Of a DNA stretch of 39,864 bases, positions 1 through 39,864 are shown piece after piece (position 1 is the stretch's first letter; each line of letters begins with the position of its first letter). Made by a program: the position numbers and the translations under genes. The notes under the pieces are model-generated. The model did not search any database and was not told where the DNA came from. It saw only the letters and a program-made list of their open reading frames with translations. Where the stretch lies: IMG/VR virus record IMGVR_UViG_3300048921_000352, positions 1-39,864 of that record; one strand, 5' to 3'. The stretch comes from a virus.

Positions 1-79
1 TTGGGCCCTTTCAAGCCACGCGGCAAATGTATCACCACTGCATGTCGCGCGGCACTGGCAACTTACAAGGATTAATGCC

Positions 80-598
80 ATGAGCCGTATCATTCTGAGC
101 TCTCTAGACCGGGCGCAGCGGGAAGTTCTGCCCCTCGATCTCGCGCTTTACCATGCTGCCCGGGACTACCCCGGTGGCGCCGCCGCCATAGCCGCAACCA
201 CCGGCCGTAATGCGACCACGCTGCAGCACAAGCTGTCCCCAACCCATCCCAGCCACACAGTGAACATTCAAGAGTTTGGCGAGATTCTGGAGCTGACCAA
301 GGACCGTCGCATTTTGGATGCGGTGCATGCATTGGTCGGTGACACGACTTGGCAGGAGCTGGCGGAGGCGTACACCAACGACATGCCTGAAACGCTGACC
401 ACCGGGATTGCCGAGTACTTCCGGCAAGTGGCGGATCTGGCGGATACCTGGGCCAAGAGCATTGGCGACGGGGTGGTTTCCGATGAGGAACTCGCTGCGA
501 TTCGCCTGCAGGTGTTCCGTGGGATTCAGGGGCTGTTGGGGTTGTTCAACCGCGCCACGTATGTGAACCAGACGACGCGGGGTGTTGATCGTGGCTGA
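80..598 (+). CDS. Phage CII-type regulatory protein
   Basis: This 172-residue protein resembles the CII / Phage_CP76 family of regulators found in early regions of Pseudomonas and enterobacterial temperate phages. The N-terminal 60 or so residues hold a helix-turn-helix-like stretch (AIAATTGRNATTLQHKLSP), read as 'skip the incoming repeats, bind as a helix-turn-helix'. The rest is helical, as expected for an oligomerising tail. The ATG at 80 has an AAGGA ribosome site about eight bases upstream. It is the first gene of a tightly packed early operon and overlaps the next gene. In the family this protein acts in the lysis-lysogeny choice or in early transcription. No target can be read from this sequence because the immunity region lies left of the window. 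Confidence 0.75.
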   Translation: MSRIILSSLDRAQREVLPLDLALYHAARDYPGGAAAIAATTGRNATTLQHKLSPTHPSHTVNIQEFGEILELTKDRRILDAVHALVGDTTWQELAEAYTNDMPETLTTGIAEYFRQVADLADTWAKSIGDGVVSDEELAAIRLQVFRGIQGLLGLFNRATYVNQTTRGVDRG

Positions 599-818
599 CA
601 TTGCTGATTTCGCAAATGACCTGGTGCAAGAGCGTATCGATCAGGCGCTCGCTGCACGCAACGCCACCAAGCCTGCCTTGGTGGCGCATTCGTTTCTGTT
701 CTGCGAAACGTGTGATGACCCTATCCCTGAAGCCCGCCGTTTGGCGCAGCCCGGCTGCACGCAGTGTGTGGGATGCCTTTCTCTCGTGGAATTGAAGGGG
801 GCGCACCATGCTCGATGA
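591..818 (+). CDS. TraR/DksA-type C4 zinc-finger protein
   Basis: This small 75-residue protein has an N-terminal helix (MADIADFANDLVQERIDQAL) and a C4 zinc finger written C-E-T-C, spacer, C-T-Q-C, at the C terminus. This is the layout of phage TraR-like members of the DksA family, which bind RNA polymerase in the secondary channel and change promoter choice without DNA binding. The GTG at 591 is preferred over the GTG at 582 because MADIADFAND is the usual family start. The gene overlaps the end of the CII-type gene by eight bases and runs into the primase-helicase gene, so translation is probably coupled. The role in this phage is inferred from the family. Confidence 0.8.
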   Translation: MADIADFANDLVQERIDQALAARNATKPALVAHSFLFCETCDDPIPEARRLAQPGCTQCVGCLSLVELKGAHHAR

Positions 819-3024
819 GGTGTTGGGGCAATTCGCTGATTACGGCCTTGAGCCTTCGCAACCCTTGGTGTTCGGTAAGCTTACCCGGTGCAAGACGGCA
901 CAGGACAAGGGCAAGGAAAAGAACGGCTGGTACATCGCCCATGAGCATCGCACCGAGAAAGGCGAGACGCTGATTTTCGGCGCGTTCGGTGATTGGCGCT
1001 CTGGCGAGTCGCAGAAGATCAAGGTCAAGGCTGGCCGGATGTCGCCTGAAGAACGTGAGGTCATGCGCGCTCGGCAAGAAGAAGCCAAGCGCCGTGCTGC
1101 CGAGATCTCGGCCAATGCGGCACGTCGCGCGGCGAACCGGGCGTCGGGGATGTTTAAGCGCATGCCGGAAAAGGGCCGTAGCGACTATCTGGATCGAAAG
1201 CAGATTGTCGGCTTCGGCGTTCGGTATGCGCCGCGTACCGGCGCATTTCTGGTGCCGATGAGCAATGTGCGCGACGAGATTGTCGGCCTGCAGGTGGTGT
1301 TTCCGACCAAGCAGCAAGACACCGGTCGCGATAAATCCTACTGGCCTTATGGGATGTCGAAGGAGGGGGCTTTTCACCTGATCGGGCCGCATCCTGATCC
1401 GGGAGAGCCAGTGCTGGTTTGCGAGGGCTACGCCACCGGCGCCAGTCTGCACATGGCCACGTCACTGACCGTGGCCATCGCTTTTGATGCCGGTAACCTG
1501 CTGGTGGTGTGCAAAGCGATGCGCGAGCGTTTCGCCGGTTGCCCGCTGATCATCTGCAGGGATGATGACTGGAAGACCACCAAGCCGAATGGTGATGCCT
1601 GGAATCCCGGTGAAGAAAAAGCCAACAACGCGGCATTGATCGTCGGTGGCCAGGTCGTTGCACCGATCTTCTCTGGCGAACGCGAGGACAAGTGGACCGA
1701 CTTCAACGACCTGCACGTCGCGGAAGGTTTGGAAGCGGTGCGTCGTCAGGTGATGGCGGTGGTCAAGCCCCCGGCCGCTGGTGGTTGGAAGGATCTGTTG
1801 GCACGTAGCGAAAGCGGGGCGTTGATTGCGCACATGCAGAACGTCGAGTTGATCCTGGCCAATGACGAACGCTGGGCCGGGGTGATCAGCTACAGCGCGT
1901 TCAGTTCGAAGATCGTGAAGTTGCGTGCGGCGCCTTATGGTGGCGGCACTGGCGATTGGGCGGACATTGATGATGTGCGGGTGATGAAGTGGCTCGCGCA
2001 GCAGTACAACTTGCGGGTCAAGGCCTCGCATGTGATCGAGGCAGTGAGTGTGGTTGCGCATGACCATGCGTTTCATCCGGTGCGGCAGTACTTGCGCAAG
2101 CTCGAATGGGATCGCGTGCCGCGCTTGGAAAGCTGGCTCACGGACGTTATGGGCGTCAAGGCGACAGACTACTCGTCCAAGGTTGGCAAGCGCTGGATGT
2201 TGTCAGCCGTGGCGCGGGTGATGAAGCCAGGCTGCAAGGCTGACTCGGTGATGATCCTTGAGGGCGCGCAGGGCGCTGGTAAGTCGACGGCGATGAGCAT
2301 TCTCGGCGGTGAGTGGTTCATGGATACGCCGTTTGCCTTGGGCGACAAGGACGGGTTTCAGGCGATCCGGGGCAAGTGGATCGTCGAGCTGGGCGAGTTG
2401 GACAGCTTCAACAAGGCGGAGAGTACCAAGGCCAAGCAGTTTTTCTCGGCGTCCACCGATACCTACCGTGAGAGTTACGGCCGTCGCACGATGGACGTGC
2501 CGCGTCAGTGCGTGTTCGTTGGTACGACCAACCAAGACGAGTACCTCAAGGACGCAACTGGTAACCGGCGTTACTGGCCGGTGGCGTGTACCAAAGTGGA
2601 TCTGGAATTGTTGCGTTCGATCCGTGAACAGCTCTGGGCCGAGGCGGTGTTCTGCTACGACGCGGGCGACCTTTGGTGGGTGACTCTGGATGAGGCGTCG
2701 ATGTTCGGTGAGGAACAGGACGAGCGCTTTGTGGTGGATGAGTGGGAAGGTCCGATTCTGACCTGGCTTGAGGAGTCGCAGATCGGCGAGACCACCACGG
2801 GCAGCGAGGTGCTGGCCAATGCGCTAAAGCTGGACTTCGGGCATTGGGGTAAGCCGGAGCAGATGCGTGTCGGTGCAATCATGCATCGGTTGGGTTGGCG
2901 GCGCGTGCGGTTGCCTGCGTTGGTGAAAAGTGGGCAGCGGCCGTGGGCTTACAAGAAGCCAGCAGGGTGGGGCGGTGCTTCGGCGTTGCAGCGGGAAGCG
3001 TTCGAGGAGCCTTGCTTTGATTAA
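808..3024 (+). CDS. Primase-helicase with Toprim and VapE domains
   Basis: This 738-residue protein has two recognisable parts. Residues about 1-330 resemble phage/plasmid primase N-termini with a Toprim fold: the signature is VCEGYATGASL with its acidic residue at Glu206, followed by a CRDDDW acidic patch. Residues about 420-650 match the VapE (virulence-associated E) helicase-like domain, with a Walker A motif GAQGAGKS ending near Lys492-Ser493 and a downstream ELGELDSFNK acidic segment. Such fused proteins prime and unwind at the phage origin, comparable to P4 alpha-type initiators. The gene is the largest of the early operon and is followed directly by repeat-rich non-coding DNA, which suggests its binding site may lie there. 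The ATG at 808 overlaps the previous gene. Confidence 0.85.
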   Translation: MLDEVLGQFADYGLEPSQPLVFGKLTRCKTAQDKGKEKNGWYIAHEHRTEKGETLIFGAFGDWRSGESQKIKVKAGRMSPEEREVMRARQEEAKRRAAEISANAARRAANRASGMFKRMPEKGRSDYLDRKQIVGFGVRYAPRTGAFLVPMSNVRDEIVGLQVVFPTKQQDTGRDKSYWPYGMSKEGAFHLIGPHPDPGEPVLVCEGYATGASLHMATSLTVAIAFDAGNLLVVCKAMRERFAGCPLIICRDDDWKTTKPNGDAWNPGEEKANNAALIVGGQVVAPIFSGEREDKWTDFNDLHVAEGLEAVRRQVMAVVKPPAAGGWKDLLARSESGALIAHMQNVELILANDERWAGVISYSAFSSKIVKLRAAPYGGGTGDWADIDDVRVMKWLAQQYNLRVKASHVIEAVSVVAHDHAFHPVRQYLRKLEWDRVPRLESWLTDVMGVKATDYSSKVGKRWMLSAVARVMKPGCKADSVMILEGAQGAGKSTAMSILGGEWFMDTPFALGDKDGFQAIRGKWIVELGELDSFNKAESTKAKQFFSASTDTYRESYGRRTMDVPRQCVFVGTTNQDEYLKDATGNRRYWPVACTKVDLELLRSIREQLWAEAVFCYDAGDLWWVTLDEASMFGEEQDERFVVDEWEGPILTWLEESQIGETTTGSEVLANALKLDFGHWGKPEQMRVGAIMHRLGWRRVRLPALVKSGQRPWAYKKPAGWGGASALQREAFEEPCFD

Positions 3025-3376
3025 GGAGATCGATTCGCTGCTTCGGTTGTGGGCGCAGGAGCTGCATTCCGAACATTCGAAAGGAGGGCTTGCTGGGGGG
3101 AACATGGTTGCGATGATGATGGAGAGCAATGGGCAACTGATCAGGGGGCGGCGAGCCTTCCGTGCGCCGCTGGAAAGTTCGTTGGACATCGAGCTGATCG
3201 TGACCAAGCACCTCGCGCCGGAGCTGGTGACGGTGGTGCGTGAGCATTACTGCACGCTCGATGTGGATATGCGCTTGCGGTATGCCCACTGCGGTTGTGG
3301 CCGCGACACGTACTACCAGCGTTTGCATGAGGCGCATCTGCAGATCTTCGGCGTCATGATGGGGCTGGCTGCGTGA
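3017..3376 (+). CDS. Probable Q-type late antiterminator
   Basis: This protein of about 119 residues probably starts at the TTG at 3017 (MIKEIDSLLRLWAQELHSE), overlapping the primase-helicase stop. An ATG at 3103 is an alternative. The N-terminal 'IDxLLxLWxxW'-like segment, central helices, and a C-terminal CGCGRDTYYQRLHEAH block that looks like a sigma region 4 style helix-turn-helix resemble antitermination protein Q relatives of Pseudomonas phages. Position supports this: it is the last early gene, followed by a non-coding gap, a strong terminator, and then the late genes starting with the holin. That is where lambda-like phages keep Q. The function is inferred from weak similarity plus context, and a phage transcription factor of another kind is possible. 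Confidence 0.5.
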   Translation: MIKEIDSLLRLWAQELHSEHSKGGLAGGNMVAMMMESNGQLIRGRRAFRAPLESSLDIELIVTKHLAPELVTVVREHYCTLDVDMRLRYAHCGCGRDTYYQRLHEAHLQIFGVMMGLAA

Positions 3377-3400
3377 CCCCAGGCATTGCTCCCGCTGTTG

Positions 3401-3678
3401 CTGTCCCACTGGCCCGTCTTGTCTCGCTGCGTTTTGATGCAGTGGGACAGGTGCGGGCCTTGTCTTTGTTGGGTTGTCCCACCGTCCCGCCTAGAAGTGC
3501 CTCCGGCCCGTGTGAGCGCAGCGGGCGAGCACTACGCGCTTACGCGCGAACGCGTGTTCTTTAATTTTCTTCCTTTACACGAGAAAGGAGAAAGATAAGT
3601 AGGACAGTGGGGCGAAGCCCCGAATTTAGGCGCTCTCAGGCGTCCTACTTCGATTCTGAAAAGTGGGACGTATGGGAC
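3401..3678. repeat. Cluster of TGGGAC/GTCCCA motifs with a perfect inverted pair
   Basis: The hexamer TGGGAC or its complement occurs at 3403-3408 (minus), 3443-3448 (plus), 3476-3481 (minus), 3664-3669 (plus) and 3673-3678 (plus). The first two are part of an 11-base perfect inverted repeat (CTGTCCCACTG at 3401-3411 and its complement at 3440-3450). Five copies in under 280 bases is far more than chance would give. The cluster sits immediately after the primase-helicase and Q-like genes, as expected for initiator or regulator binding sites. The binding protein is unknown. Confidence 0.6.
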
Positions 3679-3711
3679 AGCACCGAAACAACAGAATGCC
3701 GTGGTGGTGTA

Positions 3712-3760
3712 TTCACCGACATTCGCTAGGCGTTCACCCTGCGTTACCCACTTATTCACC
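3712..3760 (-). repeat. Three iteron-like TTCACC motifs at helical spacing
   Basis: TTCACC occurs at 3712-3717, 3733-3738 and 3755-3760, so starts are 21 and 22 bases apart, about two turns of the helix. All three have the same orientation (GGTGAA on the minus strand, followed by T or C). From memory, the type I iterons of satellite phage P4, bound by its primase-helicase, begin GGTGAACA, so the resemblance and the neighbouring primase-helicase gene point to an origin element. This is inference from spacing, sequence and position. Confidence 0.45.
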
Positions 3761-3861
3761 GGGTGGCATTAAAACAGGGTTGCTGCCACCGGAATCGACC
3801 TGTAAAAAGTAGTCATCTTCGATAGGTGCGACCGCAGAGAGCGGCATGCACCACACCACCA

Positions 3862-3887
3862 AACCCGGCCATTGCGCCGGGTTTTTT
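3862..3887 (+). terminator. Intrinsic terminator just upstream of the holin gene
   Basis: An eight-base stem, AACCCGGC (3862-3869) with GCCGGGTT (3876-3883), has a six-base loop and is followed by a run of Ts to 3887. It lies 16 bases before the holin start. A terminator between a Q-like gene and the first late gene is the lambda tR' arrangement, where Q lets polymerase read through. Confidence 0.8.
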
Positions 3888-3903
3888 CGTTTAGGGGTTG
3901 GCG

Positions 3904-4242
3904 ATGACAAACGAGCAACAAGCGCTGGCAGAGATGCCGATCTGGTTAGTGATCGTCCTGGCCCTGGTCGGCGGCGTATCGGGGGAGATGTGGCGAGCCG
4001 ACAAGGACGGGGCGCGGGGCTGGGCATTGTTGCGCAGGCTGGCACTTCGGTCCGGTGCCTGCATTGTCTGCGGGGTGTCGGCGATGATGCTGATGATCGC
4101 CGCCGGCATGACGATTTGGACGGCGGGCGCCTTGGGTTGCCTGACGGCTATGGCCGGTGCCGATGTTGCCATCGGCTTGTACGAACGCTGGGCTGCCAAG
4201 CGGCTGGGCGTTTCGGAGTCGGCATCGACCGACCGAAGCTAG
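3904..4242 (+). CDS. Phage holin (LydA / holin superfamily 3 type)
   Basis: This 112-residue membrane protein has three hydrophobic segments: about residues 12-28 (IWLVIVLALVGGVSG), 50-68 and 70-88. It has a charged stretch after the first (MWRADKDGARGW) and a hydrophilic C terminus. The pattern matches LydA-like holins, which form inner-membrane lesions that release the endolysin at a set time. The ATG at 3904 is chosen because GGGG lies seven bases upstream; a TTG at 3898 would leave no space for a ribosome site. The holin is alone here: the endolysin and spanins lie 21 kb downstream beyond the tail genes, so the lysis cassette is split. Confidence 0.75.
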   Translation: MTNEQQALAEMPIWLVIVLALVGGVSGEMWRADKDGARGWALLRRLALRSGACIVCGVSAMMLMIAAGMTIWTAGALGCLTAMAGADVAIGLYERWAAKRLGVSESASTDRS

Positions 4243-4374
4243 GTCGGCGGCCGGGTGGGGGCGCCATTTTTCCGGGTCCTCCCTGAGGGCCGCCCCCTAC
4301 ACGGGTTAGCGAACTCGCGGGATCTCTGCAGCTGAGAATTTGGCAGGGATGTCCGTCTTTTCAAAGGGTTAGAT
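4243..4374. other. Intergenic stretch before terminase, candidate cos region
   Basis: In lambda-type phages the cohesive-end site lies just upstream of the Nu1 gene. This 132-base gap has that position and is rich in GC blocks (for example GGGCCGCCCCC near 4288 and CGGGTTAGCGAACTCGCGGG around 4301-4320), which vaguely recall the GC-rich nicking region of lambda cos. There is no direct proof of a nicking site. Position is the main argument. Confidence 0.35.
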
Positions 4375-4899
4375 ATGGGCAGGTCAGTTAGCAAGGCCGA
4401 CTTGAGCGAGATCGTCGGCCGTGATGAACGCACCCTGACCCGATGGCAGAACGACGGCATGCCTGTGACCGAGTTCGGCCTCGGTCGGGGCAACGAAAAC
4501 CAATACGACACCGAAGCCGTCATTCAGTGGCTGATGCACCAGGCCGCACTCAACGGCAAAAAAGAATCTTCACGCGACCGGCTCGACCGGATCCGTGCCG
4601 ACCGCGAAGAACTCGCGATGGCCAAGGATCTGGGCGAGGTTGTGATTGCGGCTGATCTGGTCGAGCGTTTCGAAGCCATGATCACCGCTGCCAAAGTGGA
4701 GCTGCTCAATTCCTTTCCGGACGCGTTAGCCGCCGAATTGTCGGCGCGCTACGACGTGGAAGTTGACGAGCAGCTCATTCGCGACCCCATTGAAGCCATC
4801 CTGAGGAGGCTTTCTGACTATGACAAGGATGATGCCCCGTCAGATGGATATTCTGACGAACCGGACGATTCGGAGGGCCTTGAGGAAGACGGCGACTAA
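4375..4899 (+). CDS. Terminase small subunit, Nu1-like
   Basis: This 174-residue protein has an N-terminal winged helix-turn-helix (SKADLSEIVGRDERTLTRWQ, then NDGMPV and YDTEAVIQWL) of the lambda Nu1 / terminase small subunit type. A long charged helical region follows, with an acidic C terminus that would contact the large subunit. The small subunit binds cos and starts DNA packaging. An AAAGGG ribosome site lies about seven bases before the ATG. The gene overlaps the large-subunit gene by 80 bases in another frame, longer than the usual few-base overlap but with both readings clearly coding. Confidence 0.85.
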   Translation: MGRSVSKADLSEIVGRDERTLTRWQNDGMPVTEFGLGRGNENQYDTEAVIQWLMHQAALNGKKESSRDRLDRIRADREELAMAKDLGEVVIAADLVERFEAMITAAKVELLNSFPDALAAELSARYDVEVDEQLIRDPIEAILRRLSDYDKDDAPSDGYSDEPDDSEGLEEDGD

Positions 4900-6832
4900 A
4901 GCGCTGCGCGGCGCCTGCCGCAAGTGGGCACCGCCGCCCCGCATGAGTATTATCGAGTGGGCGGACAAGTACCGCTGGCTCGCACCGGAAGAAGCGGCAC
5001 GCCCCGGCAAGTATCGCTTTGACGTGACACCTCACCTTATCTGGCCCGGTGGGCCATTGGAGGCACTGGACGATCCGACTGTTAGCGAGATCGTCGGACG
5101 CAAATCGGCGCAGGTGGCCTGGACGTCTGGCGTTCTGGGAAATGCCCTGGGCAAATGGATTGACATTGACCCGTCCCCGATCCTGGTGTTGTTTCCCAAA
5201 GCCGAAGCGGCCAAACAGTACGTCGGCGAAAAGCTCGAACCGATGATTGAAGCCACGCCACGGCTGCGCAAGAAAGTCGACCTGCGCAGCCGCAAGCTTC
5301 AACAAAGGCAGGACTTCAAGCGTTTCCCTGGTGGCTTCCTGAAAATGGTTGGCTCCAACAGCCCGGCTAGCGTGAAGTCCACGCCAGTGCCACGGGTGGC
5401 CATTGAGGAGCCGGACGACTGCAACCTCAACCTGCGCGGGCAGGGCGATAGCATCAAGCTGGCGAAGGAGCGACTCAAAACCTTTCGTCGTTCGAAAATC
5501 ATCATCGGCGGCACACCGACCATCAAAGGTCTATCGGCCATCGATGCGGAGTTGGAGCTATCAGACAAGCGTGTTGGCTTGGTGCCCTGTCACGAGTGCG
5601 GACAAGAGCACGCGCTGAGCTTCGACAACCTGCACTGCGATGAGGATCCTGAGTACCAGCACGAGGTGTACGGCAAGAAGCGTCCGGAAAAGACTTTCTA
5701 CTCTTGCCCGCACTGCGGCGGGATCTGGGACGATAACCAGAAAAACGCCAACCTCAAGCATGGGCGCTGGTCAGCTACAGCAGAGTTTCGCGGTATCGCG
5801 GGCTACATCCTCAACGAGCTCTACGCAACGTTTTGGGGATCTCGCTTTGAGGTGCTGATGGAAAAGAAACTCCAGGCTGAGCACGCGGCGGCGCACGGCA
5901 ACATCGGCCCGATGATCGCCTTCGTCAATAGCTCCAAAGGCGAAAGCTACGAATACCAGAGCGATGCTCCGAAGACTGACGAACTGGAGAAGCGCGCCGA
6001 ACCCTACGCGGAACTCACCGCACCCCAAGGTGTGCTTTTGGTCACCGTCGGCGTCGACGTGCAAGGCGACCGCTTGGCGCTAGTGATCACTGGATGGGGA
6101 CGGGGTGAAGAGTCATGGCGTCTGTATTGGGGCGAGCTGCACGGCAACCCCATCGATCCGCATGACGCTGTCTGGCAAGAGCTGGACAGGGTCATCTCCA
6201 GACCGATTCCCATCGCAAGCGGCGCCCAACTGGCGGTGTCGGCGGTCAGCATCGACAGCTCTGACGGTAATACCAGCGATGCGGTTTATGCGTATGTGCG
6301 TGATCGTCAACGCTACAACGTCATGGCGATCAAAGGTGCTTCCGTTGACAGCCGCGACAAGGAGATTTTCACCAAGCCGCCGCAGTCGGTGGACACCTCG
6401 CAAGACAACACCAAGGCTGCCAAATACGGGCTGAGGGTCCACATCGTTGGCACGCACAAAGCCAAGACCCTGATCGACGGCCGACTTCGGCTGAAAGGCG
6501 CAGGGCCTGGCCGAATGCACTGGTATAGCGAGATCCGCTCGGACTACTACGAGCAGCTCACCAACGAAGTGCTGGCGCCGCACCCACGCAACCCCAGCAA
6601 GATGGTTTGGCAGAAAAAGGCCGGACGGCGCAACGAAGCGCTCGACTGCGAGGTGTACGCCTTGCATGCGGCGCGCAGTCTGAAAACCCACCTGCTGCGC
6701 GATCACGAATGGGATCAGCTGGAACAGCAACTGCTACAGCCAACTCTGTTCACCACCGAACAACCGGTCGCACCGGTACCGCGCCGAGCCGTCGCTCGTG
6801 GGCGGGGCACCCGCAGTCGCGCGGGCTACTAG
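4820..6832 (+). CDS. Terminase large subunit, lambda gpA-like
   Basis: This 670-residue packaging motor and nuclease belongs to the lambda gpA family. The N-terminal ATPase part has the deviant Walker A seen in this family, RKSAQVAWTSG near residues 94-104, and a Walker B-like VAIEEPDD segment. A pair of CxxC knuckles (CHECGQ and CPHCGG) lies between the ATPase and nuclease parts. The C-terminal nuclease has the acidic strand VGVDVQGDRLAL near residue 410 and VSIDSSDGN further on. The protein cuts concatemers at cos and drives DNA into the prohead. The ATG at 4820 has GAGGAGG about eleven bases upstream. An in-frame ATG at 4844 is possible but lacks a ribosome site. Confidence 0.92.
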   Translation: MTRMMPRQMDILTNRTIRRALRKTATKALRGACRKWAPPPRMSIIEWADKYRWLAPEEAARPGKYRFDVTPHLIWPGGPLEALDDPTVSEIVGRKSAQVAWTSGVLGNALGKWIDIDPSPILVLFPKAEAAKQYVGEKLEPMIEATPRLRKKVDLRSRKLQQRQDFKRFPGGFLKMVGSNSPASVKSTPVPRVAIEEPDDCNLNLRGQGDSIKLAKERLKTFRRSKIIIGGTPTIKGLSAIDAELELSDKRVGLVPCHECGQEHALSFDNLHCDEDPEYQHEVYGKKRPEKTFYSCPHCGGIWDDNQKNANLKHGRWSATAEFRGIAGYILNELYATFWGSRFEVLMEKKLQAEHAAAHGNIGPMIAFVNSSKGESYEYQSDAPKTDELEKRAEPYAELTAPQGVLLVTVGVDVQGDRLALVITGWGRGEESWRLYWGELHGNPIDPHDAVWQELDRVISRPIPIASGAQLAVSAVSIDSSDGNTSDAVYAYVRDRQRYNVMAIKGASVDSRDKEIFTKPPQSVDTSQDNTKAAKYGLRVHIVGTHKAKTLIDGRLRLKGAGPGRMHWYSEIRSDYYEQLTNEVLAPHPRNPSKMVWQKKAGRRNEALDCEVYALHAARSLKTHLLRDHEWDQLEQQLLQPTLFTTEQPVAPVPRRAVARGRGTRSRAGY

Positions 6833-6842
6833 GGAAACAAAC

Positions 6843-7058
6843 ATGACAGACGCACAACAGCGCCTCGCGGAAGTCCGGGCGGCGATCTCTGACGTCCTGA
6901 AGAAAGGCCAGCGCTTGCGTCGTGCGGATCGCGAACTGTATCGCGCCGAGCTGAACAGCCTTCGCCTGCTAGAGCAGCAATACGCGAAGGAGGTCGCGCT
7001 GGAACAGGCCCAACAACAGGGACGCGGCCGTAACCGCATCTCCTACATGAAGATCTGA
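6843..7058 (+). CDS. Head-tail joining protein, gpW family
   Basis: This protein of 71 residues starts at the ATG at 6843 (MTDAQQRLAEVRAAISDVLK). The two helices, with a conserved-looking ALEQAQ and a C-terminal RNRISYMKI tail, are the lambda gpW pattern. The protein plugs the portal after packaging and allows tail attachment. It follows the terminase by ten bases and precedes the portal by two, as in lambda, where W sits between A and B. Confidence 0.85.
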   Translation: MTDAQQRLAEVRAAISDVLKKGQRLRRADRELYRAELNSLRLLEQQYAKEVALEQAQQQGRGRNRISYMKI

Positions 7059-7060
7059 CT

Positions 7061-8671
7061 ATGGGATTTTTTCGAAAAGACCCGACTGAGTTGCTGATGC
7101 GTGAGGCGATCAAGCTCGCCAAGTCGGCAAACGAAGCCCGACCTATCGTCGCTCAAGGCGGCGGTGGCGGTGTTGAGACCCGGTGGCGCGGTGCCTCCCG
7201 GGTGCTGCGTAGCATGGCCAGCTGGATACCCGGTCTTGGTAGCCCGCGTCGGGATCTCAATCAGAATGAGCGGCGAATGCTGGTAGCTCGTTCGCGGGAT
7301 GCCATGCGCAATCACCTGATCGCCCGTGCAGCCATCACTCGCCTACGTACCAACGTCGTTGGCACCGGTCTGGTTTGCCGCGCACAGATCGACCATGACG
7401 CGCTTGGCCTCGACGAACTACAGGCCGATGCAATCAACGCTCAGCTTGATCGTTTGTGGTCGTTGTATGCCGATGACCCTCGGGAGTGTGACGCCGAGGC
7501 GTCGCTCAATCACTACCAGCTACAGGCATTGGTGTTGATCTCGTCGATGGTAGGCGGTGATGTATTGGTGGCCAGTCCCGACGATGAGCGTCCTGGCTGT
7601 GTGTTCAGTACTCGGCTGCAATTGATCGAGTCAGATCGGGTGTGCAACCCGGCTGGGCAACTGGATGGCGTTAACCTGGTGGACGGTGTCGAGTTTGACC
7701 GTCTCGGCTCGCCGGTGGCCTATCACGTCTGCAGCGGCTACCAGAACGAATACACCTCCGGCCAAGCGCTTAGTTGGGAACGGTTGCCAGCCTTCGGAGA
7801 GGCCACTGGCCGGCGCCGTGTGATGCACGTCATGGCGGACAAGGAGCGGCCAGGGCAAAAGCGTGGCGCGCCCTATTTGGCTCCGGTGCTGGAGCCGCTG
7901 CAGAAGTTGGAGCGCTACAGCAGTGCCGAACTGATGGCGGCGGTGATCTCGGCGATGTTCACCGTGTTCATCAAAAAGACCAATGACTTTCAGGTTGGCA
8001 ATCTGCCGCTGACGGCACTGGCCAACGAAGGTGACGGCGTTGGAGGCGACACCACCGGCGATGGTGAGTTGGCCTTGGGCGAGGGCGCCATTGTCGATTT
8101 GGGCCAAGGTGAAGAGCCAGTGATCGCCAATCCTGCGCGACCCAACGCGCAATTCGATCCGTTCTTTACCGCCGTCGTTAAGGAAATCGGCGCCGCGCTC
8201 GAACAGCCAATGGAAGAGCTTTTGCTGCATTACAGCAGCAGCTATAGCGCTGCCCGCGCCGCCATGTTGCAGGCGTGGCGGTTCTACAGCCTGCGTCGTT
8301 GGTGGCTGATCTGTGACTTCTGTCAGCCCAGTCGCGAGCTGCTGATTGATGAAGCGGTGGCAAGGGGGCTGATCAAATTGCCGGGCTACGCCGATCCGGC
8401 CAAACGCAAAGCGTACTGCCAAGCGATCTGGATCGGTCCGGCCCGTGGCGCTATTGATGAACTGAAGGAGGCCAACGCCGCCGGCAAGCGCATTGAAATC
8501 GGCGTCAGCAATGAAACGCTGGAAACAGCCGCAATGACCGGTGAACCGTGGCAGCAGGTTTACCGACAGCGTGTGCGCGAGGTCGAGCAACGCCGCAAGG
8601 ATGGCCTGCACGTCTTGCCCAAAGGGCGAGAACAGGAAACTCCACCGCCCAACAACCCCAACGAGGAATAA
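7061..8671 (+). CDS. Portal protein, lambda gpB family
   Basis: This 536-residue protein belongs to the lambda-type portal family. Recognisable parts are the early RDAMRNHLIARAAITRLRTNVVGTGL segment (given here only as a region near residues 75-105), the SSMVGGDVLV and VFSTRLQLIESDRV strands, and the SAEL MAAVISAMFTVFIK helix of the stem and crown. The dodecameric portal forms the DNA channel at one vertex and nucleates head assembly. Its C terminus is charged and low in structure (GREQETPPPNNPNEE). It follows gpW directly and is followed by the protease gene after two bases, so all head genes form one operon. Confidence 0.92.
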   Translation: MGFFRKDPTELLMREAIKLAKSANEARPIVAQGGGGGVETRWRGASRVLRSMASWIPGLGSPRRDLNQNERRMLVARSRDAMRNHLIARAAITRLRTNVVGTGLVCRAQIDHDALGLDELQADAINAQLDRLWSLYADDPRECDAEASLNHYQLQALVLISSMVGGDVLVASPDDERPGCVFSTRLQLIESDRVCNPAGQLDGVNLVDGVEFDRLGSPVAYHVCSGYQNEYTSGQALSWERLPAFGEATGRRRVMHVMADKERPGQKRGAPYLAPVLEPLQKLERYSSAELMAAVISAMFTVFIKKTNDFQVGNLPLTALANEGDGVGGDTTGDGELALGEGAIVDLGQGEEPVIANPARPNAQFDPFFTAVVKEIGAALEQPMEELLLHYSSSYSAARAAMLQAWRFYSLRRWWLICDFCQPSRELLIDEAVARGLIKLPGYADPAKRKAYCQAIWIGPARGAIDELKEANAAGKRIEIGVSNETLETAAMTGEPWQQVYRQRVREVEQRRKDGLHVLPKGREQETPPPNNPNEE

Positions 8672-8673
8672 CC

Positions 8674-9906
8674 ATGCCCCGCGCATTTGAGCTGGCTGCA
8701 TCGCAGCCTTGGCTGATGCTGCCTGGCGCCCTGGACAACCTGCTGACCATTGCAGATCGGATGGGCGATCCGGCAGCGCTGGAAACCCGCACCGGTATGC
8801 GGCTGGATAACAGTCGAACTGTGAGTGTGCGCAATGGCGTGGCCATCATTCCGGTGGTCGGCCCGGTGTTTCGTTACGCCAATCTCTTCACTGAGATCAG
8901 CGGCGCGACGAGCACTCAGGTGTTAGCCACCGACCTGCAAACGGCGCTGGATGATCCCAAGGTCAGTGCAATCATCCTGAACATCGACAGCCCTGGCGGC
9001 GTAGCGGCTGGCATCAACGAGCTGGCCGACCATATCCATTCGGCCCGTGATCGTAAACGCATTGTCGCCTACATCGGCGGCACTGGTGCCAGCGCCGCTT
9101 ATTGGATTGCTTCAGCGGCCAGCGAGATCGTTATCGACGAAACCGCCCTCGCTGGCAGCATCGGTGTAGTCGTCGAGGCTGTCGTCGGCGGTGAAGAAGC
9201 CAACGGTCGCAAGCGCTACCAGATCGTCAGTCGCAACGCGCCCAACAAGCGAGTGGATCTGGCCACCGAAGAAGGTCGGGCCAAGGTCGGCGAGACGGTC
9301 GACGCCATGGGCGACGTGTTCGTGGCCAAAGTGGCCCGCAACCTGGGGGTGGATCCTGAGCGCGTTCCCGAGATGGGCGACTTCGGCGGTTTGCGCGTGG
9401 GCGCCGCCGCCGTTGAGTCCGGCTTGGCCCACCGCCTTGGCTCACTCGAAACATTGATTACACAACTGGCCAAACCGGCCGCAACCCAACCGAGGAAATA
9501 CAACATGACCACCGTCAGCAGCACGGCGGAGTTGCGTGAGGCGCTGGCCGCCGGCACGGATCCGCAAACCATCGAGATCGCTCAAGCCGGTCAACCGGAT
9601 CTTGAGAGTGTTCGCACCCAAAGCCGTGAGGAGGGTGCTACCGCCGAGCGACAGCGCATCACCGGTATCAACGCCATGGCCAGCAAGGGTTTCGAGACCG
9701 AGATCGCCGCCGCCATCGATGCCGGCACCTCGGTCGAGGCCACCGCTCTGCAGCTGTTTAAGGCGGCGCAGGATCGCGGTATTTCACTGAGTGCGATCAA
9801 GGCTGATGCCACCGGCGCGTCGACATCTACTCCGACGGGCGATGCCGCTCAGGGTGAACGTAAAGCAGTTGTGAACGCCATTGTTGAAGGCGCCTCGCGC
9901 CGCTGA
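8674..9906 (+). CDS. Head maturation protease, S49 family (lambda gpC-like)
   Basis: This 410-residue protein has a ClpP-fold S49 (SppA/SohB-like) domain in residues about 50-270. The nucleophile is Ser140 in GGTGASAAYW, and the general base is probably Lys192 in NAPNKRVD; oxyanion-type glycines occur in IDSPGGVAAG. The protease processes prohead proteins, including its own scaffold tail. The ATG at 8674 follows the portal stop by two bases; longer in-frame readings extend into portal coding sequence and lack family residues. The C-terminal part from residue 278 is separately translatable as a scaffold, as with lambda C and Nu3. Confidence 0.9.
   Translation: MPRAFELAASQPWLMLPGALDNLLTIADRMGDPAALETRTGMRLDNSRTVSVRNGVAIIPVVGPVFRYANLFTEISGATSTQVLATDLQTALDDPKVSAIILNIDSPGGVAAGINELADHIHSARDRKRIVAYIGGTGASAAYWIASAASEIVIDETALAGSIGVVVEAVVGGEEANGRKRYQIVSRNAPNKRVDLATEEGRAKVGETVDAMGDVFVAKVARNLGVDPERVPEMGDFGGLRVGAAAVESGLAHRLGSLETLITQLAKPAATQPRKYNMTTVSSTAELREALAAGTDPQTIEIAQAGQPDLESVRTQSREEGATAERQRITGINAMASKGFETEIAAAIDAGTSVEATALQLFKAAQDRGISLSAIKADATGASTSTPTGDAAQGERKAVVNAIVEGASRR
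9505..9906 (+). CDS. Nested in-frame scaffold protein (Nu3-like)
   Basis: An internal ATG at 9505, in frame with the protease gene at its residue 278, is preceded by GAGGA at 9492-9496, eight bases upstream. It would make a separate 133-residue product starting MTTVSSTAELREALAAG. The product is helical and Ala/Glu/Arg-rich, as expected for a scaffold that is cleared from the prohead. In lambda, Nu3 is made in exactly this way from inside gene C. The good ribosome site is seen; the separate product is inferred. Confidence 0.65.
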   Translation: MTTVSSTAELREALAAGTDPQTIEIAQAGQPDLESVRTQSREEGATAERQRITGINAMASKGFETEIAAAIDAGTSVEATALQLFKAAQDRGISLSAIKADATGASTSTPTGDAAQGERKAVVNAIVEGASRR

Positions 9907-9918
9907 TTGGAGATCCTC

Positions 9919-10269
9919 ATGAGTAATCCTGAACGCCAAACCTACGTCCCCGACCAACTGTCGGCGGGCGCCTTTCCGGTGATCATCGATACAGTCGTGA
10001 TTGCTTCCGGACAAAAACTCAACCGTGGCGCCGTCCTCGGTCAGGTCAAAACCAGTGGTGAGTTTGTCCTGGCCAAAGCGTCAGCAACTGATGGCTCCGA
10101 GACGCCAGTGGCAATCCTCGATCAGGCTACCGATTCGACCAAAGGCGCGCAGATCGCGCCTATCCGCCTGACCGGCGAAGTGCTGGCCAGCCAACTCACT
10201 CTCGGCGAGGGCTTCACCCTGGCGCAGGCGAAAGCCGCGCTACGTGCCCTGAGCCTGTTCGTTCGTTAA
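9919..10269 (+). CDS. Head decoration protein, lambda gpD family
   Basis: This protein of 116 residues starts at the ATG at 9919 (MSNPERQTYVPDQLSAG), which has GGAG at 9909-9912. The central GQKLNRGAVLGQV and PVAILDQATD segments are typical of the lambda gpD / HDPD-like decoration fold, which binds threefold positions on the expanded capsid and stabilises it against DNA pressure. It sits between protease/scaffold and the major capsid gene, the same order as lambda C, D, E. Confidence 0.85.
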   Translation: MSNPERQTYVPDQLSAGAFPVIIDTVVIASGQKLNRGAVLGQVKTSGEFVLAKASATDGSETPVAILDQATDSTKGAQIAPIRLTGEVLASQLTLGEGFTLAQAKAALRALSLFVR

Positions 10270-10282
10270 TTCGGAGTTCTAA

Positions 10283-11311
10283 ATGGATATTTTTGATACC
10301 CGCACCATGCTCGAAGCGGTTGAGCAGATGCCGACTGCGCGCCGTTTTTTGTTGAACACGTTTTTCAACGGTGGTAGCCCAGTGACGTTCCCGACCAAAA
10401 CGGTCGACATCGACATTATCAAGGGCAAGCGAAAAATGGCTCCCTTTGTTCACCCGCGTCTGCCTGGCAGTGTGTCGTTGCGTGAGGGCTACACCACCAG
10501 CAACTACACCCCGCCTTACATCCAACCCAAGCGCGAAACCACTGCCGAGTTGGTACTCAAGCGTTCGGCTGGTGACAACCCGTTTTCTTCGCGTACTCCA
10601 TTGGAGCGGGCAGGGCAGTTACTCGGCAAGGATCTGCGCGACTTGGACGATGAAATCGTACGCCGTGAGGAGTGGATGTGTGCTCAAGCCCTCACCACCG
10701 GCAAAGTCCGCGTGATCGGCGAAGGCGTGGACGACACGATCGACTTCCTGATGTCCAGTGATCACAAGATCAGCTTGGGCAGCGGGCAATGGAACAGTTC
10801 TGACGGTGACCCTATTGCCAATCTGCGTGGCTGGAAACGCAAAATCGCCAAGGACTCTGGACGTACAGCTAACACCGTCGCCATGAGCGGTGAAGCACTG
10901 GATGCCTTCCAGTCGAATGCGACGGTGATGAAGCAGCTCAACACTCGCCGCGTCGATATGGGCCTGATCAAGCCTGAGGAACTGCCCGACGGTGTGACGT
11001 ACCTCGGCTATCTGAATGATCCCGGCGTCGACCTTTATGGCTATGACGAGTGGTACCTGGATGACGACGAAGAAGAACAGCCGATGATTCCGGCTGGCGG
11101 CCTGATTCTCGGTTCGACTTCGACGCGCAACGCCATGTTGTATGGCGCGATCCAGGATCTAGAAGCCGTGGAAAGCGGCTTGGTCGAAGCGGCGCGCTTC
11201 CCGAAAAGCTGGGTGACCCAAGAGCCAAGCGCTCGTTGGCTGAAGCTCCAGAGTGCGGCATTGGCTGGCCTGCTCGAACCGGATGCCTTCATCTACGCCA
11301 AGGTGGTGTGA
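10283..11311 (+). CDS. Major capsid protein, lambda gpE family
   Basis: This 342-residue protein of the lambda gpE (Phage_cap_E) family has the N-terminal FDTRTMLEAVEQMPTARRFL segment, the FPTKTVDIDIIKGKRKMAPFV strand-rich part and C-terminal LVEAARFPKSWVTQEP and WLKLQSAALAGL segments that are typical of the family. The length is normal. It forms the HK97-fold shell. GGAG lies about eight bases before the ATG at 10283. The gene is followed after one base by a small head gene. Confidence 0.93.
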   Translation: MDIFDTRTMLEAVEQMPTARRFLLNTFFNGGSPVTFPTKTVDIDIIKGKRKMAPFVHPRLPGSVSLREGYTTSNYTPPYIQPKRETTAELVLKRSAGDNPFSSRTPLERAGQLLGKDLRDLDDEIVRREEWMCAQALTTGKVRVIGEGVDDTIDFLMSSDHKISLGSGQWNSSDGDPIANLRGWKRKIAKDSGRTANTVAMSGEALDAFQSNATVMKQLNTRRVDMGLIKPEELPDGVTYLGYLNDPGVDLYGYDEWYLDDDEEEQPMIPAGGLILGSTSTRNAMLYGAIQDLEAVESGLVEAARFPKSWVTQEPSARWLKLQSAALAGLLEPDAFIYAKVV

Positions 11312-11312
11312 C

Positions 11313-11531
11313 ATGGCCAAGAAAGCCGAGTTTCTGGTGATTGATGGTTGCGTGCAGGATGGCCGCGTCGTTGTCGTAAAGGGCGAGCCATACAGCCCGC
11401 CACATAAAGAAATCGAGGAAGCGTTACTCGCTGAGGGGCGCATCGCCCCGCTCAAGGATCCGCGAGCACAAGAACTGCTGCGCCAACTGTCGGACGTTGC
11501 CAATGAGGACGAAAACAGCGGAGGTGAGTGA
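11313..11531 (+). CDS. Small head protein of unknown role (FI position)
   Basis: This 72-residue protein (MAKKAEFLVIDGCVQDGRVV start) lies in the place where lambda keeps FI, between the major capsid and FII-like genes. It has a short beta-rich N-terminal part and an acidic C terminus (NEDENSGGE). I do not recognise a precise family; similar short proteins follow gpE genes in Pseudomonas hybrid phages. The start at 11313 is chosen because it clears the capsid stop; the longer reading would overlap capsid coding sequence. Its stop overlaps the next start (TGATG). Confidence 0.65.
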   Translation: MAKKAEFLVIDGCVQDGRVVVVKGEPYSPPHKEIEEALLAEGRIAPLKDPRAQELLRQLSDVANEDENSGGE

Positions 11532-11845
11532 TGGGCTTTCGCGAATTAAGCGACGACATGGATGCCTTGGTTCTGGATGGCTTGGGCGATATGGCAACGG
11601 TCGGCGGTCGAGAGATCGCCGGCTTCTTTTCCGCGCCTTGGTTGCAGCCGCGCATGGGGCGAATCAACACCGCGTTGCGCGAGCCGCAATTTGAGATTCG
11701 CGTCGTCGATGCTGCAGGTTTAGAGCCGGGACAGCTGGTGGTCGTTGATCTTGCAAAGCAAGACGGGGGAGGCCAGTACGACTTGGTCAAACTTGAGCCA
11801 GATGGCTCCGGCTGGGTGGCATTGCTATTGAGGCCTAAAGCATGA
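11531..11845 (+). CDS. Head-tail joining protein, FII-like
   Basis: This protein of 104 residues starts at the ATG overlapping the previous stop. The N-terminal helix (FRELSDDMDALVLDGLGDMA) is followed by a beta-rich part (FEIRVVDAAGL, LVVVDLAKQ, YDLVKLEPDGSGW VALLL). Size, position and fold pattern fit lambda gpFII-type head completion proteins, which bind gpW at the head vertex and receive the tail. No decisive motif is visible. Confidence 0.6.
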   Translation: MGFRELSDDMDALVLDGLGDMATVGGREIAGFFSAPWLQPRMGRINTALREPQFEIRVVDAAGLEPGQLVVVDLAKQDGGGQYDLVKLEPDGSGWVALLLRPKA

Positions 11846-12498
11846 GCGTTGGCAGTCACTTCAAATCCTCGGCCGGCGGCGGGATGATCTCGCTGCAGAC
11901 CTCGACGGCAGACCTGAAAGCATTTCAGGACTTTGCCGCCGTGTTGCCAAAAGCAGCGGCCAACGCTCAGCGTAGAGCCATCAACAAAACCCTGCGTTGG
12001 CTTGCCACACAAATCGCCCGCGCCGTTGGGCGGCAGGAACGGATTGCGGTTGCTGCTGTGCGGCAGCGCCTGCGAGCGTACCCGGTCAGCGGTGGAGCGA
12101 ACAGCGGCAAGCTGTGGTTCGGCCTCAATGCCATGGAGGCGAGTCGCATAGGCCGGCCTCGGCAGAGTCGCTCCGGTGTCTCAGTGGCAGGCCGGCGCTT
12201 TCAAGGTGCGTTCTTCAAAAAGGTCTACGGCAACAGCGCTGACGTCTGGATCCGTACCGGCAGCAAGCACTTCAGGGCGAGCGATTATCCCGACAGCGAT
12301 GTCAGCAGGGCGGTCGGCGCGAGTTCGGGCTGGATCGCCGAACATGACAACCGCTTCCCGCTGGCTAAAGCCAAGGTGTCTCTGGAGCAGGTCCGACCAC
12401 ACTTCGAAAGCTGGGTGCGCAAAGCTGACGAACACCTGGTGCATGTCCTGCAGCAGGAACTCAATTTCGAAGTGCAGAAGCACTTGAAGGGGAAGTGA
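11842..12498 (+). CDS. Minor tail protein Z-like
   Basis: This 218-residue protein resembles lambda gpZ / prophage minor tail protein Z: an N-terminal helix with AAANAQRRAINKTLRWLAT, a basic region with VRQRLRAYPVSG and SGKLWFGLNAM, a YGNSADVWIRTGS segment and a C-terminal helix. In lambda it helps fit the tail to the head. It overlaps the previous gene by ATGA. It marks the seam between the lambda-like head genes and the P2-like tail genes. Confidence 0.75.
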   Translation: MSVGSHFKSSAGGGMISLQTSTADLKAFQDFAAVLPKAAANAQRRAINKTLRWLATQIARAVGRQERIAVAAVRQRLRAYPVSGGANSGKLWFGLNAMEASRIGRPRQSRSGVSVAGRRFQGAFFKKVYGNSADVWIRTGSKHFRASDYPDSDVSRAVGASSGWIAEHDNRFPLAKAKVSLEQVRPHFESWVRKADEHLVHVLQQELNFEVQKHLKGK

Positions 12499-12499
12499 T

Positions 12500-13039
12500 G
12501 TGACGGATCAAGTCGACGAGCCGTTCAGTCTTGAACAGCTGTATCACGCCATCGAGCGGCGCATTCAGGAACACTTCCCGGGCCTGCAGGCGGTGTGCAT
12601 GTGGCCGGATGATTTGGATCGCTTGCCGCTGCCAGCGATACTGATCGAATTGGCTGAGATGGAGCCGGGTCTCGATCCGGGAACCGGTGAAACCGGCTTG
12701 GCCTGCAAGTTCGAGGCACGGGTGATCACCGATCCGATTCAGTCGGATCATCATCAACAAGCGGTGTTCCTAGCGGGCCACCTCGCCGCGTTGCTGCGCA
12801 TGCAGTGCTGGGGTGTTGAGGTCGAACCGGCTGAGTTCGTTCAGGCCATGCAGGACTGGACCAAACCCGAACTGGACGGCTATACCGTCTGGGTCGTGGA
12901 GTGGACACAGCAGATCTACCTCGGTGACGCCGAATGGCCATGGCCGGATCAGCCACCGGGCACGCTGCTGTTAGGCGTTGATCCTGATGCGGGGCCAGCC
13001 AACCGGGACAAGTACTTTGCGCCGGAGAGTCTGGCATGA
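12500..13039 (+). CDS. Tail completion-type protein (Mu gp37-like)
   Basis: This 179-residue protein starts at a GTG directly after the Z-like stop, with GGGGAAG upstream. The pattern is an N-terminal helix (SLEQLYHAIERRIQEHFP), then beta strands with IELAEMEPG and CKFEARVITDP, a helix (AVFLAGHLAALLRMQ), and a Trp-rich C-terminal part (WVVEWTQQIYLG). It is like the gp37-type proteins of Mu-like phages that sit between head-tail joining and baseplate genes. The family assignment is tentative. It overlaps the baseplate V start by ATGA. Confidence 0.55.
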   Translation: MTDQVDEPFSLEQLYHAIERRIQEHFPGLQAVCMWPDDLDRLPLPAILIELAEMEPGLDPGTGETGLACKFEARVITDPIQSDHHQQAVFLAGHLAALLRMQCWGVEVEPAEFVQAMQDWTKPELDGYTVWVVEWTQQIYLGDAEWPWPDQPPGTLLLGVDPDAGPANRDKYFAPESLA

Positions 13040-13623
13040 GTGGTGGCTATGTGAGCGCCCAGCATGACCGCATGCTCGCTGGGCTTGTGAAGGACTGCTA
13101 TGTCGTGGCGGTGGATCTCGCAGCGTCACCACCGGTGTGCCGGGTGTCGGACGGTGAGTGGGTAAGTGGCTGGGTACGCTGGCACAGCATCGCCGCCGGC
13201 AAGGCGCGGCACTGGCGGGCGCCGAGCCTCAACGAGCAGGGCACCCTGATCAGTGCCAGTGGCGAGGTGGCGCAGGGCACATTCATTCCCGGCCTTTATG
13301 GTAATGGCGGCGCGCCGCCGGACAATCGCGATCACGTCGAAGTCTGGCGTTTTGACGATGGCGGATCTCTGGTCTACGACTGGCAGACGAGCAGCTACAC
13401 CATCAGTGTGCCGAGCGGCACGGTCACTATCAAGGTCGGATCAACTCTGGCCGAAGTCACCGACAACACCGTCGCCGTGAAGTCCGGAACGATCGATCTG
13501 GAGGGCGTTGTGAACATCAAAGGCCAGGTCAACATCGACGGCCCGTTGCACGCTACCCAGAGCATCACCAGCGATGCCGATATTCTGGCCACCGGCCAGA
13601 GTGACAATCATCACAAGCACTAA
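13036..13623 (+). CDS. Baseplate spike protein V
   Basis: This 195-residue protein is related to P2 gpV. It has an N-terminal OB-like part (VCRVSDGEWVSGWVRWHSIAAG), the conserved middle with GEVAQGTFIPGLYGN, and a C-terminal repetitive beta-helix (SGTVTIKVGS, SGTIDLEGVVNIKGQVNIDG). It ends in NHHKH, a histidine-rich tip like the metal-binding apex of P2 spikes. The trimer pierces the outer membrane when the sheath contracts. It opens the P2-type baseplate block (V, W, J, I). Confidence 0.88.
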   Translation: MSGGYVSAQHDRMLAGLVKDCYVVAVDLAASPPVCRVSDGEWVSGWVRWHSIAAGKARHWRAPSLNEQGTLISASGEVAQGTFIPGLYGNGGAPPDNRDHVEVWRFDDGGSLVYDWQTSSYTISVPSGTVTIKVGSTLAEVTDNTVAVKSGTIDLEGVVNIKGQVNIDGPLHATQSITSDADILATGQSDNHHKH

Positions 13624-13637
13624 CTCAACATTTATGC

Positions 13638-13660
13638 AGCCCGCCGCGTGCGGGCTTTTT
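13638..13660 (+). terminator. Hairpin with T run between V and the next gene
   Basis: A seven-base stem, AGCCCGC (13638-13644) and GCGGGCT (13650-13656), has a five-base loop and is followed by Ts to 13660. It lies between baseplate V and the next start at 13677. It probably tunes rather than ends late transcription, since the tail operon continues. Confidence 0.65.
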
Positions 13661-13676
13661 CATGCCTGGAGTCCCC

Positions 13677-13907
13677 ATGGCCAAACATCAAGATGAATCC
13701 ACTGCGTCTGAGTCCACCTCCATCAGCCCTGTGCTGATGCCCATGTCCGTGTCCTTTCGCGACACGCTCTACACCTCGCGCACTGTCGTCCTGCCGGACG
13801 GCCGCACGCTTGCGGTGGCGAAAAACAAGGTCACGGTCGATAGCGCCGACGATGTGGCGCTGAAAACGCTCAAGACTCACGGCGAGTTCGAGCAACTCAA
13901 GGAGTAA
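13677..13907 (+). CDS. Small phage protein of unknown role
   Basis: This 76-residue protein starts at the ATG at 13677, with GGAG seven bases upstream; the ATG at 13662 lies too close to the hairpin and has no ribosome site. The sequence has a Ser/Thr-rich N terminus, a SFRDTLYTSRTVVLPDGRTL segment and a helical acidic C terminus (LKTHGEFEQLKE). I do not recognise a family. It sits between spike V and baseplate W and is separated from V by a terminator-like hairpin. Confidence 0.65.
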   Translation: MAKHQDESTASESTSISPVLMPMSVSFRDTLYTSRTVVLPDGRTLAVAKNKVTVDSADDVALKTLKTHGEFEQLKE

Positions 13908-13912
13908 ACCCG

Positions 13913-14239
13913 ATGATCGGAATGGATCGCCACACCGGGCAAGCCATCTCCGGCATCGAGCATTTACGCCAGTCCATCGGGGACATCCTCGGCACGCCGT
14001 TGGTGAGCCGCCGAGAGCGTCCCGAGTATGGTAGCAAGCTGCGGCGCATGGTCGACCTGCCTGTCAACGAGGGCTGGAAAAGCGCCGTGCAGGCTGAAGC
14101 CGCCCGGGCGCTGGGCCGGTGGGAGCCACGGTTGAAACTGGAGCGGGTGCGCGTGCTGTCCGTACTGGGCGGCAAAATCAACATACAAGTCAGCGGCGAA
14201 TACCTCGGTGTGCGCGGCACGTTGGAGGTGTGGGTATGA
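13913..14239 (+). CDS. Baseplate wedge protein W (gp25-like)
   Basis: This 108-residue protein is of the P2 gpW / T4 gp25 family. The family signature is visible as HLRQSIGDILGTPLVSRRERPEYGS near residues 17-41, followed by ARALGRWEPRLKLERVRV and a C-terminal strand pair. It is the small lysozyme-like-fold wedge protein that starts sheath assembly at the baseplate. The ATG at 13913 follows the previous stop by five bases, and its stop overlaps gene J by ATGA. Confidence 0.88.
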   Translation: MIGMDRHTGQAISGIEHLRQSIGDILGTPLVSRRERPEYGSKLRRMVDLPVNEGWKSAVQAEAARALGRWEPRLKLERVRVLSVLGGKINIQVSGEYLGVRGTLEVWV

Positions 14240-15120
14240 GTACCCTGGTGGATCTGTCGGAGCTGCCGGCACCGGACGTGCTGGAACCGCTGGATTTTGA
14301 AGAAGTGTATGGCGAGGCACTCGACGTGTTTCGCGGCCATATGGGCGGGAACTGGACGGCCTCTCTGGAAAGTGATCCGGTGACCAAGCTGTTGGAGGTC
14401 GCCAGCTACATCAAGCTCGGCAACCGGGCACGGGTCAACGACGCGGCCAAATCGCAACTCCTGGCCTATGCGACGGGCGCCGATCTGGAGCACCTTGCGG
14501 CTAACGTCAATCTCAAGCGCCTGGTGATTCAACCTGCCGATCCGCTGGCGGTACCACCGGTCGAGGCGGTGATGGAATCACACGACGCTCTGCGCGAGCG
14601 TGTGCAATTGGCCTATGAGGGACTGACCACCGCCGGGCCACGTAACAGCTACATCTTGCACGCACGCAACGCGTCGGCGCTGGTGGCGGATGCAACGGCT
14701 GAAAGCCCGTCACCGGCCTGTGTGGATGTCACGGTGTTGGGCCTTGAAGGTGACGGCACGGCCAGTCCTGAACTGTTGAAGCTGGTCGCCACGGCGGTGA
14801 ATGACGACGACGTGCGCCCGGTGGGTGACCGCGTCACGGTGCGCGGCGCGCAGATCCTGCGCTACCGAGTCGACGCTGTGCTGCACATGAAAGGTGCCGG
14901 CCCGGAGAACGACGCCGCGCTTACTGAGGCGATCAAGCGGCTTGAGGCCTGGATCAACCCGCGCCGCCGGTTGGGCGTCGAAGTGGCGCGTTCTGGCGTC
15001 GATGCGCAGCTGCACGTTGCCGGCGTGGCCCGCGTGGAGCTGACGGACTGGCTGGATCTCAAACCGACCAAGGCTCAGGCGGCGTACTGCACCGGCTATT
15101 CCGTCGTGCTGGGAGGTTGA
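14236..15120 (+). CDS. Baseplate wedge protein J (gpJ family)
   Basis: This protein of 294 residues starts at the ATG at 14236. Family features include the N-terminal LVDLSELPAPDVLEPLDFEE, the middle GATGADLEHLA-like turn (YATGADLEHLAANVN) and YEGLTTAGPRNSYILHARNA. The C-terminal ARVELTDWLDLKPTKAQAAYC fits P2 gpJ. It is the large wedge component of the baseplate. The longer in-frame reading from 14119 lies in the W gene and is rejected. Confidence 0.9.
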   Translation: MSTLVDLSELPAPDVLEPLDFEEVYGEALDVFRGHMGGNWTASLESDPVTKLLEVASYIKLGNRARVNDAAKSQLLAYATGADLEHLAANVNLKRLVIQPADPLAVPPVEAVMESHDALRERVQLAYEGLTTAGPRNSYILHARNASALVADATAESPSPACVDVTVLGLEGDGTASPELLKLVATAVNDDDVRPVGDRVTVRGAQILRYRVDAVLHMKGAGPENDAALTEAIKRLEAWINPRRRLGVEVARSGVDAQLHVAGVARVELTDWLDLKPTKAQAAYCTGYSVVLGG

Positions 15121-15121
15121 T

Positions 15122-15730
15122 ATGCGCAGTCTCTTGCCGCTCAACAGCACTCCCCTGGAACGGGGTATCGAGGCGACATTCGCCGAAGACACGTTGATTC
15201 CGCTGCGTACCTTGTACAACCCCGACACTTGTCCGGTGCACCTGCTGCCGCATCTGGCCTGGGCCTGGTCGGTCGACCGCTGGGATCCGGCGTGGTCGGA
15301 GTCGGTCAAGCGTGCCGCCATCAAGGCGTCGTTCTTCATCCACAAGCACAAGGGCACCATCGGCGCCTTGCGTCGAGTGGTTGAGCCGCTGGGCTACCTG
15401 ATCGAGATCGTCGAATGGTTCAACACCGTGCCGCAGGGCGTGCCTGGCACCTTCGCGCTGAAAGTGGGGGTGCTGGACACCGGCATCACCGAGGAAATGT
15501 ATCTCGAACTTGAACGCTTAATCGACGACGCCAAGCCCGTCAGCCGACAACTTACCGGCTTGGCCATCAGCCTGGAAACCCAAGGCAATTTAGACATTGC
15601 CGTGTCCCTTTATGACGGCGACGAAATCGACGTTTACCCGCCCGTTATGCGTGACATTGAGGTCACCGGCAGCATTGGCGTGGTCGGCCGCGAACACACC
15701 ATAGACACTCTGGACGTTTATCATGATTGA
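15122..15730 (+). CDS. Baseplate tail protein I (gpI family)
   Basis: This 202-residue protein matches P2 gpI: N-terminal SLLPLNSTPLERGIEATFA, the LLPHLAWAWSVDRWDPAW Trp-rich segment and FIHKHKGTIGALRRVVEPLG. It joins the J ring to the tail fibres. GGAGG lies just before the ATG at 15122. Its stop overlaps the fibre gene by eight bases. Confidence 0.9.
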   Translation: MRSLLPLNSTPLERGIEATFAEDTLIPLRTLYNPDTCPVHLLPHLAWAWSVDRWDPAWSESVKRAAIKASFFIHKHKGTIGALRRVVEPLGYLIEIVEWFNTVPQGVPGTFALKVGVLDTGITEEMYLELERLIDDAKPVSRQLTGLAISLETQGNLDIAVSLYDGDEIDVYPPVMRDIEVTGSIGVVGREHTIDTLDVYHD

Positions 15731-17690
15731 TGCGAATTCGCAGTTTTTTGCGACCCTCACGAATGTGGGGATGGCCAAGCAGGCGAATGCCGATGCACTC
15801 GGCATTGCCTGGAAAATCACCGACATGGGGATTGGGGATGGCAACCCTGCAGGTGTGGCCGACCCGCCCAATCCCATTCCGTCGGCCAGCCAGACCAAGC
15901 TGCTCAACGAGTGGCGCCGCAAGCCGCTGAATCAGCTTCGAGTTGACCCGGTCAACCCGGCGGTGATCATCGCCGAGCAGATCATTCCGGCCGATGAGGG
16001 CGGTAAATGGATCCGCGAAATTGGCCTGTACGATGCGGACGGTGATCTGGTCGCCGTCGCAAACTGTGCGCCAAGTTTCAAGCCATTGTTGTCGCAAGGC
16101 TCGGGCCGCACGCAGGTTGTGCGGATGAATTTTGTAGTGTCCAGCACTGGGAACATCACGCTCAAGATTGACCCGGCCGTGGTGCTGGCAACACGGGAGT
16201 TTGTCGAGCAGCGGATCATGGAGGAGCTTTACAAGCTCGACAACAAACAATCGGTGCGGGCTGCCACGTCGGCCAACATTGCGCTGGCGGGCCTGCAGAC
16301 TATTGATGGCGTTGTATTGGCGGTTGGTGATCGGGTGCTGGTAAAAAACCAGACCGCTGCCAAGGACAATGGGCTGTACGTCGTGGCAGCGGGTGCCTGG
16401 GCGCGAGCGGCGGACGCTGACAGCAATGCGGAGGTGACATCCGCGCTACTGGTATCGGTTGAGCAGGGGGCCGCCCAGGCGGACACCCGATGGCAACTGA
16501 TCACGGACGGCGCGATCGTACTGGGGACGACGGCGCTGACGTTTCAGAACGTCACGCAAGGCTTTGCGCCGATCAATTCGCCGGCGCTGGTCAACCCTAC
16601 GGCGAACACACCGGCTCAGTTCGACAGTAGTAAGGCGCTGGCAACTACTGAATTCGTCCAGCGGGCGCTGGGCAGTTATGCGGATCTGGTGACGTACCCC
16701 GGGAGCATTGATTTGACGCCGTCCGATGTCGGGCGTCTGGTGTCCGTTGGCGGATCGGGATCAACCATTACCCTGCCGGATGCGAGCGTTGTTCCTCAGG
16801 GTTCTGTCGTTACGGTTCTTGCCGGGTTGAATGGGGCAACCTTCAAGGCGAAGGGCGCGCAAGCGTTAATTGCGATCAATGGCGCCTTGGGGCCTTTTAC
16901 GCAGCCTCAATCGACAATATCGGCTTTCCGGCGCTTGAATAACGGTCAGGGATGGGCGCTGGAAGGGGGCGATGGCGCGCTGAAGTATTCGCCGATTTTG
17001 CGGGGCGCGCATTGGGAGACGCAGCCACTATTCGACAACAGCAAAGCGTTTGCGACAACGGAATTCGTGCAAAGAGCTTTGAACGGATACGCCTCTTTTC
17101 AGGTTATTTCGGCTTCTCGAAACTTGGCGCTGACCGACATTGGTGCGCTTCTCTGGTTTAACTCGGTTGGTTCGTACAGCCTGAACCTGCTGGCTCCCTC
17201 GGTGATGGGCGTCCCCAATACGGGGGGAAGTTTTACGGTGTTCTGCACATCTGTCGGAGGGACTATTACCGCCTCAGGCGGCGCAACTATTCAGGATCAG
17301 TCGGGCGGACTTTCGGCCTCTTACGTGATGAAGCTAGGCCAGTCGGCCAAGTTTGTGGCGACCGGCCCGTCCCAATGGACGGTTCTGGAGTCTACAGCGA
17401 GCCTTGGTAAAAACGCCGACTTTGCCGCTGTCCTTGGGATTGCTGCTGCCAGTCAGCAGCTTCCGGGGCTGATGATCAAAGTGGGAAACATCGCGAACGG
17501 TTCGACTGCAGCAACGATCCCGCTGACTTTCCCGGTGTCGTTTCCAAATGTCTGTGTTGCCTTGGTGCTTACGCCATGGTCAACCGGCGGCAGTGCGTAC
17601 TCGCATAATGGACGAGACAAGTCGGGCGCCACTATTTCCCGAGTCGCTAACGCCAATTTCTACTTTGACTACATCGCTATCGGGTATTAA
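15723..17690 (+). CDS. Tail fibre protein (P2 gpH-like)
   Basis: This 655-residue host-range protein has three parts. Residues about 1-165 match the DUF3751-type N terminus that fixes the fibre to the baseplate (FFATLTNVGMAKQANADALG; IREIGLYDADGDLVAVAN). The middle has a LATREFVEQ start and two copies of a trimerisation-type repeat (DSSKALATTEFVQRALGSYA near residue 300 and DNSKAFATTEFVQRALNGYA near 436). The C terminus ends FYFDYIAIGY, the usual end of fibre tip domains. The middle is glycine-rich and beta-like. A chaperone gene follows after two bases, as is normal for adhesins of this type. Confidence 0.88.
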   Translation: MIDANSQFFATLTNVGMAKQANADALGIAWKITDMGIGDGNPAGVADPPNPIPSASQTKLLNEWRRKPLNQLRVDPVNPAVIIAEQIIPADEGGKWIREIGLYDADGDLVAVANCAPSFKPLLSQGSGRTQVVRMNFVVSSTGNITLKIDPAVVLATREFVEQRIMEELYKLDNKQSVRAATSANIALAGLQTIDGVVLAVGDRVLVKNQTAAKDNGLYVVAAGAWARAADADSNAEVTSALLVSVEQGAAQADTRWQLITDGAIVLGTTALTFQNVTQGFAPINSPALVNPTANTPAQFDSSKALATTEFVQRALGSYADLVTYPGSIDLTPSDVGRLVSVGGSGSTITLPDASVVPQGSVVTVLAGLNGATFKAKGAQALIAINGALGPFTQPQSTISAFRRLNNGQGWALEGGDGALKYSPILRGAHWETQPLFDNSKAFATTEFVQRALNGYASFQVISASRNLALTDIGALLWFNSVGSYSLNLLAPSVMGVPNTGGSFTVFCTSVGGTITASGGATIQDQSGGLSASYVMKLGQSAKFVATGPSQWTVLESTASLGKNADFAAVLGIAAASQQLPGLMIKVGNIANGSTAATIPLTFPVSFPNVCVALVLTPWSTGGSAYSHNGRDKSGATISRVANANFYFDYIAIGY

Positions 17691-17692
17691 AC

Positions 17693-18154
17693 ATGGCCAA
17701 GTTCTACAGTCGTATCGATGATGCCCGGGGTGGCTTTTTTGACTCTGATACTCATGGGGAAGTTGGAAGCCCGGGCTGCACCATTCCAAAGGGCGCCAAG
17801 CAAATCACCGACGAGCTTCACGCGGATCTTGTTGCGGCACAAAGCGGGGGGAAGTTGATTGTCCCTGATCCTGAGGGCTACCCGATTGCGATAGATCCGC
17901 CGCCGCCGGATGCCGAGACGCTGGCCGAAGCTGAGCGCGTATGGCGCGATGGGCAACTCGCCCTGACCGATCCGCTGGTGTCTCGGCATCGTGACGAAGT
18001 CGAGGAAGGCGTATCGACCTCGATCACAGCCGAGCAGTACGCGGAATTGCAGGCCTACCGCCGGCAGTTGCGCGACTGGCCGCAAGGCTCGCTGTTCCCG
18101 CTCGCAGAACACCGACCGACAGCGCCGATCTGGCTTAGTGAACAAGTCACCTAA
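17693..18154 (+). CDS. Tail fibre assembly chaperone
   Basis: This 153-residue protein of the Tfa / tail fibre assembly family has an N-terminal FYSRIDDARGGFFDSDTHGE segment, a PDPEGYPIAIDPPPPD linker and a C-terminal EEGVSTSITAEQYAELQAYRRQLRDWPQ block that is typical. It helps the fibre tip fold and trimerise and is probably specific to the preceding fibre, so the two would be exchanged together. It ends at a pair of strong terminators. Confidence 0.87.
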   Translation: MAKFYSRIDDARGGFFDSDTHGEVGSPGCTIPKGAKQITDELHADLVAAQSGGKLIVPDPEGYPIAIDPPPPDAETLAEAERVWRDGQLALTDPLVSRHRDEVEEGVSTSITAEQYAELQAYRRQLRDWPQGSLFPLAEHRPTAPIWLSEQVT

Positions 18155-18180
18155 ACGCCCCGCACTGACGGGGCGTTTTT
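18153..18180 (+). terminator. Strong intrinsic terminator after fibre chaperone
   Basis: A ten-base perfect stem, AAACGCCCCG (18153-18162) and CGGGGCGTTT (18169-18178), has a six-base loop and a T run to 18180. It starts at the chaperone stop codon. It is the strongest hairpin in the tail operon, and its position after the fibre block suggests a transcript boundary. Confidence 0.85.
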
Positions 18181-18212
18181 CATTCCGCCACACGTAACCC
18201 CAACACCTTGAG

Positions 18213-18236
18213 CCTCGCACATACGCGGGGTTTTTT
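18213..18236 (+). terminator. Second terminator-like hairpin before the sheath gene
   Basis: A six-base stem, CCTCGC (18213-18218) with GCGGGG (18225-18230, one wobble pair), has a loop ACATAC and six Ts to 18236. It lies about 20 bases before the sheath start and in tandem with the hairpin at 18153. Similar hairpins sit just before other starts in this phage. Confidence 0.6.
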
Positions 18237-18257
18237 CGTTTCTGGAGAATGAGCCTT

Positions 18258-19424
18258 ATGAGTTTCTTTCACGGCGTCACGACCACCTCGGTCGATACCG
18301 GCGCACGCACTATCTCGCTGCCGTCCTCGTCGATCATCGGCCTGTGCGATACCTTCAGCCCTGGCTTGGTGGGTGGCGGTACGGCCAAGGCCGGCGAACT
18401 CAAGCTGATCACCACCGAACGTGAAGCCATTGCAGCGTTCGGCGCCGATTCAGCGATCACTAAGGCCTGCAAGGCGATTTACGCCAAGGCCAAGGCAGTA
18501 ATCGTCGCCATCGGTGTGCCGAAGATGGACGACCCGGCGCTGCAGACCTCGGCCATCATCGGGGGTGAGTTGGCGTCCGGTCAGCGTACCGGTCTGCAGG
18601 CGCTGCTCGATGGCAAGAGCCTGTTCAACGCTCAGCCGCGGATGTTGATTGCACCAGGTCATTCGGCCACGCAGGCGGTGGCCACCGCCATCGACGGTCT
18701 GGCGCAGAAGCTTCGCGCCATTGGCATCATCGACGGGCCATGCACCACCGACGAGGCTGCAATGGCTTATGCCAAGAACTTCGGCAGTCGCAACCTGTTC
18801 ATGGTCGACCCCGGTGTGCAGTTCTGGGACACCGGCGAAAGTAAGACGGTGGACGCGCCCGGTTCGGCCTGGACTGCCGGCCTGTTTGCCTGGACGGATG
18901 CCACCTACGGTTTCTGGGCCTCGCCGTCGAACAAGGAATTCACCGGCATTACCGGTACCACCCGTGCGGTCGAGTACCTGGACGGCGATGAGACCTGCCG
19001 AGCCAACCTGCTCAACAACGCCAACATCACTACGATCATTCGTGATGACGGTTTCCGTCTCTGGGGCAACCGCACGTTGTCGAGCGATCCGAAATGGGCG
19101 TTCGTCACCCGCGTACGCACGCTGTTCATCCTCATGGATGCGGTACAGGCCGGTCACAAATGGGCGGTCGACCGCTCGATCACCAAGACTTACGTCAAGG
19201 ACGTCACCGACGGCCTAGAAGCGTTCATGCGCGACCTGAAGAACCAAGGCGCGGTGATCAACTTCGAGGTGTTCCCGGATCACGAATTGAACACGGCCAG
19301 CCAGATCGAGCAGGGCAAGGTGTACTGGCGGATCCGCTTCACCGACGTGCCGCCGGCTGAAAACCCGAACTTCCTTTTCGAGGTCACCAACGAGTGGATG
19401 ACCGAAGTGCTTGAACCTGCCTAA
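18258..19424 (+). CDS. Contractile tail sheath protein (P2 FI-like)
   Basis: This 388-residue sheath subunit starts at the ATG at 18258 (MSFFHGVTTTSVDTGARTIS), which has GGAG ten bases upstream. The ATG at 18249 would be only one base from that site. Family segments include SSIIGLCDTF, the KAKAVIVAIGV turn, GVQFWDTGESKTVDAPGSAW, and the C-terminal LKNQGAVINFEVFPDHELN with VYWRIRFTDVPPAENP, where sheath subunits knit together. Contraction of this sheath drives the tube through the envelope. Confidence 0.93.
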   Translation: MSFFHGVTTTSVDTGARTISLPSSSIIGLCDTFSPGLVGGGTAKAGELKLITTEREAIAAFGADSAITKACKAIYAKAKAVIVAIGVPKMDDPALQTSAIIGGELASGQRTGLQALLDGKSLFNAQPRMLIAPGHSATQAVATAIDGLAQKLRAIGIIDGPCTTDEAAMAYAKNFGSRNLFMVDPGVQFWDTGESKTVDAPGSAWTAGLFAWTDATYGFWASPSNKEFTGITGTTRAVEYLDGDETCRANLLNNANITTIIRDDGFRLWGNRTLSSDPKWAFVTRVRTLFILMDAVQAGHKWAVDRSITKTYVKDVTDGLEAFMRDLKNQGAVINFEVFPDHELNTASQIEQGKVYWRIRFTDVPPAENPNFLFEVTNEWMTEVLEPA

Positions 19425-19436
19425 GGAGGCACCCTG

Positions 19437-19940
19437 ATGATTCCTGAAGTTCTCTCCAACTGCGCCGGGTTTATCGACGGCGTCAGTTTTGCCGGTGAAA
19501 TGCCGAGCCTCACCTTGCCCAAGGTGGTCCTGAAAACCGAAGCCTACCGAGGCGGCGGTATGGCCGGCGAGGTCGAGATCCCGACCGGCGTGGAAAAGCT
19601 CGAAGCCGGTTTCACCACCAACGGTGTTCGTCGCGAAGCGCTGAAGTTTTTCGGCCTGTCTGATCGCACCGCCTGCAGCGCGGTGTTCCGAGGCTCATTT
19701 AAAGGCCTGAAGGGTAAGGTCACCCCAGTCATCGTCACCATGCGTGGCGGTATCAAGGAAGTGGACATGGGCGACTGGAAGCCCGGCGACAAGGCCGAGA
19801 CCAAACACAACATGGCACTGACCTACTACAAGCTCGAAGTCGCCGGCCGCGTGGTTTACGAGATCGACATGCTGGGCATGGTCCTGGTCGTCGACGGCGT
19901 CGACCAGCTCGCTGACGAACGTTCGGCCCTGGGCCTTTAA
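19437..19940 (+). CDS. Tail tube protein (P2 FII-like)
   Basis: This 167-residue tube subunit of the P2 FII family has LTLPKVVLKTEAYRGGGMAGEVEIP, VRREALKFFGLSD and the C-terminal MALTYYKLEVAGRVVYEIDMLG. A strong AGGAGG lies before the ATG at 19437. It follows the sheath gene by twelve bases, the fixed order of sheath then tube in contractile phages. Confidence 0.93.
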   Translation: MIPEVLSNCAGFIDGVSFAGEMPSLTLPKVVLKTEAYRGGGMAGEVEIPTGVEKLEAGFTTNGVRREALKFFGLSDRTACSAVFRGSFKGLKGKVTPVIVTMRGGIKEVDMGDWKPGDKAETKHNMALTYYKLEVAGRVVYEIDMLGMVLVVDGVDQLADERSALGL

Positions 19941-19951
19941 GGAACGATGAA

Positions 19952-20272
19952 ATGACGCAAACGAATCAAGCAACTCAAGAAAAACCACTGCCAAGCTGGC
20001 TGCAACTGACCGAGGAAGGCTTTCGCATTTCGTTGCGACACCCCACCGAGCTGTCGGGTGTGCTGGTCGACACCCTGACCATTCGCGCGCCGTGTGTGCG
20101 AGACATTCGGGCTGCGCAAGCGGCCTGCAACGGCGATGAGGAAAAGCGCGAAATGTCGCTGTTTTCCTCGCTGACTCAGACCCCGGAACAGGATCTGATG
20201 GCCCTCAAACTGGTCGACTACATGCGCCTGCAGAAAGGCTATTTTCGTCTGGTCCAAGACGACGAGATTTGA
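19952..20272 (+). CDS. Tail assembly chaperone E (P2 E / Mu gp41-like)
   Basis: This 106-residue protein lies between tube and tape measure, where contractile phages encode a chaperone pair for tape-measure folding. It has the usual pattern of a Pro-rich N terminus, FRISLRHPTEL, LTIRAPCVRDIRAAQ and a C-terminal LMALKLVDYMRLQKGYF helix (tail assembly chaperone of the P2 gpE type). AAGGA precedes the ATG. A second open frame reaches past its stop and seems to be reached by frameshifting; see the next entry. Confidence 0.8.
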   Translation: MTQTNQATQEKPLPSWLQLTEEGFRISLRHPTELSGVLVDTLTIRAPCVRDIRAAQAACNGDEEKREMSLFSSLTQTPEQDLMALKLVDYMRLQKGYFRLVQDDEI

Positions 20273-20384
20273 CGGGCCGACGTTGAAGGGGCTGGCCAAG
20301 CGACTCGCCAAGGAGACCGGTTTCTCGGCTGCCGAGATCATGGCCATGCCCTTCAACGACATCGTGTGGTGGCTCACGGACTGA
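20199..20384 (+). CDS. Frameshift extension of the tail chaperone (E' frame)
   Basis: A second frame is open from 20199 to the stop at 20384 and overlaps the end of gene E. After the E stop it reads TLKGLAKRLAKETGFSAAEI then MAMPFNDIVWWLTD, which resembles the E'/gp42-type C-terminal half of frameshifted chaperones. It has no start of its own with a good ribosome site. The frame is reached by a +1 or a -2 shift from E, not the -1 shift of P2. The E stop context is GAG ATT TGA C. The product is probably an E-E' fusion made at low level. Confidence 0.65.
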   Translation, partial: WPSNWSTTCACRKAIFVWSKTTRFDGPTLKGLAKRLAKETGFSAAEIMAMPFNDIVWWLTD

Positions 20385-20420
20385 GCCATTTCCAATCATC
20401 CTCGACCCAAGGACACGCAC

Positions 20421-23045
20421 ATGGCGAAGAACCTCGCACTCGGCTTTGTCATCGGCGGCGCCGTCGATCCGACGGTGGGCAAAGCGTTCAAGGACGTCGA
20501 AAGCAAGATCAAGCACCTGGACACGGTCGGTAGCAAAGCCCGGGTGCTGCAGAACACCATCGGCGACACCATGCGTTTGCGCGAGGAGTGGCGCAAGGCG
20601 CACGCAACCGGCGCCGCCGGTGCCGACAAGCTGTTGTCCAAATACGAAAAGAATCTTGACCTGCTCAAGAAACAGGGCGTCGAGGTCGGACGTTTGAGCA
20701 AGGCCTACGCCACGATGGGTCGCGTTGCGGCCGGTGCCGAACTCAAAGCGCTCGGCCACCGGCAACTGGATGAAGGTCGGCAGGGCATGAAAAGCACCCT
20801 CGGCCAGGCCGGTGCCCTGACGGCCGCCGTGGCCATCCCGACCAAGGTCAGCGCGGACTACGGCGCGATCATTCGTGACATCGCGATCAAGGCCAACATT
20901 GCCAACACGCCAGAAGAAACTCAGCTCTCCAAAACCGTGATCGACACGTCGCGGGATACGGGCATGGCGCGTAACCAGGTGGCCGAGTTGGTCAACGCTC
21001 TGGTCGGTGCCGGCATGGAGCTGGACAAGGCACTGGCCTATGCGCCGACGGCGGCCAAGTTCGCTGTGGGGCAGGGATCGGACGGTACGGAAACCGCCAA
21101 GATGATCAACGCCCTGGGGCAGAACGCCAAGATCACCGACCCGGCCGTGATGCAAAAGGCGCTCGAGGCCATCGCCTATCAGGGACAGGCAGGCAGTTTT
21201 GAAGCGGTTGACATGGCCAAGTGGTTTCCTGAGCTGTTGGCCGGCATGGGCAAGCTGGGCATCACCGGCATGGACTCGGTGTCGCAATTGGGCGCGATGT
21301 TGCAGGTGCAGATGAAGACTGCCGGCGGCTCGGACGAGGCGGCCAACAACCTGAAAAACTGGATGGAGAAGATCGGCTCTGGTGAAACGGTCAAGGCGTA
21401 TGAAAAGGCGGGCATCGACTACAAGGGGTCGATGCAGACCGGTCTGCAGAACGGCAAATCCACGCTGGAATCCAGTTTCGCGCTGGCCCAGAAATACATC
21501 GAAGCGACGGATCCGAAGCGCGCTGCCGAGATGGCCAAAGCTGTGGCCGGCATCAGCAAGGAGAGTGATCCGGAAAAGGCCAAGGGCATGATGAAGTCCT
21601 TGGAAGAGGCCTTGCGCACAGGCGACCTGTTCGCTGACATGCAGGTCAAGGCTGCTTTGACCGCGTACATGCAGAACAAGGATCTGTATGAGCAACTGAA
21701 GAAAGACTCGGCCAATGCCACCGGGATCCTCGACAAGAACCTGGCTGAGCGCCGGCAAACGTCCGCGCAAAAATGGTCCGAGATGGCCCAGAGCATGGAC
21801 GATGCCATGCGCAGCATCGGTGATGCGATTCGCCCGGTCACTGATGCGGTGGCGGAGGGCATTACCAATGTCAGTCGTCAGCTCGCAGGCCTGTCCGATG
21901 AGTCGCCACGTTTGGTGACGGCCATTGGCACCGCTGTGGCAGGCCTGGTCGCGCTCAAGGGGGCCGTCAGCGCATTCAAGATGGGTAAGGGCCTGATGAA
22001 TATCGGGCGCGGCTCCTTGATGGGCAACCCGAACATTCCGCAAAAGGTCATCGTCACCAACCTGTCGGCCATGGGCGGTGGACTGGATGCCGGCGACTTC
22101 GATACCGATCGTGAAGGGAAGAAAGGCAAGGGCGGCAAGGGCGGAGGGGGCGGCGGCAAAGAGGATATTACCCGTGGAGGTGGCGGTGGCCCTAGCGTTG
22201 GTTCTGTCGTGAAAGGAACTGCCGTGGTCGCCATCGCTGAGGCGGGGTACAAGGTCTGGGACACCTATCAGAACGCCGAAACTCAGGATGAAAAAGCCGA
22301 GGGTTACGGGCAAGCAGCGGGCGGCTTGGCCGGCACACTGGCCGGTGCTGCAGCAGGGGCCGCTATCGGATCGGCCATCCCCATCATTGGCACCATGGTC
22401 GGCGGATTGATTGGTGGCTATCTCGGTTACATGGGCGGCGACGCACTCGGCGGCTTTGCGGGCAAAGAGCTGTTCGGAACCCCCGACTCACTCAAGAAGG
22501 TGCCGGACGCTGGGCCGCTGATGATGGTCAATGCCGGGCAGAGTATTCCGCCGGTGATGGGCGATATCGCTCGTTCATTCGCGCCGGTACCGGTCGTCAA
22601 AGACATGGTTCAGCCGCAACCAAAAATGTTGCCGCTGCTGACCGGTGCTGCGCCCTTACCTCAAGCGACTCCCGACAGTCCCAAGCCGCTACTGGTTCCG
22701 ACGCAAGTGTTGCCGGCACAGGTACCAACGCCGCCCGTTTCCAAGCCACTGCTGTCTGAACGTGAGACGCCTGCGACAGCATTGGGGGATGTCACGCGTG
22801 CATTGAATCAGCCGGTATCCCCAGCGGTACCGGCGATGCTCGCACCGCCTGCAACTGCGAAACCTCAGTCAACCAAGGTCGAGCAGCGGTTCGATATTCA
22901 GGCGCCCCTGCATGTCACCGTACAGGGGGACGTGAAAGATCCGGCGCAACTGGCGCGAGAGCTTCAACCTTACATCGATCAGCAGTGGCGTCAGTCCACG
23001 CAGCAGTTGCAAAACCGCTCGCTGTTCGACGAACCGCATGTGTAA
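20421..23045 (+). CDS. Tail tape measure protein
   Basis: This 874-residue protein is the longest in the window, as expected for the ruler that sets tail length. The N terminus (LALGFVIGGAVDPTVGKAF) and the TP901-like core follow the family pattern, with long Ala/Lys/Glu helices such as residues about 150-400. A Gly/Lys-rich linker lies near residues 565-595. A glycine-rich hydrophobic stretch (residues about 630-685) probably inserts in the inner membrane during DNA entry. A Pro-rich segment precedes the C-terminal helix. It follows the chaperone genes, as usual. Confidence 0.93.
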   Translation: MAKNLALGFVIGGAVDPTVGKAFKDVESKIKHLDTVGSKARVLQNTIGDTMRLREEWRKAHATGAAGADKLLSKYEKNLDLLKKQGVEVGRLSKAYATMGRVAAGAELKALGHRQLDEGRQGMKSTLGQAGALTAAVAIPTKVSADYGAIIRDIAIKANIANTPEETQLSKTVIDTSRDTGMARNQVAELVNALVGAGMELDKALAYAPTAAKFAVGQGSDGTETAKMINALGQNAKITDPAVMQKALEAIAYQGQAGSFEAVDMAKWFPELLAGMGKLGITGMDSVSQLGAMLQVQMKTAGGSDEAANNLKNWMEKIGSGETVKAYEKAGIDYKGSMQTGLQNGKSTLESSFALAQKYIEATDPKRAAEMAKAVAGISKESDPEKAKGMMKSLEEALRTGDLFADMQVKAALTAYMQNKDLYEQLKKDSANATGILDKNLAERRQTSAQKWSEMAQSMDDAMRSIGDAIRPVTDAVAEGITNVSRQLAGLSDESPRLVTAIGTAVAGLVALKGAVSAFKMGKGLMNIGRGSLMGNPNIPQKVIVTNLSAMGGGLDAGDFDTDREGKKGKGGKGGGGGGKEDITRGGGGGPSVGSVVKGTAVVAIAEAGYKVWDTYQNAETQDEKAEGYGQAAGGLAGTLAGAAAGAAIGSAIPIIGTMVGGLIGGYLGYMGGDALGGFAGKELFGTPDSLKKVPDAGPLMMVNAGQSIPPVMGDIARSFAPVPVVKDMVQPQPKMLPLLTGAAPLPQATPDSPKPLLVPTQVLPAQVPTPPVSKPLLSERETPATALGDVTRALNQPVSPAVPAMLAPPATAKPQSTKVEQRFDIQAPLHVTVQGDVKDPAQLARELQPYIDQQWRQSTQQLQNRSLFDEPHV

Positions 23046-23057
23046 CGAGGAGGGCCG

Positions 23058-23903
23058 ATGGCCTATATGGAGCAGCTGCAGTCGGGGCTGAAATATCTGG
23101 CGGCAGCAGGAGAGAGTGGTCGGCGCAGCCTCGACGGCATGATGGGACCGGTCAACGGTGCCATCAGCGAAATCAGCGGCGCGGCGTCGGAGCTGGAAGG
23201 GATTCCCTTTGTCGGTCCGGCGATGGGGGCAAAGCTGCAGCGTGTCATGCGCGGTGTCAGCGCGGCTCAGGCTAAGGTGGGCCAGGTGGTGGCCACCTAC
23301 AACAAGGCCACCCGTGCCGTATCGCAGATCGATGAGCGCATGGGCGAACTGAAGGAACAGGCCGCCCGGGCGTCCACCGCAATCAACAAAGTCGCCGGCA
23401 AGGTCAGCCCTTCGCTGGCCAACATCGTGCCGACCGGTTCGCTGGGTGGTGATGCCACGCCATTGCCGGAAGCGGTGAAGCCGTTTCCGCATTTGCTGAT
23501 CGTGCAACCGCAGGATTCACAGGCGCAGCCCTACTACTTCAACCTGGACACCGCAGCCTTTGATGAACTGCGGCGCTCGACCGAGTTTCGCTGGGCTTCG
23601 CAGGAACGGCTGACTCGGCGGCCAGCGCAACAGGCGGTTGGTATCGGTGAGGAAAAGATCACCCTCAAGGGCGCGATCTTTCCCGGTTTCAAGGGCGGAC
23701 TCAAACAACTGGACACTTTGCGCAGCCTCGGTGCTCAGCTCAAGCCGCTGACCTTGACCACCGGCTATGGCGACGTGCTCGGCACCTGGTGCTTGAAGAG
23801 CGTTGAAGAAGAACAGAGCGCGCTGCTGCAGGGCGGGATCCCGCGCAAGCAGGCGTTTACTTTGGAGTTTGTGCGTTATGGCGACGACCTGCAGAACGTC
23901 TGA
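23058..23903 (+). CDS. Tail protein U with an N-terminal extension
   Basis: This protein of 281 residues has a C-terminal half (from about residue 140: FPHLLIVQPQD, YYFNLDTAAFDELRRSTEF, and LGTWCLKSVEEEQSALL) that belongs to the P2 gpU family, a tail terminator or tail completion protein. The first 130 residues are helical and Ala-rich and are not part of the basic gpU domain. They could be a fused helper or a coiled extension that contacts the tape measure. GAGGAGG precedes the ATG. The end overlaps gene X by 26 bases. Confidence 0.85.
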   Translation: MAYMEQLQSGLKYLAAAGESGRRSLDGMMGPVNGAISEISGAASELEGIPFVGPAMGAKLQRVMRGVSAAQAKVGQVVATYNKATRAVSQIDERMGELKEQAARASTAINKVAGKVSPSLANIVPTGSLGGDATPLPEAVKPFPHLLIVQPQDSQAQPYYFNLDTAAFDELRRSTEFRWASQERLTRRPAQQAVGIGEEKITLKGAIFPGFKGGLKQLDTLRSLGAQLKPLTLTTGYGDVLGTWCLKSVEEEQSALLQGGIPRKQAFTLEFVRYGDDLQNV

Positions 23904-24084
23904 TGGGGATCTGTTGGACACCCTGTGTTACCACGCTTATGGGCACCTGGAGGGCACGATCGAGGCGGTGCTCGATGCCAATCAGGGATTGGCCGATGAG
24001 CCGCAACCTTACCGCGCCGGCATCGTGATCGAGCTGCCGGATCTACCTAGTCCCATTGAAGAAGGCCTAGCACTGTGGAGTTGA
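23878..24084 (+). CDS. Tail protein X (LysM-like)
   Basis: This 68-residue protein starts at the ATG at 23878 inside the end of the U gene (MATTCRTSDGDLLDTLCYHA). The repeat-like pattern DGDLLDTLCYHAYG, VEAVLDANQGLA-type helix and AGIVIELPDLP strand are the compact LysM-like fold of P2 gpX tail proteins. It is thought to sit in the baseplate hub. The U-X-D order is common in hybrid lambda-head, P2-tail phages. Confidence 0.88.
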   Translation: MATTCRTSDGDLLDTLCYHAYGHLEGTIEAVLDANQGLADEPQPYRAGIVIELPDLPSPIEEGLALWS

Positions 24085-24136
24085 TTGACTATAGTCAGGG
24101 CGTAGCCCTTGAAGTACCTGCAGTTTCGCCCCCTTC

Positions 24137-24162
24137 AAAACCCGCCCTGTGCGGGTTTTTTT
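24137..24162 (+). terminator. Strong hairpin before the late control D gene
   Basis: A nine-base stem, AAAACCCGC (24137-24145) and GCGGGTTTT (24151-24159), has a five-base loop and a T run to 24162. It lies 14 bases before the ATG of gene D and 53 bases after gene X. Confidence 0.8.
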
Positions 24163-24175
24163 ATGGGGAAGATAA

Positions 24176-25225
24176 ATGACCCCCGCCTTTCGTATCGTCG
24201 CCGACGGTGCCGACATCACGCAGCGGATCAACGACCGACTGCTGCAACTCAAAACCACTGACAAGCCTGGTATGGAGTCCGACGAATTCGAACTGCGCAT
24301 CGACGACCGCGACGGCGCGGTGGTGCTGCCTACACGCGGGGCCAGCATCGAGATTTTCCTCGGCTATACAGAAACCAAATTGACTCGCATCGGCCGTTAC
24401 ATCGTCGATGAGATCGAGTTATCCGGCCCGCCGGATACGCTGGTGATCACTGGCAAGGCCAGCGACATGCGCGGCAGTGGCAAGACCGTGCGCAGCGGCA
24501 GTTGGGAGAACGTACCGTTGTCGCGGATCGTGGCTGATATCGCTGCACGCAATGGCTGGCAGCCTGTGTGCTCAGTGCAAACCAAAGTGCCGCGTGCCGA
24601 TCAGCTCAATGAATCGGATTTCAATTTCATCACTCGCGTGGCCAAGCAGTACGACTGTACGGCCAAGGTCGCCGACGGCAAGCTGCTGGTGATGTTACGC
24701 CAAGGCGGGCAGAGCGCCTCGGGCAAGTCTTTCGATGTGGTCCTGATCCAACGGCGCGACGTCAGTCGCTTTCAATTTCGCCTCGGTGATCGCAACACAC
24801 ACAAGGCGGTATCGACCAAGCATCAGGACAAGAAAACCGGAAAGCTCGCCGTGGTGACTCTGGACAACGACGAATCGCCGGACGGATTGCCACCAGTGCA
24901 CAGCGACCGCCACATATACCCGAACAAGTCCGCCGCCGAAGCCGCCGCCAAGGCACGTCTCACCGCGTTCAACCGTTCCACGGCCGGCGTCCGGCTGGAG
25001 ATGGCAGGGCGCACCGACCTATTCGCCGAGCGCTCGATCAATGCCCAGGGTTTCAAGGTCGGTCTCGATGGCGAGTACTTGGTCGACTCGGTGGAGCAAG
25101 TGTTCACCCAGGCCGGCTGGAGCACGACAGTCGAGTGCAATGGCGGCAAGAAGGGTAAAGCCAAAGCCAAGGGCAAGAAGAAAAAAGCGGCGAAGGATCT
25201 GAAGGTCGTTCAGCTCAAACAATAG
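24176..25225 (+). CDS. Late control / baseplate hub protein D
   Basis: This 349-residue protein of the P2 gpD (late control D) family forms the hub that carries the spike. Typical segments are the N-terminal FRIVADGADITQRINDRLL, ESDEFELRIDDRDG, RIGRYIVDEIELSGPPDTL and the middle LNESDFNFITRVAKQYDC. The C terminus is very Lys-rich (KGKAKAKGKKKKAAKDLK), an unusual tail for the family that could contact DNA or the tape measure. GGGGA precedes the ATG. A terminator-like hairpin lies directly upstream. Confidence 0.9.
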   Translation: MTPAFRIVADGADITQRINDRLLQLKTTDKPGMESDEFELRIDDRDGAVVLPTRGASIEIFLGYTETKLTRIGRYIVDEIELSGPPDTLVITGKASDMRGSGKTVRSGSWENVPLSRIVADIAARNGWQPVCSVQTKVPRADQLNESDFNFITRVAKQYDCTAKVADGKLLVMLRQGGQSASGKSFDVVLIQRRDVSRFQFRLGDRNTHKAVSTKHQDKKTGKLAVVTLDNDESPDGLPPVHSDRHIYPNKSAAEAAAKARLTAFNRSTAGVRLEMAGRTDLFAERSINAQGFKVGLDGEYLVDSVEQVFTQAGWSTTVECNGGKKGKAKAKGKKKKAAKDLKVVQLKQ

Positions 25226-25256
25226 CGCCGCATTCTCACAACTCAAGGAGACATCG

Positions 25257-25811
25257 ATGTCACTGACCGAACAGCAACTGCAATCCATCATGCCCAACGC
25301 CCGCCGCCAAGCGGGCGTTTTTGTATCTGCTCTCAACGCAGCCATGGCCCATCGGCAGATCAACACACCGAAACGACAAGCCGCGTTCCTGGCGCAAGTC
25401 GGTCACGAGTCGGGTCAGCTGCAGTACGTCCGGGAACTGGGCGGCGACCAGTACCTGAGCAAATACGACACCGGCACCCTGGCTGCGAAACTGGGTAACA
25501 CCCCGGCAGCGGATGGTGATGGCCAGCGTTATCGCGGTCGGGGTCTGATCCAGGTCACCGGCCACGACAATTACCTGCGCTGCAGCTTGGCGCTGTTCGG
25601 TGACGAGCGATTGCTGCGCACGCCTGAGCTGCTGGAACTCCCGCAGTGGGCCGCCGAGTCGGCTGCGTGGTTCTGGTCGGTGAATGGGCTGAATGCGCTG
25701 GCCGATCAAAACGAATTCAACACGATCACCCGCAGGATCAACGGCGGTCTCAACGGCCTGCAGGATCGGCTGGAGTTGTGGGAGCGGGCGAGGGCGGTGT
25801 TATGCGTCTAG
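25257..25811 (+). CDS. Endolysin, glycoside hydrolase family 19
   Basis: This 184-residue GH19 chitinase-type lysozyme cuts the glycan chain of peptidoglycan. The catalytic Glu is in QVGHESGQLQYVRE, with further family motifs YRGRGLIQVTGHDNY, LPQWAAESAAWFW and TRRINGG. There is no signal peptide, so release needs the holin, which is encoded 21 kb upstream at 3904. AAGGAG precedes the ATG. A terminator-like hairpin lies inside the gene about 14 codons after the start; it is listed separately. Confidence 0.92.
   Translation: MSLTEQQLQSIMPNARRQAGVFVSALNAAMAHRQINTPKRQAAFLAQVGHESGQLQYVRELGGDQYLSKYDTGTLAAKLGNTPAADGDGQRYRGRGLIQVTGHDNYLRCSLALFGDERLLRTPELLELPQWAAESAAWFWSVNGLNALADQNEFNTITRRINGGLNGLQDRLELWERARAVLCV
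25298..25322 (+). terminator. Terminator-like hairpin inside the endolysin gene
   Basis: A seven-base stem, CGCCCGC (25298-25304) with GCGGGCG (25311-25317), is followed by five Ts. It lies within codons 14-22 of the endolysin gene. The bases encode NARRQAGVF, a region that seems conserved in the family, so the hairpin may be partly a by-product of the protein sequence. It could reduce lysis-gene transcription unless polymerase is antiterminated. Confidence 0.45.
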
Positions 25812-26344
25812 GTGAACTGATCCCTGCACCGTATCGGCTCCTGGCCAAAGGCTTGGTGCTGGTCGTCTTGGCCGGTGGTTCTGCGTCCATTACCTGGCAA
25901 GTGCAGGATTGGCGCTACGGCAAACAGCTCGCAGAGCAGGCCCGCCTCCACACCGAAACTCTCAACCAACTGAATCTGGCCTCGGCCGCGCAGCAGCGTG
26001 CCGAACAAGACAGGCGCCTCGCGCTCGAACAGCGTCTGGCTACCAGCGAGCAAACCCATTACCGAGCCTTGAACGATGTCCTACGTGATCAAAGTCGCCT
26101 GCGCGACCGCCTTGCCACTGCTGATCTGCGCTTGTCAGTCCTACTCGACGCCACCGCAACCGCCGGTAACGGATCGGTGTCAGCCACCACCGCTACCGGC
26201 GGCGTGGTTCATGGCCCCACAAGAGCCGAACTTGACCCAGCGCATGCTCAACGAATTATCGGCGTCACCGATGACGGCGACCGGGGGCTGATTGCACTCG
26301 CGGCCTGTCAGGCATACGCCAAAGAAGTCTCAACACCGAAGTAA
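25802..26344 (+). CDS. Inner-membrane spanin, Rz-like
   Basis: This protein of 180 residues starts at the ATG at 25802, overlapping the endolysin end. A single N-terminal membrane segment (GLVLVVLAGGSASITW) is followed by a long charged coiled coil (residues about 40-110: EQARLHTETLNQLNLASAAQ and onward) reaching across the periplasm, as in Rz i-spanins. Together with Rz1 it fuses the inner and outer membranes in the last step of lysis. The Rz1 gene is nested inside in another frame. Confidence 0.83.
   Translation: MRLGELIPAPYRLLAKGLVLVVLAGGSASITWQVQDWRYGKQLAEQARLHTETLNQLNLASAAQQRAEQDRRLALEQRLATSEQTHYRALNDVLRDQSRLRDRLATADLRLSVLLDATATAGNGSVSATTATGGVVHGPTRAELDPAHAQRIIGVTDDGDRGLIALAACQAYAKEVSTPK
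26076..26291 (+). CDS. Outer-membrane spanin lipoprotein, Rz1-like (nested)
   Basis: This 71-residue lipoprotein is encoded in the +1 frame entirely within the Rz gene. It has a short signal sequence with the lipobox-like LLICAC, giving acylation at the second Cys, then a proline-rich stretch (STPPQPPVTDRCQPPPLP), the hallmark of Rz1. Genes nested like this are typical of lambda-type spanin pairs. It partners with the Rz product across the periplasm. Two cysteines close together in the lipobox make the exact processing site uncertain. Confidence 0.8.
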   Translation: MSYVIKVACATALPLLICACQSYSTPPQPPVTDRCQPPPLPAAWFMAPQEPNLTQRMLNELSASPMTATGG

Positions 26345-26358
26345 AAAAGAGCGGCCGG

Positions 26359-26380
26359 TCCGGATGCGTCAACATCCGGA
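26359..26380. other. Perfect 8-base hairpin after the spanin genes
   Basis: TCCGGATG (26359-26366) pairs with CATCCGGA (26373-26380) around a six-base loop, with partial further pairing outside. No T run follows on the plus strand, and the A-rich stretch at 26343-26350 would give a T run only on the minus strand. It may be the end of the late operon or a protein site; evidence for termination is weak. Confidence 0.35.
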
Positions 26381-26461
26381 TCGACCGCCGTCCCTGCAGA
26401 TGGTCCCTGCAAGTCCAGCCAAGGCTCTTGCTCCGTGCACAAAGCGCGGCGAGCCTAGCAC

Positions 26462-26477
26462 CTGTTTATCCATACAG
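26462..26477. promoter_or_regulatory. LexA (SOS) box upstream of the adenine methylase
   Basis: CTGTTTATCCATACAG is a perfect CTG-N10-CAG LexA operator with an AT-rich core and TA after it. It ends 24 bases before the methylase ATG, the right place to repress its promoter. It suggests the gene is switched on by DNA damage, together with umuDC downstream. Confidence 0.8.
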
Positions 26478-26500
26478 TAAAGGTCTTGGTCTTGCTTTTT

Positions 26501-27295
26501 ATGTCTACACCCATCATCCCTTGGATGGGCGGCAAACGCCGCCTGGCCGACCGCCTACTTCCGCTTTTTCCGCCACACGAATGCTACCTTGAAGTGTTTG
26601 CCGGCGGCGCCGCGCTCTACTTCATGAAGCCCCAGCCATCTCCAGTCGAAGTCCTCAACGACATCAATGGCGACCTGGTCACGCTTTACCGCGTCGTGCA
26701 GAACCACCTCGAAGAGTTCGTGCGCCAGTTCAAATGGGCGCTCAGCTCGCGACAAGTGTTCGAATGGCAGAAAATGACCCGCCCCGAAACACTCACCGAC
26801 ATCCAGCGCGCCGCCCGATTCTTCTACCTGCAGCACCATGCCTTCGCCGGCAGGGTCTCGGGGCAGACGTTCGGCACGGCAACGACTGCTCCGGCCATCA
26901 ACCTGCTGCGGATTGAGGAAAACCTCTCAGCTGCGTGGCAGCGCCTGTCCGGCACTTACGTCGAAAACCTCCCCTGGCTTGAATGTGCAGAACGCTACGA
27001 CCGTGCTCACACCTTCCATTACATGGATCCGCCTTACTGGCAGACCGCTGGCTACGGTGTGGACTTTCCGTTCGAGAACTACGAGCGGATGGCCGACTTC
27101 ATGCGCCACTGCAAAGGCAAAGTGATGGTCAGCATCAACGATCATCCCGACATCCGCAGCGTGTTCGAAGGCTTCCACTTTGAGACTCTGGACATCCGCT
27201 ACACCACAGCCAATCAGCGGCAGGGGAAAGCCGAAGTGAGTGGCGAGCTGGTGATCATGAACTGGGAACCGGCAGCGTTGGGTGGGTTGTTCTGA
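26501..27295 (+). CDS. DNA adenine methylase (D12 class)
   Basis: This 264-residue protein matches the D12-class N6-adenine methyltransferases (Dam-like). It has the N-terminal PWMGGKRRLADRLLPLFP, the S-adenosylmethionine-binding FAGGAALYF, NDINGDLVTLYRVVQ and the catalytic DPPY at residues 176-179. Phages use such enzymes to mark their DNA against host restriction or to change regulation. The ATG at 26501 gives the usual MSTPIIPWMGGKRR start. No strong ribosome site is seen, and a TTG at 26486 cannot be excluded. A LexA box lies just upstream, an uncommon setting for this enzyme. Confidence 0.9.
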   Translation: MSTPIIPWMGGKRRLADRLLPLFPPHECYLEVFAGGAALYFMKPQPSPVEVLNDINGDLVTLYRVVQNHLEEFVRQFKWALSSRQVFEWQKMTRPETLTDIQRAARFFYLQHHAFAGRVSGQTFGTATTAPAINLLRIEENLSAAWQRLSGTYVENLPWLECAERYDRAHTFHYMDPPYWQTAGYGVDFPFENYERMADFMRHCKGKVMVSINDHPDIRSVFEGFHFETLDIRYTTANQRQGKAEVSGELVIMNWEPAALGGLF

Positions 27296-27385
27296 CAGAT
27301 GCCGGGTATCATTTCTTTACTTCCCACCCTCCCGTCTATCCGATATTTCCTACAGAAATTGACCGAATGCCGTTCTGAACGTTAA

Positions 27386-27401
27386 CTGTACATTCGTACA
27401 G
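27386..27401. promoter_or_regulatory. LexA (SOS) box upstream of umuD
   Basis: CTGTACATTCGTACAG is a perfect CTG-N10-CAG LexA operator with an almost fully symmetric core. It ends 18 bases before the umuD start, so LexA bound here would block the umuDC promoter. This is the expected control of error-prone polymerase genes. Confidence 0.88.
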
Positions 27402-27419
27402 TGTCGGAAGTCGTGCGTC

Positions 27420-27845
27420 ATGAGCTTTTCAATCCTAGGCCCTATGGTTGTGGCCGGTCGGAAATTACCTCTTTGCCTTTTTCGAGTGCCGGCAGGTTTT
27501 CCTTCGCCGGCAGCGGATCACATTGAAACCCACATCTCGCTCGACGAGGTGCTCAACATTCGTGCCCCGCATGTTTACCTCGTGAAAATTGCCGGAGAGA
27601 GCATGCAGGGGGCGGGTATCTTTGACGGCGATTTAGCAGTAGTGGATCGTTCACTGGAGCCGGCGCATGGGCATATTGTTGTTGCGCTGCTCAACAACGA
27701 CCCGCTTTGCAAGCGGCTGTGCATCCGTGGGAAAGAGGTCATCCTGCTGTCTGAAAACCCCAAGTACCCGCCGCGTTACGTCATGGAAGGCGATGAGCTG
27801 GCGATCTGGGGCGTGATCATTGGTAGCGTGCGCAGTCATGTCTAG
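27420..27845 (+). CDS. umuD: UmuD-type autoprotease subunit of DNA polymerase V
   Basis: This 141-residue S24-family protein lines up with UmuD (RulA in Pseudomonas). The self-cleavage site is Ala25-Gly26 in VPAGFPSP, the nucleophile is Ser61 in GESMQGAGI, and the general base is Lys98 in DPLCKRL; positions differ by one from those known for E. coli UmuD. RecA-bound single-stranded DNA would trigger cleavage, and the shortened form binds UmuC to make the mutagenic polymerase. A LexA box precedes it and umuC overlaps its end by eight bases. Confidence 0.93.
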   Translation: MSFSILGPMVVAGRKLPLCLFRVPAGFPSPAADHIETHISLDEVLNIRAPHVYLVKIAGESMQGAGIFDGDLAVVDRSLEPAHGHIVVALLNNDPLCKRLCIRGKEVILLSENPKYPPRYVMEGDELAIWGVIIGSVRSHV

Positions 27846-29115
27846 GCAGGTGCCGGTGTTTGGCCTGATCGATTGCAACAGCTTCTACGCCAGCTGCGAG
27901 CGGGTGTTCCGTCCTGACTTGGCAAAGGTCCCAATCGTTGTCTTATCGAATAACGACGGCTGCGTCATCGCCCGCAGTTACGACGCCAAGCCATACGTGA
28001 AAATGGGCGAGCCGTACTTCCAGATCAAACACAAGCTTAAGCAGCACGGCATCGTCCCGTTCTCCTCGAATTACGCGCTGTACGGTGACATGAGTGAGCG
28101 CGTCATGACGCTTATTGAGTCCATGGTGCCAGCAGTCGAGGTCTACAGCATCGACGAAGCGTTCGTCGATCTGACTGGCATCGACGTTCTAGATAGCCTC
28201 GGACGGCAGATCCGGAACCAGGTACTGAGGTGCGCCGGCATACCGGTGGGCGTGGGGATTGCTCACACCAAAACCCTGGCCAAGCTGGCCAACCATACGG
28301 CCAAACGCCTGCAGGCGCAGACCGGGGGCGTCGTCAATATTTGCGACCCAGCTAAGCGTGACTGGGTACTGCGAAATACCGACGTTTCAGAGGTGTGGGG
28401 TGTAGGGCGTCGAATGAAAGCGCATCTGGAGACTATGGGAATCAAGAGTGCGATGGATTTGGCAAAAGCGGACCCTTGGACACTGCGCAAAAACTTCAGT
28501 GTGGTGATCGAGAAGACGGCGCGCGAACTGGCCGGCACTCCCTGTCTGGAGCTAGATGAGCCCGATCCGCCGAAACAGGAGATCTGCTGCAGTCGAATGT
28601 TCGGCACCCGCCTGACGGAACTGGCACCGATAAAGGAAGCGGTGGCCACATACATGATGCGCGCCTCAGAAAAGCTCAGGGCGCAAAACTCTCTGTGCAA
28701 GAAAGTGCGCGTGAGCATTCGCACCGGCATGTTCAATCCGGAGGAGGCGAAGTACGCCAATGGTGTGGTGATCGATATGCCTTACCCCACGGATGACGTC
28801 CGGCTACTGACCAAGGCTGCAGTCGATGCGCTGGATCGGGTGTATCGCCCTGGTTTCAAGTACAGCAAGGCGGAGGTATTGCTGATGAACCTGTGTCAGC
28901 CAGGTGAATATACGGACGATCTGTTTGCGGCTTCTCAACCGACAGAGTCTACCAAGGTCATGGCTGTACTGGATCAGATCAACGAACGGTGGGGAAGGGG
29001 GACGCTTCGAGCAGCGAGCGTCCCTGGCAACCCAGAGTGGGCGATGCGGCGTGAAATGATGAGTAAGAGCTACACCACTCGCTTGGATCAATTGTGGACG
29101 GTCAACTGTAGGTAG
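27838..29115 (+). CDS. umuC: UmuC-type catalytic subunit of DNA polymerase V
   Basis: This 425-residue Y-family polymerase is full length (E. coli UmuC has 422 residues). It has the palm motif FGLIDCNSFYASCERVF with Asp12, and VYSIDEAFVDLTG with Asp106-Glu107 as catalytic acids. The thumb helix-hairpin-helix (DVSEVWGVGRRMKAHLETMG) and little-finger region follow. It bypasses lesions at the cost of mutations. The ATG at 27838 is used rather than 27820, since MSRQVPVFGLIDCN is the normal start. In Pseudomonas, rulB genes are known entry points for other elements, but this copy is intact. Confidence 0.94.
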   Translation: MSRQVPVFGLIDCNSFYASCERVFRPDLAKVPIVVLSNNDGCVIARSYDAKPYVKMGEPYFQIKHKLKQHGIVPFSSNYALYGDMSERVMTLIESMVPAVEVYSIDEAFVDLTGIDVLDSLGRQIRNQVLRCAGIPVGVGIAHTKTLAKLANHTAKRLQAQTGGVVNICDPAKRDWVLRNTDVSEVWGVGRRMKAHLETMGIKSAMDLAKADPWTLRKNFSVVIEKTARELAGTPCLELDEPDPPKQEICCSRMFGTRLTELAPIKEAVATYMMRASEKLRAQNSLCKKVRVSIRTGMFNPEEAKYANGVVIDMPYPTDDVRLLTKAAVDALDRVYRPGFKYSKAEVLLMNLCQPGEYTDDLFAASQPTESTKVMAVLDQINERWGRGTLRAASVPGNPEWAMRREMMSKSYTTRLDQLWTVNCR

Positions 29116-29119
29116 TAAG

Positions 29120-29147
29120 ACGTCCGCTATCGGCCAGAAGCGGACGT
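29120..29147 (-). repeat. Inverted-repeat element, left copy of a TGGCCGA repeat family
   Basis: ACGTCCGCT (29120-29128) pairs with AGCGGACGT (29139-29147) around a ten-base loop containing TCGGCCA, the complement of TGGCCGA. Read on the minus strand it gives CGCTTCTGGCCGATAGCGGA, closely like the direct repeats at 34964-35045 on the plus strand. I associate this family with many Pseudomonas intergenic regions. It lies right after umuC and marks the left edge of the modification island. Confidence 0.6.
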
Positions 29148-29360
29148 TCGCAAGCGGAAGCTGATGGCCAAGCTGACTGTGGCTAAGCATTAGCGCTTAC
29201 GTAACACAGCGAACTGCTTGTAGGCAAAAAGATGCCTGCCCTTGGGACATTTCGGAGACGCCAGCATCGACGCTTTGTCGTTTTAAGACACTTGCGATGG
29301 GATGACGTGGGGGATGTGGGTATGATACAGCCCGGACTGATCTCCCAGAGCACGGTCGAA

Positions 29361-29771
29361 ATGGACAGGTTGACTGCCGAAAAACGCAGTTGGCTCATGA
29401 GCCGCGTCAAAGCAAAGAATACTCAGCCGGAGCTCGTTGTTAGGCGGCTGATTTTCGGCATGGGTTATCGCTATCGCCTGCATGCTAAGCACCTGGCTGG
29501 CCATCCTGACCTGACTTTTCCAGGTCGGAAGAAAGCGATTTTTGTCAACGGCTGCTTTTGGCATGGGCACGTTGGCTGCCGCTACGGGCGGCTACCCAAA
29601 ACGCGCGTAGAGTTCTGGTTGGCTAAAATTGAGCGGAACCAGGCGCGAGACAAAGAAAATATTGCATCGCTCGAAGCCAACGGTTGGCGTGTGCTAACAG
29701 TCTGGCAATGCGAGTTGAAATTTATCGATTTATTGGCGGCTAGACTAAATGAATTCATCGAACACGATTAA
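29361..29771 (+). CDS. vsr: Very short patch repair endonuclease (Vsr family)
   Basis: This protein of 136 residues starts at the ATG at 29361 (MDRLTAEKRSWLMSRVKAKN). Vsr family features are SRVKAKNTQPELVVRRLIFG, YRYRLHAKHLAGHPDLTF, KAIFVNGCFWHGHVGCRYGR, and the C-terminal ANGWRVLTVWQCEL. Such enzymes nick T:G mismatches left when 5-methylcytosine deaminates, so they travel with cytosine-5 methyltransferases, here the next gene (23-base overlap). A longer reading from 29232 adds residues with no family support. No strong ribosome site is seen. Confidence 0.93.
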   Translation: MDRLTAEKRSWLMSRVKAKNTQPELVVRRLIFGMGYRYRLHAKHLAGHPDLTFPGRKKAIFVNGCFWHGHVGCRYGRLPKTRVEFWLAKIERNQARDKENIASLEANGWRVLTVWQCELKFIDLLAARLNEFIEHD

Positions 29772-31032
29772 GACACGACCTATTGGCATCGATCTATTTG
29801 CAGGTGCTGGCGGGATGTCCCTCGGTTTCGAGCAAGCCGGGTTCGACGTAGCTGCAGCGGTCGAAATTGATCCGGTTCACTGTGCGACGCACGAATACAA
29901 TTTCCCAAACTGCAAAACCATTTGCGCAAGCGTTACCGACGTGAGCGGAATTGAAATCCGTCGTCTCGCAGGTTTAGGGGATAAGGAAATCGACGTCGTA
30001 TTTGGCGGTGCCCCATGCCAAGGTTTCTCGATGATCGGCAAACGTGCACTGGACGACCCAAGAAATCAGCTTGTTTTCCATTACGTCAGAATCGTCGAAG
30101 AGCTGCAGCCGAAATATTGTGTATTCGAGAATGTAAAAGGACTGACCCTTGGAAAACATTCCGAATTTCTGAAAGAGTTGATCGCTGCCCTCGATGAGGC
30201 GGGCTATGACGTGGTTCTTCCATATCAAGTGCTGAATGCCGCACATTACGGCGTGCCCCAGGATCGCAAACGGCTCTTTTTGATGGGGACGCGACGTGGG
30301 CTCAAAGCTCCAGAATATCCGACTCCTCTAGAATATGGAGTAACGGTGCAGGAAGCGATTGGTGATTTGCCCGACGCGAATAGCTTCGGAGAGCTGTTAG
30401 CTAGCGATGCAGTCAGGGCAAAATGGACGACAGACTCTGCATATGCTCAACGACTCCGTGACCTTCAAGCAGATCCGAGCGACTTTAGTTATAAACGAAT
30501 CTTTGACCGCGATCTCCTGACCTCTAGCCTACGGACAGAGCATACTGCATTGTCACAAGAGCGCTTCATGGCTACAGAACACGGTAAAACCGAATCTGTT
30601 AGCCGTTTTCGAAAGCTCCCACCTGATGGCCTCTGCAATACTCTTCGTGCAGGGACGGACAGTGCCCGCGGCGCCTTTACCTCACCTAGACCGATACACC
30701 CTTACCTGCCACGTGTTATCACCGTTCGGGAAGCAGCTAGATTGCACTCGTTCCCGGACTGGTTTCGTTTCCACGCAACCAAATGGCATGGCTTTCGTCA
30801 AATAGGCAACAGCGTTCCACCATTGCTAGGCCGCGCAATCGCCTCATCGATAATATCTGCGCTTGGTGTAAAACCTATAAAACCCACAAGGAGCCTTGAG
30901 CAAGGTTCAAACACGCTTCTCGGTTTAGATATGGGTTCGGCAGCCCGATACTTCGATGTGCCTCGCGATACAATCGCGCAGCGGACACGAAAGAATAATG
31001 TCCCCCTTAGTTTGGAAGAATCTGATGCTTAA
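29749..31032 (+). CDS. DNA cytosine-5 methyltransferase
   Basis: This 427-residue protein has all main C5-methyltransferase motifs: motif I DLFAGAGGMSLGF, motif IV GGAPCQGFS with the catalytic Cys90, motif VI FENVKG (residues 126-131), motif VIII QDRKRLFLMG (171-180) and motif X RQIGNSVPP near residue 350. The target-recognition part lies between about 200 and 320. After motif X a C-terminal extension (MGSAARYFDVPRDTIAQRTR) looks like a helix-turn-helix, perhaps for self-regulation. It overlaps vsr upstream and the next gene by eight bases, so it is the centre of a three-gene restriction-modification operon. Confidence 0.94.
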   Translation: MNSSNTIKTRPIGIDLFAGAGGMSLGFEQAGFDVAAAVEIDPVHCATHEYNFPNCKTICASVTDVSGIEIRRLAGLGDKEIDVVFGGAPCQGFSMIGKRALDDPRNQLVFHYVRIVEELQPKYCVFENVKGLTLGKHSEFLKELIAALDEAGYDVVLPYQVLNAAHYGVPQDRKRLFLMGTRRGLKAPEYPTPLEYGVTVQEAIGDLPDANSFGELLASDAVRAKWTTDSAYAQRLRDLQADPSDFSYKRIFDRDLLTSSLRTEHTALSQERFMATEHGKTESVSRFRKLPPDGLCNTLRAGTDSARGAFTSPRPIHPYLPRVITVREAARLHSFPDWFRFHATKWHGFRQIGNSVPPLLGRAIASSIISALGVKPIKPTRSLEQGSNTLLGLDMGSAARYFDVPRDTIAQRTRKNNVPLSLEESDA

Positions 31033-31834
31033 GGAAAAGGCACCACAGACAAACCGCTACAAGGCAATTATCGCCAGGATATTTGAAAATCATTACACTC
31101 CAGAAATTAGAGAGTTTGAGTTTTCGCGCGCAGAAATAATAGACATTGCTGCTGATCTAGGTATAGCTTTGCCAAAAAACATCGGGGATATAATTTACTC
31201 CTTTCGCTACCGCTACGAATTGCCAGAGTCTATTCTTGCGACCGCTGCAAGAGATATGGAGTGGATTATCAAGGGTTCCGGCACTGCCTTGTATCGGTTC
31301 AAGCAAGTCAAACTTAACCGGATCATACCTAGGGAAGAGTTGATAACGGTAAAGGTGCCAGATTCAACACCAGAAATCATAGGCGCATATGCGTTAAGCG
31401 ACGAGCAAGCGCTTCTAGCTAAGGTTAGATATAATCGCTTGATCGATATATTTCTCGGCATCACTGCGTATTCCTTGCAAAATCATCTTCGCACCCATTT
31501 GAAAGCCGTAGGTCAAATTGAAATCGACGAAGTGTATGTAGGTGTTGATAAGCATGGGCGCCAGTTTGTCGTTCCAGTACAAGCGAAAGGTGGTACTGAT
31601 AAACATGGAGTAGTGCAAACTGACCAGGACATTGCTTACTGTCAGAGCAAGTTTCCCGATTTGCTTTGTAGAGCTGTGTCTGTTCAGTTTATGACAAATG
31701 GTAGAATTGCCATGTTTGAACTGTTGGTTCAAGACGACGAAATTAAGGTTGTTGAAGAGCGCCACTATCAGCTTGTGGCCGCCTCTACAATTACTAATGA
31801 TGATTTACGCATTTACTCTTTGCATAGCGATTAA
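31025..31834 (+). CDS. Probable restriction endonuclease, PD-(D/E)XK-like, unrecognised family
   Basis: This protein of 269 residues starts at the ATG at 31025, with GGAAG six bases upstream, overlapping the methyltransferase end. I recognise no named family. Near residues 166-190 it reads IEIDEVYVGVDKHGRQ, then FVVPVQAKGG. An acidic residue (Asp168 or Glu169) followed by Gln186-x-Lys188 fits the Mrr-like D...QxK variant of the PD-(D/E)XK nuclease core. A basic helix (LQNHLRTHLKAVG) precedes it. The N-terminal 100 residues are helical and could hold DNA recognition. Together with a C5 methyltransferase and Vsr, a type II restriction enzyme is the simplest reading. Its site is unknown. Confidence 0.6.
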   Translation: MLKEKAPQTNRYKAIIARIFENHYTPEIREFEFSRAEIIDIAADLGIALPKNIGDIIYSFRYRYELPESILATAARDMEWIIKGSGTALYRFKQVKLNRIIPREELITVKVPDSTPEIIGAYALSDEQALLAKVRYNRLIDIFLGITAYSLQNHLRTHLKAVGQIEIDEVYVGVDKHGRQFVVPVQAKGGTDKHGVVQTDQDIAYCQSKFPDLLCRAVSVQFMTNGRIAMFELLVQDDEIKVVEERHYQLVAASTITNDDLRIYSLHSD

Positions 31835-32470
31835 ACACTTTGCACTTCACTGTGGGAGGGGAAAATCCCCCCCCCACACAGGTAATTGCATGGAGCGCAA
31901 TGGCCTCATCCGCTCTACGACGAGCCCCTACCGGAACGCAGCAGTCTCTGAACGACGCATCCTCTAAAACGCTTCCTTTCGGCCATACCCGATAAATCTC
32001 CCGCTGGTGCTGCTGGCATTTTTCTTCTGGTTTTATTTTTGACCTTCCTAATAGATCAAAACAAACAGGCTTGCGCAAGCTTTCTTAATTCATGGTCCCG
32101 CCACTGACTTCCCAGACGAATTCGAATGATATTTACTGGCAATTTTTTATCTATCATATGGGCGGAGGTTAGTCAGCGAGGGCCATTCAACGGCATCTAC
32201 AATATCAGGCGACAAATCGATTGCAGTCATTTATATGTCCCCCCTAAAATCGAACCAGCAGTTGTTCGAGGCATTTAGAAAGTTTTTGGGGGGGGATTTA
32301 ACACTGTCGCAAAGCAACGAAAACCATTGCATCCCCCCCCCCCGCCACCACTATCAACTTTCCCCTCGGGAGATTAATGCAAATCAAGCTCAAAAAAGAT
32401 TACATCTACCAGTTCTCTCATAAAGTTAACGGATGCTACTTCCGTGATGCTACGCAATACTATTACGGCG
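31835..32470. other. AT-rich intergenic region between converging operons, with G/C homopolymers
   Basis: This stretch of 636 bases lies between the end of the restriction operon and the end of the minus-strand ATPase gene. It holds homopolymer runs: nine Cs at 31867-31875, eight Gs at 32288-32295 and eleven Cs at 32333-32343. AAATCCCCCCCC at 31863-31874 is the exact reverse complement of GGGGGGGGATTT at 32288-32299. Several short frames occur but none is convincing; two tiny coupled minus-strand frames are listed separately. It looks like a decayed insertion scar or a variable region. Confidence 0.5.
32056..32230 (-). CDS. Two tiny overlapping minus-strand frames, uncertain
   Basis: On the minus strand an ATG at 32230 preceded by GGGGGGA at a good distance opens a 27-residue frame (MTAIDLSPDIVDAVEWPSLT, then NLRPYDR) ending at 32147. 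A second ATG at 32157 overlaps its end and opens a 33-residue frame (MIDKKLPVNIIRIRLGSQWR, then DHELRKLAQACLF) ending at 32056. The first ends like the N terminus of ParB-like or modification-methylase proteins ('LRPYxRN'), so it could be a truncated remnant. Both are too short to judge; the ribosome site is the only solid sign. Confidence 0.22.
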
Positions 32471-34081
32471 TTAGCCGGACAAATACTCGAGCACAGCCGC
32501 GACCGCCGCATTGCGCATCCTACGCGCTCTTTTATCCCCTACGTAATTCGCTTCTTTAAGCTTTGCCTCTGTTGCATTAAGAACGTCCCGAACAGTGCTA
32601 AGACCAAGCTCAGTCAGCTTCTCCAACTGCCATACAGTCAAATCGAGTACGTTGGCCGGTCTATCCAATTGGGTATTAAGCGCTAAAGCCATGCCCTCAT
32701 CAGTGATAAGCCCTGCCTGATCGGTTAGTTTTTTATACGACTGATGATTTGAACCGTATTCGGTCATTCTTTTTGGAGTCAGTTCTTTTGCAATCTCAAA
32801 CGCCGAACTTGTAGGTGTTGACTCAAGTGCAAAAAGGCAGCCGAGATTAATTATGTATCGCTTTCCAATTTCGGCACGACTCGCTTTGATTCCGACTGCG
32901 TGCTCAATTACAATTCCCGTATATGCCAGGACTCGCAAAGCCTCTTTAATAAGCTCTGGCGCATCTCTATGAATCCAAAAAAAAGCTGAAGTTGCCTTGT
33001 CGGACGAAAGATATTGGTCATTCTTACCCTTAATATCAGGAAGAACTTGAGATTCAATAAATTCTCTACCCCAGTCTATCAAGGCTTTATGCCCAGAGTA
33101 TTTTTCCGACAAAGTGGAGTGCTCTGCCCAAATTTCGGTCCTGTAGAACTCTCTGATCGTTTCATTTACTTGTTGAGAATTTATTTTTGGGCACTGAGCT
33201 ATAGTTTTTAGTAACAGCCTAGGGTTGCCAGTCGCCGCGTAAGCCAGTGTGGAGAAATTTTTCCCGTACTGGGCAATTTGCGAAAGTATATTACTGTCCG
33301 CTTGTTTTTGTACAATCTCCCGCATGTTTTCCACATAGTCGGCAGATAAAATATCCCGATCAATAGTAAGCATCGTAGCGTCATGAACTGGCTGAAAAGT
33401 CTCGCCGAACGTTGTTACGCCTGGATAGACTGCAGCATTACAAGTAATACAATGTGATCGTAAATCTCTAAAAATTGTAAAAAATTGACGTTGTTGCTCT
33501 GGCAAAAAAATATGCGCAGCTTCATCAAAAAGAAGGGCAAATCTAGAAATGTTAAGTTCATCACCCAAATCTTCCAGTGCTTCCTTAAAGTCATCGATAC
33601 TGGGAAGACCATCGGCATCTACAGCTATTTGTGGTGTTTTCCAAGACGCTTCATAAGCTTCAGCAATTTCTTCAACCTTTGTACGCTCTATCGACGACGT
33701 CACTGCTCCCCCAGCAAGCAAGCCAATGCTTTTAGGAATTCCGCCGAGAAGGCCAGCCTTAGTCAAGCTTCTCATGACGGTAGAGCAAATTCTTGCCAAC
33801 ATCCAATGCTTGAACTGGTCTGGATCAGACGATTGGAGCAGTGAGCTTCTCACGAAGCTAATATAAACGGGAAACACACGATCTTGTTCGAACGCATCCA
33901 TGAGTTCTTTTTGGGCAACTCGAAGTAGAAATGACTTTCCTACCCCCCGACTCCCAACTAGCACGACAGGATTTCTATTTTTCAGAGCATCAACGACTTG
34001 TCTGTCTTTTGATGTTTCAACAAAGTAGTCAAGGACCTCGTCCGGCCTAATATCCTCGGTCCTAAAGAAAAAATCTGCCAT
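32471..34081 (-). CDS. P-loop ATPase of ORC/STAND type with C-terminal helix-hairpin-helix
   Basis: This 536-residue protein has an N-terminal ATPase: Walker A GSRGVGKS (residues 43-50), Walker B FALLFDEAA with Asp186-Glu187, and ATGNPRLLLKTI (residues 283-294), the GNPR turn typical of Cdc6/ORC-like and STAND ATPases. A long helical middle follows. The last 60 residues (LTVWQLEKLTELGLSTVRDV onward) look like the helix-hairpin-helix of the RNA polymerase alpha C-terminal domain, suggesting DNA or protein docking. GGAGG precedes the start inside the end of the upstream gene, so the two are translated together. I do not recognise a named family. An ATP-driven sensor or switch for its HEPN-like partner is the best inference. 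Confidence 0.8.
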   Translation of the reverse strand: MADFFFRTEDIRPDEVLDYFVETSKDRQVVDALKNRNPVVLVGSRGVGKSFLLRVAQKELMDAFEQDRVFPVYISFVRSSLLQSSDPDQFKHWMLARICSTVMRSLTKAGLLGGIPKSIGLLAGGAVTSSIERTKVEEIAEAYEASWKTPQIAVDADGLPSIDDFKEALEDLGDELNISRFALLFDEAAHIFLPEQQRQFFTIFRDLRSHCITCNAAVYPGVTTFGETFQPVHDATMLTIDRDILSADYVENMREIVQKQADSNILSQIAQYGKNFSTLAYAATGNPRLLLKTIAQCPKINSQQVNETIREFYRTEIWAEHSTLSEKYSGHKALIDWGREFIESQVLPDIKGKNDQYLSSDKATSAFFWIHRDAPELIKEALRVLAYTGIVIEHAVGIKASRAEIGKRYIINLGCLFALESTPTSSAFEIAKELTPKRMTEYGSNHQSYKKLTDQAGLITDEGMALALNTQLDRPANVLDLTVWQLEKLTELGLSTVRDVLNATEAKLKEANYVGDKRARRMRNAAVAAVLEYLSG

Positions 34082-34086
34082 GATTT

Positions 34087-34803
34087 TTAAGCCTCCGTTG
34101 GTTGTGCGAAAATTTCTTGAACTGGTGCTAAGTCGCCTATTACATCCGTAATGATAGGTTCCATTCGATCCAGCGCTTCCTTTGTAACGTAATTCAGATA
34201 GCGCGCTGAAAAAGCAAAAACAATTGTCAGTCGCATTGTTTTGGCTTTGTTATGCCAAGAAGAGAACGCTTCTAGCTGGAATGCGATATCTGAGGGAAGT
34301 ACCGCATGAGTACCAGCATTCCCGTGAACAAATTGTGAGCACTCACGGTAGACCGCTTCTGCGATTGCTAGATACTGCTTCCCGCAATCCGAGAAGCCTG
34401 GATTGAAGGCGCGGATGAAGTTTGTTGCAAAAACTCCATTATTCGCATCCTTCAAAGCACTCCAGTTTATATCCTTCGAATCCTTTGCCCACATTCGATA
34501 ATCGATTTCATGTGCGGAGAAGTGCACTGTGGCAAGCATGAGCTCGAAAAAAAGTCTGAGCCCACCAAAAGCATGCCTATATTGACCGCTGGCCAAGGCA
34601 AAAAGAGCAAATTGGTATTCTTTTACCGCAGAATCGAGAACAGCCGCTTCTGGACGCCCCGCAATGGCCATTTTTAAAGCGTCGAAATCCATTAAATAAT
34701 TATGGGAGGTAATCAACGCCTCTAGCCCATTTGCTTGCACCATCTCTGCCAGCACGTTGTCCGAATTCCTTATAAGAGTTCGATAATGTTCAAGTACATC
34801 CAT
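34087..34803 (-). CDS. HEPN-like helical protein, partner of the ATPase
   Basis: This 238-residue, almost fully helical protein is the first gene of a two-gene minus-strand operon. In its middle it reads YRECSQFVHGN: Arg153, six residues, His160, which fits the R-x4-6-H active site of HEPN RNases. The preceding helices (RHAFGGLRLFFELMLATVHF) and the acidic N-terminal helices are compatible with the HEPN bundle. A strong AAGGAAG ribosome site lies before the ATG at 34803. The ATPase starts five bases after its stop. HEPN toxins paired with NTPases are common in abortive infection and toxin-antitoxin loci, but I know no named system with this exact pair. Assignment to HEPN is by motif and shape only. 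Confidence 0.6.
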   Translation of the reverse strand: MDVLEHYRTLIRNSDNVLAEMVQANGLEALITSHNYLMDFDALKMAIAGRPEAAVLDSAVKEYQFALFALASGQYRHAFGGLRLFFELMLATVHFSAHEIDYRMWAKDSKDINWSALKDANNGVFATNFIRAFNPGFSDCGKQYLAIAEAVYRECSQFVHGNAGTHAVLPSDIAFQLEAFSSWHNKAKTMRLTIVFAFSARYLNYVTKEALDRMEPIITDVIGDLAPVQEIFAQPTEA

Positions 34804-34963
34804 GATTTCTTCCTTGGTCGTGGGTCACATGTGGCACTAATCCAGATTGTCAGCTAACGATAGGCAGATGTCGAATTTCTCTATGGTGGGAAACAAACGC
34901 AGCCCTTCACACAACAATGCGGGAAGCGACCAGAATGAACGCCTTTGGCCTAGCATCGGGTGT

Positions 34964-35045
34964 TGGCCGAAACCTGCAGCTCTTGAACGGCAGCTTCTGG
35001 CCGACAGCGGTAGCATGCCAATGTCCGCTTTTGGCCGAAAGCAGA
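34964..35045 (+). repeat. Three tandem TGGCCGA repeats with 34-base period
   Basis: TGGCCGA occurs at 34964-34970, 34998-35004 and 35032-35038, exactly 34 bases apart, with similar flanks (GCTTCTGGCCGACAGCGG and CGCTTTTGGCCGAAAGCAG). The inverted element at 29120-29147 carries the same core on the other strand. They lie just upstream of the HEPN-like gene and mark the right edge of the island. Their role is unknown. Confidence 0.65.
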
Positions 35046-35061
35046 CCTGGGTGGGTGAGGG

Positions 35062-35277
35062 TTAGCTCCCACTCTTGCGCTTGAGCTTGGCCAGTCCTTG
35101 CTTGATGTATCCGGCGTTTTCGCCAATCGCCCACAAGGCCCCGCGGACGTTGTCTCCGACTTCAGTGCTGCCTTGCTGTTCAACATGAAGCGTCAGCTCC
35201 ATCAGAGCTGCTTCCAGGCCGAGCTGATTCTGGTAGATCCTTTCCAGCACATCCGATAACGAATATTCGTCAGTCAC
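35062..35277 (-). CDS. Small conserved-looking Pseudomonas protein
   Basis: This 71-residue protein has a clear amphipathic N terminus (LSDVLERIYQNQLGLEAALM) and GDNVRGALWAIGENAGYIKQ, ending in a basic tail (GLAKLKRKSGS). I recall similar short proteins of unknown function from several Pseudomonas genomes. An AAAGGAG-type ribosome site lies before the ATG at 35277. It is not obviously tied to the defence genes and may be part of the chromosome backbone at the insertion edge. Confidence 0.65.
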   Translation of the reverse strand: MTDEYSLSDVLERIYQNQLGLEAALMELTLHVEQQGSTEVGDNVRGALWAIGENAGYIKQGLAKLKRKSGS

Positions 35278-35683
35278 AGCATCGACTCCTTTTGTAAAAG
35301 GAAAAGCATAGTACCGGTAGTGCCCTTCGTGGGCGGTACGTGCTGGATGCTTAGAAATTGCTACAAAGCATTGTGTTTGTTAGGGCATAGCCAGGCGGGG
35401 CTGGGGGCAGGCAGGCGGCTACGCCCAATCCATCATCGGGGCGACGGAGAAGCGGCGGGAGAGTGGGGCGGGTGTGGCGGAGATAGGGGACATTGGCGAT
35501 TCTGGATTGGGTGGGGCTGGGAGGTGGGGGAGTTTATCAGGAATGGGGGGAGGACGGGGTTTGTGGCTAGTAGAGGTCTGTGCTTGAAAAATTGGCCGGA
35601 CATTGGGGAATGATAGTAAATATTTCTGACTCCTTTTCTCTCTGGAAAAGGAAAAGGAGATATTTCTCTACAATGGTAAGTCA
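35278..35683. other. G-rich non-coding stretch at the edge of a decayed element
   Basis: These 406 bases contain strings of G-rich purine blocks (35460-35570) and a nine-base inverted repeat, CTCCTTTTC (35630-35638) with GAAAAGGAG (35651-35659). The open frames here are made only of these repeats and look like no protein. It joins the small minus-strand gene to the recombinase fragment. Confidence 0.45.
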
Positions 35684-35881
35684 GTGTCTGCATCCTTAAC
35701 CTGGGCCTGCTCCCTCTTGGGAATCGAAGATCTGCATTTTCATGATCTGCGGCACGAAGGGGTAAGTCGGTTGTTCGAAGATGGAATGGGACATCCCGAG
35801 GGTGTGGAGCGTATCAGGGTATCGAGATTGGAATTCGCTCCGTCGGTACACGCATTTGCGGAGCCGATTAGATCGATATAA
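35684..35881 (+). pseudogene. Fragment of a tyrosine recombinase (phage-type integrase)
   Basis: The frame reads SASLTWACSLLGIEDLHFHDLRHEGVSRLFEDGM before it degenerates (quoted here as ACSLLGIEDLHF and HDLRHEGVSRLFE). This is the integrase catalytic domain around the second conserved box, with His and Arg of H-x-L-R-H. The catalytic Tyr region, the first Arg and the whole N-terminal domain are missing; after Glu-Asp the sequence is unrelated. It is a remnant of an integrated element, not a working enzyme. The same frame begins with VSAS just before, consistent with loss of the upstream part by deletion. Confidence 0.7.
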
Positions 35882-36146
35882 CGAGTAGGTTTGATTAAAA
35901 ACGGTTGTCTAAAAATTATGGGTATGCAAAATAATATGCCCTTTCGTTCTTGGATTATTACTTTTCAAGAAGTGCGACCAAAATTTTTTCATCGGAACAG
36001 GGCAAACGTCCTGAAATTTTGGTTAAAAAGCGGCAAATTGACTAAGGGAAATCCCTCAAGTGTCGATAAAAAATGATGCGTTGAATTAGGTGCACCCGCC
36101 TGTCAACGGAAGATAGATCAGCGAAAATAGTCAACAGGAGTCGTCA

Positions 36147-36488
36147 ATGTCAGTTCAAACCTACACGTGTGGTCATTGCCACTTTCAATTCAATCGAGGG
36201 GTGACCACCTGCCAAGGTTGCCTTGGGACAGTTGTTTGGGGGGCTACCCCGAAAGAGAAACATGAAGCGGGGCTGTTCGGAGCTATCGTCGGCGCTGGTG
36301 TAGGTGGCGTGTTGATGTTTGGTCTACCTGCAGCACTCAACAAGTACCTCAGCATGGATGTAGCGATGGGCTTTGGCCTTGGTTTGGGAGCGCTCGCCGT
36401 TATCGCGGTTTTAGCGGGCATTGGGTACGTCAAAGGATCCCTCAGTGCCGAGAAACAACATCGTGGCGAGTGCAGAACATTTCGTTAA
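36147..36488 (+). CDS. Zinc-ribbon membrane protein of unknown function
   Basis: This 113-residue protein has an N-terminal zinc ribbon (CGHCHFQFNRG and CQGC, two CxxC pairs in residues 8-27) followed by two membrane helices, about residues 42-62 (GLFGAIVGAGVGGVLMFGLP) and 72-96 (VAMGFGLGLGALAVIAVLAG). AGGAG precedes the ATG at about seven bases. I do not recognise a family; similar small ribbon-plus-membrane proteins occur in many proteobacteria. A strong terminator lies downstream. Confidence 0.75.
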   Translation: MSVQTYTCGHCHFQFNRGVTTCQGCLGTVVWGATPKEKHEAGLFGAIVGAGVGGVLMFGLPAALNKYLSMDVAMGFGLGLGALAVIAVLAGIGYVKGSLSAEKQHRGECRTFR

Positions 36489-36553
36489 CTCGATAAAATT
36501 TGATCAGGGCGCGAAGTAATTCCAAGAAGATCTCTAAGAAACTGTGCGCAGAT

Positions 36554-36588
36554 AAACCCCATCGCTCTCACGAGCGTTGGGTTTTTTT
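36554..36588 (+). terminator. Intrinsic terminator after the zinc-ribbon gene
   Basis: AAACCC (36554-36559) pairs with GGGTTT (36579-36584), and CGCTC (36563-36567) pairs with GAGCG (36572-36576), followed by Ts to 36588. It sits 66 bases after the stop and would end the transcript of the zinc-ribbon gene. A run of seven Gs follows. Confidence 0.85.
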
Positions 36589-36705
36589 GGGGGGGCGATA
36601 AACCCGCTCGCGTTGCGGGGTGCTGAAGGACTAGATGCACGCATTAACAGGTCTGCCAAGCGCCTTATCCCTTTCGCGCAGCGAGAGTCAAGCCGTAAGA
36701 TCAAG

Positions 36706-37044
36706 TTAAGAGGCGTAATTGTCGCGCTTTAGCGAAAGTGGAGTTGCGCGGATCAGTTCCAGCCCCTTCTGAGTTAAAACAACGTCCCGGGGGTAGTAGT
36801 CGTTCAGATGGCCATTGAGATATTGTTCTTTAATCAAAAAACTCACACACTCGGCCGCAAAAACGTGTTGCTCATAATGCGCCGTATGCCCATAACCGTC
36901 TAAACCTGTCTCGGACAGGGCTGGCCCGGCGACTAAACCTAAAGCCTCAAAGTCAAGACTTAACGGCGCTGGAAAATGCTCAGCCAAAGCTGAAAAAACT
37001 CTAATTACTACACGATCAAATTCAGTGGCATTTGTCAGTTCCAT
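36706..37044 (-). CDS. Protein of unknown function, possible winged-helix
   Basis: This protein of 112 residues is read from the ATG at 37044 (MELTNATEFDRVVIRVFSAL). The upstream in-frame part to 37209 looks non-coding. Features: an N-terminal helix, LDFEALGLVAGPALS, and CVSFLIKEQYLNG, PRDVVLTQKGLELI, which resembles the end of a winged helix with a 'LTxKGxELI' wing as seen in small DNA-binding proteins. No strong ribosome site. Function unknown. Confidence 0.55.
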   Translation of the reverse strand: MELTNATEFDRVVIRVFSALAEHFPAPLSLDFEALGLVAGPALSETGLDGYGHTAHYEQHVFAAECVSFLIKEQYLNGHLNDYYPRDVVLTQKGLELIRATPLSLKRDNYAS

Positions 37045-37499
37045 TGGAAACACCCATTGGACAGTGAGGGGAATCAGAAGTGTAGGCCATGGCTTCGCAT
37101 AATGTGCCTCATCGTTAACTCCGGCGCCAGCGCTGGGCGATTTTCCGGAACCAACTTGTCTCGCTGGTCGCGAGTACCATAACGTTTTTGGCATCATGCG
37201 CAGCGTCACGTGCTAGCTTGAGGGCATGAGGTGATCAAATAGAGACCAAGCACGCTCCTCAAAATTTTCTCAGCGCCGTTCTTCTGAATCCTAGCGAACC
37301 TAAAAAGGTGATGGATTTATATTAGAAGCTTCCATCCACCAAGCTCAGCATTGGCTCTCGCGCACTACGGAAAAGTGATCGATAAGGTTCTGGCGGTAAA
37401 TAAATCCATTCCCTTTTTAGTCGGTTTTTATAGACCCCTCGTTATCAACTGCTGTAACCAATAACGAGGGGGAATAAATGGTCGGAAGTCGACTCAGGG
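37045..37499. other. Intergenic stretch with a long hairpin
   Basis: This stretch of 455 bases has no convincing gene. Its main structure is an eleven-base perfect inverted repeat, CCCCTCGTTAT (37435-37445) with ATAACGAGGGG (37461-37471), loop 15 bases. It lies 29 bases after the stop of the minus-strand gene that ends at 37500 and may be its terminator, although no clear T run follows on that strand. Confidence 0.45.
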
Positions 37500-38462
37500 T
37501 TACCGAGCTTTCAAATCGTCAATCATCATCATGAGTGGTCCTGATGAAGCACCCAAATTGATCATCTTGGCTAAGTTTTCTGGTGTAAAAAAACGATTGC
37601 CTGCATGAATGACTTCGCGAGCGCGTTCAAGATGTTTTGGCACCTCGCCTACCCACTTTGCCTCCCGTTGCAGCTGGCGGGGCTTTAGCGATTCCAGTTC
37701 CTCGGGCTTGACCTTGCTCAGCTCGCGCATGGGCTGAATAAGATTTGTGACAACCATGTCCTTAATTCGAGCTTTGAAAAAGGAGAGGCCGTCGAGAGTG
37801 GTCACGTAGACGGGCTTGGTTGGCCAACCAAGCCCGTCACCTTCGTAGCGATTCGACGTTTCGAAATGAGCCTCTGCCTCTGCCTTGGTCATTGGGACTT
37901 CTTTCTCAATCACGTTCTCATCTCGGTCAGCGCGCAGTCGAAGTTTCTGAAAGACTTCGGTGCCAACTGTGCCCATCAGTCGAGTTTTGAGTGACGAGAG
38001 ATCCTTGTAGGCCATGTCGAGGGCTTCGATCTCGACGAGCATTTCCGACATGGTTTCCAGCATCGAGCGTATCGCAGTTATTCGTTGCCTTCTCGCAATT
38101 GCTTGGTCAACGCGCTTACGTTCCCTAGTGAACGAAACACCAAAATGGGTCTTGCCGCAATTTCCACCGATACCTGTTTCCTTTCCGTCGCTCGTACTGA
38201 TCAGGTAGCCGGCCATGTGTGGTTGATGGCAGTGGGCGATGCCGCAAATGGTCTTTTCTAAGAAGCGGTAGGGCGCAATCACAGATCCAAACCGGCGTGA
38301 AGCATGCGGGTGAAATGCCAGTGACGCCTCGTAGGCGGGACGAGCTCTCAGATCCTGGATTGAGTCGATTACAACAAGTGTGTCGTTCAAATAGCAGTCC
38401 CTCGCGTTAATAGTGGCAAATTGGTTGCATTTGACTATAGAACTTGATCGACATGGTGGCAC
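37500..38462 (-). CDS. Unknown protein with a Cys/His cluster
   Basis: This protein of up to 320 residues starts at a GTG at 38462. The N-terminal third has a dense metal-site-like cluster: CGIAHCHQPHMAGYLISTSD and GGNCGKTHFGV (Cys, His, Cys, His, then Cys and His), flanked by conserved-looking glycines. The rest is helical and charged (RERKRVDQAIARRQ; ALDMAYKDLSSLKTRLMG) with a coiled-coil character. I recognise no family. It could be a zinc-binding DNA- or RNA-associated protein. No partner gene sits next to it, and it stands alone on the minus strand. Confidence 0.65.
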   Translation of the reverse strand: MPPCRSSSIVKCNQFATINARDCYLNDTLVVIDSIQDLRARPAYEASLAFHPHASRRFGSVIAPYRFLEKTICGIAHCHQPHMAGYLISTSDGKETGIGGNCGKTHFGVSFTRERKRVDQAIARRQRITAIRSMLETMSEMLVEIEALDMAYKDLSSLKTRLMGTVGTEVFQKLRLRADRDENVIEKEVPMTKAEAEAHFETSNRYEGDGLGWPTKPVYVTTLDGLSFFKARIKDMVVTNLIQPMRELSKVKPEELESLKPRQLQREAKWVGEVPKHLERAREVIHAGNRFFTPENLAKMINLGASSGPLMMMIDDLKAR

Positions 38463-38904
38463 TAGAATTTCGTCACAAGGACAGTATGCCTGTGAACAAC
38501 AGTGCCTTTGATTGGAGCGGAATTCGGATGCTTAAAATTTGCTTCAGGTCAGGCACAAGATGTGCGCTTAGGAGGAGGGGTTGTACGAATCTGGTACAAA
38601 GGAAATAAAAGCCTTTGTTTACGGGAGGTTTTGAGTAAGTGGCTCCAACCCATACTGGAGCGACGTACAGCGCTTGAAAAAGGACCGCATTGCTCTTTGC
38701 ACTGGTGACTGTATCGAGATCGATTAGCGTGCTCTTAGAGCCTTAGCGAACTGAAAAATCGCGTCTGTTTAAATGAAGCCTATTGTTGCAGTCCCGCTCC
38801 TACACCACCTTGCGCCTCCCCCTACACCTAAGACAGAATCCGCCGGCTTGTGCGTCTAGCTCGCGGGTTCTATCGTCCCTACGTCACTGAAAACCAGTGA
38901 TCGG
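38463..38904. other. Non-coding region upstream of a structured leader
   Basis: I see no convincing gene in these 442 bases. The short plus-strand frame at 38502-38708 has no recognisable content. The last part leads directly into the C4-like RNA and probably holds its promoter, but no clear -35/-10 pair stands out. Confidence 0.4.
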
Positions 38905-39056
38905 GTTTGGTAGCCCGTCTCCGTCAGAAGCACAAGACTACTGTCTTGCGAGGGCGTTTCTCGTCTTCGTTTTATGGTGGTCATGCGCGGGGCGTCTTCG
39001 GATGCGCCGGGGTTCCTGACGACCGGTCTACCAACCTGCGTATGGCCTCCACCCTT
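38905..39056 (+). ncRNA. C4 antisense RNA-like structured leader
   Basis: The core at 38976-39053 folds as a stem GGTGG (38976-38980) with CCACC (39049-39053), a second helix ATGCG with CGTAT, and a UUCG-capped hairpin GGCGTC (38991-38996) with paired bases to 39008. This order and the CCGGTCTACCAACC segment match my memory of the C4 antisense RNA family of phages P1/P7 and many proteobacterial prophages. Just upstream is GTTTGGTAGC (38905-38914), repeated exactly at 39058-39067 next to the ribosome site of the following gene. CTACCAA at 39028-39034 is complementary to TTGGTAG in both copies, as expected for an RNA that controls the downstream gene. Confidence 0.65.
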
Positions 39057-39110
39057 CGTTTGGTAGCGAGAGTGATGGCTCCTTTTCGTTTATCCGTCAG
39101 GAGTTACACC

Positions 39111-39473
39111 ATGTTCAAACCAACACCCAACCCACCCGAATCCAACCCCGCATCCCCCTACGAATCCCTCGACTCCCGCAAACTCCACGAAGCCGCCGAG
39201 CGCGCCCTCGATCACTACCTCACCCCGGCCAGCCAGATCATGGCCAGTGGTGATCAATCCAGACCGATGTTCCTCGCCAACCCGGCCTACGACACCGAAT
39301 CCCTGCTCGCCAATGCCAGCGAATCCCTGGGTTCCGCCACGACCATGCTCAACGATTTCGCCGCGTTGCTGGATGTCTCGCACCGCAAGACGCTGCTGGG
39401 CATTGCGCAGGTGGTGATGTTGGGGGAGTTGGCGGTGAATCAGGCGTTGGATAACGTCGAGCTCAAGGCGTAG
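39111..39473 (+). CDS. DUF6124-family-type small protein
   Basis: This protein of 120 residues starts at the ATG at 39111, with AGGAG at 39099-39103. Family-like features are the N-terminal FKPTPNPPESNPASPYESLD, a helix KLHEAAERALDHYL, TESLLANASESLGSATTMLN and a C-terminal helix. I recognise it as the DUF6124 type of Pseudomonas protein often found behind this structured leader. The function is unknown. The leader suggests control by RNA pairing at its ribosome site. Confidence 0.72.
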   Translation: MFKPTPNPPESNPASPYESLDSRKLHEAAERALDHYLTPASQIMASGDQSRPMFLANPAYDTESLLANASESLGSATTMLNDFAALLDVSHRKTLLGIAQVVMLGELAVNQALDNVELKA

Positions 39474-39479
39474 ATCGCT

Positions 39480-39519
39480 GCCCTCCGTGGCGAGCGGCGA
39501 GCTTGTGGTCGCGGAGGGC
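39480..39519 (+). terminator. Hairpin after the DUF6124-type gene, weak terminator
   Basis: GCCCTCCG (39480-39487) pairs with CGGAGGGC (39512-39519), an eight-base perfect stem with a 24-base loop. It lies just after the stop. No proper T run follows, so it may be a processing or stability hairpin. Confidence 0.45.
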
Positions 39520-39864
39520 ATTCTGTCGATGCGCAAAACAACCGTCCAAAATGGCGGTTTTCAGCCTGTTTCTGCAGCAATAGCGATGTGCCACAAAAAA
39601 TGATGGCAATGCGTCATCACGCGCTCAAAAAAGTTCAACGATTATACAAAAATATAAAGTTGTACAACTTTTCCCAAAATTTATAGCATCCGTTCCAACA
39701 CCTTTGCTGAAACGATAAATCCAGCGTCAGTCCTGGATTTGTCCGCTGGTGCGTGGGCCGTCGGTACGGCTTTTCGCGTCAGGTTGTTGCAGCCGGGTCA
39801 GTGGAAGCGGCCCGTATTTCGCCCAGGACGACGACCCCGAATCTGAGCGGTAACTCCGGTTATC
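39520..39864. other. Promoter region of a gene beyond the window
   Basis: These 345 bases hold no gene start that I can support. The AT-rich part (39600-39690) is promoter-like and contains the palindrome listed separately. The GC-rich part after 39720 has no recognised reading frame. The next gene probably begins right of the window. Confidence 0.45.
39656..39671. promoter_or_regulatory. Perfect 16-base palindrome, probable operator
   Basis: AAAGTTGTACAACTTT is its own reverse complement. It sits in an AT-rich stretch, with TTGTAC inside it and TATAGC 16 bases further on, so it could overlap the -35 box of a plus-strand promoter. This is what a dimeric repressor site looks like. The regulator and target are unknown. 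Confidence 0.5.

Follow-up and report, generated by a model that had tools for sequence, protein, structure and literature searches.

The analysed window, a virus record of 39,864 bp, carries a two-gene operon coding for a probable HEPN-fold protein and an ORC/Cdc6-STAND-type ATPase, and we consider it probable that these genes form a self-contained, prophage-encoded anti-phage module in which a HEPN RNase would be released by an infection-sensing ATPase and would act by abortive infection. The two genes are strictly linked, show purifying selection and recur in defence-type neighbourhoods, each protein has a recognisable fold class, and the ATPase family is paired repeatedly with two families of HEPN protein. 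Few immune effectors are as common as HEPN RNases, and few immune sensors as common as ORC/STAND ATPases; the combination seen here apparently has not been described as a system, while resembling the already known arrangement of a HEPN RNase under the control of an NTPase sensor.

The operon and its setting

The operon lies on the minus strand and consists of a short ORF followed by a longer one (Table 1), with the ribosome-binding site of the ATPase gene falling within the 3' end of the HEPN gene; in orthologues the spacing ranges from 2 to 10 nt, or the two genes overlap by 1 to 4 nt. The coordinates, strand and exact 5-nt stop-to-start spacing reported in an earlier note, made from the sequence alone, were all reproduced, as were the R-x6-H motif it had read in the first protein (found in YRECSQFVHG) and the Walker A, Walker B, GNPR and C-terminal helix-hairpin-helix elements it had named in the second. 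Its description of a low-GC setting beside vsr, a methyltransferase and a prophage also holds, with a phage structural region of 60% GC followed by a low-GC cargo region in which the pair itself has a GC content of 44%, and with strong profile scores for the neighbouring genes (Vsr 1.9e-28, DNA_methylase 8.7e-72 and REase_II 3.3e-124).

Table 1. Features of the HEPN–ATPase operon and its neighbours, in window coordinates.
Feature	Coordinates	Strand	Evidence or remark
HEPN-fold protein, 238 aa, predicted RNase effector	34087..34803	-	Fold, 14/14 conservation, purifying selection
E87, acidic residue in helix 2 (75-95), putative second HEPN active-site element	34543..34545	-	21/21 conserved
R153-x6-H160, putative HEPN catalytic motif (YRxxSxxVHG)	34324..34347	-	Both residues unchanged in 14/14 orthologues
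Intergenic gap, 5 nt	34082..34086	-	Sequence
ORC/Cdc6-STAND-type AAA+ ATPase, 536 aa, predicted sensor/regulator	32471..34081	-	PF24389, Foldseek
Walker A, GSRGVGKS (residues 43-50; K49)	33932..33955	-	G43, S44, R45, G46, G48 and K49 invariant in 14/14
Walker B, LLFDE (183-187)	33521..33535	-	D186 and E187 invariant in 14/14
GNPR, sensor-2-like (285-288)	33218..33229	-	G285-R288 invariant in 14/14
C-terminal helix-hairpin-helix, RNAP alpha-CTD-like (residues 483-535)	32477..32635	-	HHH_5 E 0.0011; RNA_pol_A_CTD E 0.017
Vsr endonuclease, 5mC methyltransferase and type II restriction enzyme (context only, outside the pair)	29232..31834	+	Profile matches

Judged from their sequences, both ORFs are real genes. 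Where synonymous sites are unsaturated, dN/dS is about 0.05–0.10 in the HEPN gene and about 0.05 in the ATPase gene, and the window and Pseudomonas viridiflava ATPases share 96% protein identity, yet 75% of synonymous sites have changed. Searches of the window pair for an RNA family and for a structured leader found none, and no promoter or terminator signals exceeded those of shuffled controls.

The prophage cargo also includes UmuD/UmuC-like translesion polymerase genes at 27420–29115 (a 431-aa ORF matches the IMS family with E = 2e-34), and a D12-class DNA adenine methylase-like protein (PWMGGKRRLADRL...) is encoded at 26486–27295, as is likewise the case in the L026, L068 and L073 prophages. 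On the minus strand 3' of the ATPase gene, an 11-G run and a 9-C run some 45 bases off (32290–32345) form a tract that is possibly slippery or assembly-prone.

The first protein is probably a HEPN-fold RNase

The AlphaFold2 model of the first protein, built from a 13-sequence alignment from which one plasmid-record row was excluded, is all-helical (pLDDT 91.9, pTM 0.90) and contains a four-helix up-down bundle of two alpha-hairpins (helices 53–71, 75–95, 135–160 and 177–202). R153 and H160 are placed at the end of helix 135–160 and ahead of the loop 161–176, and an insert with short helices (96–134) lies between helices 2 and 3. In a survey of HEPN families, the Rx4-6H motif ends helix 3 before the 3–4 loop, an insert is found between helices 2 and 3, and helix 2 often has an acidic residue (PMC3710099). 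The Ex3[KR] form of this last element is absent from the window protein, which reads R83x3E87. The arginine and histidine picked out in the earlier note are kept by all 14 orthologues, and Y152, R153, S156, H160 and G161 do not vary between them at identities as low as 24%.

Comparison of the model with known structures using VIA, which re-aligns the top 1000 Foldseek matches, agrees with the original description of a helical, HEPN-like protein, as HEPN structures take the first four places among 990 aligned PDB chains, namely 2q00_B (PaREP1 HEPN, Z 10.6), 3o10_C (human sacsin HEPN, Z 9.9), 1ufb_A (Z 9.5) and 4nqf_B (Z 9.3), with Z-scores of about 10 being below the level which is unambiguous for helical bundles. 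The HEPN alignments span 119–128 residues, and the fifth match is an unrelated five-helix construct with a Z-score of 9.1. Because such Z-scores are not decisive alone, we rely on the VIA ranking together with the motif and the helix positions in predicting that the first protein is probably a HEPN-fold RNase. Counted against this assignment, besides the modest Z-scores, are the lack of any significant match, HEPN included, when Foldseek alone was used against the PDB and BFVD, and of any match to a named HEPN family in Pfam, PADLOC, NCBIfam, PDB sequences and profiles; the L023 homologue gave a sub-threshold match to DUF5677 (E = 0.22).

The second protein is an ORC/Cdc6-STAND ATPase

Profile and structural matches identify the second protein as an ORC/Cdc6-STAND AAA+ ATPase. 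It matches PF24389 (ORC-CDC6-like) with E = 3.8e-16, which exceeds the curated cut-off, and a Foldseek search with its model (pLDDT 80, pTM 0.73) found Cdc6/Orc1 (2qby_B, E = 3.8e-7) and RdrA (8hr8, E = 5.7e-6), with further matches to ORC subunits, plant and animal NLRs, BrxC and TnsC. We read residues 302–420 of the model, in which a group of helices precedes one further helix and two strands, as winged-helix-like, and the C-terminal helix-hairpin-helix likely contacts DNA; the only PDB sequence matches of the ATPase were to RNAP alpha chains (E = 0.02). Variability peaks at residues 101–140 and 421–480, which are candidate contact regions. Mean identity across orthologues is 46% for the ATPase compared to 30% for the HEPN protein, and while this conservation counts against the defence model in being unlike that of a sensor tracking fast-changing phage proteins, it suggests that what the ATPase reads may be conserved (DNA, for instance) and not a phage protein that evolves rapidly.

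Orthologous pairs and their neighbourhoods

Searches starting from either protein identified 13 further loci, making 14 with the window (four were reached through the ATPase query, with the first gene checked afterwards). The two genes, which the earlier note had proposed to work together, are paired wherever both could be examined, with the HEPN gene directly upstream of the ATPase gene at all 14 loci. None of the three results that the note had named as refuting its reading (a predicted structure other than a HEPN-type bundle, unconserved R153/H160, or no co-occurrence elsewhere) was obtained. The additional pairs were found on a viral contig (L001; 63 and 76% identity for the HEPN protein and ATPase, respectively) and a Planktothrix agardhii plasmid, in a linear plasmid island (L002; 28 and 42%), in P. 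viridiflava (L008), Caballeronia udeis (L009), Paraburkholderia and Trinickia (L010 and L011), in two additional proteobacterial genomes (L017 and L021), and on five further viral contigs (L023, L024/L027, L026, L028 and L029). Strong matches are rare (3/349 Burkholderiaceae, 2/398 Pseudomonadota, 1/399 Pseudomonas and 1/398 genomes of another order), and an ATPase profile recovered three true orthologues from the 349 Burkholderiaceae genomes (>800 bits), each accompanied by the HEPN gene, while the ATPase ranked fourth scored 245 bits. No strong HEPN match without an ATPase neighbour was found in the genomes searched, neither protein was found in the INPHARED phage genomes, and the E. coli genomes searched for the DNA of one homologue did not contain it. 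It should be noted that no empty insertion site could be demonstrated for the Paraburkholderia pair, as the synteny of the relative differs. Two other matches were not retained: L018, a weak match (E about 1e-5, 394 aa, with NGYIHG), was discarded for want of an adjacent ATPase gene, and L016 was judged spurious.

Defence-type genes adjoin the pair at 8 or more of the 14 loci (R-M, RADAR, Ssp, PARIS/OLD-like and other systems), and the defence-island setting first proposed for the window therefore recurs elsewhere. At L008 an XcyI-type restriction enzyme lies beside a putative DNA methylase, at L009 RdrA/RdrB-like genes adjoin the pair, at L017 AriA/OLD-like ATPases occur with a 5mC methyltransferase and a putative restriction gene, SspH is a neighbour at L021, and L028 has a 5mC methyltransferase and a DUF4928 restriction enzyme, with L029 alike by sequence. 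The Planktothrix cluster includes PAPS reductase, DUF4007, helicase, HATPase, DUF2779 and PLD-like genes. The L023 and L026 pairs are inside prophages, and no defence neighbours were visible at L010 and L011, whose position outside visible defence islands is counted against the defence model.

Type II R-M genes adjoin the pair in the window, L008, L028 and L029, L017 has the methyltransferase and putative restriction gene mentioned above, and some related operons described below (variant 3) are often headed by an N-MTase gene. These associations would suit a backup effector of the adjoining R-M system, firing when a phage blocks restriction as PrrC does with EcoprrI. We regard this as distinctly unlikely, as the systems concerned differ (Vsr/5mC and its restriction enzyme, XcyI, and DUF4928), and because the L010, L011 and L023 pairs occur without any R-M; such independent settings show that the HEPN–ATPase pair stands as a separate unit.

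The tight operon, with a small HEPN gene first and a larger ATPase gene second, and the presence of pairs on prophages and plasmids are also what might be expected of a toxin–antitoxin addiction module, in which a HEPN toxin neutralised by the ATPase would stabilise the prophage or island with no phage-specific trigger, and a HEPN (MAE_18760) and ParA/Soj ATPase dyad has been postulated to be such a system (PMC3710099). This explanation is unlikely given the repeated siting of pairs beside unrelated defence systems, the stand-alone chromosomal pairs (L010 and L011), and the full Walker A and B motifs and DNA-binding-type C terminus in all members, which go beyond the needs of a plain antitoxin. 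In PARIS, both genes are required for protection and the effector gene by itself is not toxic (PMC9122126).

The fold which the ATPase has in common with Cdc6/Orc1 and TnsC might instead point to mobile-element housekeeping, with an ORC-like ATPase serving replication, partition or lysogeny control and the HEPN protein a catalytically idle helper. We find this most improbable, since the pair occurs in unrelated settings (including chromosomal sites without phage genes and a linear plasmid island) and is usually missing from related elements, and no member of the clade departs from the catalytic-type R/H and acidic residues.

Two of these loci have further features. The operon directly after the Caballeronia udeis pair (L009, 13052–18210) is a divergent RADAR-like one, with partial matches to RdrA (E = 9e-20) and RdrB (E = 2e-24), and at L024/L027 (4696–8598) the pair is preceded by primase- and AlpA-like genes which, by eye, suggest a P4-like satellite carrier.

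Comparison with known systems

The earlier note knew of no system named so far that consists of precisely these two genes, and this agrees with PADLOC and NCBIfam, which have no model for a HEPN and ORC-type ATPase combination, and with the literature searched on HEPN proteins with ORC/Cdc6 ATPases (mostly open-access main text), in which this pair was not described, with an unnamed mention elsewhere being possible. RADAR is likewise a two-gene immune module, one pair (L009) sits beside a RADAR-like operon, and RdrA shares the ORC/STAND AAA+ fold (8hr8_F, Z 14.3 over 274 residues). However, the RADAR effector is the adenosine deaminase RdrB rather than a HEPN-fold protein, RdrA has about 850 aa compared to the 536 aa of the pair's ATPase with its helix-hairpin-helix end, the pair contains no deaminase, and neither protein matched the PADLOC RdrA/RdrB models.

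A HEPN RNase is also joined with an ORC/Cdc6-type AAA+ ATPase in the DUF499 BREX-related/Hma system, but there the HEPN domain, of Abi2/Swt1 type, shares one polypeptide with a large ATPase which works with a methyltransferase and helicase (PMC12839542), whereas the window pair has a separate HEPN gene of another HEPN family and neither helicase nor methyltransferase is obligatory; the window ATPase matched PF24389 instead of DUF499, and no helicase adjoins the pair in the window. The MAE_18760 dyad is similarly a two-gene HEPN and ATPase operon (PMC3710099), but with an ATPase of the SIMIBI/ParA class rather than an AAA+ ORC/Cdc6 ATPase. PrrC and RloC are ATPase-controlled HEPN RNases tied to R-M and DNA damage, respectively, but each is a single polypeptide with an ABC ATPase, and HEPN-MNT toxin–antitoxin systems need a minimal nucleotidyltransferase where the window pair has an AAA+ ATPase. 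The P-loop ATPases DS41_1_antiphage (NF053860), ATPase_Sll1717 (NF047389) and MADS mad8 resemble the second gene more distantly (E = 1e-8 to 1e-4), but the window ATPase scored 35 bits or less, far below the curated cut-offs of 75 (Sll1717) and 370 (DS41_1), and none of these models includes a window-type HEPN partner. DS names appear in the DefensePredictor paper, which reports several machine-learned systems (PMC13092281).

Proposed mechanism

By analogy with RADAR, PrrC/RloC and the HEPN-DUF499 fusions, we infer that sensing and switching fall to the ATPase, with the HEPN protein acting as the RNase. In an uninfected cell the HEPN endoribonuclease would be kept inactive, and the ATPase, with its winged-helix-like region and C-terminal helix-hairpin-helix, may associate with DNA. 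An infection cue, most likely phage DNA or a replication structure, or a protein on it, would be seen by the ATPase and cause an ATP-dependent rearrangement or oligomerisation that could release or template a HEPN dimer, which would then cut RNA and stop the infection abortively. Such pairs probably protect bacteria from other phages, and offer a compact two-gene system in which to study how infection is recognised by an ATPase of the origin-recognition type and how an RNase is activated by it.

A wider family of ORC-type ATPases with HEPN partners

Twenty more loci with related ATPases were identified, and each has an adjacent HEPN-like gene (20/20), such that a HEPN-like neighbour is found at 34/34 ATPase loci when the window clade (variant 1) is combined with variant 2 (n = 7; L047, L048 and L075–L079) and variant 3 (n = 13; L005, L006, L007, L050 and L066–L074), noting that L071/L072/L074 and L077/L079 are near-identical. 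In variant 2 a homologue of the window HEPN protein is encoded immediately upstream of the ATPase gene (hhalign 93%, E = 2.6e-7; HMM E = 1e-26 to 1e-32), and a zinc ribbon was seen in L047. Across variants 1 and 2, R83, E87, W105, D111, Y152, S156, H160 and R201 are invariant in 21/21 sequences; R153 is present in 17/21, and its loss in four of the seven variant 2 homologues is counted against the defence model. In variant 3, a different protein with RHx3H (13/13) is encoded immediately downstream, and that of L007 matches Pfam HEPN_RiboL-PSP with E = 0.0012, under the curated cut-off. As a profile–profile comparison found no sequence similarity between the window HEPN protein and these RiboL-PSP-like partners, we treat them as different HEPN families, and the recruitment of two unrelated sequences of one partner type strongly supports the partner slot being that of a HEPN effector.

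An unrooted FastTree phylogeny clusters variants 1 and 2 and places variant 3 separately, and the window pair is one clade within a broader superfamily of ORC-ATPase and HEPN modules. With slightly more doubt than confidence, we propose that this is an unnamed prophage- and plasmid-borne immune superfamily in which an ORC/Cdc6-type, DNA-associated ATPase would serve as a common sensor chassis for two or more HEPN RNases unrelated to each other (that of the window, encoded upstream, or the RiboL-PSP-like one, encoded downstream and sometimes with a DNA methyltransferase), such that the cutting of RNA may be permitted by an origin-recognition-like machine that perhaps reads the replication DNA of a phage. 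In such a family, one ATPase chassis would have differing HEPN RNases as its stable partners, for the most part in prophages. These 34 or more loci in three variants have no system model in PADLOC 2.0 or NCBIfam 20.

Six of the variant 3 loci (L005, L006 and L071–L074) have a three-gene MTase–ATPase–HEPN operon with a methyltransferase-like first gene of about 390–420 aa, which in L071 matches PADLOC MTase_II (E = 9.9e-81). At L078 (3908–4561), on a viral contig, the ATPase frame is broken (217 aa) and the upstream HEPN-like gene is intact. A more distant ATPase with a helix-hairpin-helix C terminus is encoded at L051 (3855–6226), and its 303-aa upstream partner, which ends in FSKFSKGVHSE, is perhaps of a further HEPN-like type.
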